Source: Lamprocystis purpurea DSM 4197
Lineage (GTDB): Bacteria; Pseudomonadota; Gammaproteobacteria; Chromatiales; Chromatiaceae
DNA length: 50,966 nucleotides
NCBI RefSeq assembly: GCF_000379525.1
Contig: NZ_KB902524.1
Coordinates: 1-50,966, forward strand
Direction: 5' to 3'
This document shows, in pieces, positions 1 through 50,966 of this stretch. Position 1 is the stretch's first letter. Each line of letters begins with the position of its first letter. The notes beneath the pieces were generated by a model. It saw nothing but the letters and a program-made list of their open reading frames with translations. It made no database searches and was not told where the DNA came from. The position numbers and the translations under genes are program-made.

Positions 1-283
1 TGACACGCGTTGCTCAGAAGTCGCCTGCACGATCCTCCTATTTGCTCAGGAGTCGCCTGCACGATCTTTGCCTTTGCTCAGAAGTGCCCTGCACCAAAAT
101 GCTGGTTTATCATGGGGTCAGAAACATCTTTGATCGCCAAGTCGACCCCTCAAGGGCTATCCAGTTGTAGAGTCGAGGCTTTGTTGCGCGACTCGTTAGG
201 AGCCAGCGCCGGAATTCCTCGTGTCACAATAGGTAGTGCAGGCAACTTCTGATATTTGGTGCAGACGACTTCTGAAAATGACA
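1..283. mobile_element. IS21-like or MITE-like element end, no transposase
   Basis: Three direct copies of a 20-bp core resembling TGCTCAGAAGTCGCCTGCAC begin at 11, 43 and 75, exactly 32 bp apart. Two inverted copies of the same core lie at 236-252 and 259-275. The outer ends read TGACA at 1-5 and, inverted, at 279-283, so the block may be a short non-coding element with TG...CA ends. Multiple end repeats of this kind are typical of IS21-family elements, but no istA/istB gene is present, so the family is inference. The right end abuts the GGDEF codons of the next gene. The left boundary may lie outside the window. Confidence 0.5.
11..94 (+). repeat. Three 32-bp tandem direct repeats
   Basis: Repeat cores at 11-30, 43-62 and 75-94 with 12-bp spacers; copies 1 and 2 differ at one base and copy 3 at a few. 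Inverted copies near 236-275 suggest they are transposase-binding repeats at one end of a mobile element. Confidence 0.75.
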
Positions 284-663
284 GCGGGGACGAGTTCTGT
301 GTCATTTTGCGAGAATTGATCAACGCCAAGCCTGTCGAACGGGTCGCCGAGAAAATCCTGACGGCGTTGGCAAGTCCTTTTCATGTGCTAAATAACATGG
401 TTCATCTTTCTGCCAGCATCGGGATAGCGTTTTCTCCGCAGGATGCAAACACGTCTGAAGACCTTTTAAAAAAAGCTGATCAGGCGATGTATGCTGCGAA
501 AAGCGCAGGGCGTAATCAGTTCAGTTTCTTCTCGCCCCCCCCCCCGAATAAGTTGCTGGCCCGCTACTTCCATATAGCGGTCGATCCGTGTCACGGTTCT
601 GCCCGGATCGGTACTTTTAGGGGTCTCGGGTGCAACGGAACAGAAAACCTATGTAAGGTTTGA
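256..663 (+). pseudogene. Truncated diguanylate cyclase (GGDEF domain), C-terminal part
   Basis: The reading frame carries the last two thirds of a GGDEF domain: SGDEFCVIL (the signature), then SASIGIAF, then the closing ADQAMYAAKSAGRNQF segment. GGDEF proteins make cyclic di-GMP. The N-terminal sensor and the first half of the catalytic domain are missing because the frame begins at the mobile-element end, whose junction falls at the first Gly of the signature. An 11-C run at 535-545 follows the natural domain end; the remaining about 40 residues look like read-through. No start codon or ribosome site of its own is evident. It is almost certainly a non-functional remnant. Confidence 0.8.
535..545. 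repeat. Homopolymer run of 11 C
   Basis: A poly-C tract lies in the 3' end of the broken cyclase frame. With 12 C the frame would stop two codons later (Pro run, Glu, stop); with 11 it reads on for about 40 residues. Such tracts slip easily and are also prone to sequencing error. Confidence 0.7.
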
Positions 664-710
664 ACAGATGGATTTTATGTTACTTTCGGTTTGTCGTCTC
701 ACTGGGGTAT

Positions 711-758
711 ACCCTATCCTGATGTCAGGGTATCCTGCTGAGCACGTCAGGATAGGGT
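711..758. repeat. 12-bp perfect inverted repeat upstream of the recombinase
   Basis: ACCCTATCCTGA (711-722) and TCAGGATAGGGT (747-758) are perfect inverted copies around a 24-bp centre, which itself repeats TCAGGGTATCCTG-like sequence. The position just upstream of a serine resolvase gene fits a res/recombination site or an autoregulatory operator. Confidence 0.55.
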
Positions 759-773
759 TGTCGCCGATATTTC

Positions 774-802
774 TTGACACCTGCATTGAAAGATCATAGA
801 TC
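774..802 (+). promoter_or_regulatory. Putative sigma70 promoter of the serine recombinase
   Basis: TTGACA at 774-779, a 17-bp spacer, then TAGATC at 797-802. The spacing and a perfect -35 box support it; the -10 box is weak. It sits 16 bp downstream of the inverted repeat at 711-758. Confidence 0.4.
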
Positions 803-833
803 TTTTCCTGACACTTTTGGCATTGGAGGCATC

Positions 834-1388
834 ATGCAGGGTCAGCGTATCGGCTATGTCCGGGTCAGCAGCTTCGATCAGAATCCGGATCGGCAGCTTG
901 AGGACGTGCCGGTGGACAAGACGTTCACCGACAAGGCGTCCGGTAAGGACACCCAGCGACCACAGCTTGATGCCTTGCTGGGCTTCGTGCGCGAGGGCGA
1001 CACGGTGCTGGTACACAGTATGGATCGCCTGGCGCGCAACCTCGACGATTTGCGCCGCCTGGTGCAGACGTTGACCAAACGCGGCGTGCGGGTCGAGTTC
1101 GTCAAAGAGCAGCTGACCTTCACCGGCGAGGATTCGCCGCTGGCGAATCTGATGCTGTCGGTGATGGGCGCGTTCGCCGAGTTCGAAAGGGCACTCCTGC
1201 GCGAACGGCAGCGCGAGGGGATCGCACTGGCCAAGCAGCGCGGCGTCTACCGGGGCCGCAAGAAATCACTCGGCCCCGCGCAGGTGGCCGAACTGCGACA
1301 GCGGGCCGCGGCCGGGGAGCCGAAGGCGACGTTGGCCCGCGCACTCGGGATCAGTCGCGAAACCGTTTACCAGTACCTGAAGGTCTGA
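834..1388 (+). CDS. Serine recombinase (resolvase/invertase family)
   Basis: A 184-residue site-specific recombinase. The N-terminal catalytic domain starts QRIGYVRVSS, where the serine of the Y-x-R-x-S motif (about residue 12) would be the nucleophile. The conserved segments KDTQRPQLDALL and SMDRLARNLDDL and the long dimer helix (FAEFERALLRERQREG) follow. The last about 20 residues, ATLARALGISRETVYQYL, form the helix-turn-helix typical of Tn3 TnpR and Hin/Pin proteins. ATG at 834 is chosen over the upstream in-frame start because GGAGG lies at 826-830. All motifs look intact. Whether it resolves a transposon or inverts a segment cannot be told; no transposase is adjacent. Confidence 0.9.
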   Translation: MQGQRIGYVRVSSFDQNPDRQLEDVPVDKTFTDKASGKDTQRPQLDALLGFVREGDTVLVHSMDRLARNLDDLRRLVQTLTKRGVRVEFVKEQLTFTGEDSPLANLMLSVMGAFAEFERALLRERQREGIALAKQRGVYRGRKKSLGPAQVAELRQRAAAGEPKATLARALGISRETVYQYLKV

Positions 1389-1456
1389 CAGCCAAGCCGC
1401 AGCGCCGGCGGCTTGACCCCCGCCGCGTGTCCAACAACTCCGGGAGATCGCCAATC

Positions 1457-1807
1457 ATGCCAGAGCAAACCGCCATCGATCCGGTGACCCGATCCGCCCT
1501 CACGTCTTTCAAGGCGATCCTGAGCGCGCGTTACGGGGCGCACTTGAAGACACTGTATCTCTTCGGTTCGCGGGCGCGCGGCGACCATCGTCCGGACAGC
1601 GATGCGGATGTGGCGGTCTTTCTCGATCAAGTGACAGATCCGCTGGCGGAACAACTCGACCTGATCGATCAGGGCTACCCGATCCTGCTGGAGACCGGCG
1701 TGAACATTCAGCCCTGGGTCTTCGAGCAGGCCAGTCTGACGAATACGGCGCCGCATCGCGCCGCTCATCTCGTCGCGGTCATCCGGCGTGAAGGCGTGGT
1801 GTTGTGA
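1457..1807 (+). CDS. MNT-type nucleotidyltransferase (HEPN/MNT antitoxin family)
   Basis: A 116-residue minimal nucleotidyltransferase. The motif LFGSRARGDHRPDSDADVAV (about residues 35-54) gives the GSRxRG and D-x-D catalytic elements. In HEPN-MNT toxin-antitoxin modules such a protein modifies and silences a HEPN ribonuclease encoded by the overlapping next gene. Here the next frame begins at GTG 1804, overlapping the stop codon, and is a short HEPN fragment. ATG 1457 is chosen over 1427 because the protein then starts shortly before the first conserved helix. With the partner broken, this is probably an orphan antitoxin. Confidence 0.8.
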   Translation: MPEQTAIDPVTRSALTSFKAILSARYGAHLKTLYLFGSRARGDHRPDSDADVAVFLDQVTDPLAEQLDLIDQGYPILLETGVNIQPWVFEQASLTNTAPHRAAHLVAVIRREGVVL

Positions 1808-1944
1808 TCGCGCGGCTGCTGGCCAAGGCGCTGACGACCGCGCGACGCGATCTCGACAACGCGGACGCCGATGCCGCGGCCAACCGTGCCTACTACGCGG
1901 TCTTCTATGCGGCGTGGCTATGTTCGTCGCGATCGGCCGACTGA
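1804..1944 (+). pseudogene. Truncated HEPN-domain toxin
   Basis: The GTG at 1804 overlaps the MNT stop codon. The frame reads an N-terminal HEPN helix ending in NRAYYAVFYAA, the family hallmark, then diverges and stops at 1942-1944 after 46 residues, where about 100-130 are expected. From about 1920 another frame reads MFVAIGRLKPTDD, which resembles the expected continuation, so a frameshift followed by a stop is likely. The catalytic R-x4-6-H region is missing. It is the broken toxin half of the preceding MNT gene. Confidence 0.65.
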
Positions 1945-2231
1945 AGCCCACCGATGACTGATGACGGAACACCTGCTCGTGCGGCTGCCACCGAAGTCAT
2001 CTCGGACCCCACCGTCAACTGGAGATCAAGCCTGAGCGCGGACACTTCCATGACCGTCACCAGCCCGAGGGGTGATCGTGATGGGTTCACGCTGGGCGTT
2101 ATCCAGGAGTTCCTTTTATACCCGTTTACCAAGCCATAAAGATACCCGATAACACCCAATTGTGCGGCCACTCGACCGATCATCACGGTCAGATCGTGCA
2201 GGTTCGCAAACGATTCGGTTACGATCTGGCC

Positions 2232-2702
2232 TCAACCCTTGACCAATCGCCGGTCCAGACGCAAGCGCTGCGGGGCACCAACGACAACGGCGGCGGCGTA
2301 CTCGGGGTGGGCTGGATTCAACAAGAGGTTGTGCTCTCCCGGCGTCACTGCACTCGGGACGGACAGACCGACCGAGACGGACTCCGCGATCCAGCGGTCA
2401 CCGAGCGCCCGCGTTGAGGCCGGTGCCGGCCAAGCGGCATAATCCGGCGGGAGGTCGGCCCAGGACTCACACGCGAGGATGGCCTGCGGGGCCACCTCCA
2501 CGGCAAAATACCGCCAATGCCGACGCAGCACATCGTCCGCCTCAAGATGGACCAGCAGTTCCAGTTGCGCGAGGGAGAGCGACTGTGCCGTGTAGACCAT
2601 CGCCACGCCCGGCGTATTCCAACGTCCGCCGTAGAGCCGCGCCCCGTCCCCGCTGAAGGCCGACTCCAGATAGTCCTCGTCGACTAATCGAAAACACGTC
2701 AC
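2232..2702 (-). CDS. RES-domain toxin (NAD+-degrading family)
   Basis: A 156-residue RES-domain protein. The family block GARLYGGRWNTPG (about residues 20-32) is followed by MVYTAQSLSLAQLELLVHL and, near the end, LLLNPAHPEY. Characterised RES toxins deplete NAD+, and their conserved Arg, Tyr/Glu and Ser/Asn residues lie in these blocks. The start codon overlaps the stop of the upstream Xre-type antitoxin gene by four bases, the usual antitoxin-first order, so the two are translationally coupled. The length is normal and no damage is seen. Confidence 0.88.
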   Translation of the reverse strand: MTCFRLVDEDYLESAFSGDGARLYGGRWNTPGVAMVYTAQSLSLAQLELLVHLEADDVLRRHWRYFAVEVAPQAILACESWADLPPDYAAWPAPASTRALGDRWIAESVSVGLSVPSAVTPGEHNLLLNPAHPEYAAAVVVGAPQRLRLDRRLVKG

Positions 2703-3145
2703 GCGAAGACCCCATGGCGCAGCCGGCCGATCAGGTGCTCCACTTCGCGCGCACCCACTTCCGTGTCTGTATAGTCCAAGGGCGTCTGTCCCGCCAGCGC
2801 GGCCTTGGGCGACTTCAACCAGTCGCGCGCCCGGTCGCCGTCGCGCAGCATTTGGGTTGCCAGGGCGAACAACCGCTCGATCCTTAAGACCCGCTCCGAC
2901 TCGCTCGGGTCAAGCCGCCCGGCTTGTCGGCGGCGCGCCAGGGTTCGCCCTGGTATCCCGGCCAGGCCAGCGGCCTCTTGTAGCGTCATCCCCAGTCGCA
3001 CCCGTAACGCCTCCAACTCGGAGAAGGGAAACCCGGCACGGACCCGCTCGACCAAACGTTCGGTTGGCATCTGTAGCACGCCGAGGTAGTCGGCGAGCGG
3101 GTCGGTTCCGCCGGAGGTTTCTTTGCGCATCGCGGCCTGTGCCAT
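2699..3145 (-). CDS. Xre/MbcA/ParS-family antitoxin (DUF2384)
   Basis: A 148-residue partner of the RES toxin. Residues about 45-75 (VRLGMTLQEAAGLAGIPGRT) form a helix-turn-helix-like Xre segment. The C-terminal half, with WLKSPKAALAGQTPLDY and then TEVGAREVEHLIGRL, is the DUF2384 toxin-binding region. GAGG lies eight bases before the ATG at 3145. The gene overlaps the toxin by ATGA. Antitoxins of this family repress their own operon; a candidate promoter lies just upstream. Confidence 0.88.
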   Translation of the reverse strand: MAQAAMRKETSGGTDPLADYLGVLQMPTERLVERVRAGFPFSELEALRVRLGMTLQEAAGLAGIPGRTLARRRQAGRLDPSESERVLRIERLFALATQMLRDGDRARDWLKSPKAALAGQTPLDYTDTEVGAREVEHLIGRLRHGVFA

Positions 3146-3182
3146 GGAGACACCTCTTCAGTGAATGAAGCCACATGGCAAA

Positions 3183-3211
3183 ACTATATGCGCCATCTGG
3201 CTGGCACGCAA
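3183..3211 (-). promoter_or_regulatory. Putative promoter of the antitoxin-toxin operon
   Basis: On the minus strand TTGCGT (3206-3211), a 17-bp spacer and TATAGT (3183-3188) lie about 40 bp before the antitoxin start. The spacing is ideal and both boxes are moderate matches. Confidence 0.4.
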
Positions 3212-3369
3212 ACCGGGGCCTCGATCCAAATTCCGGCCATTTGGGCTCGCCGGTCGAGAATCGATAGACAGGATCGGCCCGATTGCCCAGGATCTCCTGA
3301 TCATCTCCACCGTCTCGGACGCTCACCCTGCACCAGGCACCACGCACCGACCAAAGCGCCGCCGCGGCC

Positions 3370-6300
3370 ATGCGTCCGGTCACTGCCGCTGTCTTTCGCC
3401 AGTGGGTCTTGGGGCCGGCCGAAGGGGTCTTTTTGTTCCATCCGCGCGCGCTGGAGCGGCTCCAGCGGGAACCGGGGCGGTCCGCTGTCCAGTCGGGTGT
3501 CGAGATTTGCTATCACCTGCTTGCGCGGCGCTGCTTTCTGGAGCGGCTGGAGACGGAGAATCCGGAAGCGCTCTCGGTCATCGAGGGCCTACCCCTGCCG
3601 GAGTGGATTCTGTTGTTGCCGATGCCCGGCGCACCCGCTCTGAAGAGCACGCCTGAACGCACGCTGCTGCGCGATTACTGGGCCAGACGCTTCGAGGGTG
3701 AGGTGGCCCGCGCCTGGCAGACGGCGCGCGACGACAACCAGGACGCGGCGCATTTTGGTCCGGCGGCCCTCGCGTCGCTGATCGGCTGCACCGCGATGGC
3801 GGAGGCGCGGGACGTGCTGATGCGCGAGGGGGTGGCCGGGGCCGCTGAGGGCGAGACGGCGCTGTGCCGCAGCTTCGCCGCCCGCGTGGTCCGCTTGCGC
3901 TATTGCGCTCCACTGACGCGCGGCTGCTGCTTCCCGGCGGTGACGGACTGGGCCGCGGTGGACCACTGGTTCGAGGAGAGCGGGCTCGATCTGCCGGTAC
4001 CCTGCCCCGGCGGCCGACTGCCCCAGGCACTGGAGCGCGGTCGACCGTCCGCCGACTGTGGCCTGCCCGGCGTGCGGCTGCCGCTGCCCGCGGACCTGCC
4101 GTTCGGCCGTTGCGATCCAGACCGTCAGATCGTGGAGCGGTCCGGCCCGACACCGCGGGTCGCGCCTGACGCCGATGGGTACGGTGGAACAACAGCGTCC
4201 AACGCCCTGGACGCCGACGTGTCAAACGGGGCTGACTCGATTGATCAGCCGACTGCGCCCGCATTGCTTCCGGGCCCGATCCCGAACCCGCCAGGGATGC
4301 CGACCCACCTCCAGGCGCGTTGCCTGGACGCCTTAGGCCGCGGCACCGCGATCCGCCGCCGCCCACCGGGACTGACGCGTCTCGTGCGGGCACTGGAGTC
4401 CGTTTTGCTGGCCCCATGGAAGGGACGGTCCCCTCCTCCCGCTCGCGGCCGGCCAGGAGACCGCTGGTCACGGGTGCGTCTGGTGCGCTTGCAGTCGCTG
4501 TCCGCGGCGGCCCAAAGTGCTGAATGGAGTGGACGTTTCGCCGCGGCCCTGGGGTCCCTGCGCGCGGCCCGTGCCTGTTATGTCCGCATCGCGGGTGAGC
4601 CCGCACCGGACGACCCGGTGGCGCTGCTCCTGGAGCAGCGCCAACGAACGGCAGCGGAATCGCTCGCCGATCGCATCGTCGTCACTTGGCGATTGCCGGC
4701 CGCCGCGGCGAGCGACCTCCGGGCCTTGCTGTGGCGTCTGGCGACAGAGCACGGAACGGCGGCTCCGTTGGCTCAGGACCTGCTCGGACACTTGGAGATT
4801 GCGCTCCAGGAGGAGCACCACACCTATTATCGGATCGAATGGCGCACCTGGCTGAGCCGCGGGCGGGCGCGCCGGATTCTGCCTTTTCTGAGCACGCTGA
4901 AAGGGCTCGCGGCCCTGGACACCGCGAGCCGCCTGCTCACGCACTTGCCCTGGCCGGTCGAGGATCTGGACCGCTTCGGCGCACCTTTGAACCAATTGAC
5001 GACACAGATCAGCGAACGCCTGGAGCGCCAACTGCGGCCCCGGCTTGCGGGCGCACTGGAAACGGCCGGACTGGTCCCATCGTCCGCGCGCGGCCGACTC
5101 GCTGCCGGACGCCTCACGGCGGCGATGGCCGAACTGATCCGCCGTCGTCAGCACCTCAAGTTCACCGACGTCCGGGATCTATTGAATCAGGACGCCTTGA
5201 GTCTGCCGGATCTGCGCTTGGCCGAGATCTGGGAAGGGGATCACCTCGGCCATTTCGATGCCGCCGCCGCCCCTGCCCTGCCGGGTGTTTATCAACCCGG
5301 TGCCTTCTACGTGAAGGGGCTCCAGCGACTCAGCGCCCCGCTGTTCGGGAGCCGCAAGGGGCGCTGCCTGCTGCGCCTGGTGGTGCTGCCGGGGTTGGCG
5401 GCCTGGGCGGCTATCGAGGTCACCCGTCTCGTGTGGAAACTCTTCACACCCTTCGATCTGTACCCCGCACTGACCGGAACCTGGCCGGTGCTGCTCCTGG
5501 GGGCGGCCCTGAGTGCGACGGTCAACACCCGACGGGGTCGTGTCGCGGCCGTGCTGACGTGGCGCTTGGCAACGGGATTGATCCGCTTTCTGTTCATTAC
5601 CGGGCTGCCGCGGTTCCTGCGCTGGCCCCCGGTCGTCTGGTTTCTGACGCGGCGCCTGGTGCGCACCCTGCTCGATCGCTTGCTCGCCCCGCTGGCCTTG
5701 GGTCTGCTGCCCCTTCTGCCGGTGGCCGCGCTCTGGTCACTGGCCATGCCGCAGGCACCCGGAGTCACGGCCTGGCTGCCGGTGCTGGCGCTGGCCTACG
5801 CGTTCGGCACCCTGCTGCGTGATACCCCGGCGGGCCGACGGCGGCTCGACGATCTGGTGACCGGTTGGCGCCGGTTCCTGGATTTGTTGCGTCAGGAGCG
5901 CCTGGCCGGCCTGATCGCGCCGGTGATGGAGTTCTTCAAGCAGGCGACGCGGGCGCTGACCGAGGGTTTGCACCGGATCCGCACCCGGCTCAGCCCACGT
6001 CTGGAGGAGCGTCCGGGAACCAGCGTGCTCAAGGCCCTGGCCGCACTGCCCTGGGCCTTCTGCGAGGCGGTGGTCGAGTTTTATGTGGTGGTCTTGATCG
6101 AGCCGCAAACCAATCCGATCAAACACTTTCCGGTCGTCACCCTGGGCCATAAGCTGATGCTGCCCTTCTTGCCGGCCCTGAGCAGCGGGCTCTTCGCCGC
6201 GACCTCACCCCTGCTGCCGGATGCGCTCGCGGTGTCACTGGTGGCCGTCACCGTGTTCCTGCTGCCCGGGCTTTTCGGTTTTCTCTTTTGGGAATTGAAA

Positions 6301-6879
6301 GAGAACTGGCGGCTCTATGGTTCCAATCGGGGAGCCGTCGGCACCGATCCGGTGCCGGCGGCCCGCTTGGGTGATCATGGCGAGACGGTCGCCGCGCTGG
6401 TGCGGCGCGGTTTTCATGGCGGCGGCCTGCCCAAGGCGTTTGACCGACTGCGCCAGGCGCTGGACCGCCAGGTCCGTGAAGAGACTCCGAATCCTCATGA
6501 ACTGCGCCGCCTCCTGAGCCGCCTCGACGACTATCGTGCCCTGCTCGCCCGCTTCGCTGAACGGGAACTGGGGGGGCCGTTACGCGAGGCGTGCGGCGGC
6601 GGTCTGAAAGCGGTGATCATCGAGGCACCAAGGATCGCGACCCAGTCGGTGGTGTTTCATGCCCGGCTGCTTCCGGCCAACGCGGCCCTGCCGGTGACAT
6701 TGACATTGCGTTTGACGCCGGGTGAGCAGGACCTGGTCTGCGCCCTGACCGGTGATGGCCCCATGGACACCTTGAGCGCGGATTGCCGGGAACAGATCGC
6801 CGCGGCGGTGCGCTGGTTCGTGCGACGGTGCGGGGTCCAGGCACCAAAGATGTGCATCGGCCTGAACGATATCCGATGA
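3370..6879 (+). CDS. Large uncharacterised membrane protein, 1169 residues
   Basis: No known domain was recognised. Residues 1-650 look soluble, with a low-complexity Pro/Ala stretch near 270-320 and charged helical segments at 430-620. From about 664 there are roughly eight hydrophobic segments in two groups (about 664-825 and 890-980), separated by an amphipathic stretch. Just after the last segment comes a striking block, WELKENWRLYGSNR (about 974-987), followed by HGETVAALVRRGFHGGGLPK. The C-terminal about 130 residues are soluble. The frame is open and uses codons like its neighbours, so it is a real gene. It stands alone: divergent from the toxin operon and followed after 140 bp by dctP. 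The function is unknown. Confidence 0.75.
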   Translation: MRPVTAAVFRQWVLGPAEGVFLFHPRALERLQREPGRSAVQSGVEICYHLLARRCFLERLETENPEALSVIEGLPLPEWILLLPMPGAPALKSTPERTLLRDYWARRFEGEVARAWQTARDDNQDAAHFGPAALASLIGCTAMAEARDVLMREGVAGAAEGETALCRSFAARVVRLRYCAPLTRGCCFPAVTDWAAVDHWFEESGLDLPVPCPGGRLPQALERGRPSADCGLPGVRLPLPADLPFGRCDPDRQIVERSGPTPRVAPDADGYGGTTASNALDADVSNGADSIDQPTAPALLPGPIPNPPGMPTHLQARCLDALGRGTAIRRRPPGLTRLVRALESVLLAPWKGRSPPPARGRPGDRWSRVRLVRLQSLSAAAQSAEWSGRFAAALGSLRAARACYVRIAGEPAPDDPVALLLEQRQRTAAESLADRIVVTWRLPAAAASDLRALLWRLATEHGTAAPLAQDLLGHLEIALQEEHHTYYRIEWRTWLSRGRARRILPFLSTLKGLAALDTASRLLTHLPWPVEDLDRFGAPLNQLTTQISERLERQLRPRLAGALETAGLVPSSARGRLAAGRLTAAMAELIRRRQHLKFTDVRDLLNQDALSLPDLRLAEIWEGDHLGHFDAAAAPALPGVYQPGAFYVKGLQRLSAPLFGSRKGRCLLRLVVLPGLAAWAAIEVTRLVWKLFTPFDLYPALTGTWPVLLLGAALSATVNTRRGRVAAVLTWRLATGLIRFLFITGLPRFLRWPPVVWFLTRRLVRTLLDRLLAPLALGLLPLLPVAALWSLAMPQAPGVTAWLPVLALAYAFGTLLRDTPAGRRRLDDLVTGWRRFLDLLRQERLAGLIAPVMEFFKQATRALTEGLHRIRTRLSPRLEERPGTSVLKALAALPWAFCEAVVEFYVVVLIEPQTNPIKHFPVVTLGHKLMLPFLPALSSGLFAATSPLLPDALAVSLVAVTVFLLPGLFGFLFWELKENWRLYGSNRGAVGTDPVPAARLGDHGETVAALVRRGFHGGGLPKAFDRLRQALDRQVREETPNPHELRRLLSRLDDYRALLARFAERELGGPLREACGGGLKAVIIEAPRIATQSVVFHARLLPANAALPVTLTLRLTPGEQDLVCALTGDGPMDTLSADCREQIAAAVRWFVRRCGVQAPKMCIGLNDIR

Positions 6880-7019
6880 GCGCATTCAACAGATCGATTC
6901 GTCAATGATCTGAGACGAATGAACGTTGCGGTTACAATTCCCGACACGCCGGCGCAACCCGGCGCCGCGGGCAGGAGCTACTGCCCCGAATGCTGATCAA
7001 CCCGTAGCGAGGACATACC

Positions 7020-8105
7020 ATGCAGAGACGTGATTTCCTGAAGACGGCCGGGATCGGCGCCGCGGCAGTGGGCCTGGCACAGCCGGCGCGGGCCGAGACT
7101 CCGACCATCAAATGGCGCCTGGCTTCCAGCTTCCCGAAAAGTCTGGACACCATCTATGGCGGTGCCGAAACCATGGCGAAGCGCGTGGCGGAACTGACCG
7201 ATGGCCGCTTTGAGATCCGGGTCTTCGCCGGCGGGGAACTGGTCCCGGCGCTGGGCGTGCTGGATGCGGTGCAGCAGGGTACGGTGGAATGCGGGCACAC
7301 CGCATCCTATTATTATTTCGGAAAGAATAAGGCACTGGCGCTGGAAACCACCCTGCCCTTCGGGCTCAACACGCGCCAACTCACCGCCTGGACCTGGTTT
7401 GGCGGCGGGATGGATTTATTGCGCGCCATGTTTGCCGATTACAACATCATCAATTTTCCGGGCGGCAGTACGGGCGCCCAGATGGGCGGCTGGTATCGCA
7501 AGGAGATCAAATCAGTCAAGGATATCGAGGGGCTGAAGATCCGTATTCCAGGGTTCGGAGCGGAGATTTTTTCGCGCATGGGTGCCGTGCCGCAATCATT
7601 GCCCGGCGGCGAGATCTATCCGGCACTGGAACGCGGTGCCATCGATGCGGCCGAATGGACGGTGCCCTACGATGACGAGAAGCTCGGATTCTATAAGGTC
7701 GCGAAATACTATTACTATCCAGGCTGGTGGGAACCGGGAACGCAGTTGGTCTTTTATGTGAACAAAGACCAGTGGGCCGCCCTGCCCCCGGCCTACCAGG
7801 CGGCCTTTCAGACCGCGGCCGCGGAGGCGCATTTGCTGATGCTGGCCGCTTATGACGCCAAAAACCCGCCGGCCCTGCAGCGGCTTCAGCAGAACGGCGC
7901 GGTGATCAAACGCTTCCCGGACGATGTGTTGCTGAAAGCCTATGAGATCGCACAGGCGGTCTTTGCGGAGGAGTCCGCCAAGAACCCGACCTTCAAGGGG
8001 CTTTATGACTCGATGTTCGCCTTCCAGCAGACTTCGGACGTCTGGTGGGGGGTGGCGGAGTCGTCCATGACCAACTTCCTGGCCGCGATGCGCCGGAAGA
8101 AGTAG
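7020..8105 (+). CDS. TRAP transporter solute-binding protein (DctP/TakP type)
   Basis: A 361-residue periplasmic binding protein. It opens with a twin-arginine signal, QRRDFLKTAGIGAAAVG, with cleavage expected after about residue 26. The mature part follows the DctP fold: IKWRLASSFPKSLDTIYGGA, then GLKIRIPGFGAEIF, then the GGEIYPALERGAIDAAEWT block and YYYYPGWWEPG. This last region is characteristic of the TakP branch, which binds 2-oxoacids and related carboxylates; the substrate here is inferred. The ATG at 7020 is preceded by GAGG with a seven-base gap. Its likely permease subunits are encoded 5-7 kb away on the other strand. Confidence 0.92.
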   Translation: MQRRDFLKTAGIGAAAVGLAQPARAETPTIKWRLASSFPKSLDTIYGGAETMAKRVAELTDGRFEIRVFAGGELVPALGVLDAVQQGTVECGHTASYYYFGKNKALALETTLPFGLNTRQLTAWTWFGGGMDLLRAMFADYNIINFPGGSTGAQMGGWYRKEIKSVKDIEGLKIRIPGFGAEIFSRMGAVPQSLPGGEIYPALERGAIDAAEWTVPYDDEKLGFYKVAKYYYYPGWWEPGTQLVFYVNKDQWAALPPAYQAAFQTAAAEAHLLMLAAYDAKNPPALQRLQQNGAVIKRFPDDVLLKAYEIAQAVFAEESAKNPTFKGLYDSMFAFQQTSDVWWGVAESSMTNFLAAMRRKK

Positions 8106-8206
8106 TTCTTGACTCGTTTCTTAAACCGCGCCAGATCCAGTAGTCGTCGATTCTGCCGGGGCCGATCTCATCCAAAAACATCGCATACCGCTCTGGGCGC
8201 GGTTTA
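8106..8206. terminator. Convergent intergenic region with long inverted repeat
   Basis: TAAACCGCGCC (8122-8132) and GGCGCGGTTTA (8196-8206) are perfect 11-bp inverted copies between the converging dctP and PQQ-propeller genes; the second arm includes the stop codon of the latter. The arms could form a shared stem, though the loop is long (63 bp) and no clear U-tract follows. Confidence 0.35.
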
Positions 8207-9313
8207 GCTGACCAGCAGGACATCTCCGCCGGTACCGGCGAAGAGCAGACCGGCCGCGCTCGGCAGGAGCGCGGGCTGGACCGGCTCGGGCAACAGGAGT
8301 CGATTGATCTCCTTGCCGCTTGCGCGGTCGAGCCGGTGTACGACCTGGTCCATTGCCAGGGCATAGAGCGAGTCATCCCAGGTCGTCAATTCGGCCATGA
8401 GCGGCGCCCAATTACGCCTGTCCCCCGTAAAATCCGTGGTCCGATGACGCCAGCGCACTTGACCCGATTGGGCGTCGATAGCGTAGACCCATCCAGTGGG
8501 CGACCACAGATACGCGGTCCCATCGGCCACGTGATGGGAGTTGATGAAGTTGCCGGCGTGGAAGACCCAGCGCTCACGCCCATCGCGAACCTCGAGACCA
8601 TAGAGCGCCTCCTGATAACTCCCGGCCACCAGCAGGTCGCCGCTGCAGTGCAATTGGCGCAGATACTGCCAATCCTCGCGCCGGTCGAGTATCCAGAGCG
8701 GCGTGCCGTCGGCAATGGACAGCGCATAGAGACGCCCGTCGCCCGGTCCCGCGAACAGTTGCTCCCCAGCCCCCGCCGGGGCATAGTTCGCCAGGGTGTC
8801 GGGGGTGCCGGCAAACCGCCAGAGTGGCCTGCCCGAAGCCAGGTCCAGAGCGACGATCTCATGGCCATCGCCACAATAGAGCCGTTGCCCATCCACGAAG
8901 GGTACCCCGACCTGTACCCGTGCGGGATAGCGCCAACGCGGCCGTCCGGTCGCGATCTCCCAGGCGACCAGACCAGCGGGGCCGCCGCACACCACTACAT
9001 CACCACTAAAACGCGGTCGGAATGCGGCACCGCCCGATAAGCCATGCACCTGCTGCCAGGTCAGCCCGACCGTATCCGCCGACGTTTCCCCCAACCCGGC
9101 GAGTCGGATGATCCCAAGGGTGGACTCCCCCGCGAACGCAAGGTGTACACCGTCCAACGCCAAGGGTGCCAACCTGTTGTCACGGGTCGGCCAGCGGCGC
9201 ATGACGGCGAGCGGTCGTCCGGCTTCGACCGCCATTGGCGCGGCGCGGACCGGGTGCCCGACCAGGCAACCGGCAGCAGCAGCCAGCAGCAGCCGACGCC
9301 GGTCGAGCCTCAT
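8204..9313 (-). CDS. PQQ-like beta-propeller protein, exported
   Basis: A 369-residue protein with an N-terminal [15 protein letters not shown] signal (possibly Tat-type). Several propeller blades follow, with the recurring pattern G-x-x-x-W-x-x-x-x-G, for example [56 protein letters not shown] and [14 protein letters not shown]. This is the BamB/PQQ-dehydrogenase repeat type. No dehydrogenase-specific cofactor residues were recognised, so binding of PQQ is unproven. The gene overlaps the upstream cytochrome gene by ATGA, implying that both act together in the periplasm. Confidence 0.8.
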
Positions 9314-10209
9314 TTGCAGTTAGCCCCCTGTTCGATCCAGCGCAGCAGGATGCGGGTGTTGGGATGGTCGCGATCAGCGGTCGGCGAGATCCCGGGGGGC
9401 ATGCGATCCTCCACCAGGTGTTGGTAGAGTGGGCTGTCCTCTGGTTTACCGGGGATCACGATCTTGGTGGCCCCGTCCACACCCTTGGCGACCGAGTCCG
9501 CGCCCAGCATGATGCCTTCAAAGGTCTTCAGATTGAGTTCGTGGAAACTCGGCGGCTCCGCATTGGCCATGTGGCAGTCGGTGCAGGCCTGCCATTTGGG
9601 CGCAAAGGCATTGCCGTTGCTGAACAGGGGCAACACCTTGGTGCGGAAGTGGTCATCGTTCGGTGCACCGGAGGCGATCCAGTCGCGCACTGCCTGACTC
9701 GCTGGACCGTCGGTGGGCACGTTGAAGTTGACACCGAACGGCATCCGGTTGTTGCGCAGCCGCCGTCCGAGAATGGTTTTCTTGGGCTCCTGGCCCGGCT
9801 CGAAGAGTTTGCGCGCGGGGGCCTCGGTGGCACCGACTTTGATTCCATTGCAGGTCGACAGGTCGAGCCCGCGATAGCTCTTGGCCGGATCACTCGATGA
9901 GTGGCAAACGATACAGGCGACACCCTCGCCAAAGGCGTTCGGGGTCCGCATCAGCGTAGCGATATAGTCGTAGGAGATCGGGATGTGGCGCTTGAGGATG
10001 AGCTCATCGACCGCCGCGTGATCACCCTTGAGGGTCATTTCACCCTCCATCAGGTCATGAATCAGTTGCTGGTTCAGTGTTGGACGTTTACCGCGGTGGT
10101 GTTCCTTGTGGTGACCCTCGCGGTGATCCTTGTCGGCCGCGAGCGGCATGGCCGCCCCGATCGCCATGGTCGCGGCGATCGTGAGAACCGCCGATCTCGC
10201 CATTTTCAT
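9310..10209 (-). CDS. Di-haem c-type cytochrome, periplasmic
   Basis: A 299-residue protein with a signal peptide (residues 1-25), a His-rich linker ([13 protein letters not shown], about 28-40) and two CxxCH haem sites: CIVCH at 99-103 and CTDCH at 209-213. NNRMPFG and EDRMPPG are likely distal Met ligand loops, so each half resembles a mono-haem cytochrome. ATG 10209 is chosen because a GAGGGGG ribosome site lies six bases upstream. It is translationally coupled to the PQQ-like propeller gene, which suggests a periplasmic oxidation unit; substrate and electron acceptor are unknown. The His-rich stretch may bind metal. Confidence 0.85.
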
Positions 10210-10349
10210 GATCATCCCCCTCGTGTTGTAGTAGGAGGTGATGCTTGTCGCCACGCATTCAGCGGAGCGGCTGTGATGACGGATTGCCGCGTCATCCAGT
10301 CAGCGATCCAGCCGCGGTTGACTGCCGAGTGTTGGTGCCGATCACCTGC

Positions 10350-10375
10350 CTGATCGCTCCTGAAGCAGCGATCAG
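10350..10375. repeat. 9-bp perfect stem-loop
   Basis: CTGATCGCT and AGCGATCAG separated by eight bases, between the GAF gene end and the cytochrome start on the minus strand. No T-tract follows, so terminator function is uncertain. Confidence 0.35.
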
Positions 10376-10518
10376 TGTTCGGAGAATAGCACTACGGCGG
10401 TTGCGTGCACAAATCCGTAACAAACAGGCCCGTCGTATCCATCGCGGTGGCACACCAACATCCGGCGGGAGACAAAGGAACGGCGGCTCAGCCCCTGGGC
10501 GTCGCCCCGCGCCGTCGC

Positions 10519-11505
10519 TCAGCGATCGTCGGCCCCGAGCCGGTATCGCGAGATATCGCTTTTGTGCAATGAGCTGTCATAGGTATCCCAGTGCTCGGCA
10601 TCATCATCCTGAGTCTGCTGTTGGTCGGACAGCGACTCCCACACGCTATCCCCGTCCGACGCACTCTGCACCCCGCGCGCCCGCCGCAAGCGCTCCAGGA
10701 TATCCAGGGCCAGTCGATTCGCGCCCCGCTTCTCGTAGTAGCCGGCGATCTCCAGCAATCGGTTTTGGGCCGCGCGCGTTTCATCACTGGCCGGTTGCAG
10801 CGCCGCGACACGCAGGAACCGATCGGCGGCCAGATGTAAGCGCCCCTGCCCATACAACTGCTCGGCCGTGCGCAGCAGCAGATCGCGGTGGACGCCGTCG
10901 TGCTCACCCTCAACGGCGTCGCGCCCGGCGGCGACCGGTGCTGACCGCAGCACCGCTTGAGCGGTCGCGAGCCGCGGCTCGGACTGCTCATCGGTGCTCA
11001 GAATCTGCCCGATCAAGGTCGCGATGACCTCCAGCAGTGCAAGATCGGCCCTGGCGGAACGGGCGCTGTTGGGCAGCCGATGCGCTGCCAGCACGCCAAC
11101 AGGGAGGTGAGCGCAGACGATCGGCACCGCGAGGAACGCGATCTGCTCAGGCAATGTGTCGCGCGCCGTGGCGCGCGCCAGGTAGCCGGGTTCATCGTGG
11201 ATATTGGCAACGAGCGCGGCCTCGCCGGTCTGAAACACGCGTCCGGACATACCCTCGCCGATCCGGTAATGACCCCGTTCCAGCTCGGCCGGGGTCATGC
11301 CGTGGGCATAACGGATGTAGATGGTGCCGGCATCAGGGTCTGCCAGCAGCACCCGGCCGCGCATGAGGCCCGGCGCACCCGCGAGGTGGCGCAAGATATC
11401 CTGAATGCGTGACTCGGCGGCATCGCCGCGGGAGACGATACGGGAAATCTGCTGGAGCACCAGCAGATCGCCTTCTGGCGGGCTGTCGATATCGGTTGAA
11501 TCCAC
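10519..11505 (-). CDS. GAF-domain protein with C-terminal helical repeats
   Basis: About 328 residues. Residues about 15-170 form a GAF domain (RGRVLLADPDAGTIYIRYA, then RIGEGMSGRVFQTGEA, then IAFLAVPIV), similar to the sensory domain of NifA-type activators. There is no AAA or helix-turn-helix domain. The C-terminal part (about 215-300) looks like a helical, TPR-like segment (LHLAADRFLRVAALQPASDE). GTG 11505 is preferred over GTG 11511 because GGAG then sits seven bases upstream. The ligand is unknown. It probably acts as a cytoplasmic sensor or scaffold. Confidence 0.75.
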   Translation of the reverse strand: MDSTDIDSPPEGDLLVLQQISRIVSRGDAAESRIQDILRHLAGAPGLMRGRVLLADPDAGTIYIRYAHGMTPAELERGHYRIGEGMSGRVFQTGEAALVANIHDEPGYLARATARDTLPEQIAFLAVPIVCAHLPVGVLAAHRLPNSARSARADLALLEVIATLIGQILSTDEQSEPRLATAQAVLRSAPVAAGRDAVEGEHDGVHRDLLLRTAEQLYGQGRLHLAADRFLRVAALQPASDETRAAQNRLLEIAGYYEKRGANRLALDILERLRRARGVQSASDGDSVWESLSDQQQTQDDDAEHWDTYDSSLHKSDISRYRLGADDR

Positions 11506-11598
11506 GGGCACGCTCCGGATGCAAAAATGACATAACGGTGACTTGAAACATCAATTGCAATAACCGAGCCATGAACAAACCAGTCGAGCGCTTATCAC

Positions 11599-11868
11599 TC
11601 AAATGGCAAACATGGCCTCCAAATCGTGTCGGGAGTACGCCTTGAAAGCAAGCAGTGTATTGGTCTTCTCCAGTCCGTCGATCTGCAGCAAGTGGTTGGT
11701 GACCAGTTCCGCGAGCTGATCGTTACGTTCGACGCGGACGATCGCGATCAGGTCATAGTTGCCGCTGACCGAGAACACCTCGGAGATCTCGTCGCGACCC
11801 GCGAGGCATTCCGCGACGGCGTTGACCTTGTGTCGTTCGACGTTGATCAAAATGATGGCAGTCAGCAT
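11599..11868 (-). CDS. Stand-alone Lrp/AsnC ligand-binding domain (RAM) protein
   Basis: An 89-residue protein matching only the C-terminal regulatory domain of Lrp/AsnC regulators: AIILINVERHKVNAVAECLA, then VSGNYDLIAIVRV and the closing TNTLLAFKAYSRHDLE. It lacks the DNA-binding helix-turn-helix. Such small RAM proteins form oligomeric rings that bind amino acids. The GGAG before the ATG at 11868 supports a genuine short gene rather than a fragment. It lies downstream of the TRAP permease genes on the same strand, 57 bp after dctM, and may be co-transcribed. Confidence 0.85.
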   Translation of the reverse strand: MLTAIILINVERHKVNAVAECLAGRDEISEVFSVSGNYDLIAIVRVERNDQLAELVTNHLLQIDGLEKTNTLLAFKAYSRHDLEAMFAI

Positions 11869-11925
11869 GGTACTTGCTCCGGGCCAGAGGATGAATCAAA
11901 CATTCAGTGTATAACAGGTCCCGCG

Positions 11926-13368
11926 CTAAGGTTGGCCCACTGGAAATACCCCTTCAAAATCGGGACTGTCAAGCAGACTGGAGCCGCCGTCCTGATCAGG
12001 GATGGTAATCTGCGTGGGGTTGCCGGCGTCAGCGGGTGCGTCCAATCCCCAACTCACCAACTCGGGGAAGATGACGATGAGGGCCACCATCAGGATCTGA
12101 ATGCCCAGGAAGGGCACCGCCCCCCAGTAGATTTCGGAGGTGCGGACCGCCGGCGGGGCAACCGAGCGCAGATAGAAAAGTGCAAACCCGAATGGCGGAT
12201 GCATGAAACTGGTCTGCAGGTTGACCCCGATCAGCACCCCGAACCACACCAGGTCGATGCCGAGCTTCTCGGCAACCGGAGCCAGCAGCGGCAGGATGAT
12301 GAATGCAATCTCGAAAAAATCCAGGAAGAACGCCAGCAGAAAGACCAGAATATTGACAAAGATCAGGAATCCCATGACTCCGCCCGGCAGACCGGTCAGG
12401 AGATGCTCCACCCACAGGTCTCCGTTCACCGCGCGGAACGTCAGACTGAAAACACTTGAGCCGATCAGGATAAAGACGACGAAACTGGTGATCTTGGCCG
12501 TACTCGCCATGGACTGCACCAGCACGTCCCGGTTGAGTCGACCCTTGGCGCGCGCCAGCAGGAGCGCGCCCACCGCACCCATGGCCCCGCCTTCGGTGGG
12601 GGTCGCCCAACCGATGAAGATGGTCCCGAGCACCAGGAAGATCAGCGCCAGGGGCGGGATCAGCGCCACGATGACACGCAGGGCCAAGGCACGGCCATGC
12701 AGGGTGCGCGCGGCCGGCGGCAAGGGCGGGAGCGCCGCGGGACGCACCAGGGTATTCCCGAATATGTAAAGGGTGTAAAGCCCGGTTAGCAGAAGCCCTG
12801 GGATCAGCGCACCTTTATACATGTCCCCGACCGAGCGGCCGAGCACATCGGCCATGATGATCAGGACCAGCGAGGGCGGGATGATCTGTGCCAGGGTTCC
12901 GCTCGCCGCGATCACCCCGGCCGCCAATGGCCGATGGTAGCCATAGCGCAGCATGATCGGCAACGAGATCAATCCCATGGCGATGACCGAGGCGGCCACG
13001 ACGCCGGTGGTGGCTGCCAGCAGAGCACCGACGAAAATAACCGCGTAGGCAAGCCCGCCGCGGACCCCGCCGAAGATCTGTCCCACCGTGTCCAAGAGGT
13101 CCTCGGCCATGCCGCTGCGCTCGAGAACCAGACCCATGAAGGTGAAGAAGGGCACCGCGAGCAGAATCTCGTTGCGCATGATGCCGAACACCCGATCCGG
13201 GAGTGCCTGCAACAGTGCCGGGGTCAGCAGCCCGAGCTCGATCCCGATCAGACCGAACACCAACCCGACCGCGGCCAGTGCGAAGGCGACGGGATAGCCG
13301 CTGAGCAGGAACAGCACAAGCGCCGAGAACATCACCGGGGCCAGGTTGACGGCCAGCCAGGCTTCCAT
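11926..13368 (-). CDS. TRAP transporter large permease (DctM)
   Basis: A 480-residue integral membrane protein with about 12-14 hydrophobic segments. The family features are PFFTFMGLVLERSGMAEDLL, the GALLAATTGVVAASVIAMG stretch and LAQIIPPSLVLIIMADVLGRS. DctM couples solute uptake to the sodium or proton gradient. The start follows one base after the dctQ stop, so the two are coupled. The C-terminal tail after the last membrane segment is about 35 residues and polar. The matching binding protein is most likely the one at 7020-8105. Confidence 0.93.
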   Translation of the reverse strand: MEAWLAVNLAPVMFSALVLFLLSGYPVAFALAAVGLVFGLIGIELGLLTPALLQALPDRVFGIMRNEILLAVPFFTFMGLVLERSGMAEDLLDTVGQIFGGVRGGLAYAVIFVGALLAATTGVVAASVIAMGLISLPIMLRYGYHRPLAAGVIAASGTLAQIIPPSLVLIIMADVLGRSVGDMYKGALIPGLLLTGLYTLYIFGNTLVRPAALPPLPPAARTLHGRALALRVIVALIPPLALIFLVLGTIFIGWATPTEGGAMGAVGALLLARAKGRLNRDVLVQSMASTAKITSFVVFILIGSSVFSLTFRAVNGDLWVEHLLTGLPGGVMGFLIFVNILVFLLAFFLDFFEIAFIILPLLAPVAEKLGIDLVWFGVLIGVNLQTSFMHPPFGFALFYLRSVAPPAVRTSEIYWGAVPFLGIQILMVALIVIFPELVSWGLDAPADAGNPTQITIPDQDGGSSLLDSPDFEGVFPVGQP

Positions 13369-13369
13369 C

Positions 13370-13903
13370 TCAGCGTCCCTCGGCGACGGCCGGCAGCGGC
13401 CTCAGCCCCAGCAGCGCGGCGACACCCTTGATGATCTCCGACAGGCCCTGGGCCGCAAGCAGGCTGAAGGCAATCGGGATCGCGAGTTTCATCGGCCACC
13501 ACCAGAGTCCTCCGGGGTTGAACGACGACTCGTTCTGATGGAAGGACAGCAGGAAGTAACCCCAGGCATTCCAGACGATCAACAGACAAACCGGGAGCAG
13601 AAACAGCAGTCCGCCCATCACGTCGATCCAAACCCGGGCACGGGGCGGCAAACGGGTATAGAGGATGTCCACACGCACATGACCCTGCTCCTGGAGCGTC
13701 CAAGGGGCGCAGAGCAGGAAGATCAAGCCGAACATGAACCACTGGCCCTCGATCATGGCGTTCGAACCCCAGTCGAGCAGATAGCGCAGCGTAGCGGTAA
13801 GAGCGGAGAGGCAGACGCAGACCAGCACCAGCCAGGTGGCGGCGCGCCCGATGCGGCGGTTCAGCGTGTCGATAGCCGTCGAGAGGCGCAACAAGGCGTG
13901 CAT
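13370..13903 (-). CDS. TRAP transporter small permease (DctQ)
   Basis: About 177 residues with four hydrophobic segments, including AATWLVLVCVCLSALTATL and WFMFGLIFLLCAPWTL, and the family block QEQGHVRVDILYTRLPPR. It forms the membrane complex with DctM. ATG 13903 is chosen because the residues upstream of it in the longer frame lack family character; the ribosome site is weak, so the start is uncertain. Confidence 0.85.
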   Translation of the reverse strand: MHALLRLSTAIDTLNRRIGRAATWLVLVCVCLSALTATLRYLLDWGSNAMIEGQWFMFGLIFLLCAPWTLQEQGHVRVDILYTRLPPRARVWIDVMGGLLFLLPVCLLIVWNAWGYFLLSFHQNESSFNPGGLWWWPMKLAIPIAFSLLAAQGLSEIIKGVAALLGLRPLPAVAEGR

Positions 13904-14069
13904 CCTGGGATCCACTCCGGTGACTGAATGACCTGATGCAACAGTAACAGAGGCTCGGGCGGGCACCAAGCGGACCGGATCGCCGGGGTTGCAGCCGATG
14001 CTTTTTGTTACAATATTACGGACAATGCTTGGGCAATCTTGCTCCGTTATTCTTCAAAGGCTCGACAAC

Positions 14070-15395
14070 ATGGATCAGACCAATCGCCCGCAGGGGCTCG
14101 CCGTCCCCAGCAACCGCCTGAACCGGCTATGGCACCTGGGCCGTGCCACCGGTGATCTGGCCGCGGGTATCGGGATGCGCGGTCTGCTGGAGATGGCGAT
14201 GAACCGGGGGGCGACGACCAACCGCATCCGCCTCTCCCCGGAACACACCCGCCGTTTCACCGACCGCCTGGCCAAAATGCGCGGGGCGGTCATGAAAATG
14301 GGTCAGTTGATGTCCATGGACGGCTCCGATGTGTTCACTCCGGAAGCGGCACAGATCATGGCAACCCTGCGCGACCGCGCCGCACCCATGCCGTTGGGTC
14401 AGATCCACCAGGTCATGACCCAGGAGCTCGGGCCCCAGTGGGATAAGCAGTTTCGCCGCTTCGACTTTACGCCGGTGGCGGCGGCCTCCATCGGCCAGGT
14501 TCACCGGGCGGAGACCCGTGACGGCCGGCATCTGGCTCTGAAGGTTCAGTTTCCTGGAATCCGTGAGAGCATCGACAGTGATATCGATAACCTGGCGTTC
14601 CTGGGCCGAACCTTCGGCGTGATTCCAAAGGGAATGGACCCCGTGGCCATGATCGATGAAGCGCGCCGCCAACTGCATCGGGAGGCCGATTACGGGGCGG
14701 AAGCGGATTCAATGGAGGCCTATGCGGCCCTGGTGGGCGACGACCCGGACTTCCTGGTGCCGCGCGTCCATCGGGACCTGTCGACGACGCGCGTGCTGGC
14801 CATGGACTTTGCCGACGGCATCCCGGTAGACCGGCTGGCCGAGCGTGCGTACCGCCACGCCGAACGGGACCGGGCCGCCACCCTCCTCGCCCGACTGATG
14901 ATGCAGGAGTTGTTCGAGTTCGGCCTGGTGCAGACCGATCCCAACTTCGGCAACTATCTCTACAACCCGCAAACCGGCCGCATCGTGCTGCTCGACTTCG
15001 GCGCCGTGCAGCCGGTCGCGCCGAGCCTGACCGACCATTACCGGACCATGGCGCGGGCTGCGATCGACGGGGATCGGGCAACACTGCATCGGGGTGCTCA
15101 GGCGCTGGGTTATCTGGCCGCCGACGCCGCGCCGGATCAAGCCGACGCCTTGTTGGGGCTGATGCTGATGTCCGGGGAACCGCTACGTCATCAAGGTCCA
15201 TACGACTTCGGTAGTTCCGATCTTTTCGAGCGGGTCTTCGACCGCGGGCGGGCATTGTTCCTCGCCGACACATTCAATCAACTACCCGATCCGGCCACGC
15301 TCTTTTTGCACCGCAAATTCATGGGCACTTTCATGCTTTGCCGCCGATTGCGGGCCAAAGTCGACCTCGGCGGAATCCTGGCCGGCTATTTATAG
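14070..15395 (+). CDS. ABC1/AarF/UbiB-family protein kinase-like protein
   Basis: A 441-residue atypical kinase of the UbiB/COQ8 family, which supports ubiquinone synthesis or other lipid processes. Visible motifs in order: GAVMKMGQLMSMDG (KxGQ, about residues 72-85), AAASIGQVHRAE (nucleotide-loop equivalent), LALKVQFPGI (ATP-site lysine), LVQTDPNFGNYLY (catalytic loop) and IVLLDFGAVQ (DFG). The start at 14070 is chosen over 13989 because the extra N-terminus is not family-like. It is divergent from dctQ. No quinone-synthesis genes are adjacent, so the pathway is not shown by context. Confidence 0.88.
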   Translation: MDQTNRPQGLAVPSNRLNRLWHLGRATGDLAAGIGMRGLLEMAMNRGATTNRIRLSPEHTRRFTDRLAKMRGAVMKMGQLMSMDGSDVFTPEAAQIMATLRDRAAPMPLGQIHQVMTQELGPQWDKQFRRFDFTPVAAASIGQVHRAETRDGRHLALKVQFPGIRESIDSDIDNLAFLGRTFGVIPKGMDPVAMIDEARRQLHREADYGAEADSMEAYAALVGDDPDFLVPRVHRDLSTTRVLAMDFADGIPVDRLAERAYRHAERDRAATLLARLMMQELFEFGLVQTDPNFGNYLYNPQTGRIVLLDFGAVQPVAPSLTDHYRTMARAAIDGDRATLHRGAQALGYLAADAAPDQADALLGLMLMSGEPLRHQGPYDFGSSDLFERVFDRGRALFLADTFNQLPDPATLFLHRKFMGTFMLCRRLRAKVDLGGILAGYL

Positions 15396-15541
15396 GCCCA
15401 GCGGGCGGCTCGCAACGCGCTATCACGGGTGACTGCGCTGCGTGCTACCATCAGTGAACACAATGGCAGCGATGCAATCTAGATGACCTACAAAATCAGG
15501 CTTATCATTGTGACTGAATATGCGGTGATTGAGGGCACGCC

Positions 15542-16075
15542 ATGAGCGACAGATCCATGGGCCAGGGCTTCAGGGCCTGGCACGCCCTTGTCTTGATGCT
15601 GACGATTCTCGCTGGATGGGTCATCGGCCTGAGTCCTTCGCTCGCTGCTGAATCACCAAACGCGTCGATCCCTATTGTGATCCAGGGGAAGATATTCGCG
15701 CTCAAGACCGGACTCTCCTGGGACTCGGTCAAGAAGCAACTTAGCACCCTCTTTGCAGATGAGCCGTCGGTGGATACCACAGAGCGGATCCAGTACGACA
15801 AGGTGCTGGTGCCGGATCAGGCACCCGTGTCCTTCGTCTTTGATTTCGACGGCAAAGGAAATTTGATCAACCTCACGATTGATGCCTACACCAAGGAGCA
15901 AAATCCCACCGTGACGCGGCTTGTGGTGTGGCTCGGTGCCAATGTGGGTAAACCCAAGGTGCATGAAGGTCAGCGTGACTGGCACTACGCCGGATGGACG
16001 ATCGTGCATCGCTTCGGCGGGGACGGGGAAGACTCCAGCTTCAGTGTGGAGTGTTCACTGCTGAATGCGAAATAA
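15542..16075 (+). CDS. Hypothetical exported protein
   Basis: A 177-residue protein with a signal peptide-like N-terminus (hydrophobic WHALVLMLTILAGWVIGL, Ala-rich cleavage region near 36). The mature part is small, mixed alpha/beta, and has no recognised motif; FVFDFDGKGNLINLTIDAY is a regular beta-hairpin-like segment. GAGGG lies seven bases before the ATG. It is followed after 85 bp by the NfeD gene on the same strand; any link is speculative. Confidence 0.65.
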   Translation: MSDRSMGQGFRAWHALVLMLTILAGWVIGLSPSLAAESPNASIPIVIQGKIFALKTGLSWDSVKKQLSTLFADEPSVDTTERIQYDKVLVPDQAPVSFVFDFDGKGNLINLTIDAYTKEQNPTVTRLVVWLGANVGKPKVHEGQRDWHYAGWTIVHRFGGDGEDSSFSVECSLLNAK

Positions 16076-16160
16076 CCCGCATTCGCGGTCAGGAAGGGAC
16101 TGCAACAGTGCGGCGTTTTTGGGTCTAAGCTTAAAGGTATCCGAGACTCGGAGACCCGAG

Positions 16161-17021
16161 ATGACCCGAATGCCGATCCACTCATGGCTCCTGATCCTGG
16201 TCATCGCCTTGCTCGTCCCCCAGTGGGGCGGCGCGACGGCCGGTGAGACGCTGCTCGTCGACCTCAATGACACAAGCAGGCGACCGGCCCCCATGGCATC
16301 CGTGGAGAGCCCCTTGGCTCAAACGACTGAGCCGAGTGTTCACCCCGAGGTCCAGGTGCCTGATACCGCGGGACTCAGGGTCGTCGAGCACCAGCGGGGC
16401 TGGCAGGCCGGACCCTTGCGTCTTCTCAGCGATCCCAATCTTGCTTTTGTCCTGCTGTTGATCGGCTTTTACGGCCTGGTCTACGAACTCGTCAATCCAG
16501 GGACACTGTTGCCCGGCATCCTGGGTGCCCTGTGCCTGGTGTTGGCCCTGTACTCTTTTCAGTTACTCTCGGTCAACTGGGCGGGACTCGCTCTGCTCGT
16601 CATCGGGCTGGGCTTGATGCTCGCTGAGGCCTTCGCACCCAGCCTCGGGGCTCTGGGCCTCAGCGGGGCCGCGGTGTTCATCCTCGGCTCACTGACGCTG
16701 ATCGATACCGAGACCACGGGCGCCGGGATTTCCGTCGCGCTGATCATCGGCTTCGCGGCCGTAAGCGCCCTCCTCCTGTTTTTCGTTGTCGGCCTGGCGA
16801 TCAAGGCCCAGCGCCGCCCGGTCGCGAGCGGCGCGGAGGAACTGCACGATGCCCTGGGGACCGCCGTCTCCGGTTTTCCGGGCGCGGGCAGTGTTCGGGT
16901 GCACGGAGAGATCTGGAGCGCCCGGAGTCTGGAGCCGATTGCGCATGGCCGGCCGATCCGCGTGTGCGCACGCGACGGCCTCATCCTGTTGGTCGAGCCC
17001 CTGTCGCAATCCGAGGAGTAA
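16161..17021 (+). CDS. NfeD-family membrane protein lacking the protease domain
   Basis: A 286-residue protein: an N-terminal hydrophobic segment ([15 protein letters not shown]), a 70-residue linker, four or five membrane helices ([19 protein letters not shown], then [18 protein letters not shown]) and a C-terminal OB-fold-like segment (about 220-280, ending [15 protein letters not shown]). Long NfeD proteins carry a ClpP-like serine protease before the helices; here there is no room for it and no Ser/Lys dyad is seen. GGAG precedes ATG 16161. The next gene, five bases on, is a slipin, the standard NfeD partner in membrane quality control. Confidence 0.85.
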
Positions 17022-17026
17022 TCGCC

Positions 17027-17797
17027 ATGTCACTCGGCGTCCATACCATCACCTTCATTATCCTCGGTGCGCTGCTCCTCGGCTTACTGAAGGCCGCACT
17101 CAAGATTCTGCGTGAATACGAACGCGGGGTCGTCTTCACGCTGGGCCGCTTCACCGGGGTCAAGGGGCCTGGTTGGTTTCTCCTGTTCCCCGGCATTCAG
17201 AAGATGGTGAAGGTCGACCTGCGGGTACAGGTCATGGATGTGCCAAGCCAGGATGTCATCTCGCGTGACAACGTTTCGGTCAAGGTCAATGCGGTGGTCT
17301 ATTTCCGGGTGATCGACCCGGAGAAATCCATTATTCAAGTGGAGGATGTCCGCAACGCGACCAGCCAACTGGCCCAAACCACGCTACGCTCGGTGCTGGG
17401 CCAGCACGAGTTGGATGAGATGCTCGCCGAGCGCGAACGACTCAACCATGATATTCGTGAGATTCTCGATGCCCAAACCGACGCCTGGGGAATCAAGGTT
17501 GCCAACGTGGAGATCAAACACGTGGACCTGGACGAGTCGATGGTTCGCGCCATTGCCCGTCAGGCGGAGGCCGAGCGCGCCCGCCGGGCGAAAGTGATTC
17601 ACGCCGAGGGCGAGCAGCAGGCCGCCGAGAAACTGGCGGAGGCGGCACGTATCCTGGGCGAGCAGCCGCAGGCGATCCAGTTACGCTACCTGGAGACCCT
17701 GACCGAGATCGCCGGTGATAAGTCATCGACCATCATCTTCCCGCTGCCGCTGGACTTGATCGAGCCACTACTGCGACGCGGCCAGTCGGGAGGGTGA
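17027..17797 (+). CDS. Slipin (stomatin/prohibitin SPFH family)
   Basis: A 256-residue SPFH protein: an N-terminal membrane anchor ([17 protein letters not shown]), the SPFH domain from [15 protein letters not shown] through [12 protein letters not shown], then [17 protein letters not shown] and [20 protein letters not shown] coiled-coil region rich in Ala/Glu/Arg (about 180-225) and a short hydrophobic tail follow. Slipins form ring-like membrane microdomain scaffolds and pair with NfeD, which is encoded immediately upstream. GAGGAG lies before ATG 17027. All expected regions are present. Confidence 0.93.
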
Positions 17798-17838
17798 TGC
17801 AATCTTCCGCGACGGCGGCCGGATTATCCCCATTGCGA

Positions 17839-18801
17839 TTATCCGGGCAGCGGCCCGGCGCCGAGTCCAATCTCTGCAAGGCTTTGCTTGAGGGTCCCCG
17901 CGGAGGCGTGCAGGTCTGCAAGTTCCAGCGCGTTCAACGGGATCGGCAGACGCTCCCCGGCCCCGCCGCCGCCGATCGCAACTGGAATGCTGAGGCACAC
18001 GTCATGAATCCCGTACTCGCCGTGCAGCCGCACGCTCACCGGCAGGACGCTGCCCTGGTCCGACTGGATGGTGCGCACCAGATGGGCAATGACGAGCCCG
18101 ATGGCCCAGTTGGTGTAGCCCTTACGCTCGATGATCGCGTAGGCGGCGCGCTTCACCTGGGTGAGGATATGGTCCAGCACCGCCGGATCGTAGGACTTGC
18201 CGCAGATCCGGTGACCGACGATGGGGGTGCCGCCGATGTTCGCCTGGCTCCAGGCCGCAACCTCAGAGTCGCCGTGTTCACCCAGGATGACGGCATGGAC
18301 CGAACGCGGGTCCACGTTGTAATACTCGGCAAGCAGTGAGCGGGTCCGGGTGGTATCGAGCATGGTGCCGGTCCCGATGACCCGCTGGTCCGGCCGGGTA
18401 CTCAGGTGCTGCATCGTAAAGGTCAGCACGTCCACCGGGTTGCTCGCGATCAGCAAGATGGCATCCGGTGCATGCCGGTCCAGTTGCTCCGCGATGGCGC
18501 GAAACACAACGGCGTTGCGGTTCAGCAGTGAGAGGCGATCTTCGCCGGGCTTCTGACCCACGCCGGCCGTGATGACGATGATCTGCGCCTCCGCCAGATC
18601 CGCGTAATCCCCGGCCCGTACCCGCTGGCGCCCGACATAACCCTGCGCATGCATCAGGTCCATGGCCTCCCCTTCCGCGCGCCGCCGGTCCAGATCCACC
18701 AAGACCAACTCGTCGGCAATGCGCTGCTGAAACAGGGCATAGGCCGCCGCCATCCCGACCTGCCCGGTACCAATGATCCCCACGGTCCGTCTGTTCGACA
18801 T
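17839..18801 (-). CDS. ldh: L-lactate dehydrogenase
   Basis: A 320-residue NAD-dependent 2-hydroxyacid dehydrogenase of the LDH/MDH family. The Rossmann motif GIIGTGQVGMAAAY opens the protein. AGVGQKPGEDRL has Gln at the substrate-specificity position (Arg in malate dehydrogenases) and the mobile-loop Arg. DTTRTR carries the catalytic Asp and the substrate Arg, and GEHGDSE the catalytic His; KGYTNWAIG has the LDH-type Thr. This points to pyruvate/lactate rather than oxaloacetate/malate. A GGGGGAG ribosome site precedes ATG 18801. It is convergent with the slipin gene. Confidence 0.9.
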   Translation of the reverse strand: MSNRRTVGIIGTGQVGMAAAYALFQQRIADELVLVDLDRRRAEGEAMDLMHAQGYVGRQRVRAGDYADLAEAQIIVITAGVGQKPGEDRLSLLNRNAVVFRAIAEQLDRHAPDAILLIASNPVDVLTFTMQHLSTRPDQRVIGTGTMLDTTRTRSLLAEYYNVDPRSVHAVILGEHGDSEVAAWSQANIGGTPIVGHRICGKSYDPAVLDHILTQVKRAAYAIIERKGYTNWAIGLVIAHLVRTIQSDQGSVLPVSVRLHGEYGIHDVCLSIPVAIGGGGAGERLPIPLNALELADLHASAGTLKQSLAEIGLGAGPLPG

Positions 18802-18919
18802 ACTGGTCTCCCCCTCTTGGTCTGGAATACAGGACAGTCTTTCTCAGTTTAGCCAATCTCAGGTTTTCCCACCGCGGATCAAGCGCGTCTGATCTCCCGC
18901 TCGAGCGCGTCACCGACGA

Positions 18920-21900
18920 TCACTTGCTGTCGCTCGCCGCCCGCGCTGTTGGCCCTTCCAGCCGGTCCCCCAACAACCGTCGTACGACCACGTAGAAAAC
19001 CGGCACGAACAGGACCCCCAGCACGGTGGCGCCGACCATCCCCCCCATGACGCCGGTACCGATGGCATGGCGGCTGTTGGCGCCGGCGCCGCTGGAGATG
19101 ACGAGCGGGGTGACACCCAGAATGAAGGCGATGGAGGTCATGAGGATGGGCCGCAGACGCAGCCGACACGCCTCCAGCGTTGCATCCAGAACGCTCTTGC
19201 CCGCCTGGCGCGCGGTGTTGGCAAACTCGATGATGAGAATGGCGTTCTTGGCCGAGAGACCGATGACGGCGATGAGCCCGACTTTGAAATAAACGTCGTT
19301 CTCCAAGCCTCGCAACCAGGTGAAACTCAAGGCTCCCAAGACACCCAGAGGCACCACCAGCATCACCGCCGCCGGCACCGACCAGCTCTCGTAGAGCGCG
19401 GCCAGGGCCAGGAACACCACCAGCAACGACAGTGCAAAGAGGATCGGTGCCTGCTGACCGGAGATCAGCTCCTGCAAGGATGAGCCGGACCACTCATAAC
19501 CGATGCCCTGGGGCAAGTCGCGTTGGACGATCCCTTGCATGGCCATCATCGCCTGACCGGATGAGTGACCGGGTGCTGGACTGCCGTTGATCTGGATCGC
19601 CTCGAAACCGTTGTAGTGGTCGATCGCCGGCGGGGCCGTGGTCCAGCCGGCAGTGACGACGCTGGTCAAGGGCACCATGGCGTCGGCCCCTCCCCGCGTG
19701 CTGGGAATGTAGTAGCGGCCCAGATCCTCCGGGCGACCGCGAAAAGCGGCATCGGCTTGGAGCAGGACCTTGAGCACCCGCCCCTGGTAGTTGAAATCAT
19801 TGGCGTAGACCGGCGCCAGCATGAGCTGGATCGCACCATAGATGTCCGCCAGGGGCAACCCCATGGCCTGCGCCTGAATCCGGTCCACGGTGAACTGCAC
19901 CTGCGGACCGTCTTCCAGTTGATTGGGACGCACGCCAGTGAGCACCGGGTCTTTGGCGGCGGCCCCAAGCAAGACATTGCGCGCCTGCATCAACTGCGCA
20001 TGGCCCAGACCGGCGCGATCCTCCAGACGAAAGTCAAAGCCGCCGAAGCGTCCGAGTCCGCGCACGGTTGGCATATTGACGACGAAAATACGTGCCTCTT
20101 TGACCGCCTGCAAGGCCGCATTGGCGGCCGGAATGAAGGCTTTGATCTGTTCGGACGGCCGCGTGCGCAGACTCCAGTCCTTGAGTCGGATGAAGCCCAG
20201 GCCGACGTTCTCGCCCTGCCCGACGAAGCTGAATCCGGCCACCATGAGCACCCGGTCCACCGCCGGGTTCCGCTTGAGAATCGACTCCATCTCGGTGAGC
20301 ACCGCGCCGGTACGCTGCATCGTGGCCCCCGGCGGCAACTGGATGATGGCGAAAGCATAGCCCTGGTCTTCTTCCGGCAGGAAGCTGGTCGGTAGCCGCG
20401 CGTAGAGATACCCGGCGAGAACCACCAGCGCGATGAAGGCGACGATCCAGCGCGGAGTGTGACGGATGGCTTGGCCGACCCGCCGCAGATAGGCGCCCGC
20501 CACCCAGCCATAGCCGCGGTTGAAGCCGCGCAGGAACCAGTTCGGGGTATGCACCGGCCGCAGCAGGGTGGCACACAGGGCTGGGGTGAAGCTCAGGGCC
20601 ATGAGCGCCGAGATGCCCATGGAGATAGCAATGGTGAGTGCGAACTGACGGTAGATGACCCCCACGCTGCCGCCCACCAGCGCCATGGGAATGAAGACCG
20701 CCGCCAGCACCAGGGTCATGGCGATGACCGCACCGGTGATCTGATCCATGGCCTTGCGTGCCGCCTCCTTGGGTGAAAGTCCCTCCTCGCTCATCAGCCG
20801 TTCGACGTTCTCCACCACGACGATGGCGTCATCCACCACCAGACCGATCGCCAGCACCAGACCAAACAGGCTCAGCACGTTGATCGAGAAGCCGGCCAGG
20901 TACATCCCGGCGAAGGCCCCGGTGATGGCGACCGGTACGACCAGAGTCGGGATCAGCGTGGCCCGCAGATTTTGCAGGAACAGCAGGATGACCAGAAAGA
21001 CCAGGACCACCGCCTCCAACAGGGTCTTGACCACTTCCTGGATCGAGATCCGCACGAACTGGGTACTGTCATAAGGCGTGATCCAACTGACTCCAGCCGG
21101 CAGATAGCCGATCAGTTCGTCCATCTTGACCCGGATGGCCGCGGCGACATCCAGTGCATTGGCTTCCGGGGCGAGTTGGATGGCGAAGCCCGCGACCGCG
21201 TCCTCACCCAGGCGCACCCGACGGCCAAAGGACTCGGCACCCAGCACAATGCGCGCGACCTCGGCAAGACGCAGGTGACTGCCGTCGGCGTCGGCTCGCA
21301 GGATGATGTCGCCAAACTCCTCGACACTGGTGAAACGGCTGGACGCGCTCACCGAGGCCGTGAAGCCTTGCCCCGGCAAGGCCGGCTCGGCACCGATGGC
21401 ACCGGCGGCGACCTGGATGTTCTGGGCGCGTACCGCGTCCAGCACCGCTGCGGCACTCAGACCATGACCGCGCAGCCGGTCAGGGTCCAACCAGATGCGC
21501 ATGGCATAGCCGGCGCCGAACTGCGTGGCCCCGCCGACCCCGGGCAGACGGCGGATCGGGTCCAGGACCTGAGCGGAGATCAGGTTGTCGAGCGCATTGC
21601 TGTCGATCGCGGGGTCGCTGGACTTGAGCGCCACCACCATCAAGAAATCAGCATTGGATTTGGCCACCACGATGCCGTTCTGCACCACGTCCCGCGGCAG
21701 ACGCGGCTCGGCCACGCTGAGACGATTCTGCACCTGGACCTGGGCAATATCGGGGTCGGTACCAGTCTGAAAGGTGAGCGTGATCGTGGCCGCACCCACC
21801 GAACGCGAGGTCGAATCGAAATAGAGCAGGTTATCCACCCCGGTCAACTGCTGCTCGATGACCGAGGTGACCGTCTTCTCGACGACCTCCGCACTCGCCC

Positions 21901-22051
21901 CCGGATAATTGGCGGTAATACTGATCTGGGGCGGCGCAATCGGCGGATAGGCCGAGACCGGCAGCTTGAAGATGGCGACGGTGCCGCTCAGGGTGATCAG
22001 GATCGCAATGACCCAGGCGAAGATCGGACGGTCGATAAAGAAACGTGGCAC
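18920..22051 (-). CDS. RND multidrug efflux permease (AcrB/MexB, HAE1 type)
   Basis: A 1043-residue inner-membrane pump protomer with the family start PRFFIDRPIFAWVIAI, twelve membrane segments in the usual 1+5+1+5 pattern, and two large periplasmic loops. The helix-4 proton-relay motif GLVVDDAIVVVENVERLM is present, as is the second-half motif GLSAKNAILIIEFA with its Lys. The start codon is GTG at 22051, four bases after the adaptor stop. It exports amphiphilic drugs, bile salts or solvents together with the adaptor. No TolC-like outer-membrane gene lies in the operon, so one encoded elsewhere is expected. Confidence 0.95.
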   Translation of the reverse strand: MPRFFIDRPIFAWVIAILITLSGTVAIFKLPVSAYPPIAPPQISITANYPGASAEVVEKTVTSVIEQQLTGVDNLLYFDSTSRSVGAATITLTFQTGTDPDIAQVQVQNRLSVAEPRLPRDVVQNGIVVAKSNADFLMVVALKSSDPAIDSNALDNLISAQVLDPIRRLPGVGGATQFGAGYAMRIWLDPDRLRGHGLSAAAVLDAVRAQNIQVAAGAIGAEPALPGQGFTASVSASSRFTSVEEFGDIILRADADGSHLRLAEVARIVLGAESFGRRVRLGEDAVAGFAIQLAPEANALDVAAAIRVKMDELIGYLPAGVSWITPYDSTQFVRISIQEVVKTLLEAVVLVFLVILLFLQNLRATLIPTLVVPVAITGAFAGMYLAGFSINVLSLFGLVLAIGLVVDDAIVVVENVERLMSEEGLSPKEAARKAMDQITGAVIAMTLVLAAVFIPMALVGGSVGVIYRQFALTIAISMGISALMALSFTPALCATLLRPVHTPNWFLRGFNRGYGWVAGAYLRRVGQAIRHTPRWIVAFIALVVLAGYLYARLPTSFLPEEDQGYAFAIIQLPPGATMQRTGAVLTEMESILKRNPAVDRVLMVAGFSFVGQGENVGLGFIRLKDWSLRTRPSEQIKAFIPAANAALQAVKEARIFVVNMPTVRGLGRFGGFDFRLEDRAGLGHAQLMQARNVLLGAAAKDPVLTGVRPNQLEDGPQVQFTVDRIQAQAMGLPLADIYGAIQLMLAPVYANDFNYQGRVLKVLLQADAAFRGRPEDLGRYYIPSTRGGADAMVPLTSVVTAGWTTAPPAIDHYNGFEAIQINGSPAPGHSSGQAMMAMQGIVQRDLPQGIGYEWSGSSLQELISGQQAPILFALSLLVVFLALAALYESWSVPAAVMLVVPLGVLGALSFTWLRGLENDVYFKVGLIAVIGLSAKNAILIIEFANTARQAGKSVLDATLEACRLRLRPILMTSIAFILGVTPLVISSGAGANSRHAIGTGVMGGMVGATVLGVLFVPVFYVVVRRLLGDRLEGPTARAASDSK

Positions 22052-22055
22052 TGCG

Positions 22056-23255
22056 CTACCCTTTGGGACCCGCCGCCGGCGCGCCCGGCCCGGCCGCAGG
22101 TCCAGTCATCGGCGCCACCTTGGCCAGCGCGTTCGGCTTGACCTTTTGCAGCCCGGCAACGATCACCTGATCGCCGTCCTTCAAGTCGCCGGTCAGTATC
22201 CAGTCGGTACGGGTCATACCGTGGGTGTCCACCCGGCGCTGCTGCACGGTATTTTCTGCATCGACCACCATGACATAGGCTCCCCGCAGATCGCGCGCCA
22301 AGGCGGCCTGGGGCAGGACGAAGGCGTTCTCCAAGGCGCCGGCAGTCAGGCGCAGGTTGACGAACATTCCGGGCAACAGCGCCTTGTCCGGGTTCGGAAG
22401 CGTCGCCCGCAGGGACAGCGCTCCAGTGTTCGGGTCTACCGCCAGATCGGAGAAATCGAGTGACCCGGGCGAACCCGCAGGCGTGCCGTCCGGCGACAGG
22501 ACCTGCACCTGGAACTTGGACGCCGACCGAGGACCCGCCATGCCCGCGGGCGTAACAGCCTGCTGCAACTCGATGACCTGCTGCATCGACAGACCGAAAT
22601 TGACATAGATCGGATCGATGTGCTCCACCATGGTCAGGGGGGTTACCTCGCCCTCCCCCACCAACGCACCCTCAGTCACCAGCGCGCGCCCGGCTCGGCC
22701 GGCAATGGGCGCGGTGACCGTGGCATAACCCAGGTCCAGGCGAGCCATCTCCACGTTGGCCCGCGCCTGCTTGACCGCTGCGGCGGTGGTGCGCTCAGCC
22801 GCCTGGGCGGTGTCGAGATCCTGCTGGGAGAGCGTCTTGCGCTCCCGCAGGTCCATGTAGCGTTTGGCCGTCAGCGCCGCATTGGCGGCATCCGCCTCGG
22901 CTCTGGCCAGCGCGGCCTCTTCGGCGCGCAACCGGGCCTCCAGACGAGCCGGATCGATGCGGAACAGGACCTGACCCCGCTGCACGTCCGTCCCTTCCGT
23001 ATAGACCCGTTCAAGCACGATGCCAGCGACCCGCGCCCGCACCTGAGCCGTACGGGTCGCGGCCAGCCGACCGACCAGATCGCGGGTGATCGGTACGGTT
23101 TCGGCCTTGGCCACCAGGACCGACACCTCCGGCGTAGGTGGTGCCGCACCTGGACTGCCGCCGGGTCCTGGTGCCGAACCGGTCGGCTTATCGCAGCCAA
23201 CCATCGTCAGTGAGACAACCACAATGAGCGCCAGCGAGCGCCGCATGGACATCAT
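22056..23255 (-). CDS. RND efflux periplasmic adaptor lipoprotein (AcrA/MexA type)
   Basis: A 399-residue membrane fusion protein. It has a lipoprotein signal ending LTMVGC (Cys about 21), a lipoyl/biotinyl-like half-motif (VRARVAGIVLERVYTEGTDV), a helical hairpin rich in Ala/Glu/Arg, and the beta-barrel region (GYATVTAPIAGRAGRALV). It links the permease to an outer-membrane channel. ATG 23255 is chosen because GGAG lies seven bases upstream and it places the lipobox correctly. It is first in a two-gene operon with the permease. No regulator gene is adjacent. Confidence 0.92.
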   Translation of the reverse strand: MMSMRRSLALIVVVSLTMVGCDKPTGSAPGPGGSPGAAPPTPEVSVLVAKAETVPITRDLVGRLAATRTAQVRARVAGIVLERVYTEGTDVQRGQVLFRIDPARLEARLRAEEAALARAEADAANAALTAKRYMDLRERKTLSQQDLDTAQAAERTTAAAVKQARANVEMARLDLGYATVTAPIAGRAGRALVTEGALVGEGEVTPLTMVEHIDPIYVNFGLSMQQVIELQQAVTPAGMAGPRSASKFQVQVLSPDGTPAGSPGSLDFSDLAVDPNTGALSLRATLPNPDKALLPGMFVNLRLTAGALENAFVLPQAALARDLRGAYVMVVDAENTVQQRRVDTHGMTRTDWILTGDLKDGDQVIVAGLQKVKPNALAKVAPMTGPAAGPGAPAAGPKG

Positions 23256-23314
23256 GAACAGACTCCGAACCGATAAAGGAGACGATCCGCAGACCGTCCC
23301 CCAGGCGGGATTCG

Positions 23315-25159
23315 TCATCCCGCGTTACCGCGCGTGTTGAATGCGACCTTCCAACGCTCATCACCCCCGGCGGTCGGAATTGCGGTCAGTTCCAGGGTGC
23401 CGACCTCGCTGACCGCGGCCTGGAGCCGCACCGGGACCACATCGCCGGCATTGCGGCCTTCGGCGGGCAGTTCGGTTTGGATCTCTTCCATTTCCAGCAA
23501 TTCGTCCACCGGCCAATCCTGGAACAGGTCGCCGACCTGATCGTCGCGGCGCACATTGGAACCGAAGAATCGGAACCGCACCGGCTCGCCCACCACCAGG
23601 CCGAATTCCTGGTGCGGGCTCACCGGCGCTGAGCCTTCTTCCAGACCAAAGGGGACCAGGCACAGGGCATGGATCTCGGGCTCCAGGCCGGGGATGGCCG
23701 GTGCGGCCGCCTCGACCCCGACGTAATAGGCATGCGAAGTGCCGCCGCGGATGCGTACCCCGCCGTGGTGGCGGGCGTGGGCATAGAAAGCGGCACCGCG
23801 GGCCACCGCCAGGTCGAGGTCGCGCGCGCTCAAGAGACGGGCCGGCGGGGCCCCCTCCGCCTCCAGCCAGGCGTTGATGATTCTCAGGACCCGATCCTGC
23901 AGCAGGTTCGGCTTGAGGACGCCGCCGTTGAACAGGATGGCCGTCGGATGCAGAAAGCTGGCCCCGATGACCGGCGCCGCAAAGCCGGCCAGATCCAGGG
24001 TCGCGCCAGCCTGACGGGCCAGGAAAGCGGCCAGGTGACGGGTCACCGCGGGATCCTGGGCATAGGGCAGGCCGACCTGAGTCAGGGCACTGCGCGCACG
24101 TGTTGTCGGTCGACTGGTTGCCGGCACATCCGGAAAGAAACCCTCGACCAGGGTCCTGGCCACGTCGTCCCGGGTCAGTTCGGTGCGAACGGTACCGCCG
24201 ATCAGACGCGCACCACGACTTGGCACCACGACCGGGACGGCACCAAGATCCGGGTCGCCAAGCAATGCTTCCTTGGCCTGACGACACCCGTGGGTCAGAG
24301 CCTGGAACTGCCAGCGGTCCAATTCCACCCCATCGGCCTGGAGTTTGGTACGCACCAGGTGGGCCAGCGTCAGATCCATGTTGTCGCCGCCCAGCAGGAT
24401 GTGGTCGCCGACCGCGATACGGGTCAGTTCCAGGGCACCCTGATTCTCGGTGACCGCGATCAACGACAGGTCGGTGGTACCGCCACCGACATCGACCACC
24501 AGGATGATGTCCCCGACCCTGACCTGGCCGCGCCAATTACCGTGGCTGTCGTTGACCCAACTGTAGAGCGCCGCCTGAGGCTCCTCCAGCAGGACCAGAT
24601 TGGCGATACCGACAGCCCGCGCCGCTTCGGCGGTCAATTCACGGGCCGCCGGGTCGAAAGACGCGGGAACCGTGACCGTGACTTCCTGGACTTCCAGGGG
24701 ATCCTGGGGGTGGTTGAGGTTCCAGGCTTCACGCAGGTGTGCCAGATAGTGAACACTGGCCTGAAAGGGTGAGACCTTGGGTACCTCGTCCGGAGCACCG
24801 TCAGGGAGGATCGCGGCGCGGCGATCCAGATCCGGATGGCAAAGCCAACTCTTGGCGCTGGAGACCAGCCTGATCGGCGTCGTGGCACCCTGGGCACGCG
24901 CCAGTTCGCCGCCAATCCGGCTCGGATCGCTGGTCCAGGGTAACGTCAGATCGGTCGGCCTGAACTCGTCCGGATGAGGTAAATAAAGAAATGAAGGCAG
25001 CAGCGGCTTGGGCATCACCGAGCCGGGGGCGGTGAGTTGAGGCACAGGTAAGACGGCCTCGACCAAATGGTCCTCATGACTCTCCTGCGAGTCGATGTAG
25101 GCCAGGGCACAATGGGTTGTCCCCAGGTCGATGCCAATGGAATAACGGCCGGCACTCAC
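23315..25159 (-). CDS. Hsp70-family (DnaK-like) protein
   Basis: A 614-residue actin-fold ATPase of the Hsp70 family. The phosphate-1 motif is GIDLGTTHCALAY; the phosphate-2 motif is LVVDVGGGTTDLSLI; the adenosine motif resembles ILFNGGVLKPNLL. The substrate-binding half diverges from DnaK and lacks the EEVD-like or long lid region, ending instead in a beta-rich segment. The start is GTG 25159, overlapping the stop of the DUF2760 gene. This pair recurs in proteobacteria, but its role is not established; it is not the housekeeping DnaK. Confidence 0.9.
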   Translation of the reverse strand: MSAGRYSIGIDLGTTHCALAYIDSQESHEDHLVEAVLPVPQLTAPGSVMPKPLLPSFLYLPHPDEFRPTDLTLPWTSDPSRIGGELARAQGATTPIRLVSSAKSWLCHPDLDRRAAILPDGAPDEVPKVSPFQASVHYLAHLREAWNLNHPQDPLEVQEVTVTVPASFDPAARELTAEAARAVGIANLVLLEEPQAALYSWVNDSHGNWRGQVRVGDIILVVDVGGGTTDLSLIAVTENQGALELTRIAVGDHILLGGDNMDLTLAHLVRTKLQADGVELDRWQFQALTHGCRQAKEALLGDPDLGAVPVVVPSRGARLIGGTVRTELTRDDVARTLVEGFFPDVPATSRPTTRARSALTQVGLPYAQDPAVTRHLAAFLARQAGATLDLAGFAAPVIGASFLHPTAILFNGGVLKPNLLQDRVLRIINAWLEAEGAPPARLLSARDLDLAVARGAAFYAHARHHGGVRIRGGTSHAYYVGVEAAAPAIPGLEPEIHALCLVPFGLEEGSAPVSPHQEFGLVVGEPVRFRFFGSNVRRDDQVGDLFQDWPVDELLEMEEIQTELPAEGRNAGDVVPVRLQAAVSEVGTLELTAIPTAGGDERWKVAFNTRGNAG

Positions 25160-25731
25160 AGTTCAACCTCCGCCGCTGCCAAGATGGTCAGGTCGTGCCC
25201 GCTCGCGACTTGGGGCAGACGTAGCTCGGCCATGCGCCAGCCGCGGTGGACCAAGGTACCGCTGAAGGGCGGCTGACCAACCACCTGGCCGGTCAGCCGC
25301 ACCGCGGTCGGGTCGAAGCCCGGCTCCAGCAGCACCCGCGCACCCTCGGCCTCGGCGCGCACTGGGACAATCGTCATATACTCATCGAGCACCTTGCGGC
25401 AGCCCTGGTGCACGACGCGGGTCGCCGCACCAACTTGTTGGTCCGAAAAATCACCGACATTCTGTTGTAGAAAATCGATCAGGCGACCCTCTTTCTGGAG
25501 CAATCCAAGCAACAGCAATGCCGCATCGGGAAGTGCATGATCCAAGGTCGCCGCCGGGACCGTCGTCTGGCGCGGCAGCTTGGCCCCACGGTTGAATGCG
25601 CGGGCATACTCTGCGTCCCACAGTGCACGACCGAAGACCAGGAGGGCAATGGCGATGCGCCGGATGACCCGGCCGGTCCACTTGGCGGCGACGATCAGCC
25701 GTGCAACAAAAGTCATTTTTTGATCAGGCAT
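25156..25731 (-). CDS. DUF2760-family protein, partner of the Hsp70-like gene
   Basis: About 191 residues. The N-terminus has a hydrophobic stretch (RIAIALLVFGRALWDAEYA). The rest carries the DUF2760 pattern: LPDAALLLLGLLQKEGRLID, FLQQNVGDFSDQQVG, CRKVLDEY and a beta-rich end with HRGWRMAELRLPQ. It overlaps the Hsp70-like gene by four bases, so the two products probably work together, perhaps with this protein as a cofactor or client. The start at 25731 (GAGG nine bases upstream) is preferred over 25746. Confidence 0.78.
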   Translation of the reverse strand: MPDQKMTFVARLIVAAKWTGRVIRRIAIALLVFGRALWDAEYARAFNRGAKLPRQTTVPAATLDHALPDAALLLLGLLQKEGRLIDFLQQNVGDFSDQQVGAATRVVHQGCRKVLDEYMTIVPVRAEAEGARVLLEPGFDPTAVRLTGQVVGQPPFSGTLVHRGWRMAELRLPQVASGHDLTILAAAEVEL

Positions 25732-25898
25732 TGGGGGAGTCCTCATGGATGCCGGAAGGTGCGGCACCAGTCGGCCGCGGCAGGCTGTCCATGGTACCGC
25801 GCCCGCCCGCTCGGCTCGACTCCCGTGTGAGGATTCCGCGGGCCGGGCAGCTCCGCAATCGATAAAATGACCGGCCGTCGATCCTGGATAATTACACA

Positions 25899-25924
25899 AG
25901 GGCACGCGTCGTGCGCCCTTTTTT
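25899..25924 (+). terminator. Hairpin with U-tract in front of the DUF2934 gene
   Basis: AAGGGCACGCG and TGCGCCCTT can pair, followed by six T. No plus-strand gene lies upstream, and it ends only 18 bases before the ATG at 25943, so it may act as a leader attenuator rather than as a terminator of another gene. Confidence 0.5.
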
Positions 25925-25942
25925 CGAAAGAGGACTCTATCG

Positions 25943-26197
25943 ATGCAATCTGACCGAGCCGATGGCCCCTTGGACGTGAGTACGGAAGAGCGCCACGCGA
26001 TGATCGCCGTGGCCGCTTACTACCTGGCGGAGCAGCGCGGATTTCCCGGCAGCGGTGCGCTCGACGATTGGATCAATGCCGAACGCCACATCGACCACAT
26101 GATCGAGCGGATGCGCAACAATGGCGCCACCCGCCGGACGCTGGAGCGTGTGGGGCTACGCAACGCCCTCCACCTGTGGGGCCAGGATAGCGACTAG
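25943..26197 (+). CDS. DUF2934-family small protein
   Basis: An 84-residue protein with the DUF2934 signature: IAVAAYYLAEQRGFPG followed by DDWINAERHID. The function of the family is unknown. AGAGG lies before the ATG. It is the last chromosomal-type gene before the replication origin block. The leader contains a terminator-like hairpin, which suggests regulated expression. Confidence 0.8.
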   Translation: MQSDRADGPLDVSTEERHAMIAVAAYYLAEQRGFPGSGALDDWINAERHIDHMIERMRNNGATRRTLERVGLRNALHLWGQDSD

Positions 26198-26520
26198 CGG
26201 TTGCCCTTGCTGGTGCGAGACCGACCTGGCGATCGGCGTTGTTTTGACCAACGCCCGCTATGTCGAGATCGGCGGCAACCAACCGGGTGTATCAGAATCG
26301 CGATTCAGCATTGGCTCAACCGTATCCGTCCGGCAGATCGGAAGGCTGCGCGCAATTTTCCGAGAATCGGGCTGCAGAGACACTTGGAGTCATGGGGGGC
26401 ATGCAAGGTCAGAAAAATTCAAAATCCGTGACTCAAAAGGTGTCGGCTACCGGGCGTCCGATTTTGTCTTGGGGGGTCCCCGATTCATTAAAAAAAGAGA
26501 TTTTGCGGCCACTGCCGCGG
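26198..26520. other. Gap between the DUF2934 gene and the origin
   Basis: A stem GGCGTTG/CAACGCC at 26235-26255 with a seven-base loop could end DUF2934 transcription. A short open frame at 26401-26526 (41 codons, starting MQGQKNSKS) has no good ribosome site and is not supported. Nothing else was recognised. Confidence 0.4.
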
Positions 26521-26620
26521 TACTAGAAGAATACTAAATAAATACTAAAGAAATACTAGAGCGTTACCTGAAGAAAAAAAACTCAATCTTAACAGTTGGT
26601 TATAGAAAAATTTTTGATTC
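26521..26620. other. AT-rich 11-bp repeat tract, probable DNA-unwinding element
   Basis: TACTA recurs at 26521, 26532, 26543 and 26554, exactly 11 bp apart, with the repeat pattern TACTARANRAA, followed by an A/T-rich stretch up to 26620. It directly borders the iteron array and contrasts with the high-GC surroundings. That is the position and composition expected of the melting region of an iteron plasmid origin. Confidence 0.7.
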
Positions 26621-26622
26621 TT

Positions 26623-27493
26623 CCGTGGGAAAGAGGACGGCATTCCGTGGGAAAGAGGACGGCATTCCGTGGGAAAGAGGACGGCGTTTACGGGGAAAAA
26701 GGACGGTGGTTCGGGGGAAAGTGGACGGTGGTGCTGTGGATAAGTGACTGGTCCCACAGCGATTGCTCCGTGGGAAAAAGGGCGGAGGTCGTTGGGCGGA
26801 TGACGGCGTTGGATGTTTGGACGCCGCGGTGCGGGACCGGGTCATGAGGTCCTGCGAAGGTTGAATCGCGACGGCATCTGAACGGCGCTGGTGAATGGAT
26901 CGTGCGGCTGGTTCGAGGCTCGAAACAACGAAGCCACTGTTTTTAGAATTTATCAATTCTATTGTAAGGAAACAGACAAGGCTTTTCTCGAATCGTGGAC
27001 ACCTTGCTTGGTTGATCTAATGAACGCGAGGCTGTCGGGTGAGTCTACGCCTGCGCGTTGTGTTGCTCCGTGGGAAAAAGGACGGCTTAAGGGAAAGACA
27101 AAGCAAGCAGTTTGAGGGGTATCTCTGGCGGATACGCGTGTAATTCGTGGGAAAACGGACGGAGCTTAAGGCCGGTGAGATCAGGGGTGTGGGTTCGGTC
27201 TGTCGTCAGTGGCTTTAGTGGGAAAAGGGACGGGCTGGCGGGACCAATGAACGGGTTAGCAAGTCACGTAAAAATTTGAAAAATAAGTAGTCTTTGTCTC
27301 TACAATGGAGTGACGTTCGGGCGTCAGTGAGTGGCGCAAGGCCACCCGGCAGATCCGCCAGGCCGTGTGGAAGCCACCGTGTGCAAGTCACCGTGCGTAA
27401 GAGTGAGTCGCTCAGACGACGGACGATAGTTTCGTGGGAAAGTAGACGGTGCTTTGTTGGCGATGCCAAAGGGTTCCGTGGGAAACGAGACGG
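26623..27493 (+). repeat. Iteron array of a plasmid-type replication origin (oriV)
   Basis: At least eleven 18-bp copies of CCGTGGGAAAGAGGACGG-like sequence, all in one orientation. They begin at 26623, 26645, 26667, 26689, 26711, 26768, 27068, 27145, 27216, 27432 and 27476. The first five are exactly 22 bp apart (two helical turns), so an initiator would bind one face of the DNA. Copies 1-3 are identical; the later, spaced copies are degenerate and may serve copy-number control. The initiator gene lies 200 bp downstream, facing the array with its 3' end. Confidence 0.92.
26735..26743 (-). promoter_or_regulatory. Consensus DnaA box
   Basis: Minus-strand TTATCCACA, a perfect match to the classical DnaA box, lies seven bases after the fifth iteron. 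Iteron origins commonly carry such a box for host DnaA recruitment. Confidence 0.8.
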
Positions 27494-27699
27494 TGCTGTC
27501 CGGCGGCGAGAATCGTGGCACTGGTTCAGTTCAACTCCTTGTCAGTTTTGCTTTTTATCATAGGCTTGCGGTGCGTCTTCGCTCGTTTTCCCCGAGGGAG
27601 TCTCTGTACAATCTTAGTGAAAACAATAGGATACGTGATGCCGACATGAGAAAGAAATACGTGAGCGCGTCAGTAAATAATTGATAAAAAAGGTTAAAT
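26786..27699. other. Remainder of origin region, no gene supported
   Basis: Outside the spaced iterons the stretch has no convincing gene. Open frames here run through iterons and lack ribosome sites and family likeness. A reverse, degraded iteron-like sequence may occur near 27588. Confidence 0.5.
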
Positions 27700-28830
27700 C
27701 TAGAGTCGAACTGAACCGGTGCCGGAATCGTCATCTTCGGAAAAAAACGTGACTTCAAGTATCCAGGGCGTCTTGCGGCCGGTTCCGGAGATGGCGAAAG
27801 CGTTGAGAAACTGAAGGTCTTTGAGCTTCTGGAGTTGCGGTATCGCCTCGCGTTTGCGGTCACGTAACTCACCGAAAGCGCCGATGCTGGCAAAGAACTC
27901 CGGAAGCGGGATCGAGAAGGTCTGGTTGCTGCGTTGACTCGCGAGTGACCGGTGCATCGCTTTGCCGAGAGGCGACAACTGCCGACGGATGTCGAAGTCC
28001 AGGAAGGTCCGGTACTCCTCCAGCCATTGCGATACCAACGGATGAAACTGCACGTAATAGCAGGCATCCTCAGCGGTTGCGATGTACTCGATGAAGATCA
28101 GTTGGATGGGTTTGCCGTGCAGGGCGTCGGCGCCCTTGGGTTTCTGGAATTTCAGCGTGATCGCTGCCAGGTTCTCCATACTTTCACGGCGCTTGGAGAT
28201 GGCCCGGCCGCCCCATCCCTTCCGGGGAGTGTAGCCCTGAATGACTGACTCGAGCTGAGACACCAGGCAATACAAGGCGTGAACTCGTACCTGATTGCCC
28301 GGTGCAAGCCCGCTCATGGTCACGGTTGGCGGAGCTGGGATCGGCAGACGGTCGGCCGGTCCGCTCATGCCCTGCTGCCGCATGTTCATCAAGCCAAACA
28401 GTGTGTCCTCGTCGTAAACAGTCAGCGCTGGACCGGCTTTGAATACGCCGCCGCCGTCCCACCGAGACTCAAGGGCAATCCAGTCGCTTGCCGCGGCTAA
28501 CTCCCTGGCTGTGCTGCGCTGCACGGGCGGAAAGAGCGGAAGACGCGTCAGGGGTGTTGGATATTCAGCCGATGGGAAGAGTTCGAATTGCTCCACGCCG
28601 CGCTCACGCAGAAAGTGCTCCAAGCGGGCGTTAGCCTGGGCGATGATTTTTTGTGCCGGCGCACCGTTACCGGGTCGACGTGACCGGTGACTCTTCGGTG
28701 CAGGTGGGACAACGGCGTCCGCCGATGAGGGAGGGGCTTGCTTGGCGGCACGTTCGCGCACCTGGCGCTCGAGACGCTCCAGAGTCCGCTTTAGATCCAC
28801 GGGCGCGCCGTCTGATGGCTCGTCAAGCAT
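27700..28830 (-). CDS. Plasmid replication initiator protein (TrfA-like)
   Basis: About 376 residues. A charged, Pro-rich N-terminal third is followed by a region with the layout of TrfA-type initiators: QFELFPSAEYPT, then a winged-helix-like domain (GPALTVYDEDTLFGLMNM, then RESMENLAAITLKF) and a second one (FDIRRQLSPLGKAMHRSLAS, then REAIPQLQKLKDLQFL). Such proteins bind iterons and open the origin. The gene lies between an iteron array and parAB, which strongly supports the role. ATG 28830 is preferred over TTG 28839; no strong ribosome site is seen for either. The exact Rep family was not determined. Confidence 0.82.
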   Translation of the reverse strand: MLDEPSDGAPVDLKRTLERLERQVRERAAKQAPPSSADAVVPPAPKSHRSRRPGNGAPAQKIIAQANARLEHFLRERGVEQFELFPSAEYPTPLTRLPLFPPVQRSTARELAAASDWIALESRWDGGGVFKAGPALTVYDEDTLFGLMNMRQQGMSGPADRLPIPAPPTVTMSGLAPGNQVRVHALYCLVSQLESVIQGYTPRKGWGGRAISKRRESMENLAAITLKFQKPKGADALHGKPIQLIFIEYIATAEDACYYVQFHPLVSQWLEEYRTFLDFDIRRQLSPLGKAMHRSLASQRSNQTFSIPLPEFFASIGAFGELRDRKREAIPQLQKLKDLQFLNAFAISGTGRKTPWILEVTFFSEDDDSGTGSVRL

Positions 28831-28898
28831 GATAAACAAAAAATCTCGAAATTTCAGTGTATAAGATAGACATTAACAAATGGTTTCGTCAAGCCTGG

Positions 28899-28948
28899 AT
28901 TGGCCAAAATAGAGGAAAATGTTCTAATTAGGCCAAATCTGTTAACAG
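28899..28948. promoter_or_regulatory. Operator-like repeats in the parA leader
   Basis: The direct repeats ATTGGCCAAAAT (28899-28910) and ATTAGGCCAAAT (28927-28938) and the perfect palindrome CTGTTAACAG (28939-28948) precede the likely parA start. ParA proteins with an N-terminal DNA-binding domain autoregulate through sites in this position. Confidence 0.45.
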
Positions 28949-28959
28949 AGAAAAAAGGC

Positions 28960-30117
28960 ATGCGTGCGAAGCGATCGATCGAGGATTTGCTGAACCGGAT
29001 TCAAGGCGTGCGAGAGCAGCTCAAAGACTACAATCTGGCTCCCGATCATGTGAAACGCGACACCCGCCTTTACGCGATGCGCGAAGCAGCGGAACTGATC
29101 GGTCGGAGTGACCAGACGATCCGGGATGCAGAGGCCGACGGTCGGCTGGCTACTCCGGAAATCGGACCGAACGGGAAACGGGTTGGCTATACGCTTGCGC
29201 AGATTAATGATGCACGTGATGTTTTGGGTACCCGGCTGAAGCGGGCAACTGACGAGGAGCCGGTGGTTATTGGATGCCAGTCTTTCAAGGGTGGGTCCGG
29301 TAAGACCACGACCGCGGTACACCTGACACAGTATCTTGCGCGACAAGGTCTCAGGGTCTTGTTGGTTGATTGCGACCCGCAGGCGTCGGCCACGGCGATC
29401 TTCGGCTATGTCCCGGAGGCTGACCTCAGTCCGGACGAAACACTTCTGCCGTTTCTTGAGGGGGATCGTGACGACTTGGTCTACTCGGTGAGAGCAACCT
29501 ATTTTGACGGGGTCTACTTGGTGCCGTCCAATCTTCATCTCTATCGGTCCGAGTACACCCTGGCCTCAGGCACTGCGAAGCTTGATCGGCTTAAAGAGGG
29601 AATCGATACCATCGCGGCGGGTTTCGATGTGGTAGTGATCGATCCTCCCCCCTCGCTTGGCATGATCAGCTTGAACGCGCTCTACGCCAGCAATGCGCTG
29701 ATCATCCCGATGTCTCTTGGTTTGCTGGATTTTTACAGCACGGTATCTTTTATCCAGATGCTCAACGAGACCTTGGACGTGATTGAGCAGCGGGTAGGGA
29801 TTTTCCGTTCGAAATTCGTCAAAGTGCTGATGACGCGCGTGAACGAGGGGAAGCCTGTGCACATTCAGTTGGCCGATCATCTCCAGGCGAGTTTCGGGAC
29901 CTACCTGATGAAGGCGCGAATGCACGACTCAGCGGCGGTTGACAACGCGGGCGTCATGATGAGGACAGTCTATGAACTCGATAAGACGTCCGCGAATCGG
30001 AAGACGCTGATCCGGGCAACGATGTTGTTCGATTTGGTAAACGCCGAGATTCTGAGTCTGATTCGAGCGACTTGGCCAAGTCACCATAAGGCGTTACGGG
30101 CGCAGGGTCTAATGTAA
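28960..30117 (+). CDS. parA: ParA-family partition ATPase with N-terminal DNA-binding domain
   Basis: About 385 residues. Residues 1-100 carry a MerR-like helix-turn-helix (YAMREAAELIGRSDQTIRDA), as in P1-type ParA proteins that also repress their operon. The ATPase half has the deviant Walker A motif FKGGSGKTTT (about 109-118), Walker A' LLVDCDPQASAT and Walker B VVVIDPPPSLG. It moves ParB-parS complexes to segregate the replicon. A TTG at 28900 would add 20 residues; ATG 28960 is preferred because the leader then holds the operator-like repeats, but neither ribosome site is strong. Confidence 0.9.
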   Translation: MRAKRSIEDLLNRIQGVREQLKDYNLAPDHVKRDTRLYAMREAAELIGRSDQTIRDAEADGRLATPEIGPNGKRVGYTLAQINDARDVLGTRLKRATDEEPVVIGCQSFKGGSGKTTTAVHLTQYLARQGLRVLLVDCDPQASATAIFGYVPEADLSPDETLLPFLEGDRDDLVYSVRATYFDGVYLVPSNLHLYRSEYTLASGTAKLDRLKEGIDTIAAGFDVVVIDPPPSLGMISLNALYASNALIIPMSLGLLDFYSTVSFIQMLNETLDVIEQRVGIFRSKFVKVLMTRVNEGKPVHIQLADHLQASFGTYLMKARMHDSAAVDNAGVMMRTVYELDKTSANRKTLIRATMLFDLVNAEILSLIRATWPSHHKALRAQGLM

Positions 30118-30139
30118 TTTTCTGGTGGGGGAGGCAATG

Positions 30140-31156
30140 ATGGTAGCGAAAGGGTCAACAGGTGAGATGTTCAAGGCGTTGGCGAAAGGAACAGACGTCG
30201 ACGGGGGAGACGTTCAGGTCCCGGAGCAGGTTCCGCCGTTGCGGGCTCAACAGTCCGGGTCTTCGATAGGAATACTTGCGGGACGCGAGGGAGCGATTTG
30301 GGAGGTATCGTCCGGCAAGAAGGTGACGCGGGTGGTGCGGCGAGTCGATCCGAATCGGTGCCGAATCTGGACGCGGCACAATCGTCGTTACGATCTTCTT
30401 TCGCCCGAGTCTTGTGCGGATCTCATTGAGGGCTTCAGGCAACAAGGGGGACAAGAGTTTCCTGCAATTGTACGACGGGTGACGGACGGTACGCCGTTCG
30501 ATTATGAGGTGATCTCTGGGGCACGACGGCACTGGACAGCCCGATTTCTGAAGTACGAGTTTTTGGTTGAAGAGCGTGAACTGAACGATCTGGAGGCGTT
30601 CCGTCTCTCAGACGTAGAGAATCGACATCGGGAGGATCTGAGTGATTATGAGCGGGCAGTAGACTACCTTCAGGCGCTGGATCTCTATTATGAAGGGAGC
30701 CAGAAGCAGATGGCGATGAACCTTGAACGCTCTGAGGGCTGGCTGAGTCGCTATTTGGATCTGGCGAGGTTGGACCCGGTTATTCTGGAGGCAGTGCGCG
30801 ATGTTCGGGAGGTTACGGTCAACCAGGCGCGGGTGATCAAGCCGTTGCTGGTCGGCAAGACGCGTGCAGTGGTACTGGAGAAGGCGAGGGAGTTTGCGGG
30901 GCTAGCTGAAAAATCAGGTGCCCAGGAAGTGTTTCGTGTGCTCACCCAGGTTGCTATGGAGCCGAAGGTGGCGAGGAGTACCGCAACACTGGCGACGGTA
31001 GCGGCGAAGGATACCGGAAAGATTTTGGTCGTGGCGCGTCGCCATGGACGAGGGGGATTGTTGGTTCAGATTGACGAACGATCCGGGGCTAGCAAGGAAG
31101 AAGTATTGGATGCGCTGAAGGAGTTGGTGGAGCGACACTACGCGCCAGGCAGATGA
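30140..31156 (+). CDS. parB: ParB-family partition protein
   Basis: About 338 residues. The N-terminal ParB domain shows RQQGGQEFPAIVRRV, then VISGARRHWTARFL (the GxRRxxA box) and SDVENRHREDLSDYERA (the ENxxR box). The helix-turn-helix region, SQKQMAMNLERSEGWLSRYL, recognises the centromere. GGAGG sits five bases before ATG 30140, 22 bases after the parA stop, so the genes form an operon. Together with the initiator and iterons it completes a stability module. Confidence 0.9.
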   Translation: MVAKGSTGEMFKALAKGTDVDGGDVQVPEQVPPLRAQQSGSSIGILAGREGAIWEVSSGKKVTRVVRRVDPNRCRIWTRHNRRYDLLSPESCADLIEGFRQQGGQEFPAIVRRVTDGTPFDYEVISGARRHWTARFLKYEFLVEERELNDLEAFRLSDVENRHREDLSDYERAVDYLQALDLYYEGSQKQMAMNLERSEGWLSRYLDLARLDPVILEAVRDVREVTVNQARVIKPLLVGKTRAVVLEKAREFAGLAEKSGAQEVFRVLTQVAMEPKVARSTATLATVAAKDTGKILVVARRHGRGGLLVQIDERSGASKEEVLDALKELVERHYAPGR

Positions 31157-31178
31157 GGATAGGCGTCTCTTTGGATGC

Positions 31179-31196
31179 AATTGTCAACTGACAATT
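31179..31196. repeat. 8-bp perfect palindrome after parB (candidate parS)
   Basis: AATTGTCA and TGACAATT are separated by two bases, 22 bp after the parB stop codon. A centromere site (parS) downstream of parB is common in plasmids, but one copy alone is weak evidence; it could also be a terminator stem. Confidence 0.4.
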
Positions 31197-31199
31197 TTC

Positions 31200-31719
31200 A
31201 CATAACACTATGAATATGTTAAATAAAATCGCTTAATTGCCAGATTTTTCTGATCCGTAACGCGACAGTGTCCGGTGATCCACGACGATGTCTTGCGCTG
31301 CCTCCTTTTATGGGTAACCGGGCTTCCGTTCCGTGCCGATGTGTTCAAGTCCGCCCATGCCGGCGGGTCTGTTCTGCCTGCGATCCGCTCTACCGTGAGG
31401 TTCTTGGCATCTTTAGCCATGAAAGATTCAACAAAGTTATTGCCACCTGGCAATGTACCGGAAACCAAATCTTACTCGCCTGAAAAATGGGGCTTGATCT
31501 GGAGACCTTGACGGGATCGACCTCGCGTACGATTTCTATTCCCATGCCCCCCCAAGGTGCGCATACAATCGCGCTGCAACCGGCGAGATCGGTAGCGCGT
31601 GTGTGGATTGTTATCCTGGTCGTTCGCGAAAATCTGCGCGCCCACCGTCCGGTTAAGCAAGGCACCATGATTTCCCATGGTCGCACAATAACTGATCAAC
31701 CCTGTCGGGAGATAAATTC
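31200..31719. other. Intergenic region with no supported gene
   Basis: About 520 bp between parB and a small membrane protein gene. A minus-strand frame (about 31208-31416, MAKDAKNLTVERIAGRT) has no ribosome site and no family likeness. No RNA gene or repeat was seen. Confidence 0.4.
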
Positions 31720-32250
31720 ATGTCGAATGGCAAGACAGTTGCGCGAAATTTTTCCCTCACGCGAACAGACTTCTGGATCTTCGTTTTCATGCTGGCGCTT
31801 GCGATCCTCGGCGCGGCGGTGTCGCAAGCCGTGGAGACCGGTGGTCGGTACTACTGGCTCGCCCTCGTGTTGATTTATGCGGCGATCAGCATCACCCGAA
31901 CTTACCTCCGCGCACGAGATCAAGCGCAATCACTGTGGAGCATGATCGGCGCCCAAGTCCTGCACTGGGTCGGCGTACTGATCGCGATCAATATCATTCT
32001 CCTGTTCGAGTCTGCCGGCGTATCCGATCGGGGCCCTGCAGCAGATTATTCTCTGTTGGTTCTCGCCTTGAGTTGTTACTTGGCCGGGGTTCATTTCGAC
32101 TGGACCTTCATGCTGCTGGGCGGCATTCTCGCCGTGATTGCAGTGGGACTGGGGTACCTTGACCAGTTCTCGATTTATCTGGTAACCATTCCGCTGGCGC
32201 TCCTGGCCACCTGGATCGTTTATAAGCGGAACTTGGCATCGGGCAGTTAG
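31720..32250 (+). CDS. Hypothetical integral membrane protein
   Basis: A 176-residue protein with about five hydrophobic segments: FWIFVFMLALAILGAAV, YYWLALVLIYAAISI, WVGVLIAINIILLF, YSLLVLALSCYLAGV, and the pair FMLLGGILAVIAVGLG/IYLVTIPLALLATWI. No known family was recognised. GGGAGA precedes the ATG with a normal gap. It stands alone between parB and cytochrome b561. Confidence 0.65.
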   Translation: MSNGKTVARNFSLTRTDFWIFVFMLALAILGAAVSQAVETGGRYYWLALVLIYAAISITRTYLRARDQAQSLWSMIGAQVLHWVGVLIAINIILLFESAGVSDRGPAADYSLLVLALSCYLAGVHFDWTFMLLGGILAVIAVGLGYLDQFSIYLVTIPLALLATWIVYKRNLASGS

Positions 32251-32936
32251 CAACCGTGATGGTGGTGACTCGGCGGTGGTTGTAGTCCCTGGTCGTGGGC
32301 TGTCTCAGCCGTTCTTGCTTCCTCAGCGTTCAAGGTAGGCACAGTCGCTAGCGCCGGTTGTTCCCAACAGACCCTGGCATCAAACTGGGCTAAATCGAAA
32401 GTGTGATCGGATGAGGGTGATGCTGGGATCGAATTGCGTTCCTATCGGTCGGCAGCGGCCTCACCAGTTTGGCCGGGGTCGCTGCCACAGGCCCTGGTTG
32501 ACTGGCTCAGGCTGACCGATGGGTCGGGGACTGTTCTCATCGTTGCAGGGAAGGGGTCGTCGTATCCAACCCTCTATTTTCCGCTGTCGATCTTTCCAGG
32601 CCTCGTCAGTCCACGAGTCGCCGTGCAGACTCTGAATGCGGTCGCGCGAACAGGATTGCATTCACCGGTCGCCTTATGGTGAACCACGATCACTGAGAAT
32701 GCAAAATAACCTATTATTTACATAAATAGTACTAGCGGAAAGTTCGGTGAACCTGTTATTGATCTGCCTTGATCGACTCGGAAGCCGCACTTGGAAAGTG
32801 CTGCGAGGCAAGTTCGATAACCACTCTTCAATCGCAATTTCCCAGCGATAGGGGCTGCATACTAACAGCGATTCGTGCTAGCCTTAGCAAGGGTCGGTGT
32901 TGCTGGCCTGTTCACCAAACGCTTTCGGAGGTTTTT
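32251..32936. other. Intergenic region with no supported gene
   Basis: About 690 bp. A plus-strand frame at 32434-32682 (82 codons) shows no recognised motif and has a poor start; it might be a gene remnant. An A/T-rich stretch at 32700-32740 could hold the promoter of the next gene. Confidence 0.4.
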
Positions 32937-33488
32937 ATGCAGACGAATCGTTACGGCTATTTTCGACGCTTAGTGCATGCGGCTATCGCCCTGTTTGGGC
33001 TCGGCTTGCTTGGCGTTGGCATGATCTTCTATTTTTTCGGTTTCCAAGGGCTTCAAGCCAAGCTCGGGGCGGAAACCACCAGTATGCTCTATACGTACCA
33101 TAAGAGTTTCGGGTTGGTTGTCCTGGTGCTGGCTTTGCTTGTTTTTTTCATGCGCAAGCGCGGGGGGGTTCCGCCCTACGACCCGCCGTTGGCGATGTTG
33201 CTGCGTTTGCCGAGCAAGCTGATTCACTGGCTGATGATCCTGGCGTTGATCGCCATGCCGATCCTTGGGCTGATCGGTACGATCGCCGGCGGATACCCAG
33301 TGGCGTTCTTTGACTGGTCCTTACCTCAACTGGTCAGCGAGAACAAGGCGTTGAGTGAGCAGTTCTTCCATTACCACATGGTGGTGGGTTGGGTGTTGCT
33401 CGGTCTGGTTGCGATCCACCTCGCCGGGGCCTATGTGCATGGGAGTATTGCGCGTGATACTGTCAACTCCAGGATGAGCCTGCTATAA
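32937..33488 (+). CDS. Cytochrome b561
   Basis: A 183-residue four-helix membrane cytochrome b. Conserved His residues lie in the first helix (RRLVHAAIALFGLGLL), near YTYHKSFGLVVLVLALLVF, in KLIHWLMILALIAMPILG and in FFHYHMVVGWVLLGLVAIHLAG, enough for two haem b groups. The family carries electrons between quinol and periplasmic or small-molecule acceptors. A strong GGAGG site precedes ATG 32937. It stands alone, with no partner nearby to name the acceptor. Confidence 0.88.
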   Translation: MQTNRYGYFRRLVHAAIALFGLGLLGVGMIFYFFGFQGLQAKLGAETTSMLYTYHKSFGLVVLVLALLVFFMRKRGGVPPYDPPLAMLLRLPSKLIHWLMILALIAMPILGLIGTIAGGYPVAFFDWSLPQLVSENKALSEQFFHYHMVVGWVLLGLVAIHLAGAYVHGSIARDTVNSRMSLL

Positions 33489-33672
33489 GGGGTCAGGTTG
33501 GACCCTCGGGTCGAGACCCGAGGTCCGACCTGAGGGGCGCTGCCTGAGTCAGCGTCTCTCCGCGCTTCTGGCGACTGCCGCGGAGGGCTGATAGTCGGGA
33601 TGATCTACCTTCCCCCGATGTACTGGTGCTGGGTTTTAACTCCCCCTCGGATTGATCAAACAGGAACGGAAC

Positions 33673-33756
33673 GTGCTCAAATTCTGGTCCAGAATACTGA
33701 CGCCCGATGCCAAATCAGCGCTCAACGGCATCGTTGTCGCAGCCTATCTGAGTTAA
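33673..33756 (+). CDS. Possible 27-residue peptide or gene remnant
   Basis: GTG 33673 is preceded by AGGAACGGA, and the frame reads LKFWSRILTPDAKSALNG and on to a stop at 33754-33756. It may be the first codons of a lost gene or a small peptide. No family was recognised. Confidence 0.25.
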   Translation: MLKFWSRILTPDAKSALNGIVVAAYLS

Positions 33757-33784
33757 GAACAGGTCCAGCAGGGGGCGGCGCCGC

Positions 33785-35224
33785 TCACAGATTGGCCCGG
33801 CTGTCGATGCGGCCCTCCGCGACGTCGCGCAATATCACTTTGATAAGCTCTCGGCAGATGTCTTCACGGTCCGATGACTTGCCGTGTCGGGCCGCGCTGA
33901 AGAACCGCGCCAAGTCACGCTGTTGTGATGCGCTCAGGGACTCGGTGAAGCCCTTGGATGGGATCTCCTTGTCGGGCACCCGGTCGGGGGCATCCTCATC
34001 GGCGGCCTGGCGGCCGTGTGCCCAGTTCATGGCCCGGGCGCTGTAGAGGATGATCCGATCGAGCAGTATGAACGGGAACTTCGGGTTGGTGACCGGACCC
34101 ACGGTGAAGCGCTGGGTGCCGGCCGCCTGTTCGATATCGAGCTTGGCCAGGGCATTACCCCCCATGAATCCCAGCAGGCCCCCGGCGGCAGCCCCGAGAA
34201 AGGCAGCCGCACCCAGGGAACTCCCGGCGGTGGCCAGATCGATCGTGGCCCCGGAGGCGGCCCCCGCGGCGATCCCGGCCAGGGCGAGCTGGCCGCGGGA
34301 GATCCCCAGTGACCTGCTGACCTCCTCGGACAGCAGGTCCTGGTCCAGGATCGAACCCGGCGCCAGGTTCCAGACGTTGTGCCGGAAGTTGGCGCGGATC
34401 TGTTCCTGGGCCCTGACCTCCAGGGTCCGCAGGCCATCCCCAAAGGCGGCCATCACGTCGTCTTTGGCCCGCTCCTGGCCGCTCTTGAAGACCAGCTTGT
34501 TGTTCTTGAAGCTCTCGCTGTAGCGAAATGAGAGGCTCTCACGCAAGAGGTCCAGGATGGTGGTGGCGGCCTGGTCGATGCGCCGCTCCCAGTCCCGCGC
34601 GAAGGCGTCGATGGTCTGCTCCAGGCGAGGCTCCCAGCGCTGGTCGATGCTCTTGAGTGCGCTCAAGAGCTTGATCCGCTCGGCGTAGGTGGCGCGATGG
34701 GCATTGAACTCACGCACCGAGTTGAAGGCCTTGCTCAGGGCGTCCTGCCACTGTTCCATGTAACGGGGTTGCTTGGTGAGGTTGTTCAGGATCGCCATGC
34801 GCGGACGGGCGGTCAGGCGCAGGAGTTCGATCTCGATGCGGTCTTTCTCCTTGATGCGCTTGGATCCGTCCACGACCAGGATGATACCGGCCCCGGCCCC
34901 GACCGGTTCCAGCAGGGCGCAGTCGTGGGCAAACAGCGGATCGGCGCGATGGGCCAGGACAAAGGCCCCGGCGAGGTCCGACTGGGCGTTATGGGCCTGG
35001 AACCACTCCAGGATCGCGCTGGGGTTCTGGAAGCCCGGCGTGTCGATGAACTCGATGACCGTTTGGCCGTCGATGATGACCGGATAGACATCGGATTCGG
35101 TGGTGGTACCGGCCCGTTTGTCGATGGCGATGCGGTCGTTTTCGGTGAGGGTCGCGACCACGGAGGACTTCCCCGCGTTGGGGTGTCCCATAATCGCCAG
35201 GCGTGGGATCTCAAGCGCCATCAT
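33785..35224 (-). CDS. GTPase with DUF3482 domain
   Basis: A 479-residue protein. An N-terminal GTPase domain has the P-loop GHPNAGKSS (about 12-20), a switch Thr in KRAGTTTESDVYPV and the G3 motif FIDTPGFQ. The DUF3482 half has long charged helices and a Gly/Ala-rich hydrophobic hairpin (LALAGIAAGAASGATIDLA and AAAFLGAAAGGLLGFMGG, about 315-360), which may insert in membranes. The start overlaps the stop of the DUF2868 gene by four bases. This gene pair is conserved in proteobacteria; the function is unknown, perhaps membrane remodelling or a stress role. Confidence 0.88.
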   Translation of the reverse strand: MMALEIPRLAIMGHPNAGKSSVVATLTENDRIAIDKRAGTTTESDVYPVIIDGQTVIEFIDTPGFQNPSAILEWFQAHNAQSDLAGAFVLAHRADPLFAHDCALLEPVGAGAGIILVVDGSKRIKEKDRIEIELLRLTARPRMAILNNLTKQPRYMEQWQDALSKAFNSVREFNAHRATYAERIKLLSALKSIDQRWEPRLEQTIDAFARDWERRIDQAATTILDLLRESLSFRYSESFKNNKLVFKSGQERAKDDVMAAFGDGLRTLEVRAQEQIRANFRHNVWNLAPGSILDQDLLSEEVSRSLGISRGQLALAGIAAGAASGATIDLATAGSSLGAAAFLGAAAGGLLGFMGGNALAKLDIEQAAGTQRFTVGPVTNPKFPFILLDRIILYSARAMNWAHGRQAADEDAPDRVPDKEIPSKGFTESLSASQQRDLARFFSAARHGKSSDREDICRELIKVILRDVAEGRIDSRANL

Positions 35225-37494
35225 GCATCTCCGCCACCGCCCCCGGGGGCCAGCATGTCCAGCCGCAGATAGGGGTCACCCAACTGGGCGATCTTGCGCT
35301 GCCAATCGGTGAAGTCGAAGGCGCGCACCGGCGGCAGGGGGTCGTCGTCCTGGGGGTCGCCGACCAGGGCCAGCAGCACCTGCGCCTGGGTGCCGGCGGC
35401 GGCGCGCAACTCGCGCAGGAAGTGCAGGTTCTCGGTGATCGGCGGCTGGGAGCCGTCCATGATGACCGCGACCCGTGCCGGAGGGGCCTGCCAGCGTTGG
35501 CCCTCGACCCAGTTCACCACCCCGGCGGTCATGGCGCTGCCCGAGCCAAAGGAGGCGGACGCGGCGACCCGCCAGCCGGTGAGTGCCCCGACCAGTTCCG
35601 CCATGCGGGGGCGCTGTGCTTCTTCAATCAGTTCGTCCACATCGAGTTGGACCAGCACCAGGCAGGCGTCGGCGGCGATGCTGCCCGGAACCTCAGTCCT
35701 ATGGGGTTTTAACGGTGCTGCCGTGGGCTCGGGTGCGGGCTCAACCGCCGGTTCAGACTGGGCTTGCGGCTTGGCTATCGGTTGCGGCGTACTCGTGGGT
35801 GGGGGCCGCGACCCCGGAGCAAACCTCGCTTGCTGCTCCGGTTCCGAAGCCAGTACCGGTATTGGCTTCGGTGCCGGCTGCAGGTCGGGTTGGGGCGGCG
35901 GCTTCAGTCTGCTGTCGGGCGCTGGTCCTGGTGCGCTGTCGGTGGTGGGCCTGGTTTCCGGATGCGGCGGACCTTCGGTTTTGAACTTGGTTTTCGGCCC
36001 GGCCCCAGGCCGGGGCAGCACCTCGTGAGCCGGGCGTCGCTGCTCGGCCGCGGCCGCTGGTGCGGGCTTGGGTGTGGCGGGCCGCGAGGCCGCTGCGCCT
36101 AAGTGTGTAGTCGTGGGGAGCGGTGTCGGCTCGGGGTTCTGACATTCGGGTGCCGACTTTCCTCGTTCCGCAACCGGCACGGGGGTGCTCTGCAGTGCCG
36201 CGCCCATGGATCCCGTCAGCGCCACCTGGTCGGTCAAGTGCGGGGTTGTCGGGCGCGTTGGGGGGGCGGCGATCGGTCGTGCCAGTGGGCCTTGGTGCGT
36301 GACGGGGGCAGGGATCGGCATCGCGGTTCCATGCCCGCTGCCGTGGGTGGCTGTCTCGACCGTGGGGGTCAGCAGGCGGGCATAGAGGGCCTGGGTGCGG
36401 CCCTGGGTGAAGGGCAGTCGCTCCAGCAGGTGCCGCTGGGTCAGGAGCGAGACGCCGAGCAGCAGGAGTCGCGGCAGGAGGCCATAGGTGCAGACCGCCA
36501 GTACCAGGAACCAGCGCCAGGAGCGCAGGTGGTCGGCGTCGAGTAGGTACAGCGGGTCTTTGAGCAGGATGCGAGAGCCCGCGACCTGCTCCAGCGATGG
36601 ATAGCCGACCCCCTCACCGAACAGCCAACCCCAGGGCGTGGCAACAACGCGGGCCAAGTCATGGATGAACTGGGGGCTGAGGTCCAGCGCGGTTTGCCAG
36701 CCGAAGGCCAGGTCCGTGAACGACTCCAGCCCGATCGTCGTCAGGATCACGCCTAGGTTGAAGGCGACGCCGAAGACCTGCGCCGGGATCAGCATCGGGA
36801 GGAAGGAGACAGGTCCGTAGAGTGCGAATTGGGAGCGCAGGCGTCCGACCTGGGTCGCGGTGCCGTCCTTGACCTCCTGGCGAGTGGAGGCGAGGTGCTG
36901 GCGTAGCAGCAAGTGGCTCACCTGGGTCACCAGGGGTCGGATCAGGCGTCCGAGCAGGCTCAGATCCCGGACCGTTTGGCCCACTGGCCGTGCGCGGCGC
37001 ACCAGCCAGGCGATCGTGGCCCCCCCCACCAACAGAAATTGGACGAAAACCAAAAGAAAGATATAGAGGGCAACATTGATCGGGCGATGACCATCGTAAC
37101 TCAGCAGGGCGGAGGCTGCGCCGATGCCGATCAGGAATCCGAGCACCGCCAGCCCCAGCGCGGTGAGTCGCTGCGCCTGGACGAAGGTGCGCCCGGGCAG
37201 CAACAGACGTCGTTCGGGGCGTTCCGCGGCGCGACGTTCGCGCAGCCATCGTCGCAGGCTCCGACGCCGGTGCAGGGTCGTATGGGGCAATATGGTGGCG
37301 ACGGCCGGGGCAATCCGGTTCAGATAGAGTGTGCGGTCGCGTTCCGTCAGTGCGCTGCGGGCCGCGGTGCCTTCGTGCAGCAGCTGCTCGTCGGCGCCCA
37401 GGTAATATTCCAGGTCGATAAGGTCAGCGACCGTCCAGCGATCGGTCTCCCGTGAGTCGTCGTCTTTAGGAGGGTCTGTGTGCCCGATTTTCAT
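35221..37494 (-). CDS. DUF2868 membrane protein, partner of the GTPase
   Basis: About 757 residues. Residues about 80-420 contain four or more membrane helices (LTALGLAVLGFLIGIGAASA, ALYIFLLVFVQFLLVGGATI, a segment near LIPAQVFGVAFNLGVIL and one near WFLVLAVCTYGLLPRLL). A Pro/Ala-rich low-complexity linker (about 450-610) connects to a folded C-terminal domain (VLVQLDVDELIEEAQRPRM, then RVAVIMDGSQPP). ATG 37494 is preferred over 37548. It is translationally coupled to the DUF3482 GTPase, so the products probably form one membrane complex. Confidence 0.82.
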   Translation of the reverse strand: MKIGHTDPPKDDDSRETDRWTVADLIDLEYYLGADEQLLHEGTAARSALTERDRTLYLNRIAPAVATILPHTTLHRRRSLRRWLRERRAAERPERRLLLPGRTFVQAQRLTALGLAVLGFLIGIGAASALLSYDGHRPINVALYIFLLVFVQFLLVGGATIAWLVRRARPVGQTVRDLSLLGRLIRPLVTQVSHLLLRQHLASTRQEVKDGTATQVGRLRSQFALYGPVSFLPMLIPAQVFGVAFNLGVILTTIGLESFTDLAFGWQTALDLSPQFIHDLARVVATPWGWLFGEGVGYPSLEQVAGSRILLKDPLYLLDADHLRSWRWFLVLAVCTYGLLPRLLLLGVSLLTQRHLLERLPFTQGRTQALYARLLTPTVETATHGSGHGTAMPIPAPVTHQGPLARPIAAPPTRPTTPHLTDQVALTGSMGAALQSTPVPVAERGKSAPECQNPEPTPLPTTTHLGAAASRPATPKPAPAAAAEQRRPAHEVLPRPGAGPKTKFKTEGPPHPETRPTTDSAPGPAPDSRLKPPPQPDLQPAPKPIPVLASEPEQQARFAPGSRPPPTSTPQPIAKPQAQSEPAVEPAPEPTAAPLKPHRTEVPGSIAADACLVLVQLDVDELIEEAQRPRMAELVGALTGWRVAASASFGSGSAMTAGVVNWVEGQRWQAPPARVAVIMDGSQPPITENLHFLRELRAAAGTQAQVLLALVGDPQDDDPLPPVRAFDFTDWQRKIAQLGDPYLRLDMLAPGGGGGDA

Positions 37495-37551
37495 GGCGGT
37501 GATGTCGCACTCTCTAAGGTTCGGGTGCGGCCAACGGCCGCGCCGCAACGG

Positions 37552-38334
37552 TTACCTGATGACTCGCGGCATGCGAAACGGCAGCATGGCCTGGACCCAC
37601 ACCGAGGAGAAAGGATCCAAGCTTAGGCGCTCATGGATCAAGTGTATCTCGCGTGTGAGCAACCGTGTCCGGATAACGGAGCGTGCATAGAGTGGCGTGT
37701 CTTCCAGGGTGCGGTCGATGTGCGCCCAGCATTCCGGCTCGCGACGGGTGCCTCGCCCGATGCGCCAGATTCGGCTGTGCGGCAGGGTAATGCGGGGCGG
37801 GGCGATGAACGGCTCGATGCGTCCGGGGCGATCGATGCGCCGGGCCAGCGAGGTCTCTTTGCCGCTCCGGGACGGGGCATGGTAAAGGATGGCGGTCTTG
37901 TCACGCAGGTCGGCCCGCGACCAGTCCCAGCGGCCGAAGCCCTGTTCCGGGGGCTCGCTGCCCGAGTTGGTGTCGAGATAGCCGGTACTGGTGCGTAGGT
38001 CCGGCCGCTTGAAGGCGACCTCAACGCGCGCCATCGAAGCGATGAGCCACCAGCGGTGACGGCCGACGGCGTCCAACTGGAAATCCCGGCGCGTGATGGT
38101 CGTCGGGTAAACCCGCACCTGCCCGCGCACCCGGCTGGAGATGGGCGCTACGATCTCCTCAATGTCGCGAGGTCCTTGCGCACCCACGATGCTGTCAACC
38201 ACCCCGCCATCGGTACCCCCGTTCTCATATAGAGGAGCGACTCCATCCGCCGGTGCGCCCACGGGGCCGCTGCTGACGACGTCGAGCAACTTGCCCCCGA
38301 AGATCACCCGCTTGCTGAACCTGGCACCTGGCAT
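37552..38334 (-). pseudogene. crtC: crtC remnant (carotenoid 1,2-hydratase), 5' part replaced
   Basis: From about residue 59 (EEIVAPISSRVRGQVRVYP) to the end the frame follows CrtC closely: GRHRWWLIASMARVEVAF, GYLDTNSGSEPPEQGFGRWD, LEDTPLYARS, and the closing HERLSLDPFSSVWVQAMLPF. The His/Trp (93, 95) and Tyr/Asp (119, 121) pairs match residues described as catalytic in this family. The usual N-terminal half, with its GGYAWWYVDA-like and IAFLGSVFSPYY-like blocks, is absent. The first 57 residues are unrelated, and the upstream DNA shows no missing piece in any frame. CrtC hydrates the psi end of lycopene or neurosporene. A half protein is unlikely to work, so an intact copy is expected elsewhere. 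Confidence 0.7.
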
Positions 38335-39087
38335 GAACGGAAATGCATTGACTGGGTGGCGGAGGAGCGTCTATTTTACATGAGCAACTCGATCGTCAAT
38401 GAAGATTTCACTATTCACAAAATGTGCTTGCTGGTGTTGAACCAGTCGATCCGTGCGCCGCAGCGAAACAGCGTGCTTCTGGCGATCGATGGTGAATTAT
38501 CCACCAAGTAGACAGCCCCTGCCGCCAGGAAAACGCGCAACAATACCAGTGTGGTTTTTGTTGTCAACAATATCGACATCCGATTCATCGCTTTGTTCCA
38601 ACTGGCCGAATGAACGGAGACCCTGACGGGGTGCCGATGGTTCTAGACTGCGAGCAGAAACGACGCGGGCGCGAGCTAAGGTTACGACCAGGCACCGCGT
38701 TAGGGGCGGTTCTTGGCGCTGGTAGGGTAAGGGCGCGGGAGCCCGTAACGATTCGCCGGGTGATCACCTAATGACTCAGGGCGCATTCCGCCTCGTTGTC
38801 GATGAGGTCACGGGAACAGTTACAGGACGGGAAGCAGTATGCGGCAGCAAGTGCCGAGGACAATGCGAGCGGCTACTGAGCGAATCAACCGTGCGTACGG
38901 ATCGTAAGTATCTTTCGTCAATCGCTATAAGAGCCAAAACAATGCGACACCTTGATCAATCATGTAGGTGCAAAAATTTTGTTATATAATTCATTACATT
39001 GAAGTACTTAGCAGGCAGGGTGCGGGGAACGCAATCACCACGACTCAGAAACCTGAGCCGTGTCGACTGACCCCTAAAGGCCGTCAG
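38335..39087. other. Intergenic region between crtC remnant and puc genes
   Basis: About 750 bp without a supported gene. A stem CACGACTCAG/CTGAGCCGTG (39039-39062, one mismatch, four-base loop) lies just downstream of the last pucA and may protect or end that transcript. TGTC and GACA half-sites at 38562-38577 have the wrong spacing (9, not 10) for PpsR. Confidence 0.45.
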
Positions 39088-39333
39088 TTACTTGCTGACA
39101 GGCGCCGGGGCAACCACGGCGACGGGAGCGTGAAGCTTCGCGACGGAATCCTTGAAGCCATAGCCGGGCAGGGAGAGGGCATAGCTGTGAACCAGCCACA
39201 TCTGGACCATCAGCACGATGAACCACGGCACCATCCAGTTGGCGGGATTGATCACGGTCCAGATCTTCCAGTCTTCTTCCGGATGCTCGATCTTGACGAT
39301 GGACTCATCGGACATCAGATACGGAACTTTCAT
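39088..39333 (-). CDS. pucA: LH2 antenna alpha polypeptide (copy 1)
   Basis: An 81-residue light-harvesting 2 alpha chain. KIWTVINPANWMVPWFIVLM opens the membrane helix, and MVQMWLVHSYALSLPGYGF contains the His that ligates the B850 bacteriochlorophyll. The N-terminal MKVPYLMSDESIVKIEHPEE extension and the Ala/Pro/Val-rich C-terminal tail (APVAVVAPAPV) are longer than in non-sulfur bacteria but shared by all three copies here. It is last in a pucBABA transcript. Confidence 0.93.
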   Translation of the reverse strand: MKVPYLMSDESIVKIEHPEEDWKIWTVINPANWMVPWFIVLMVQMWLVHSYALSLPGYGFKDSVAKLHAPVAVVAPAPVSK

Positions 39334-39377
39334 TTAAATACCCCGTTAGTGTAAGACGTGAACCAGAGCAGAGAGAA

Positions 39378-39518
39378 TCAGAACCAGGGCTGATAGGCCC
39401 AGGTCACCAAATGGACCGCGGACGCAATCATCACCCAGCTCCACACACCATGCTTCCAATGCTCGTGAAACTCTTTCGCCTGCTCGTTGGTCAGACCCGA
39501 GATGTTGCCGGAATTCAT
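39378..39518 (-). CDS. pucB: LH2 antenna beta polypeptide (copy 1)
   Basis: A 46-residue beta chain starting MNSGNISGLTNEQAKEFHEH. The first conserved His (EFHEHW) is near the B800 region, and VMIASAVHLVTWAYQPWF holds the B850-ligating His and the C-terminal Trp motif. The protein is identical to copies 2 and 3. It precedes pucA copy 1 by 44 bp on the minus strand. Confidence 0.95.
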   Translation of the reverse strand: MNSGNISGLTNEQAKEFHEHWKHGVWSWVMIASAVHLVTWAYQPWF

Positions 39519-39546
39519 ATTCTAAACCTCTTAAGAGCGTTTGGAT

Positions 39547-39642
39547 AAAGATCGCCTTGCCCGTGAGGGAAAGGCTGCACTCGATTGACTGCGGGCTTAG
39601 GCCCGCAGTCTCGATCCCCTATCGGAGCGCGGGGCGATCTTT
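39547..39642. repeat. Intercistronic stem-loop between the two puc pairs
   Basis: Outer arms AAAGATCGCC (39547-39556) and GGCGATCTTT (39633-39642) enclose a perfect inner stem, ACTGCGGGC/GCCCGCAGT (39588-39609) with a four-base loop flanked by TCGA on both sides. In the minus-strand transcript it directly follows the stop of pucA copy 2 and could stabilise the upstream pucBA segment or partly stop transcription before the next pair. Confidence 0.65.
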
Positions 39643-39880
39643 ACTGAACGGGGGCCGGGGCGACCACGGCGACGGGGGCGTGCAGCTTCGCGACGGAATC
39701 CTTGAAGCCATAGCCGGGCAGGGAGAGGGCATAGCTGTGGACCAGCCACATCTGGACCATCAGCACGATAAACCACGGCACCATCCAGTTGGCGGGGTTG
39801 ATCACGGTCCAGATCTTCCAGTCGTCTTCCGGGTGCTCGATTTTGACGCTCTCATCGGCCATCAGAACGGGAACTTTCAT
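39641..39880 (-). CDS. pucA: LH2 antenna alpha polypeptide (copy 2)
   Basis: A 79-residue alpha chain, almost identical to copy 1 from KIWTVINPANW onward and with one residue less near the N-terminus (MKVPVLMADESVKIEHPEDD). The B850-ligating His lies in MWLVHSYALSLPGYGF. It belongs with pucB copy 2, 39 bp upstream. The near identity of the two pairs shows a recent tandem duplication. Confidence 0.93.
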   Translation of the reverse strand: MKVPVLMADESVKIEHPEDDWKIWTVINPANWMVPWFIVLMVQMWLVHSYALSLPGYGFKDSVAKLHAPVAVVAPAPVQ

Positions 39881-39919
39881 TTCATTTACCTTGTATGTGT
39901 GAGTTTGCGCGAAGCCGAA

Positions 39920-40060
39920 TCAAAACCAAGGCTGATAGGCCCAAGTCACCAAGTGGACCGCGGATGCAATCATCACCCAGCTCCACACGCCATGCTTCCA
40001 GTGCTCATGAAACTCCTTCGCCTGCTCGTTGGTCAAACCCGAGATGTTGCCAGAATTCAT
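39920..40060 (-). CDS. pucB: LH2 antenna beta polypeptide (copy 2)
   Basis: A 46-residue beta chain, the first gene of the pucBABA transcript. ATG 40060 is chosen over an upstream GTG because it matches the other copies and is preceded by GAGG. It has the conserved EFHEHW and SAVHLVTWAYQPWF motifs. It is driven by the promoter at 40190-40217. Confidence 0.94.
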   Translation of the reverse strand: MNSGNISGLTNEQAKEFHEHWKHGVWSWVMIASAVHLVTWAYQPWF

Positions 40061-40189
40061 TCTCGTAACCTCACAATGTTGTGAAAACCAGTGTCCCTTC
40101 GCCGGTGGCGGGGACACGCTGCATAGATCGCTAGATCGCAGTACCGTTGCGCTTGTCTCGTCTTAGAGCCACCCGGCGATCTCGGCATT

Positions 40190-40255
40190 AGTTTAACCCG
40201 TCGGCCGACCGTGTCAAGACTAACTGACATTTAATTGTGTCAGGGCCAGCTTACA
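40190..40255 (-). promoter_or_regulatory. puc promoter with two PpsR/CrtJ-type sites
   Basis: Minus strand: TTGACA (40212-40217), a 16-bp spacer and TAAACT (40190-40195). The -35 box lies inside the palindrome TGTC-N10-GACA at 40212-40229. A second TGT-N12-ACA site at 40238-40255 starts 26 bp further upstream. PpsR/CrtJ represses photosynthesis genes through paired sites of this form. The expected leader is about 120 nt. Confidence 0.8.
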
Positions 40256-40516
40256 TAAAGCGGGCTTGCGGACCGCAAGACAAGGTCGCCGTGGACGCGA
40301 CCAGGCGGAACAGGGTGGCGGCCGACATCAAGCCGAGCAGGGCTGATGAATCCCTCGGGGCCTGTCAGGGTCACGGGCCCCGGCACGGTCCGATGACCGG
40401 CGGGGTCTGGGGCCGGAACGACAGCCGACGAGTCGCCGACACGCGAACAATCATTCCGATCGCACCCCGGGCACGCATGCGTTGCAGAGTAACCGGGTCG
40501 CGGGGAAGCGGCTCCC
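40256..40516. other. Gap between pucBABA promoter and the orphan pucB
   Basis: No pucA-like sequence was found in either strand, so the extended beta gene has no alpha partner directly behind it. No other feature was recognised. Confidence 0.5.
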
Positions 40517-40828
40517 CTAGAACCAGGGTTGATATGCCCAGGTCACCAGATGAACGGCCGCAGCGATCATCACCCAGCTCCAGACGCCATGCTTCCAGTG
40601 CTCGTGAAATTCTCTCGCCTGTGCGTCGGTGAGGCCCGATAGGTTCCCGGCCTTCTGCCCAGTGGACTTCGCTGATCCACCAACGAGGCCCGCCTGGTTC
40701 GCGGTTTTCTGCTCAGCGGACTTTGATAGCCCGCCGACCGGGGCCGCCTGGTTCGCGGTTTTCTGCTCAGCGGGCTTCGCTGGTCCGCCAGCGACGCCAG
40801 GCGATTTGGGCGTTTTCCACACAGCCAT
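40517..40828 (-). CDS. pucB: LH2 beta polypeptide with N-terminal repeat extension, orphan
   Basis: A 103-residue protein. Residues about 62-103 are a normal LH2 beta chain (GLTDAQAREFHEHWKHGVW through VHLVTWAYQPWF). In front are about 57 extra residues rich in Ala, Lys, Gly and Gln with an 18-residue repeat (VGGLSKSAEQKTANQAGL-like), nearly three copies; the last merges into the normal N-terminus. At the DNA level a 28-bp block at 40692-40719 recurs exactly at 40746-40773. The frame is uninterrupted and has its own PpsR-type promoter, so it is probably expressed. The extension would lie on the cytoplasmic side of the antenna ring; its role is unknown. Confidence 0.85.
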   Translation of the reverse strand: MAVWKTPKSPGVAGGPAKPAEQKTANQAAPVGGLSKSAEQKTANQAGLVGGSAKSTGQKAGNLSGLTDAQAREFHEHWKHGVWSWVMIAAAVHLVTWAYQPWF

Positions 40829-40962
40829 TTAAATTACTACCTCTATTATAGGGTTTAGAACGAAGCCATATTTCTGGGCGCGCCCCGGGTGTTAGTGCCG
40901 CACAGCAGCGATTCGGATAGTCGCCCCGGGCGACGCTGGCCGGCTACCACGTAGCCGTGGTT

Positions 40963-41002
40963 AGTGTAGCTTGACATAGCTTCGTGTCAAGAAGCGTTGA
41001 CA
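40963..41002 (-). promoter_or_regulatory. Promoter with PpsR/CrtJ-type site for the orphan pucB
   Basis: Minus strand: TTGACA (40985-40990), a 16-bp spacer and TACACT (40963-40968). The -35 box lies in a TGTC-N10-GACA palindrome at 40985-41002, the same design as the two pucBA promoters. A TGACA-N8-TGTCA arrangement overlaps it. The divergent crtF gene starts 208 bp away, so the site may act on both. Confidence 0.75.
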
Positions 41003-41108
41003 GCGAGGCATTCGCACTGTTAGGCAAACCTCCAGCGACCGTTGTCTGCAAGGTCGTGGTTGATGACGAAATGTAGGTGCGGCGCAACTGGCTCGGAATG
41101 AAAATTAA

Positions 41109-41137
41109 TTGACGAGGCAGGGGAAAACGTCTATCCT
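41109..41137 (+). promoter_or_regulatory. Putative sigma70 promoter of crtF
   Basis: TTGACG (41109-41114), a 17-bp spacer and TATCCT (41132-41137), 73 bp before the crtF ATG. Confidence 0.45.
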
Positions 41138-41209
41138 TTTCAGATTAACTTAAGCGTTAGCGATCATCGACATGCCGACGCTGAAACTGTACACCAGTAG
41201 GGATTTAGT

Positions 41210-42367
41210 ATGGACCCGATGCGGTATATCGAACCGGCCGTGGTCCCCGGCGGGCGGGTCGCGGGCTGGCATCGAGGCTGGCTGGACCTGCGCAATCGGC
41301 TCCTGGCATCCCCGCGCTTCCAGCGCTGGGTGGCCGGGTTCCCGCTGACGCGGCCGCTCGCCCGGCGCCGGGCGCGGAATCTGTTCGACCTGTGCGCAGG
41401 ATTTGTCTACTCGCAGATCCTCTTTGCCTGTATCGAGTTGGATCTCTTCGACCTGCTTGCCGAAGGTCCTTTGAGCGTGCGCGATTTGGCCGGGCGTCTA
41501 GATCTTCCGGAGCCCGCGACTTGGCGCTTGCTCAAATCGGCCGAGTCCCTGGAACTGGTTGAGTGCATTGCCGCGGATCACTATGCCCTAGGCGAACTGG
41601 GGGCGGCCCTGCGCGGCAATCCGGGGATCGTGGAGATGGTGCGTCACCACGCTATGCTCTACCGCGATTTGGCGGACCCCGTGGGTCTGCTGCGTGACCG
41701 GCGCACGACCCATCTGGGGGCCTATTGGGCCTATGCCGACAGCACGGCGCCAGAGCGTCTGGAGACCGGTAGCACCCGCGACTACACCGCCCTGATGAGC
41801 GACTCGCAGGGACTGGTCAGTAGTGACATTCTGGACAGCTATTCCATGGAGCCGCACCGTCGGCTGCTGGACCTGGGGGGCGGGAATGGGACCTTTCTGG
41901 CGGCGGTCGCGGCCCGCTGGCCGCACTTGGACTTGCGGCTCTTCGACCTGCCCGCGGTGGTTGAGCAGGCCAGGGAGCGCTTGGCGCGCGAGGGGTTGGC
42001 GAACCGCGCCCAAGCCATCGGCGGCGACCTGTTTCGCGATACCCTACCGTCAGGAGCTGACCTGATCACCTTGGTGCGCGTGGTCCATGACCACGACGAT
42101 GGTCCAGTGGTGGGGCTCCTGCGCGCCGCCCGTGAGGCGTTGTCGGACGGTGGGACCCTACTCTTGGCCGAACCGATGGCCGGGACGCCGGGGGCGGAGC
42201 CGATTGGCGAAGCCTACTTCGGTTTCTATCTGTGGGCCATGGGCAGCGGGCGTCCGCGTACCAGTAAGGAGCTCACCGCCATGCTGCACCAGGCCGGCTT
42301 CACCACGGTGCGCGAGGTTTCCACGCGGCGGCCCCTGCTGATGCGTCTCCTAGTCGCCCGCGCCTGA
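41210..42367 (+). CDS. crtF: Carotenoid O-methyltransferase
   Basis: A 385-residue SAM-dependent methyltransferase of the CrtF type, which methylates the tertiary 1-hydroxyl of acyclic carotenoids (the psi-end methoxy group of spheroidene, spirilloxanthin and okenone). An N-terminal helical dimerisation region (ARNLFDLCAGFVYSQILFAC, then LFDLLAEGPLSVRDLAGRL) precedes the SAM motif LLDLGGGNGTFLAA (about 219-232), DLRLFDLPAVVEQAR, and LVRVVHDHDDGPVVGLLRAA with the catalytic-type His. GGTLLLAEPMAG and HQAGFTTVREV follow. It is divergent from the orphan pucB. Confidence 0.92.
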   Translation: MDPMRYIEPAVVPGGRVAGWHRGWLDLRNRLLASPRFQRWVAGFPLTRPLARRRARNLFDLCAGFVYSQILFACIELDLFDLLAEGPLSVRDLAGRLDLPEPATWRLLKSAESLELVECIAADHYALGELGAALRGNPGIVEMVRHHAMLYRDLADPVGLLRDRRTTHLGAYWAYADSTAPERLETGSTRDYTALMSDSQGLVSSDILDSYSMEPHRRLLDLGGGNGTFLAAVAARWPHLDLRLFDLPAVVEQARERLAREGLANRAQAIGGDLFRDTLPSGADLITLVRVVHDHDDGPVVGLLRAAREALSDGGTLLLAEPMAGTPGAEPIGEAYFGFYLWAMGSGRPRTSKELTAMLHQAGFTTVREVSTRRPLLMRLLVARA

Positions 42368-42399
42368 CCACGACGCGCAGGAAATTCAGGACTCTGCCT

Positions 42400-42618
42400 C
42401 ACCGGCACCCGCTGCTCCATTCCATTGATAGCCCCGCGGGCCTGCGCGCCATCGCCGAGCCGCCGCCCGGCAGCACGGGGAGCGCCGTCCAGGTGGTCGC
42501 GGTGATCGGTGACGGGGCCTTGAGCGGCGGCATGGCCTTCAAGGCACTGAACCTGCTTTTCGTTCGACAACAGAAACACTGCGGCTCGGTTACCCGAGCC
42601 GCAGTGACTGCCGCGTAA
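42400..42618 (+). pseudogene. dxs: dxs remnant with internal deletion
   Basis: One open frame directly after crtF joins two separate pieces of 1-deoxyxylulose-5-phosphate synthase: the N-terminal LLHSIDSPAGLRAI and the thiamine-diphosphate segment VVAVIGDGALSGGMAFKALN. About 120 intervening residues are missing, and the frame ends 24 residues after the second piece. The enzyme feeds isoprenoid and hence carotenoid synthesis, and dxs often lies in photosynthesis gene clusters, so this is a relic of an ancestral neighbour. Confidence 0.75.
42578..42605. terminator. 12-bp perfect stem-loop after crtF/dxs remnant
   Basis: ACTGCGGCTCGG and CCGAGCCGCAGT with the loop TTAC. It is very stable but has no U-tract; it may end or protect the crtF transcript. 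Confidence 0.55.
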
Positions 42619-42735
42619 ATGCTGCCTCTGATTGAAGGCTAATACGGCACAGTAATATCCATTACCGTAGGGAGAGGTGCGGCCTGATCACGCGTCGCGT
42701 TATCAGCTCAGCTATACCTCATAATAAGTAGCCGT

Positions 42736-42775
42736 AAAAAAAGCGACTTCACCTCAAGGGCGAAGTCGCTTTTTT
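42736..42775 (-). terminator. Bidirectional intrinsic terminator after pucBA copy 3
   Basis: AAAAAAGCGACTTC and GAAGTCGCTTTTTT flank an 11-base loop. It has an A-tract on one side and a T-tract on the other, so it would work for the minus-strand pucBA transcript and for plus-strand transcription from crtF. Confidence 0.85.
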
Positions 42776-42832
42776 ATATCAGGGCACTTGGGCCCGCGTT
42801 CTAACGCGAGCCAGCGCCTGCGGAGCTTTATC

Positions 42833-43087
42833 TTACTGAGCGACAGGAGCGGGGGCCATTACCACGACGGGTTGTTTGGCGGCGTACGCGTTGGCAGCGG
42901 CATCCTTCCAGCCATAGCCGGGCAGGGCCAGGGCATAAGTATGAATCATCCACATTTGGACCATCAGCACGATGAACCACGGAACCATCCAGTTGGCTGG
43001 GTTGATTACGGTCCAGATCTTCCAGTCTTCTTCCGGATGCTCAATCTTGACGATCTTCTCATCGGCCAGCAGATAAGGAACTTTCAT
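42833..43087 (-). CDS. pucA: LH2 antenna alpha polypeptide (copy 3)
   Basis: An 84-residue alpha chain with the same core as copies 1 and 2 (KIWTVINPANWMVPWFIVLM) but differences after the helix: MWMIHTYALALPGYGWKDAA and a longer tail (AAKQPVVVMAPAPVAQ). PGYGW replaces PGYGF close to the B850 pigments, so its spectrum may differ slightly. It forms a two-gene operon with pucB copy 3 and is followed by an intrinsic terminator. Confidence 0.93.
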   Translation of the reverse strand: MKVPYLLADEKIVKIEHPEEDWKIWTVINPANWMVPWFIVLMVQMWMIHTYALALPGYGWKDAAANAYAAKQPVVVMAPAPVAQ

Positions 43088-43126
43088 TTAAATTACCTTG
43101 GGTTGTGGATTTTGGACGATGCCTGA

Positions 43127-43267
43127 CTAGAACCAGGGCTGGTAAGCCCAAGTCACCAAGTGGACAGCGGATGCGATCATCACCCAGCTCCACACACCAT
43201 GCTTCCAGTGCTCGTGAAATTCCTTTGCCTGTTCGTTGGTCAGTCCCGAGATATTGCCAGAATTCAT
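43127..43267 (-). CDS. pucB: LH2 antenna beta polypeptide (copy 3)
   Basis: A 46-residue beta chain with the same protein sequence as copies 1 and 2 (MNSGNISGLTNEQAKEFHEH through VTWAYQPWF). GAGGTTATGAAG precedes the ATG. The leader of about 155 nt shares an AGATCGCCGGG block with the leader of the pucBABA operon. It is driven by the promoter at 43429-43456. Confidence 0.95.
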   Translation of the reverse strand: MNSGNISGLTNEQAKEFHEHWKHGVWSWVMIASAVHLVTWAYQPWF

Positions 43268-43428
43268 CTTCATAACCTCAAATGACGCTGTGAAAAACCG
43301 TCCCCATCGGACTATGGCCGCAGAGACACCCGCCGTCTATTATAGATCGCAACGCCTTGGCGCATCGCATCCTGACTTGTGTGGTCCCCGACTCGTATCG
43401 TCTTGGAACAGCCCGGCGATCTGGGCTT

Positions 43429-43494
43429 ATTGTAACCCCGCAGCCGCCTCTGTCAAGGCCAACTGACATTTATTTGTGTCAAGGTTGACTTACA
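43429..43494 (-). promoter_or_regulatory. puc promoter with two PpsR/CrtJ-type sites
   Basis: Minus strand: TTGACA (43451-43456), a 16-bp spacer and TACAAT (43429-43434). The -35 box lies within TGTC-N10-GACA at 43451-43468; a second TGT-N12-ACA site is at 43477-43494, again 26 bp upstream. It is the same layout as at 40190-40255, so both operons should respond together. Confidence 0.82.
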
Positions 43495-43648
43495 TAAGCC
43501 TGACCTTGCGATCCGCACGCCAGACGCGTCTCGGCCGCGACTAGGCGGAGGATGCAGGCGGCTGAAACCGAGCCGGGATAATCGCAGTAAAATCCTTTAT
43601 TATAATATGGTTAGGTGCGCCGGTGTGATCCGACGGGCGCCGTCGGAG

Positions 43649-45553
43649 TCAGGCGCCTGTCGTTAACGGACCGACCAGCGCCACGGCCGGGATTGGGTTC
43701 TCACGCAAGTGCTCCGCCGCCAGGATACGATTTGCCGCCATCCTGCCGGTCATGGTAGCCGCCTCCATCAGATTGGCCGGCACCTCCAGCCTGACGAAGT
43801 CCCCGGCGAGAAACAGGTTGTCGAACGGTGTTGCGACGCCCGGCCGCCCCGCATGGTCGCCCGGTGCCCAGCGCGGAAAATTCTGCTGCATCATGTAAAT
43901 GTCGTGAATGATCTCGGCCCCTTGCAATTCCGGGATCAGCTCATCCAATTCCGCCCGCATCAGCCGCTTGATCTCGGCTTCCGGCAGGACGTTATGTTCT
44001 TCCACGGCATAGGCGTGCAACTCGACGACGGCGCCGCGCCGACGCCGCGCCCAGTCCTCGTACGCCGGCTGCAACTGCGAGTAGATGGCGATGGAATCGA
44101 CGTAACGGTAGCCGCTGACGGTATAGAAAGGAACATATTGCGGGCGCAGCTCCCGGTCGAGCCAGATGCGCCAGACGATGTAGGGGTCGGCAACGCCCAA
44201 GCGCGCGACGCTGCTGACCAGAGTCTGATCGGAGATCTCGGAATGGGCCAGGATATTCTTGAGTCCAGGCACATCGCAGGCCAGTACGAAATAATCCGCG
44301 GCATATTCGGTAGTAGACTGAAGCGGCGCGGCCGTCAGGTGCACGGCATCTCCCCGCAACTCTGCCGCCACCGCGGGCAGGGGGAGAATGGCCGGACCCG
44401 CGGTCGGCACGCCCTGCCGATCATACTTGGCACCATGGCAAGGACAGGCGAAACCGCCGGTGGCTGGGTCTAGCGCAACTGGACAGCCCATGTGCGTGCA
44501 GCGGCTCGACAGCGCTGCGTAGTCGCCGCGGTCGTCCCGCTTGACGAAGTAAAGCTCCCCGGATTTGGAACGGGTCGGTTGCCAGTCGTTCCCTACCGCG
44601 TTGGCCGGGACTTGGTGTGCTTCACCCTGACTACTCCCCGCCGACCGCAAGACCAGCTTGGTGATGCGCCCATCCGTTTCCACCAGGCGCTCGACCTCCA
44701 TGTCGGTCAACACTTTACCGCCCAACGCAATCAGTAGGTCTTTCAGGGGTGTGACTACCGAGGTCATGGCGTCGTCGATGGTTTGGTCGTAGCCCATACC
44801 GTCTGGGTTGCCGAGGTAGAAAAAGTGAAAAAAGCGGATACCCTCGGCGGTCGAGTATTGGTGGAACTGATTGAAGGAGGTATGTGCGAAGGGTTCGATG
44901 ATCGTATCGACCATAGGCCGGTTAATATCCCGGCAGAAGCTTTTGAAGTCGATGTCATCGAACTTACGAAATGTCCGTTCCGGCTGGTAGCGCATCAACT
45001 CATACAGCGCGTCGGAGGGCGGATAGAAATCCAACAGCGAGACGGACTTGGCCTGGCCGACGACCGCGAGCAGGTTGAACGGAAACAGGGTCGTGGTATT
45101 GGTGAAGCTCTCCATTGGTTTGTTCTTGAAGAGAATCGGGTAATCGCGAACCGGCTTCAGGTTTTTTAACAGTCCGGTCTCGGCGAGCAGTCCTTTCAGG
45201 TTGTAATATTGGTTGAAAAAACCGTGAAAGCCATGCTCCATGGCCATGGTCTCGCCCTCGACTTGCACCTGCCACCCGGTCAGCCGACCGCCGAGTTGGT
45301 TCGCACGCTCGATCAAGGTCACAGCGAATCCGCGCTTCAGCAGTTCATACGCCGCGGCGATACCGGCCAGACCGCCGCCGACGACCAGGACCCGCTTCGC
45401 AACGGCGGGACGCTCCGGCAGCGCATCGTTGTCCGCGACGGCGAACGGCAGGATCGTCCGGCGCGGCTGAATGGCAGAGAGGCCAGCGGCGCCCACGGCT
45501 GTTCCAGCCAATGTCGCGAGTCCGACGTTTCGAAGGAAAATGCGGCGTTTCAT
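43649..45553 (-). CDS. crtU: Carotenoid ring desaturase/methyltransferase with Rieske domain
   Basis: A 634-residue FAD enzyme of the CrtU/CruE family, which turns a beta ring into an aromatic (phi or chi) ring. The FAD motif RVLVVGGGLAGIAAAYELL is at about 54-72; the family block HGFHGFFNQYYNLKGLLAE follows. A Rieske [2Fe-2S] insert has CTHMGC (about 351) and CPCHGAKY (about 367). LFLAGDFVRLEVPANLMEAA closes the FAD fold. The N-terminus, KRRIFLRNVGLATLAG, looks like a twin-arginine signal or membrane anchor, unexpected in this family. With crtY next door, it is the candidate chi-ring enzyme of okenone synthesis. Confidence 0.88.
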   Translation of the reverse strand: MKRRIFLRNVGLATLAGTAVGAAGLSAIQPRRTILPFAVADNDALPERPAVAKRVLVVGGGLAGIAAAYELLKRGFAVTLIERANQLGGRLTGWQVQVEGETMAMEHGFHGFFNQYYNLKGLLAETGLLKNLKPVRDYPILFKNKPMESFTNTTTLFPFNLLAVVGQAKSVSLLDFYPPSDALYELMRYQPERTFRKFDDIDFKSFCRDINRPMVDTIIEPFAHTSFNQFHQYSTAEGIRFFHFFYLGNPDGMGYDQTIDDAMTSVVTPLKDLLIALGGKVLTDMEVERLVETDGRITKLVLRSAGSSQGEAHQVPANAVGNDWQPTRSKSGELYFVKRDDRGDYAALSSRCTHMGCPVALDPATGGFACPCHGAKYDRQGVPTAGPAILPLPAVAAELRGDAVHLTAAPLQSTTEYAADYFVLACDVPGLKNILAHSEISDQTLVSSVARLGVADPYIVWRIWLDRELRPQYVPFYTVSGYRYVDSIAIYSQLQPAYEDWARRRRGAVVELHAYAVEEHNVLPEAEIKRLMRAELDELIPELQGAEIIHDIYMMQQNFPRWAPGDHAGRPGVATPFDNLFLAGDFVRLEVPANLMEAATMTGRMAANRILAAEHLRENPIPAVALVGPLTTGA

Positions 45554-45911
45554 AGTTAACTATTTACTCTCTTCAAATGACATCGATCGATCTCGTCCAA
45601 TCTGGGGAGGCCGATCCTGTCGTTGTGCCAGCCGCAATTCGGGATCCCGGACCTTGGCTACAACAGGCCAGTTTAGGCGAAACGGTGATCGCCAGCGTTG
45701 ACCCCCGTCAAGCGCGAGCAAGCGAACCGTGGGTCGCCGCAGCGGTGAGAAACGGACGGTGCGCATGCTAACATGGCACGGAAATCGCCGACCGCGGCGG
45801 CGCGCCACGCAGGCCGGGCGATGTCTGCGACGCCCCTGCCGCGGGCCGGGCGCATTGGCCCCGCGGACCGCGCGGCGGCGACCCCTTTACGTAAGGTCAC
45901 AGGTACACCAA
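45554..45911. promoter_or_regulatory. Divergent crtU-crtY promoter region
   Basis: 358 bp with no supported gene. CGTAAGGTCACAGGTACA (45890-45907) fits TGT-N12-ACA on the minus strand with one mismatch, close to the crtY start. No clear -35/-10 pairs were found. Confidence 0.35.
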
Positions 45912-47093
45912 ATGGCATCACGGTTTTACGAGCAAAGCGACGCCGATTATCTGCTCATTGGCGGGGGATTACAGAATGCGCTGATCTTGTTGGCGTTGGC
46001 CAAGCGCAACCCCACGGCGACCGTGCTCATGCTGGAGCAGGGCCAGTCCCTGGGCGGTAATCACATTTGGTCGTTTCAGGCGCTGGATCTGCCGGTCGCG
46101 GCCAGGTCGTGGGCCGCGCCGGTGGCCGAATACACCTGGCCGGGGTATCAACTGCACTTCCACCAGTCGTCGCGCTGGGTCGACGGCACCTACAGCTCAT
46201 TGAGCTCTGAGCACCTCGAGCGACTGCTCAAGCAGGCGGAAGTCGACAACCCGAACATCCGGATCCGCACCGGTGTCAGGGTACGGGCGAGCGACGCAAC
46301 GTCCGCCACACTGGAAGACGGAACGGTGCTGCGCGGCCGCCTGGTGATCGATGCCCGTGGGCCGGAAAGTCGCACGGACGCAAGCGGCGGCGGCTACCAG
46401 AAGTTCGTGGGCCTGGAGTGCAAGCTGCGCCGCCCGACGCCGATCACTGCACCGATCCTGATGGACACGCGCTGCACCCAAAGGAACGGCTTCCGCTTCC
46501 TGTATGTGTTACCGTTCGCGCCAGATCGTGTGCTTGTCGAGGACACTTATTTTTCCAATAGTCCCGAGATCGACGCCGACGCGTTACGCGCCCCGCTCGT
46601 CGCCGATGCCGCCGCCATGGGGTTGGATATCGAGCGGGTCTTGCGTACCGAGGTCGGCGTGCTGCCGATGCCCTCGCGCAACGTGTTTAATCCGCAAGCC
46701 CGCGGTCCAATTCAAGGTGGGTACACGGGCGGCTGGTTCAATCCCGGTACCGGTTACTCGTTTGCGGCGGCGATCCGTCTCGCCGAGCATCTCTCGCAAG
46801 TGCCGATCGAACAGGTTTTTGGGCCGCAGTGGCGGCGACTCGTTCGCCGCATGCGTGTCCAGGCAGTCTTTTTTGCCTTCCTGAATCGGCTGATGTTCGG
46901 CTTTTTCCATGATGCGCAGAGGCGCAAGCTTATGGAGCGGTTCTATCTCCTGCCTGACCCGGTCATCCACCGCTTCTTCGCGATGGAAACCACCTTGGCG
47001 GATCAGTGGCGTATCCTCTGGGTGGGGGCGCCGTGGACACCGAAGGGGTGGGCGCGACGCCCAGAGACACAACCGCCGATAACCAGCGAATAG
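45912..47093 (+). CDS. crtY: Lycopene beta-cyclase
   Basis: A 393-residue FAD/NAD-dependent cyclase. DYLLIGGGLQNALILLALA is the dinucleotide motif, LGGNHIWSFQAL the CrtY signature, and LVIDARGPESR and PFAPDRVLVEDTYFS are later family blocks; GGWFNPGTGYSFAAAIRLAE ends the FAD region. It converts an open psi end to a beta ring, the substrate for CrtU. ATG 45912 is chosen because it lies just before the FAD motif, as in other CrtY proteins. It is divergent from crtU across 358 bp, and a near-match to a PpsR half-pair (45890-45907) sits just before the start. Confidence 0.9.
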   Translation: MASRFYEQSDADYLLIGGGLQNALILLALAKRNPTATVLMLEQGQSLGGNHIWSFQALDLPVAARSWAAPVAEYTWPGYQLHFHQSSRWVDGTYSSLSSEHLERLLKQAEVDNPNIRIRTGVRVRASDATSATLEDGTVLRGRLVIDARGPESRTDASGGGYQKFVGLECKLRRPTPITAPILMDTRCTQRNGFRFLYVLPFAPDRVLVEDTYFSNSPEIDADALRAPLVADAAAMGLDIERVLRTEVGVLPMPSRNVFNPQARGPIQGGYTGGWFNPGTGYSFAAAIRLAEHLSQVPIEQVFGPQWRRLVRRMRVQAVFFAFLNRLMFGFFHDAQRRKLMERFYLLPDPVIHRFFAMETTLADQWRILWVGAPWTPKGWARRPETQPPITSE

Positions 47094-47267
47094 CAGGGGC
47101 GGGACCTGAGTCGTCTGGTATCCGTTGCGCCCCGGGAGCGCTCTCGTCAGCGGCGTTCCGGGGCATGCGGGATCTCGCCCGGCATCTGAGCTGATAAACT
47201 CGCATCACTGGATGGATGGTGATGTGTCGCGGGTCGGGACTTGGCCGCCCGCCGGCGGCGGATGTGC

Positions 47268-47666
47268 TTACTTGGTTAAGCCGAAAATCTGCATCAACCA
47301 CGCGGCGGACACGAAGAACGCGACGGCGGTAAAACAGACCTTGAGGTAAAACCGTGCGTTCGCCAGCAGTGTCTTGCGTATATCGTGACTGCTCGTGAGT
47401 TGCGGGGGGGGCGCCTGCCCAGCCGAGTGCGCACCCTCAACCCGCGGTTCAGCCGGCATCAAGGCATAGGGCGCCACCCGCGCGACCTTGAAAAACTGGA
47501 TGTCGGATTCCGCTCCCGCCTTTTCGATCACCACAAACTCGGTGTTGGCGTCCAGGCTGCAATCGGTAGCGAACCGCAAGGCGAAATCGTCGATGCTCTC
47601 GGCGGCCCCAAGGTATTCCCAGGACTTGGATTTGTCCGGCCAAGTACGTCTCCCCGCGTAGTTCAT
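47268..47666 (-). CDS. Hypothetical protein with C-terminal membrane anchor
   Basis: A 132-residue protein. The soluble N-terminal part (WEYLGAAESIDDFALRFATD, then EFVVIEKAGAESDIQFFKVA) is followed by a Pro-rich linker and one C-terminal hydrophobic helix (FTAVAFFVSAAWLMQIFG). No family was recognised. GAGGG lies seven bases before the ATG, so it is a real gene. It sits within the carotenoid block, convergent with crtY. Confidence 0.65.
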   Translation of the reverse strand: MNYAGRRTWPDKSKSWEYLGAAESIDDFALRFATDCSLDANTEFVVIEKAGAESDIQFFKVARVAPYALMPAEPRVEGAHSAGQAPPPQLTSSHDIRKTLLANARFYLKVCFTAVAFFVSAAWLMQIFGLTK

Positions 47667-48185
47667 TTGGTAACCCTCATTGACTTAAATGTTCAGGCAT
47701 TTGGCCCCCGTGCTCACGATGCGCCGGCGGCGTCCTGCGTGCTCGCTCTAAATCGGGCATGCAACCCTTCAAATTATTTATATTGCTGCAAACTGCCGGG
47801 CCTTGATCTCTGTAAAGTCAGTAGCTTGCCTCAAATTTAGCCTTCAGATTGCAGGACTACCCCGGCGTTTCCCAGGACCTGGCGCCTAGGGGCAGGCGTC
47901 TTCGCTCGCCTTTGCGCAGTTCGTAGGGCGCGCCCGCTAACATCCACCGACCGCTACCCCCGCCGCCCCTCCTGGATAACAGCGGGAGCGCAAGCGCAGA
48001 ATGTCGGCCGCCGTCCGAATAACGAAGGGTGGTACGGGCATACCCGCGGACCTGCAAGCAGACGTTGGCTAGCTTACCAGTTGCCCAAGTTGGTGCAACC
48101 TCTGTAAACTGGGCGATTGAGAATTCCTGATTCTAAATTTAGACGCTCTGCACTGGGCAGCATAGTAACCTGACAAGGCGTGCCA
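47667..48185. other. Intergenic region upstream of crtD-family gene
   Basis: About 520 bp between divergent genes. No gene was supported. Two TGTAAA sequences (about 47811 and 48103) resemble half-sites of PpsR, but neither has a correctly spaced partner. Confidence 0.35.
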
Positions 48186-49679
48186 ATGGGTAAGAAACGA
48201 GTCGTCATCATTGGGGCCGGCATGGGTGGCCTGACCGCCGCGCTCAAGCTGGCGGTCCACGGACTCAACGTGACGCTGGTGGAGCGCGGTACGCACTGCG
48301 GCGGAAAGCTCCGCGAGCAGCAAAGTGGCGAGCGCAGCTACTATACCGGCCCCACCGTCCTGACCATGCCCTGGGTGTTCGAGAAGATCTTCGCCGAGGC
48401 CGGTGCGGTGTTTCGCGACCACGTCGTGTTGAACCGCGCCGTGGTGCTTGCCCGCCACGCTTGGGGTCCGGATCAGCGGCTGGACCTATACACAGACCAC
48501 GAACGTTCGGCGCAGGCCATCGGTGAGTTTGCGGGCGCGGCCGAAGCCGCGGGTTTTCTCCGGTTTGCCCGACATGCCAAGCGGGTATTCCGCGCGCTGG
48601 AGGGCCCGTTCATGCTCTCGTCGCGGCCGACCCCAATCTCGATCTTCGGCCGTTTTGGTGTGAGTGATCTTGGCGAGCTGATGCAGATCAAAGCACTCAC
48701 GTCGCTGTGGAGCGCCTTGGGTGATTTTTTCAAAGATGAACGGCTGCGCCAGTTGTTCGGGCGCTATGCGACCTATGTCGGCTCGTCGCCGTATCTTTCG
48801 CCGGCCACGCTGATGCTGATCGCGGATGTCGAAAGCCGTGGCGTGCACGCCATTGAGGGGGGAATTCACCGCTTGCCGGAGGCGCTGGCCGTGCTTGGTG
48901 CGCAGCACGGCGTGACGTTCCGGTATAGCGAGCCGGCCGCTGAAATCGTCGTGCGGGGCGGGCGGGTGGCTGGCGTGCGGCTTGCCAGCGGTGAGCATCT
49001 TGAGGCCGATGTGGTCGTGTTTAACGGTGACGCGGCGGCCATCGGGGCCGGGTTGATGGGCCGGCAGGTGAGCCGTGCGATCCCGCCGGTCGCTGCCGGC
49101 AAGCGCTCTCATTCGGTGGTCACATGGAATCTTGTGGCCAAGCCGCAGGGCTTCCCGCTCCAGTACCATAACGTTTTTTTCCCGCCGGACTACGCGCAGG
49201 AGTTTCATGCCGTGTTCGATGAGCTGCGGCTGCCGTCGGACCCGACTGTCTACATTTGCGCGCAGGATCGAGACAATCCCGACGCTGCCGCTCCCCAAGG
49301 TCCCGAGCGGCTACTGCTGGTAGTCAATGCGCCGGCCCGGGGCGATACCCAAACCATTGCCGACAGTGAGATTCGCCGGTGCGAAGCGCGGGTCTTTGGC
49401 CTGCTGGAGCACTGCGGCCTGACCTTGGAGCAAACGTGTGAGGCCGTGATCACGACGCCCGCGCACTTTGAGCGGAGCTACCCGGCCTCCGGCGGTGCCG
49501 TATTCGGGCGGGCCTCCCATGGTTGGCGCGCATCGTTTGACCGCCCCGGTGCCAAGACCCGCATCCCCGGCCTGTACTTGGCGGGCGGGACCGTCCATCC
49601 GGGGGCCGGTATACCAATGGCGGCCATCTCGGGCGGCATCGCGGCCGCCACCGTGCTCGAGGATCTTGCTGGGGACTAA
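48186..49679 (+). CDS. crtD: CrtD-family carotenoid 3,4-desaturase or ketolase
   Basis: A 497-residue FAD-dependent phytoene-desaturase-fold enzyme: RVVIIGAGMGGLTAALKLAV at the N-terminus, YYTGPTVLTMPWVFEKIFAE, LFGRYATYVGSSPYLSPATL, and the closing LYLAGGTVHPGAGIPMAAIS. These match CrtD (1-hydroxycarotenoid 3,4-desaturase). In okenone producers CrtD paralogs have taken on ketolase roles (CruO, C-4 ketolase; CruS, C-2 ketolase/desaturase), so the exact reaction is open. ATG 48186 has AAGG seven bases upstream. A close paralog follows on the same strand. Confidence 0.82.
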   Translation: MGKKRVVIIGAGMGGLTAALKLAVHGLNVTLVERGTHCGGKLREQQSGERSYYTGPTVLTMPWVFEKIFAEAGAVFRDHVVLNRAVVLARHAWGPDQRLDLYTDHERSAQAIGEFAGAAEAAGFLRFARHAKRVFRALEGPFMLSSRPTPISIFGRFGVSDLGELMQIKALTSLWSALGDFFKDERLRQLFGRYATYVGSSPYLSPATLMLIADVESRGVHAIEGGIHRLPEALAVLGAQHGVTFRYSEPAAEIVVRGGRVAGVRLASGEHLEADVVVFNGDAAAIGAGLMGRQVSRAIPPVAAGKRSHSVVTWNLVAKPQGFPLQYHNVFFPPDYAQEFHAVFDELRLPSDPTVYICAQDRDNPDAAAPQGPERLLLVVNAPARGDTQTIADSEIRRCEARVFGLLEHCGLTLEQTCEAVITTPAHFERSYPASGGAVFGRASHGWRASFDRPGAKTRIPGLYLAGGTVHPGAGIPMAAISGGIAAATVLEDLAGD

Positions 49680-49814
49680 AAGGCGTCGCAGTGAGGCTGG
49701 ACTCAGACTCTTTAACCTGCCCGGTCAGCGATAGCGCGACCGGTTGGAACTGCTCAACCCGACTCAGACGTACCGCGGCCGCCATCGAGGGGCCGCAAGG
49801 GGAATGTCGAAGCG

Positions 49815-50966
49815 ATGTCTGAGAAACGCATTGTCGTCATCGGGGCTGGGATCGGCGGATTGGCTGCGGCATTGCGCCTGGCGGCGCGTGGGTTGGATGT
49901 CACGCTGGTTGAACGCACCGCATACCCTGGGGGCAAGATTCGCCAAGTCATGGTTGGCGCGGCGGCGATGGATGCCGGACCAACCGTGGTCACGATGCGG
50001 CCCGTGTTCGAGGAGCTGTTTGCCTATGCCGGCACCTCCCTGGACGCGCATGTGACGTTACGCCGCGCCGAAATCCTTGCACGGCACGCGTGGAGCGAGG
50101 ATGAGCGACTGGACCTGTACGCCGATGTCGAGTGCTCTGCCGACGCCATCGGCCGCTTTGCGGGCGTCAAACAGGCGCTGCTCTTTCGCGCGTTCTGCGC
50201 GCGTGCAAGCGACATGTACCGGACCCTTGAGCAGGCGTTTATCCACCGGGCCAATCCGACCCCGCTGTCGCTGGTGCTGGATTCCGGACTCTTCAATGTC
50301 GCCAGGCTTAGACCCTACTCGACGCTCTGGCGCGATCTCGGCCGCTATTTTCCCGATCAACGCTTGCGCCAGTTGTTCGGCCGCTACGCGACTTATGTGG
50401 GCTCATCACCGTTCCAGGCCCCGCCGACGCTCGGTATCGTAGCCCACGTGGAGTTAGCCGGTGTCTGGATGATTGACGGCGGTACCTACCGTTTACCGCA
50501 AGCGCTGGCAGCCTTGGCCGCCGCGCGCGGCGTCAGGTTTCGCTACGGGATTGACGTGTGTGCGATCGACGTCGGCCGGGGGCGGGCGCGCAGCGTTCAA
50601 CTGAGCAACGGAGAATGCCTTGAAGCTGACGGTATCGTCTGCAATGCCGATGTGGCCACCCTCGCGGCCGGGTTATTCGGTCCGGATGTCAAGCGCGCGG
50701 CGCGTGCGACGCCGGTTGCGTCGCGCTCGTTGTCGGCGGTGACTTGGAACCTGTATACGCGGACCACGGGGTTACCGCTGGTGCGGCACAACGTTTTCTT
50801 CTGCCGCGACTATGTGGCCGAATTCGACGCCATCTTCAAGCGCGGTCGCCTGCCCGACGAGGCGACCGTCTACATCTGCGCGCAGGATCGCGATGATCTT
50901 GGCAACCTTTCAGGCGATGGCCGCGAGCGGCTGCTGTGTCTGGTGAATGCGCCGCCGCGCGGCGAC
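49815..50966 (+). CDS. Second CrtD-family carotenoid desaturase/ketolase, partial
   Basis: The first 384 residues of a protein closely similar to the preceding one: RIVVIGAGIGGLAAALRLAA, MDAGPTVVTMRPVFEELFAY, LRQLFGRYATYVGSSPFQAP and EATVYICAQDRDD. It runs off the window without a stop. The upstream gene ends 135 bp before its ATG. The tandem pair looks like a duplication followed by divergence, consistent with the split desaturase/ketolase roles known from okenone synthesis. Which paralog does which step cannot be told from sequence motifs alone. Confidence 0.82.
   Translation, partial: MSEKRIVVIGAGIGGLAAALRLAARGLDVTLVERTAYPGGKIRQVMVGAAAMDAGPTVVTMRPVFEELFAYAGTSLDAHVTLRRAEILARHAWSEDERLDLYADVECSADAIGRFAGVKQALLFRAFCARASDMYRTLEQAFIHRANPTPLSLVLDSGLFNVARLRPYSTLWRDLGRYFPDQRLRQLFGRYATYVGSSPFQAPPTLGIVAHVELAGVWMIDGGTYRLPQALAALAAARGVRFRYGIDVCAIDVGRGRARSVQLSNGECLEADGIVCNADVATLAAGLFGPDVKRAARATPVASRSLSAVTWNLYTRTTGLPLVRHNVFFCRDYVAEFDAIFKRGRLPDEATVYICAQDRDDLGNLSGDGRERLLCLVNAPPRGD

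Follow-up and report, generated by a model that had tools for sequence, protein, structure and literature searches.

The LH2 complex is the textbook minimal antenna, formed by two short peptides and their pigments. The locus described here raises the question of what an LH2 beta chain does with a long, repeat-built N-terminal tail when its gene has no alpha gene beside it. It lies in a window of 50,966 nucleotides from Lamprocystis purpurea DSM 4197 (contig NZ_KB902524.1), i.e., the whole stretch of DNA that was analysed, and it was singled out in an earlier inspection of the letters alone, referred to here as the sequence-only reading. The tailed beta is real and well defined, better supported and less isolated than was first thought. 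Regarding its role, we tentatively favour the proposal that it is a surplus beta of some LH2 rings, in which a disordered, positively charged arm exposed on the cytoplasmic side would act as a tether or an entropic spacer for packing. The coordinates of the features are given in Table 1.

Table 1. Features of the tailed beta locus and of the neighbouring puc genes (window coordinates)
Feature	Position	Strand	Basis
Tailed LH2 beta gene without alpha partner, 103 aa	40517..40828	-	ORF, core match to 6zxa_B, orthologues
LH2 beta core, residues 62-103 (helix 68-99 in model)	40520..40645	-	phmmer, model, tree
Repeat unit 3, residues 50-67, extends into canonical beta start NLSGLT	40628..40681	-	Tandem Repeats Finder, unit comparison
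Repeat unit 2, residues 32-49	40682..40735	-	Tandem Repeats Finder, unit comparison
Repeat unit 1, residues 14-31	40736..40789	-	Tandem Repeats Finder, unit comparison
Non-repeated head MAVWKTPKSPGVA, residues 1-13	40790..40828	-	Repeat-unit analysis
Shine-Dalgarno-like GAGGT, 10 nt 5' of ATG	40839..40843	-	Same in both orthologues
Degenerate second PpsR-type site TGT-N12-ACC, 26 bp on	40959..40976	-	pucBA pair spacing
Promoter-like TTGACA-N16-TACACT (10/12)	40963..40990	-	Aligned in orthologues
PpsR/CrtJ-type site TGT-N12-ACA, palindromic pattern	40985..41002	-	Conserved in orthologues
LH2 alpha, 81 aa, beta-alpha-beta-alpha operon	39088..39333	-	ORF
Untailed LH2 beta, 46 aa, beta-alpha-beta-alpha operon	39378..39518	-	ORF, Shine-Dalgarno-led ATG
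LH2 alpha, 79 aa, beta-alpha-beta-alpha operon	39641..39880	-	ORF; 6zxa_A match E 8.6e-34
Untailed LH2 beta, 46 aa, beta-alpha-beta-alpha operon	39920..40060	-	Shine-Dalgarno-led ATG
PpsR-type site pair, beta-alpha-beta-alpha operon	40212..40255	-	Overlaps promoter-like site 40190-40217
LH2 alpha, 84 aa, second pucBA unit	42833..43087	-	ORF
Untailed LH2 beta, second pucBA unit	43127..43267	-	Shine-Dalgarno-led ATG

A complete beta chain behind an obligate tail

The open reading frame reported by the sequence-only reading is real; it runs on the minus strand from an ATG at 40828 to a TAG ending at 40517 and encodes 103 residues. The unmodified chain has a calculated mass near 10.8 kDa. The excess of 57 residues claimed for it was likewise correct, since the window's three untailed betas have 46 residues when counted from their Shine-Dalgarno-led ATG.

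The core is indeed that of a normal LH2 beta, of the Marichromatium purpuratum type. Its best match among PDB chains (phmmer) is 6zxa_B, with an E value of 3.3e-25 against 2e-8 for the next best; the match spans residues 58-103 and includes 46 of the 48 residues of the M. purpuratum chain. Residues N62, Q70, H80, W85, H93 and F103 correspond to Asn7, Gln15, His25, Trp30, His38 and Phe48 of the 6ZXA beta, which the available part of the structural report describes as contact or ligand residues (PMC7880592), and they are invariant in an alignment of 11 rows. An alpha of the window also matches its 6ZXA counterpart. On the other hand, the 103-residue chain differs from 6zxa_B, with 48 residues, in carrying the N-terminal repeat tail and in the absence of an adjoining alpha. 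The tailed beta falls below the cut-offs of both family models, with 19.7 bits versus 23 for PF00556 and 59.3 versus 61 for NF040862; however, these cut-offs barely tell tailed from untailed chains, since the two untailed window betas that were scanned also miss the first (21.5 and 21.3 bits) and just reach the second (61.2 and 61).

The tailed beta has 70 residues ahead of the AKEFH motif, as do its two orthologues described below, whereas the usual short N terminus has 11 to 21. Upstream of residue 86, in-frame ATG, GTG or TTG codons occur only at residues 1 and 3, and no CTG, ATT, ATC or ATA codon was found in frame before residue 88 of the window gene. Therefore, no possible start codon exists between residues 4 and 85, and translation of the core entails translation of the tail. 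The GAGGT stretch 10 nt upstream of the ATG is present in all three tailed genomes. Starts were also recounted over the 63 genes, from 36 sources, that fit a narrow purpuratum-type pattern. In 60 of these 63 betas a ribosome-site-led ATG lies 11-21 residues before AKEFH, and the other three are the tailed trio. In nine of the 60 untailed genes a start of this kind additionally precedes a longer frame, and this was taken as chance. In all, the pattern matches for betas were 80, and two of them (L089 at 1055 and L109 at 545) were dropped as plainly not beta chains.

The RefSeq entry for the tailed beta of 'Candidatus Thiodictyon syntrophicum' Cad16T (NZ_CP020372.1, 15967-15842) consists of the core only, 41 codons and the stop, and the 62 codons ahead of it carry no annotation in the feature table; automatic annotation thus removes the tail, retaining 41 of the 103 residues. 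A core-only start of this kind was ruled out for the window gene, where the CTG of Cad16T is a CTA.

The tail and its repeats

The extension is built of 18-residue repeats, as the sequence-only reading had stated; three units occupy residues 14-67, behind a head of 13 residues. Tandem Repeats Finder detected a period of 54 with 3.1 copies and a score of 189 at 40631-40798, and the pairs of 18-residue units share 13, 9 and 7 identities. The exact DNA repeats 54 bp apart that had been reported are present, but their length of 28 bp needs correction, the longest exact repeat being 30 bp. When codons 2-67 were shuffled (n=2000), the longest run at this offset was 12 and none reached 30 bp. It is inferred from this structure that the tail grew when a 54-bp stretch at the beginning of a beta gene was duplicated in tandem and in frame.

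Residues 1-61 are rich in Ala, Gly, Lys, Pro and Gln. Residues 1-62 have a net charge of +6, common to the tails of all three tailed genomes, and 87% of them are small, polar, charged or proline; W4 is the sole aromatic residue within the tail. The tail sequence of Cad16T contains SPGLAGGPAK, TANQAAPVGGPSK, TPNQAGHVGGSAK and TANLSGLTDAQAR. An AlphaFold2 model of the tailed beta shows a helix at residues 68-99 and nothing regular before residue 68; in this run, with 11 sequences and a mean pLDDT of 55, only the lack of order is informative, and the tail is accordingly predicted, at the level of the model, to be disordered.

The strand opposite to the tail bears an ORF (40629-40832, plus strand) that is open in all three tailed genomes. 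Its pN/pS is 0.57-0.77 between the window and the other two genomes, no worse than that of the sense tail, and the counts do not separate one from the other. Together with the RefSeq entry that starts at the core in Cad16T, this could be read as a sign that the tail lies outside the working protein, either because it is cut off or because the stretch matters as RNA or through the antisense ORF. We consider this very improbable. The antisense ORF is read as a by-product of a repeat period that is a multiple of three, so that a frame open in one unit tends to be open in all; the region immediately upstream of this ORF gave no plus-strand promoter-like site; the sense frame continues into a complete LH2 beta; and the CTG from which RefSeq starts is CTA in the window gene.

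Orthologues, conservation and origin

Full-length orthologues of 103 residues, with 93% identity and no indels, are present in two of the seven other genomes of the genus, the Thiodictyon MAG Loclat_bin-12166 (G003) and Cad16T (G007), where the gene is located in plasmid pTs485. According to the part of the genome report available, this plasmid carries the photosynthesis gene cluster (PMC5944118). The window and Cad16T differ at 2 of 99 nucleotides in codons 1-33, 8 of 84 in codons 34-61, 6 of 126 in the core and 98 of 790 in the flanks; compared with the flanks, Fisher's test gives P values of 6e-4, 0.6 and 0.01 for the first, second and core parts, respectively. Counted against each orthologue, residues 1-61 of the window gene show 7 nonsynonymous and 2-3 synonymous changes, a dN/dS of about 0.8-1.2; in the core, 0 changes are nonsynonymous and 4-6 synonymous. 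Of the 7 amino-acid changes of the tail, with either orthologue, 1 falls in residues 1-33 and 6 in residues 34-61, from which it follows that the distal half is conserved and that the linker repeats hold length and charge rather than sequence. The flanks of the tailed gene show gaps between genomes, whereas the tail keeps its frame and length without any indel, although an indel-free stretch of 183 nt says little by itself.

These numbers bear on two other readings of the tail. According to the first, it is a by-product: a tandem duplication would have lengthened one duplicate beta, and the chain would either assemble or remain as a minor spare, with a tail that has no particular role. A tail dN/dS near 1, codons 34-61 that diverged like the flanks, the low-complexity repeat origin and the presence in 3 genomes only speak for this reading. 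Nevertheless, we consider it somewhat unlikely, given that codons 1-33 are far more conserved than the flanks, that frame, length and charge are kept in three genomes despite the gapped flanks, that the promoter-like and ribosome sites are also kept, and that the beta tails of relatives are constrained (see below). The second reading takes the distal 33 residues as a docking or sorting tag that would mark special rings, its binding partner being an assembly factor, a cytoplasmic protein or the reaction-centre core. The conserved part of the tail is precisely this distal part, with 1 difference versus 6, and it contains W4, the only aromatic; but the shorter tails of relatives share composition and, by eye, no common motif, and a tag of this kind seems improbable.

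The sequence-only reading had proposed a search of other Chromatiaceae for the extension. The full repeat tail was found in the two Thiodictyon-group orthologues, and the tails found elsewhere were shorter and lacked the 18-residue repeats. Residues 1-81 were compared with 194 family genomes and residues 1-70 with 210 order genomes, two overlapping sets with one genome per species, the family set being a draw from a larger group and part of the loci from its search being retrieved; within this scope, the whole tail is present in 3 genomes only. The other matches to the tail in the order set, in 4 of the 210 genomes, have 36-42% identity, two of them with an internal stop, and look compositional. 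Among the genomes searched, the combination of a gene standing alone with an obligate tail made of repeats was seen in the Thiodictyon trio only.

A tree of core DNA from the 63 purpuratum-type sequences places the three tailed genes in one clade (99/95), whose sister group (91/89) is formed by the nine untailed betas that these three genomes contain. The alignment has 126 columns, so the deeper forks are weak, and the fork that joins tailed and untailed genes lies below the strong mark of the tool. This topology is most simply explained if the tailed gene is an old, retained duplicate that arose by one duplication before the three species split. A viral or phage origin was rejected, no relative having been found in viral contigs (96 pattern matches, 0 confirmed) or in phage records.

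Gene neighbourhood and alpha partners

The tailed gene is followed, after only 456 bp and in the same orientation, by a beta-alpha-beta-alpha operon. The absence of an alpha gene beside it, already pointed out by the sequence-only reading, was confirmed with tblastn: using the three alphas as queries, the best matches in the 3' spacer cover 4-6 amino acids with E values of at least 38, while the positive control was found. An alpha gene or its relic behind the tailed beta is ruled out, these matches being at chance level. Part of this spacer (40250-40335) resembles the region upstream of the second pucBA promoter, with 69% identity over 87 bp. The tailed gene is thus not encoded as a beta-alpha pair, and such pairing is not strictly required of a beta chain. 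The window has 4 beta genes for 3 alpha genes, and the puc region of pTs485 has 5 for 4; on these counts the tailed gene is a surplus beta.

The window and pTs485 share the order GTPase, DUF2868 gene, beta-alpha-beta-alpha operon, lone beta, divergent O-methyltransferase and pucBA; pTs485 additionally contains dxs, and its last unit holds a further beta-alpha pair. The dxs gene, which lies between the O-methyltransferase and pucBA in pTs485, is absent at 42368-42832 of the window, a region with a strong terminator-like hairpin on the minus strand (42577-42606). Elsewhere in the window, some five 22-bp iteron-like repeats lie in tandem next to AT-rich DNA (26621-26728) and are followed by genes for a ParA-like protein (PF13614) and a ParB-like protein (SoPB_HTH, below the cut-off) at 28900-31156; by these features, the contig appears to belong to a plasmid similar to pTs485 that carries photosynthesis genes. 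At the contig end (10-94) there is a 32-bp tandem repeat with 2.7 copies.

Promoter and expression

The sequence-only reading had assigned to the tailed gene a PpsR-type promoter of its own. This holds for the layout, which is that of the two pucBA units, and does not fully hold for the sites, the second of which is degenerate and departs further from the pattern in the orthologues. On the minus strand of the region 39000-43700, the three best promoter-like sites belong to the three puc units, that of the tailed beta included, and each is overlapped by a TGT-N12-ACA motif. This motif shows no excess over the window (8 occurrences versus 6.3 expected), yet 5 of the 8 lie at puc promoters. At the pucBA units the sites come in pairs with a spacing of 26 bp, whereas the tailed gene has one exact site. 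Two neighbouring PpsR/CrtJ sites allow cooperative binding, and the tailed gene may respond to PpsR differently from the pucBA units. The genome of the window contains two PpsR matches over the cut-off (TIGR02040), and two are annotated in pTs485. The spacer between the tailed gene and the next beta has two weak terminator-like sites only, no more than shuffles predict, and a read-through transcript that includes the tailed beta followed by beta-alpha-beta-alpha is possible.

With regard to expression, the part of the Cad16T proteome study available reports six expressed PufAB antenna proteins, including AUB85710.1 (PMC6413534). This accession is out of series, as is that of the tailed gene in RefSeq (WP_100923310.1, after WP_100923308.1 at the plasmid end), and the other proteome accessions, compared by hand with the locus tags, follow the gene order provided that the out-of-series ones belong to the tailed gene and bchC. 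From the order of accessions, AUB85710.1 is very probably the tailed beta of Cad16T, and expression of the gene is probable. Three betas mapped to the proteome list are identical in sequence (WP_020507020.1), which makes shared peptides possible, and if the GenBank boundaries are those of RefSeq, the proteome database contained just the core of the tailed beta.

Shorter tails on other LH2 betas

The statement of the sequence-only reading that nothing in the known LH2 families has such a tail needs correction, as shorter tails occur on other LH2 betas in two genera. Of the eight genomes of the genus that were examined, seven have reaction-centre genes, and a tailed LH2 beta of one kind or another is present in each of these seven. 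In four of them (G001, G002, G004 and G006) these are five betas of another type, with the N terminus MAEPRMA..., one or two per genome next to untailed ones. In seven genomes of a second genus (g27, probably Allochromatium) the tailed beta starts with VAEQKKP or VAEP..., and two more genomes (L062 and L065) have similar tailed betas. These chains resemble the window beta in the hydrophilic Ala/Pro/Lys-rich N-terminal tail that precedes the LH2 beta core, with about 25-37 extra residues and a charge of +1 to +3, but differ from it in beta type, in the absence of 18-residue repeats and in the alpha that follows, found 3' of the beta in all six genes examined. In one g27 genome (L066, G033) the beta tail is about 12 residues longer than those of relatives, i.e., tail length varies there.

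The pN/pS values, for which all pairs were added up although they are not independent of each other, are 0.27 in the tail versus 0.10 in the core for the five genus-mate betas, and 0.36 versus 0.11 for those of g27. The sequences therefore show signs of purifying selection on the shorter tails. Most of these betas have an internal ATG behind a ribosome-site-like stretch, and it is possible that a short product is made from them, the tail being optional. Two or more ribosome-site-led starts per tailed beta were seen in L113 (G002), L114 (G006), L115 (G004) and L116 (G001), whose genes may possibly give long and short forms.

The published record on extended antenna chains offers a few points of comparison. 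In Rhodobacter sphaeroides a second puc locus, puc2BA, reportedly codes for an LH2 subunit that bears a long additional segment (Zeng et al. 2003); it is said to share with the window beta the extended subunit, but its extension would be C-terminal, on alpha and on the periplasmic side, with beta and alpha paired. Chain 4 of PDB 8k5o, an antenna alpha/beta subunit of 105 residues, is similar in length; however, the match to it is confined to residues 8-47, which puts its extra part at the C-terminal end. The extensions covered in the available parts of PMC10214105 and PMC10516601 are on cytochrome, RC-L and LH1 alpha, and not on LH2 beta. Likewise, in titles and the first lines of abstracts on antenna chains and extensions no description of an LH2 beta tail was found, and an earlier account of the shorter tails is possible.

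Proposed role of the tail

In the model that we favour, the tailed beta would pair with alpha from the neighbouring puc operons and enter the outer ring of some LH2 complexes. In the available part of the 6ZXA report, the beta helices form the outer ring, the N termini are cytoplasmic and the first four residues are untraced (PMC7880592). Given this topology, we infer that the arm would be cytoplasmic in this species as well. Such rings would bear, at the edge of their cytoplasmic face, one or a few disordered arms of about 60 residues with a net charge of +6, each acting as a tether or an entropic spacer that sets the packing of the ring relative to other rings and other membrane components. 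The first ~33 residues may be the contact part and repeats 2 and 3 a linker that keeps length. The sequence-only reading had suggested that the tail could link rings to each other, to lipids or to another protein, or cap mixed rings, all of which are conceivable roles on the evidence gathered here.

The basic N terminus of plant LHCII acts on the stromal side in membrane stacking. By analogy, the tail could stick to an anionic neighbouring intracytoplasmic membrane and stack or space the vesicles. A disordered tail with net +6, cytoplasmic if the 6ZXA topology holds, would suit this function, but the shorter tails of relatives have just +1 to +3, and the idea appears quite improbable.

A broader and doubtful conjecture, which we put forward as speculation, is that LH2 rings with disordered cationic cytoplasmic arms evolved repeatedly in purple sulfur bacteria as a dedicated control of antenna packing or membrane stacking, like the LHCII tail. 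Thiodictyon would then be the extreme case, with a separately promoted, alpha-less tail carrier that is mixed into rings and whose dose sets the number of arms per ring. If the proposed role is true, some LH2 rings would have a cytoplasmic handle, of which none was found in the structures or papers examined. The spacing and sorting of antenna rings in vesicular membranes is a standing question, and the tailed beta makes it testable.
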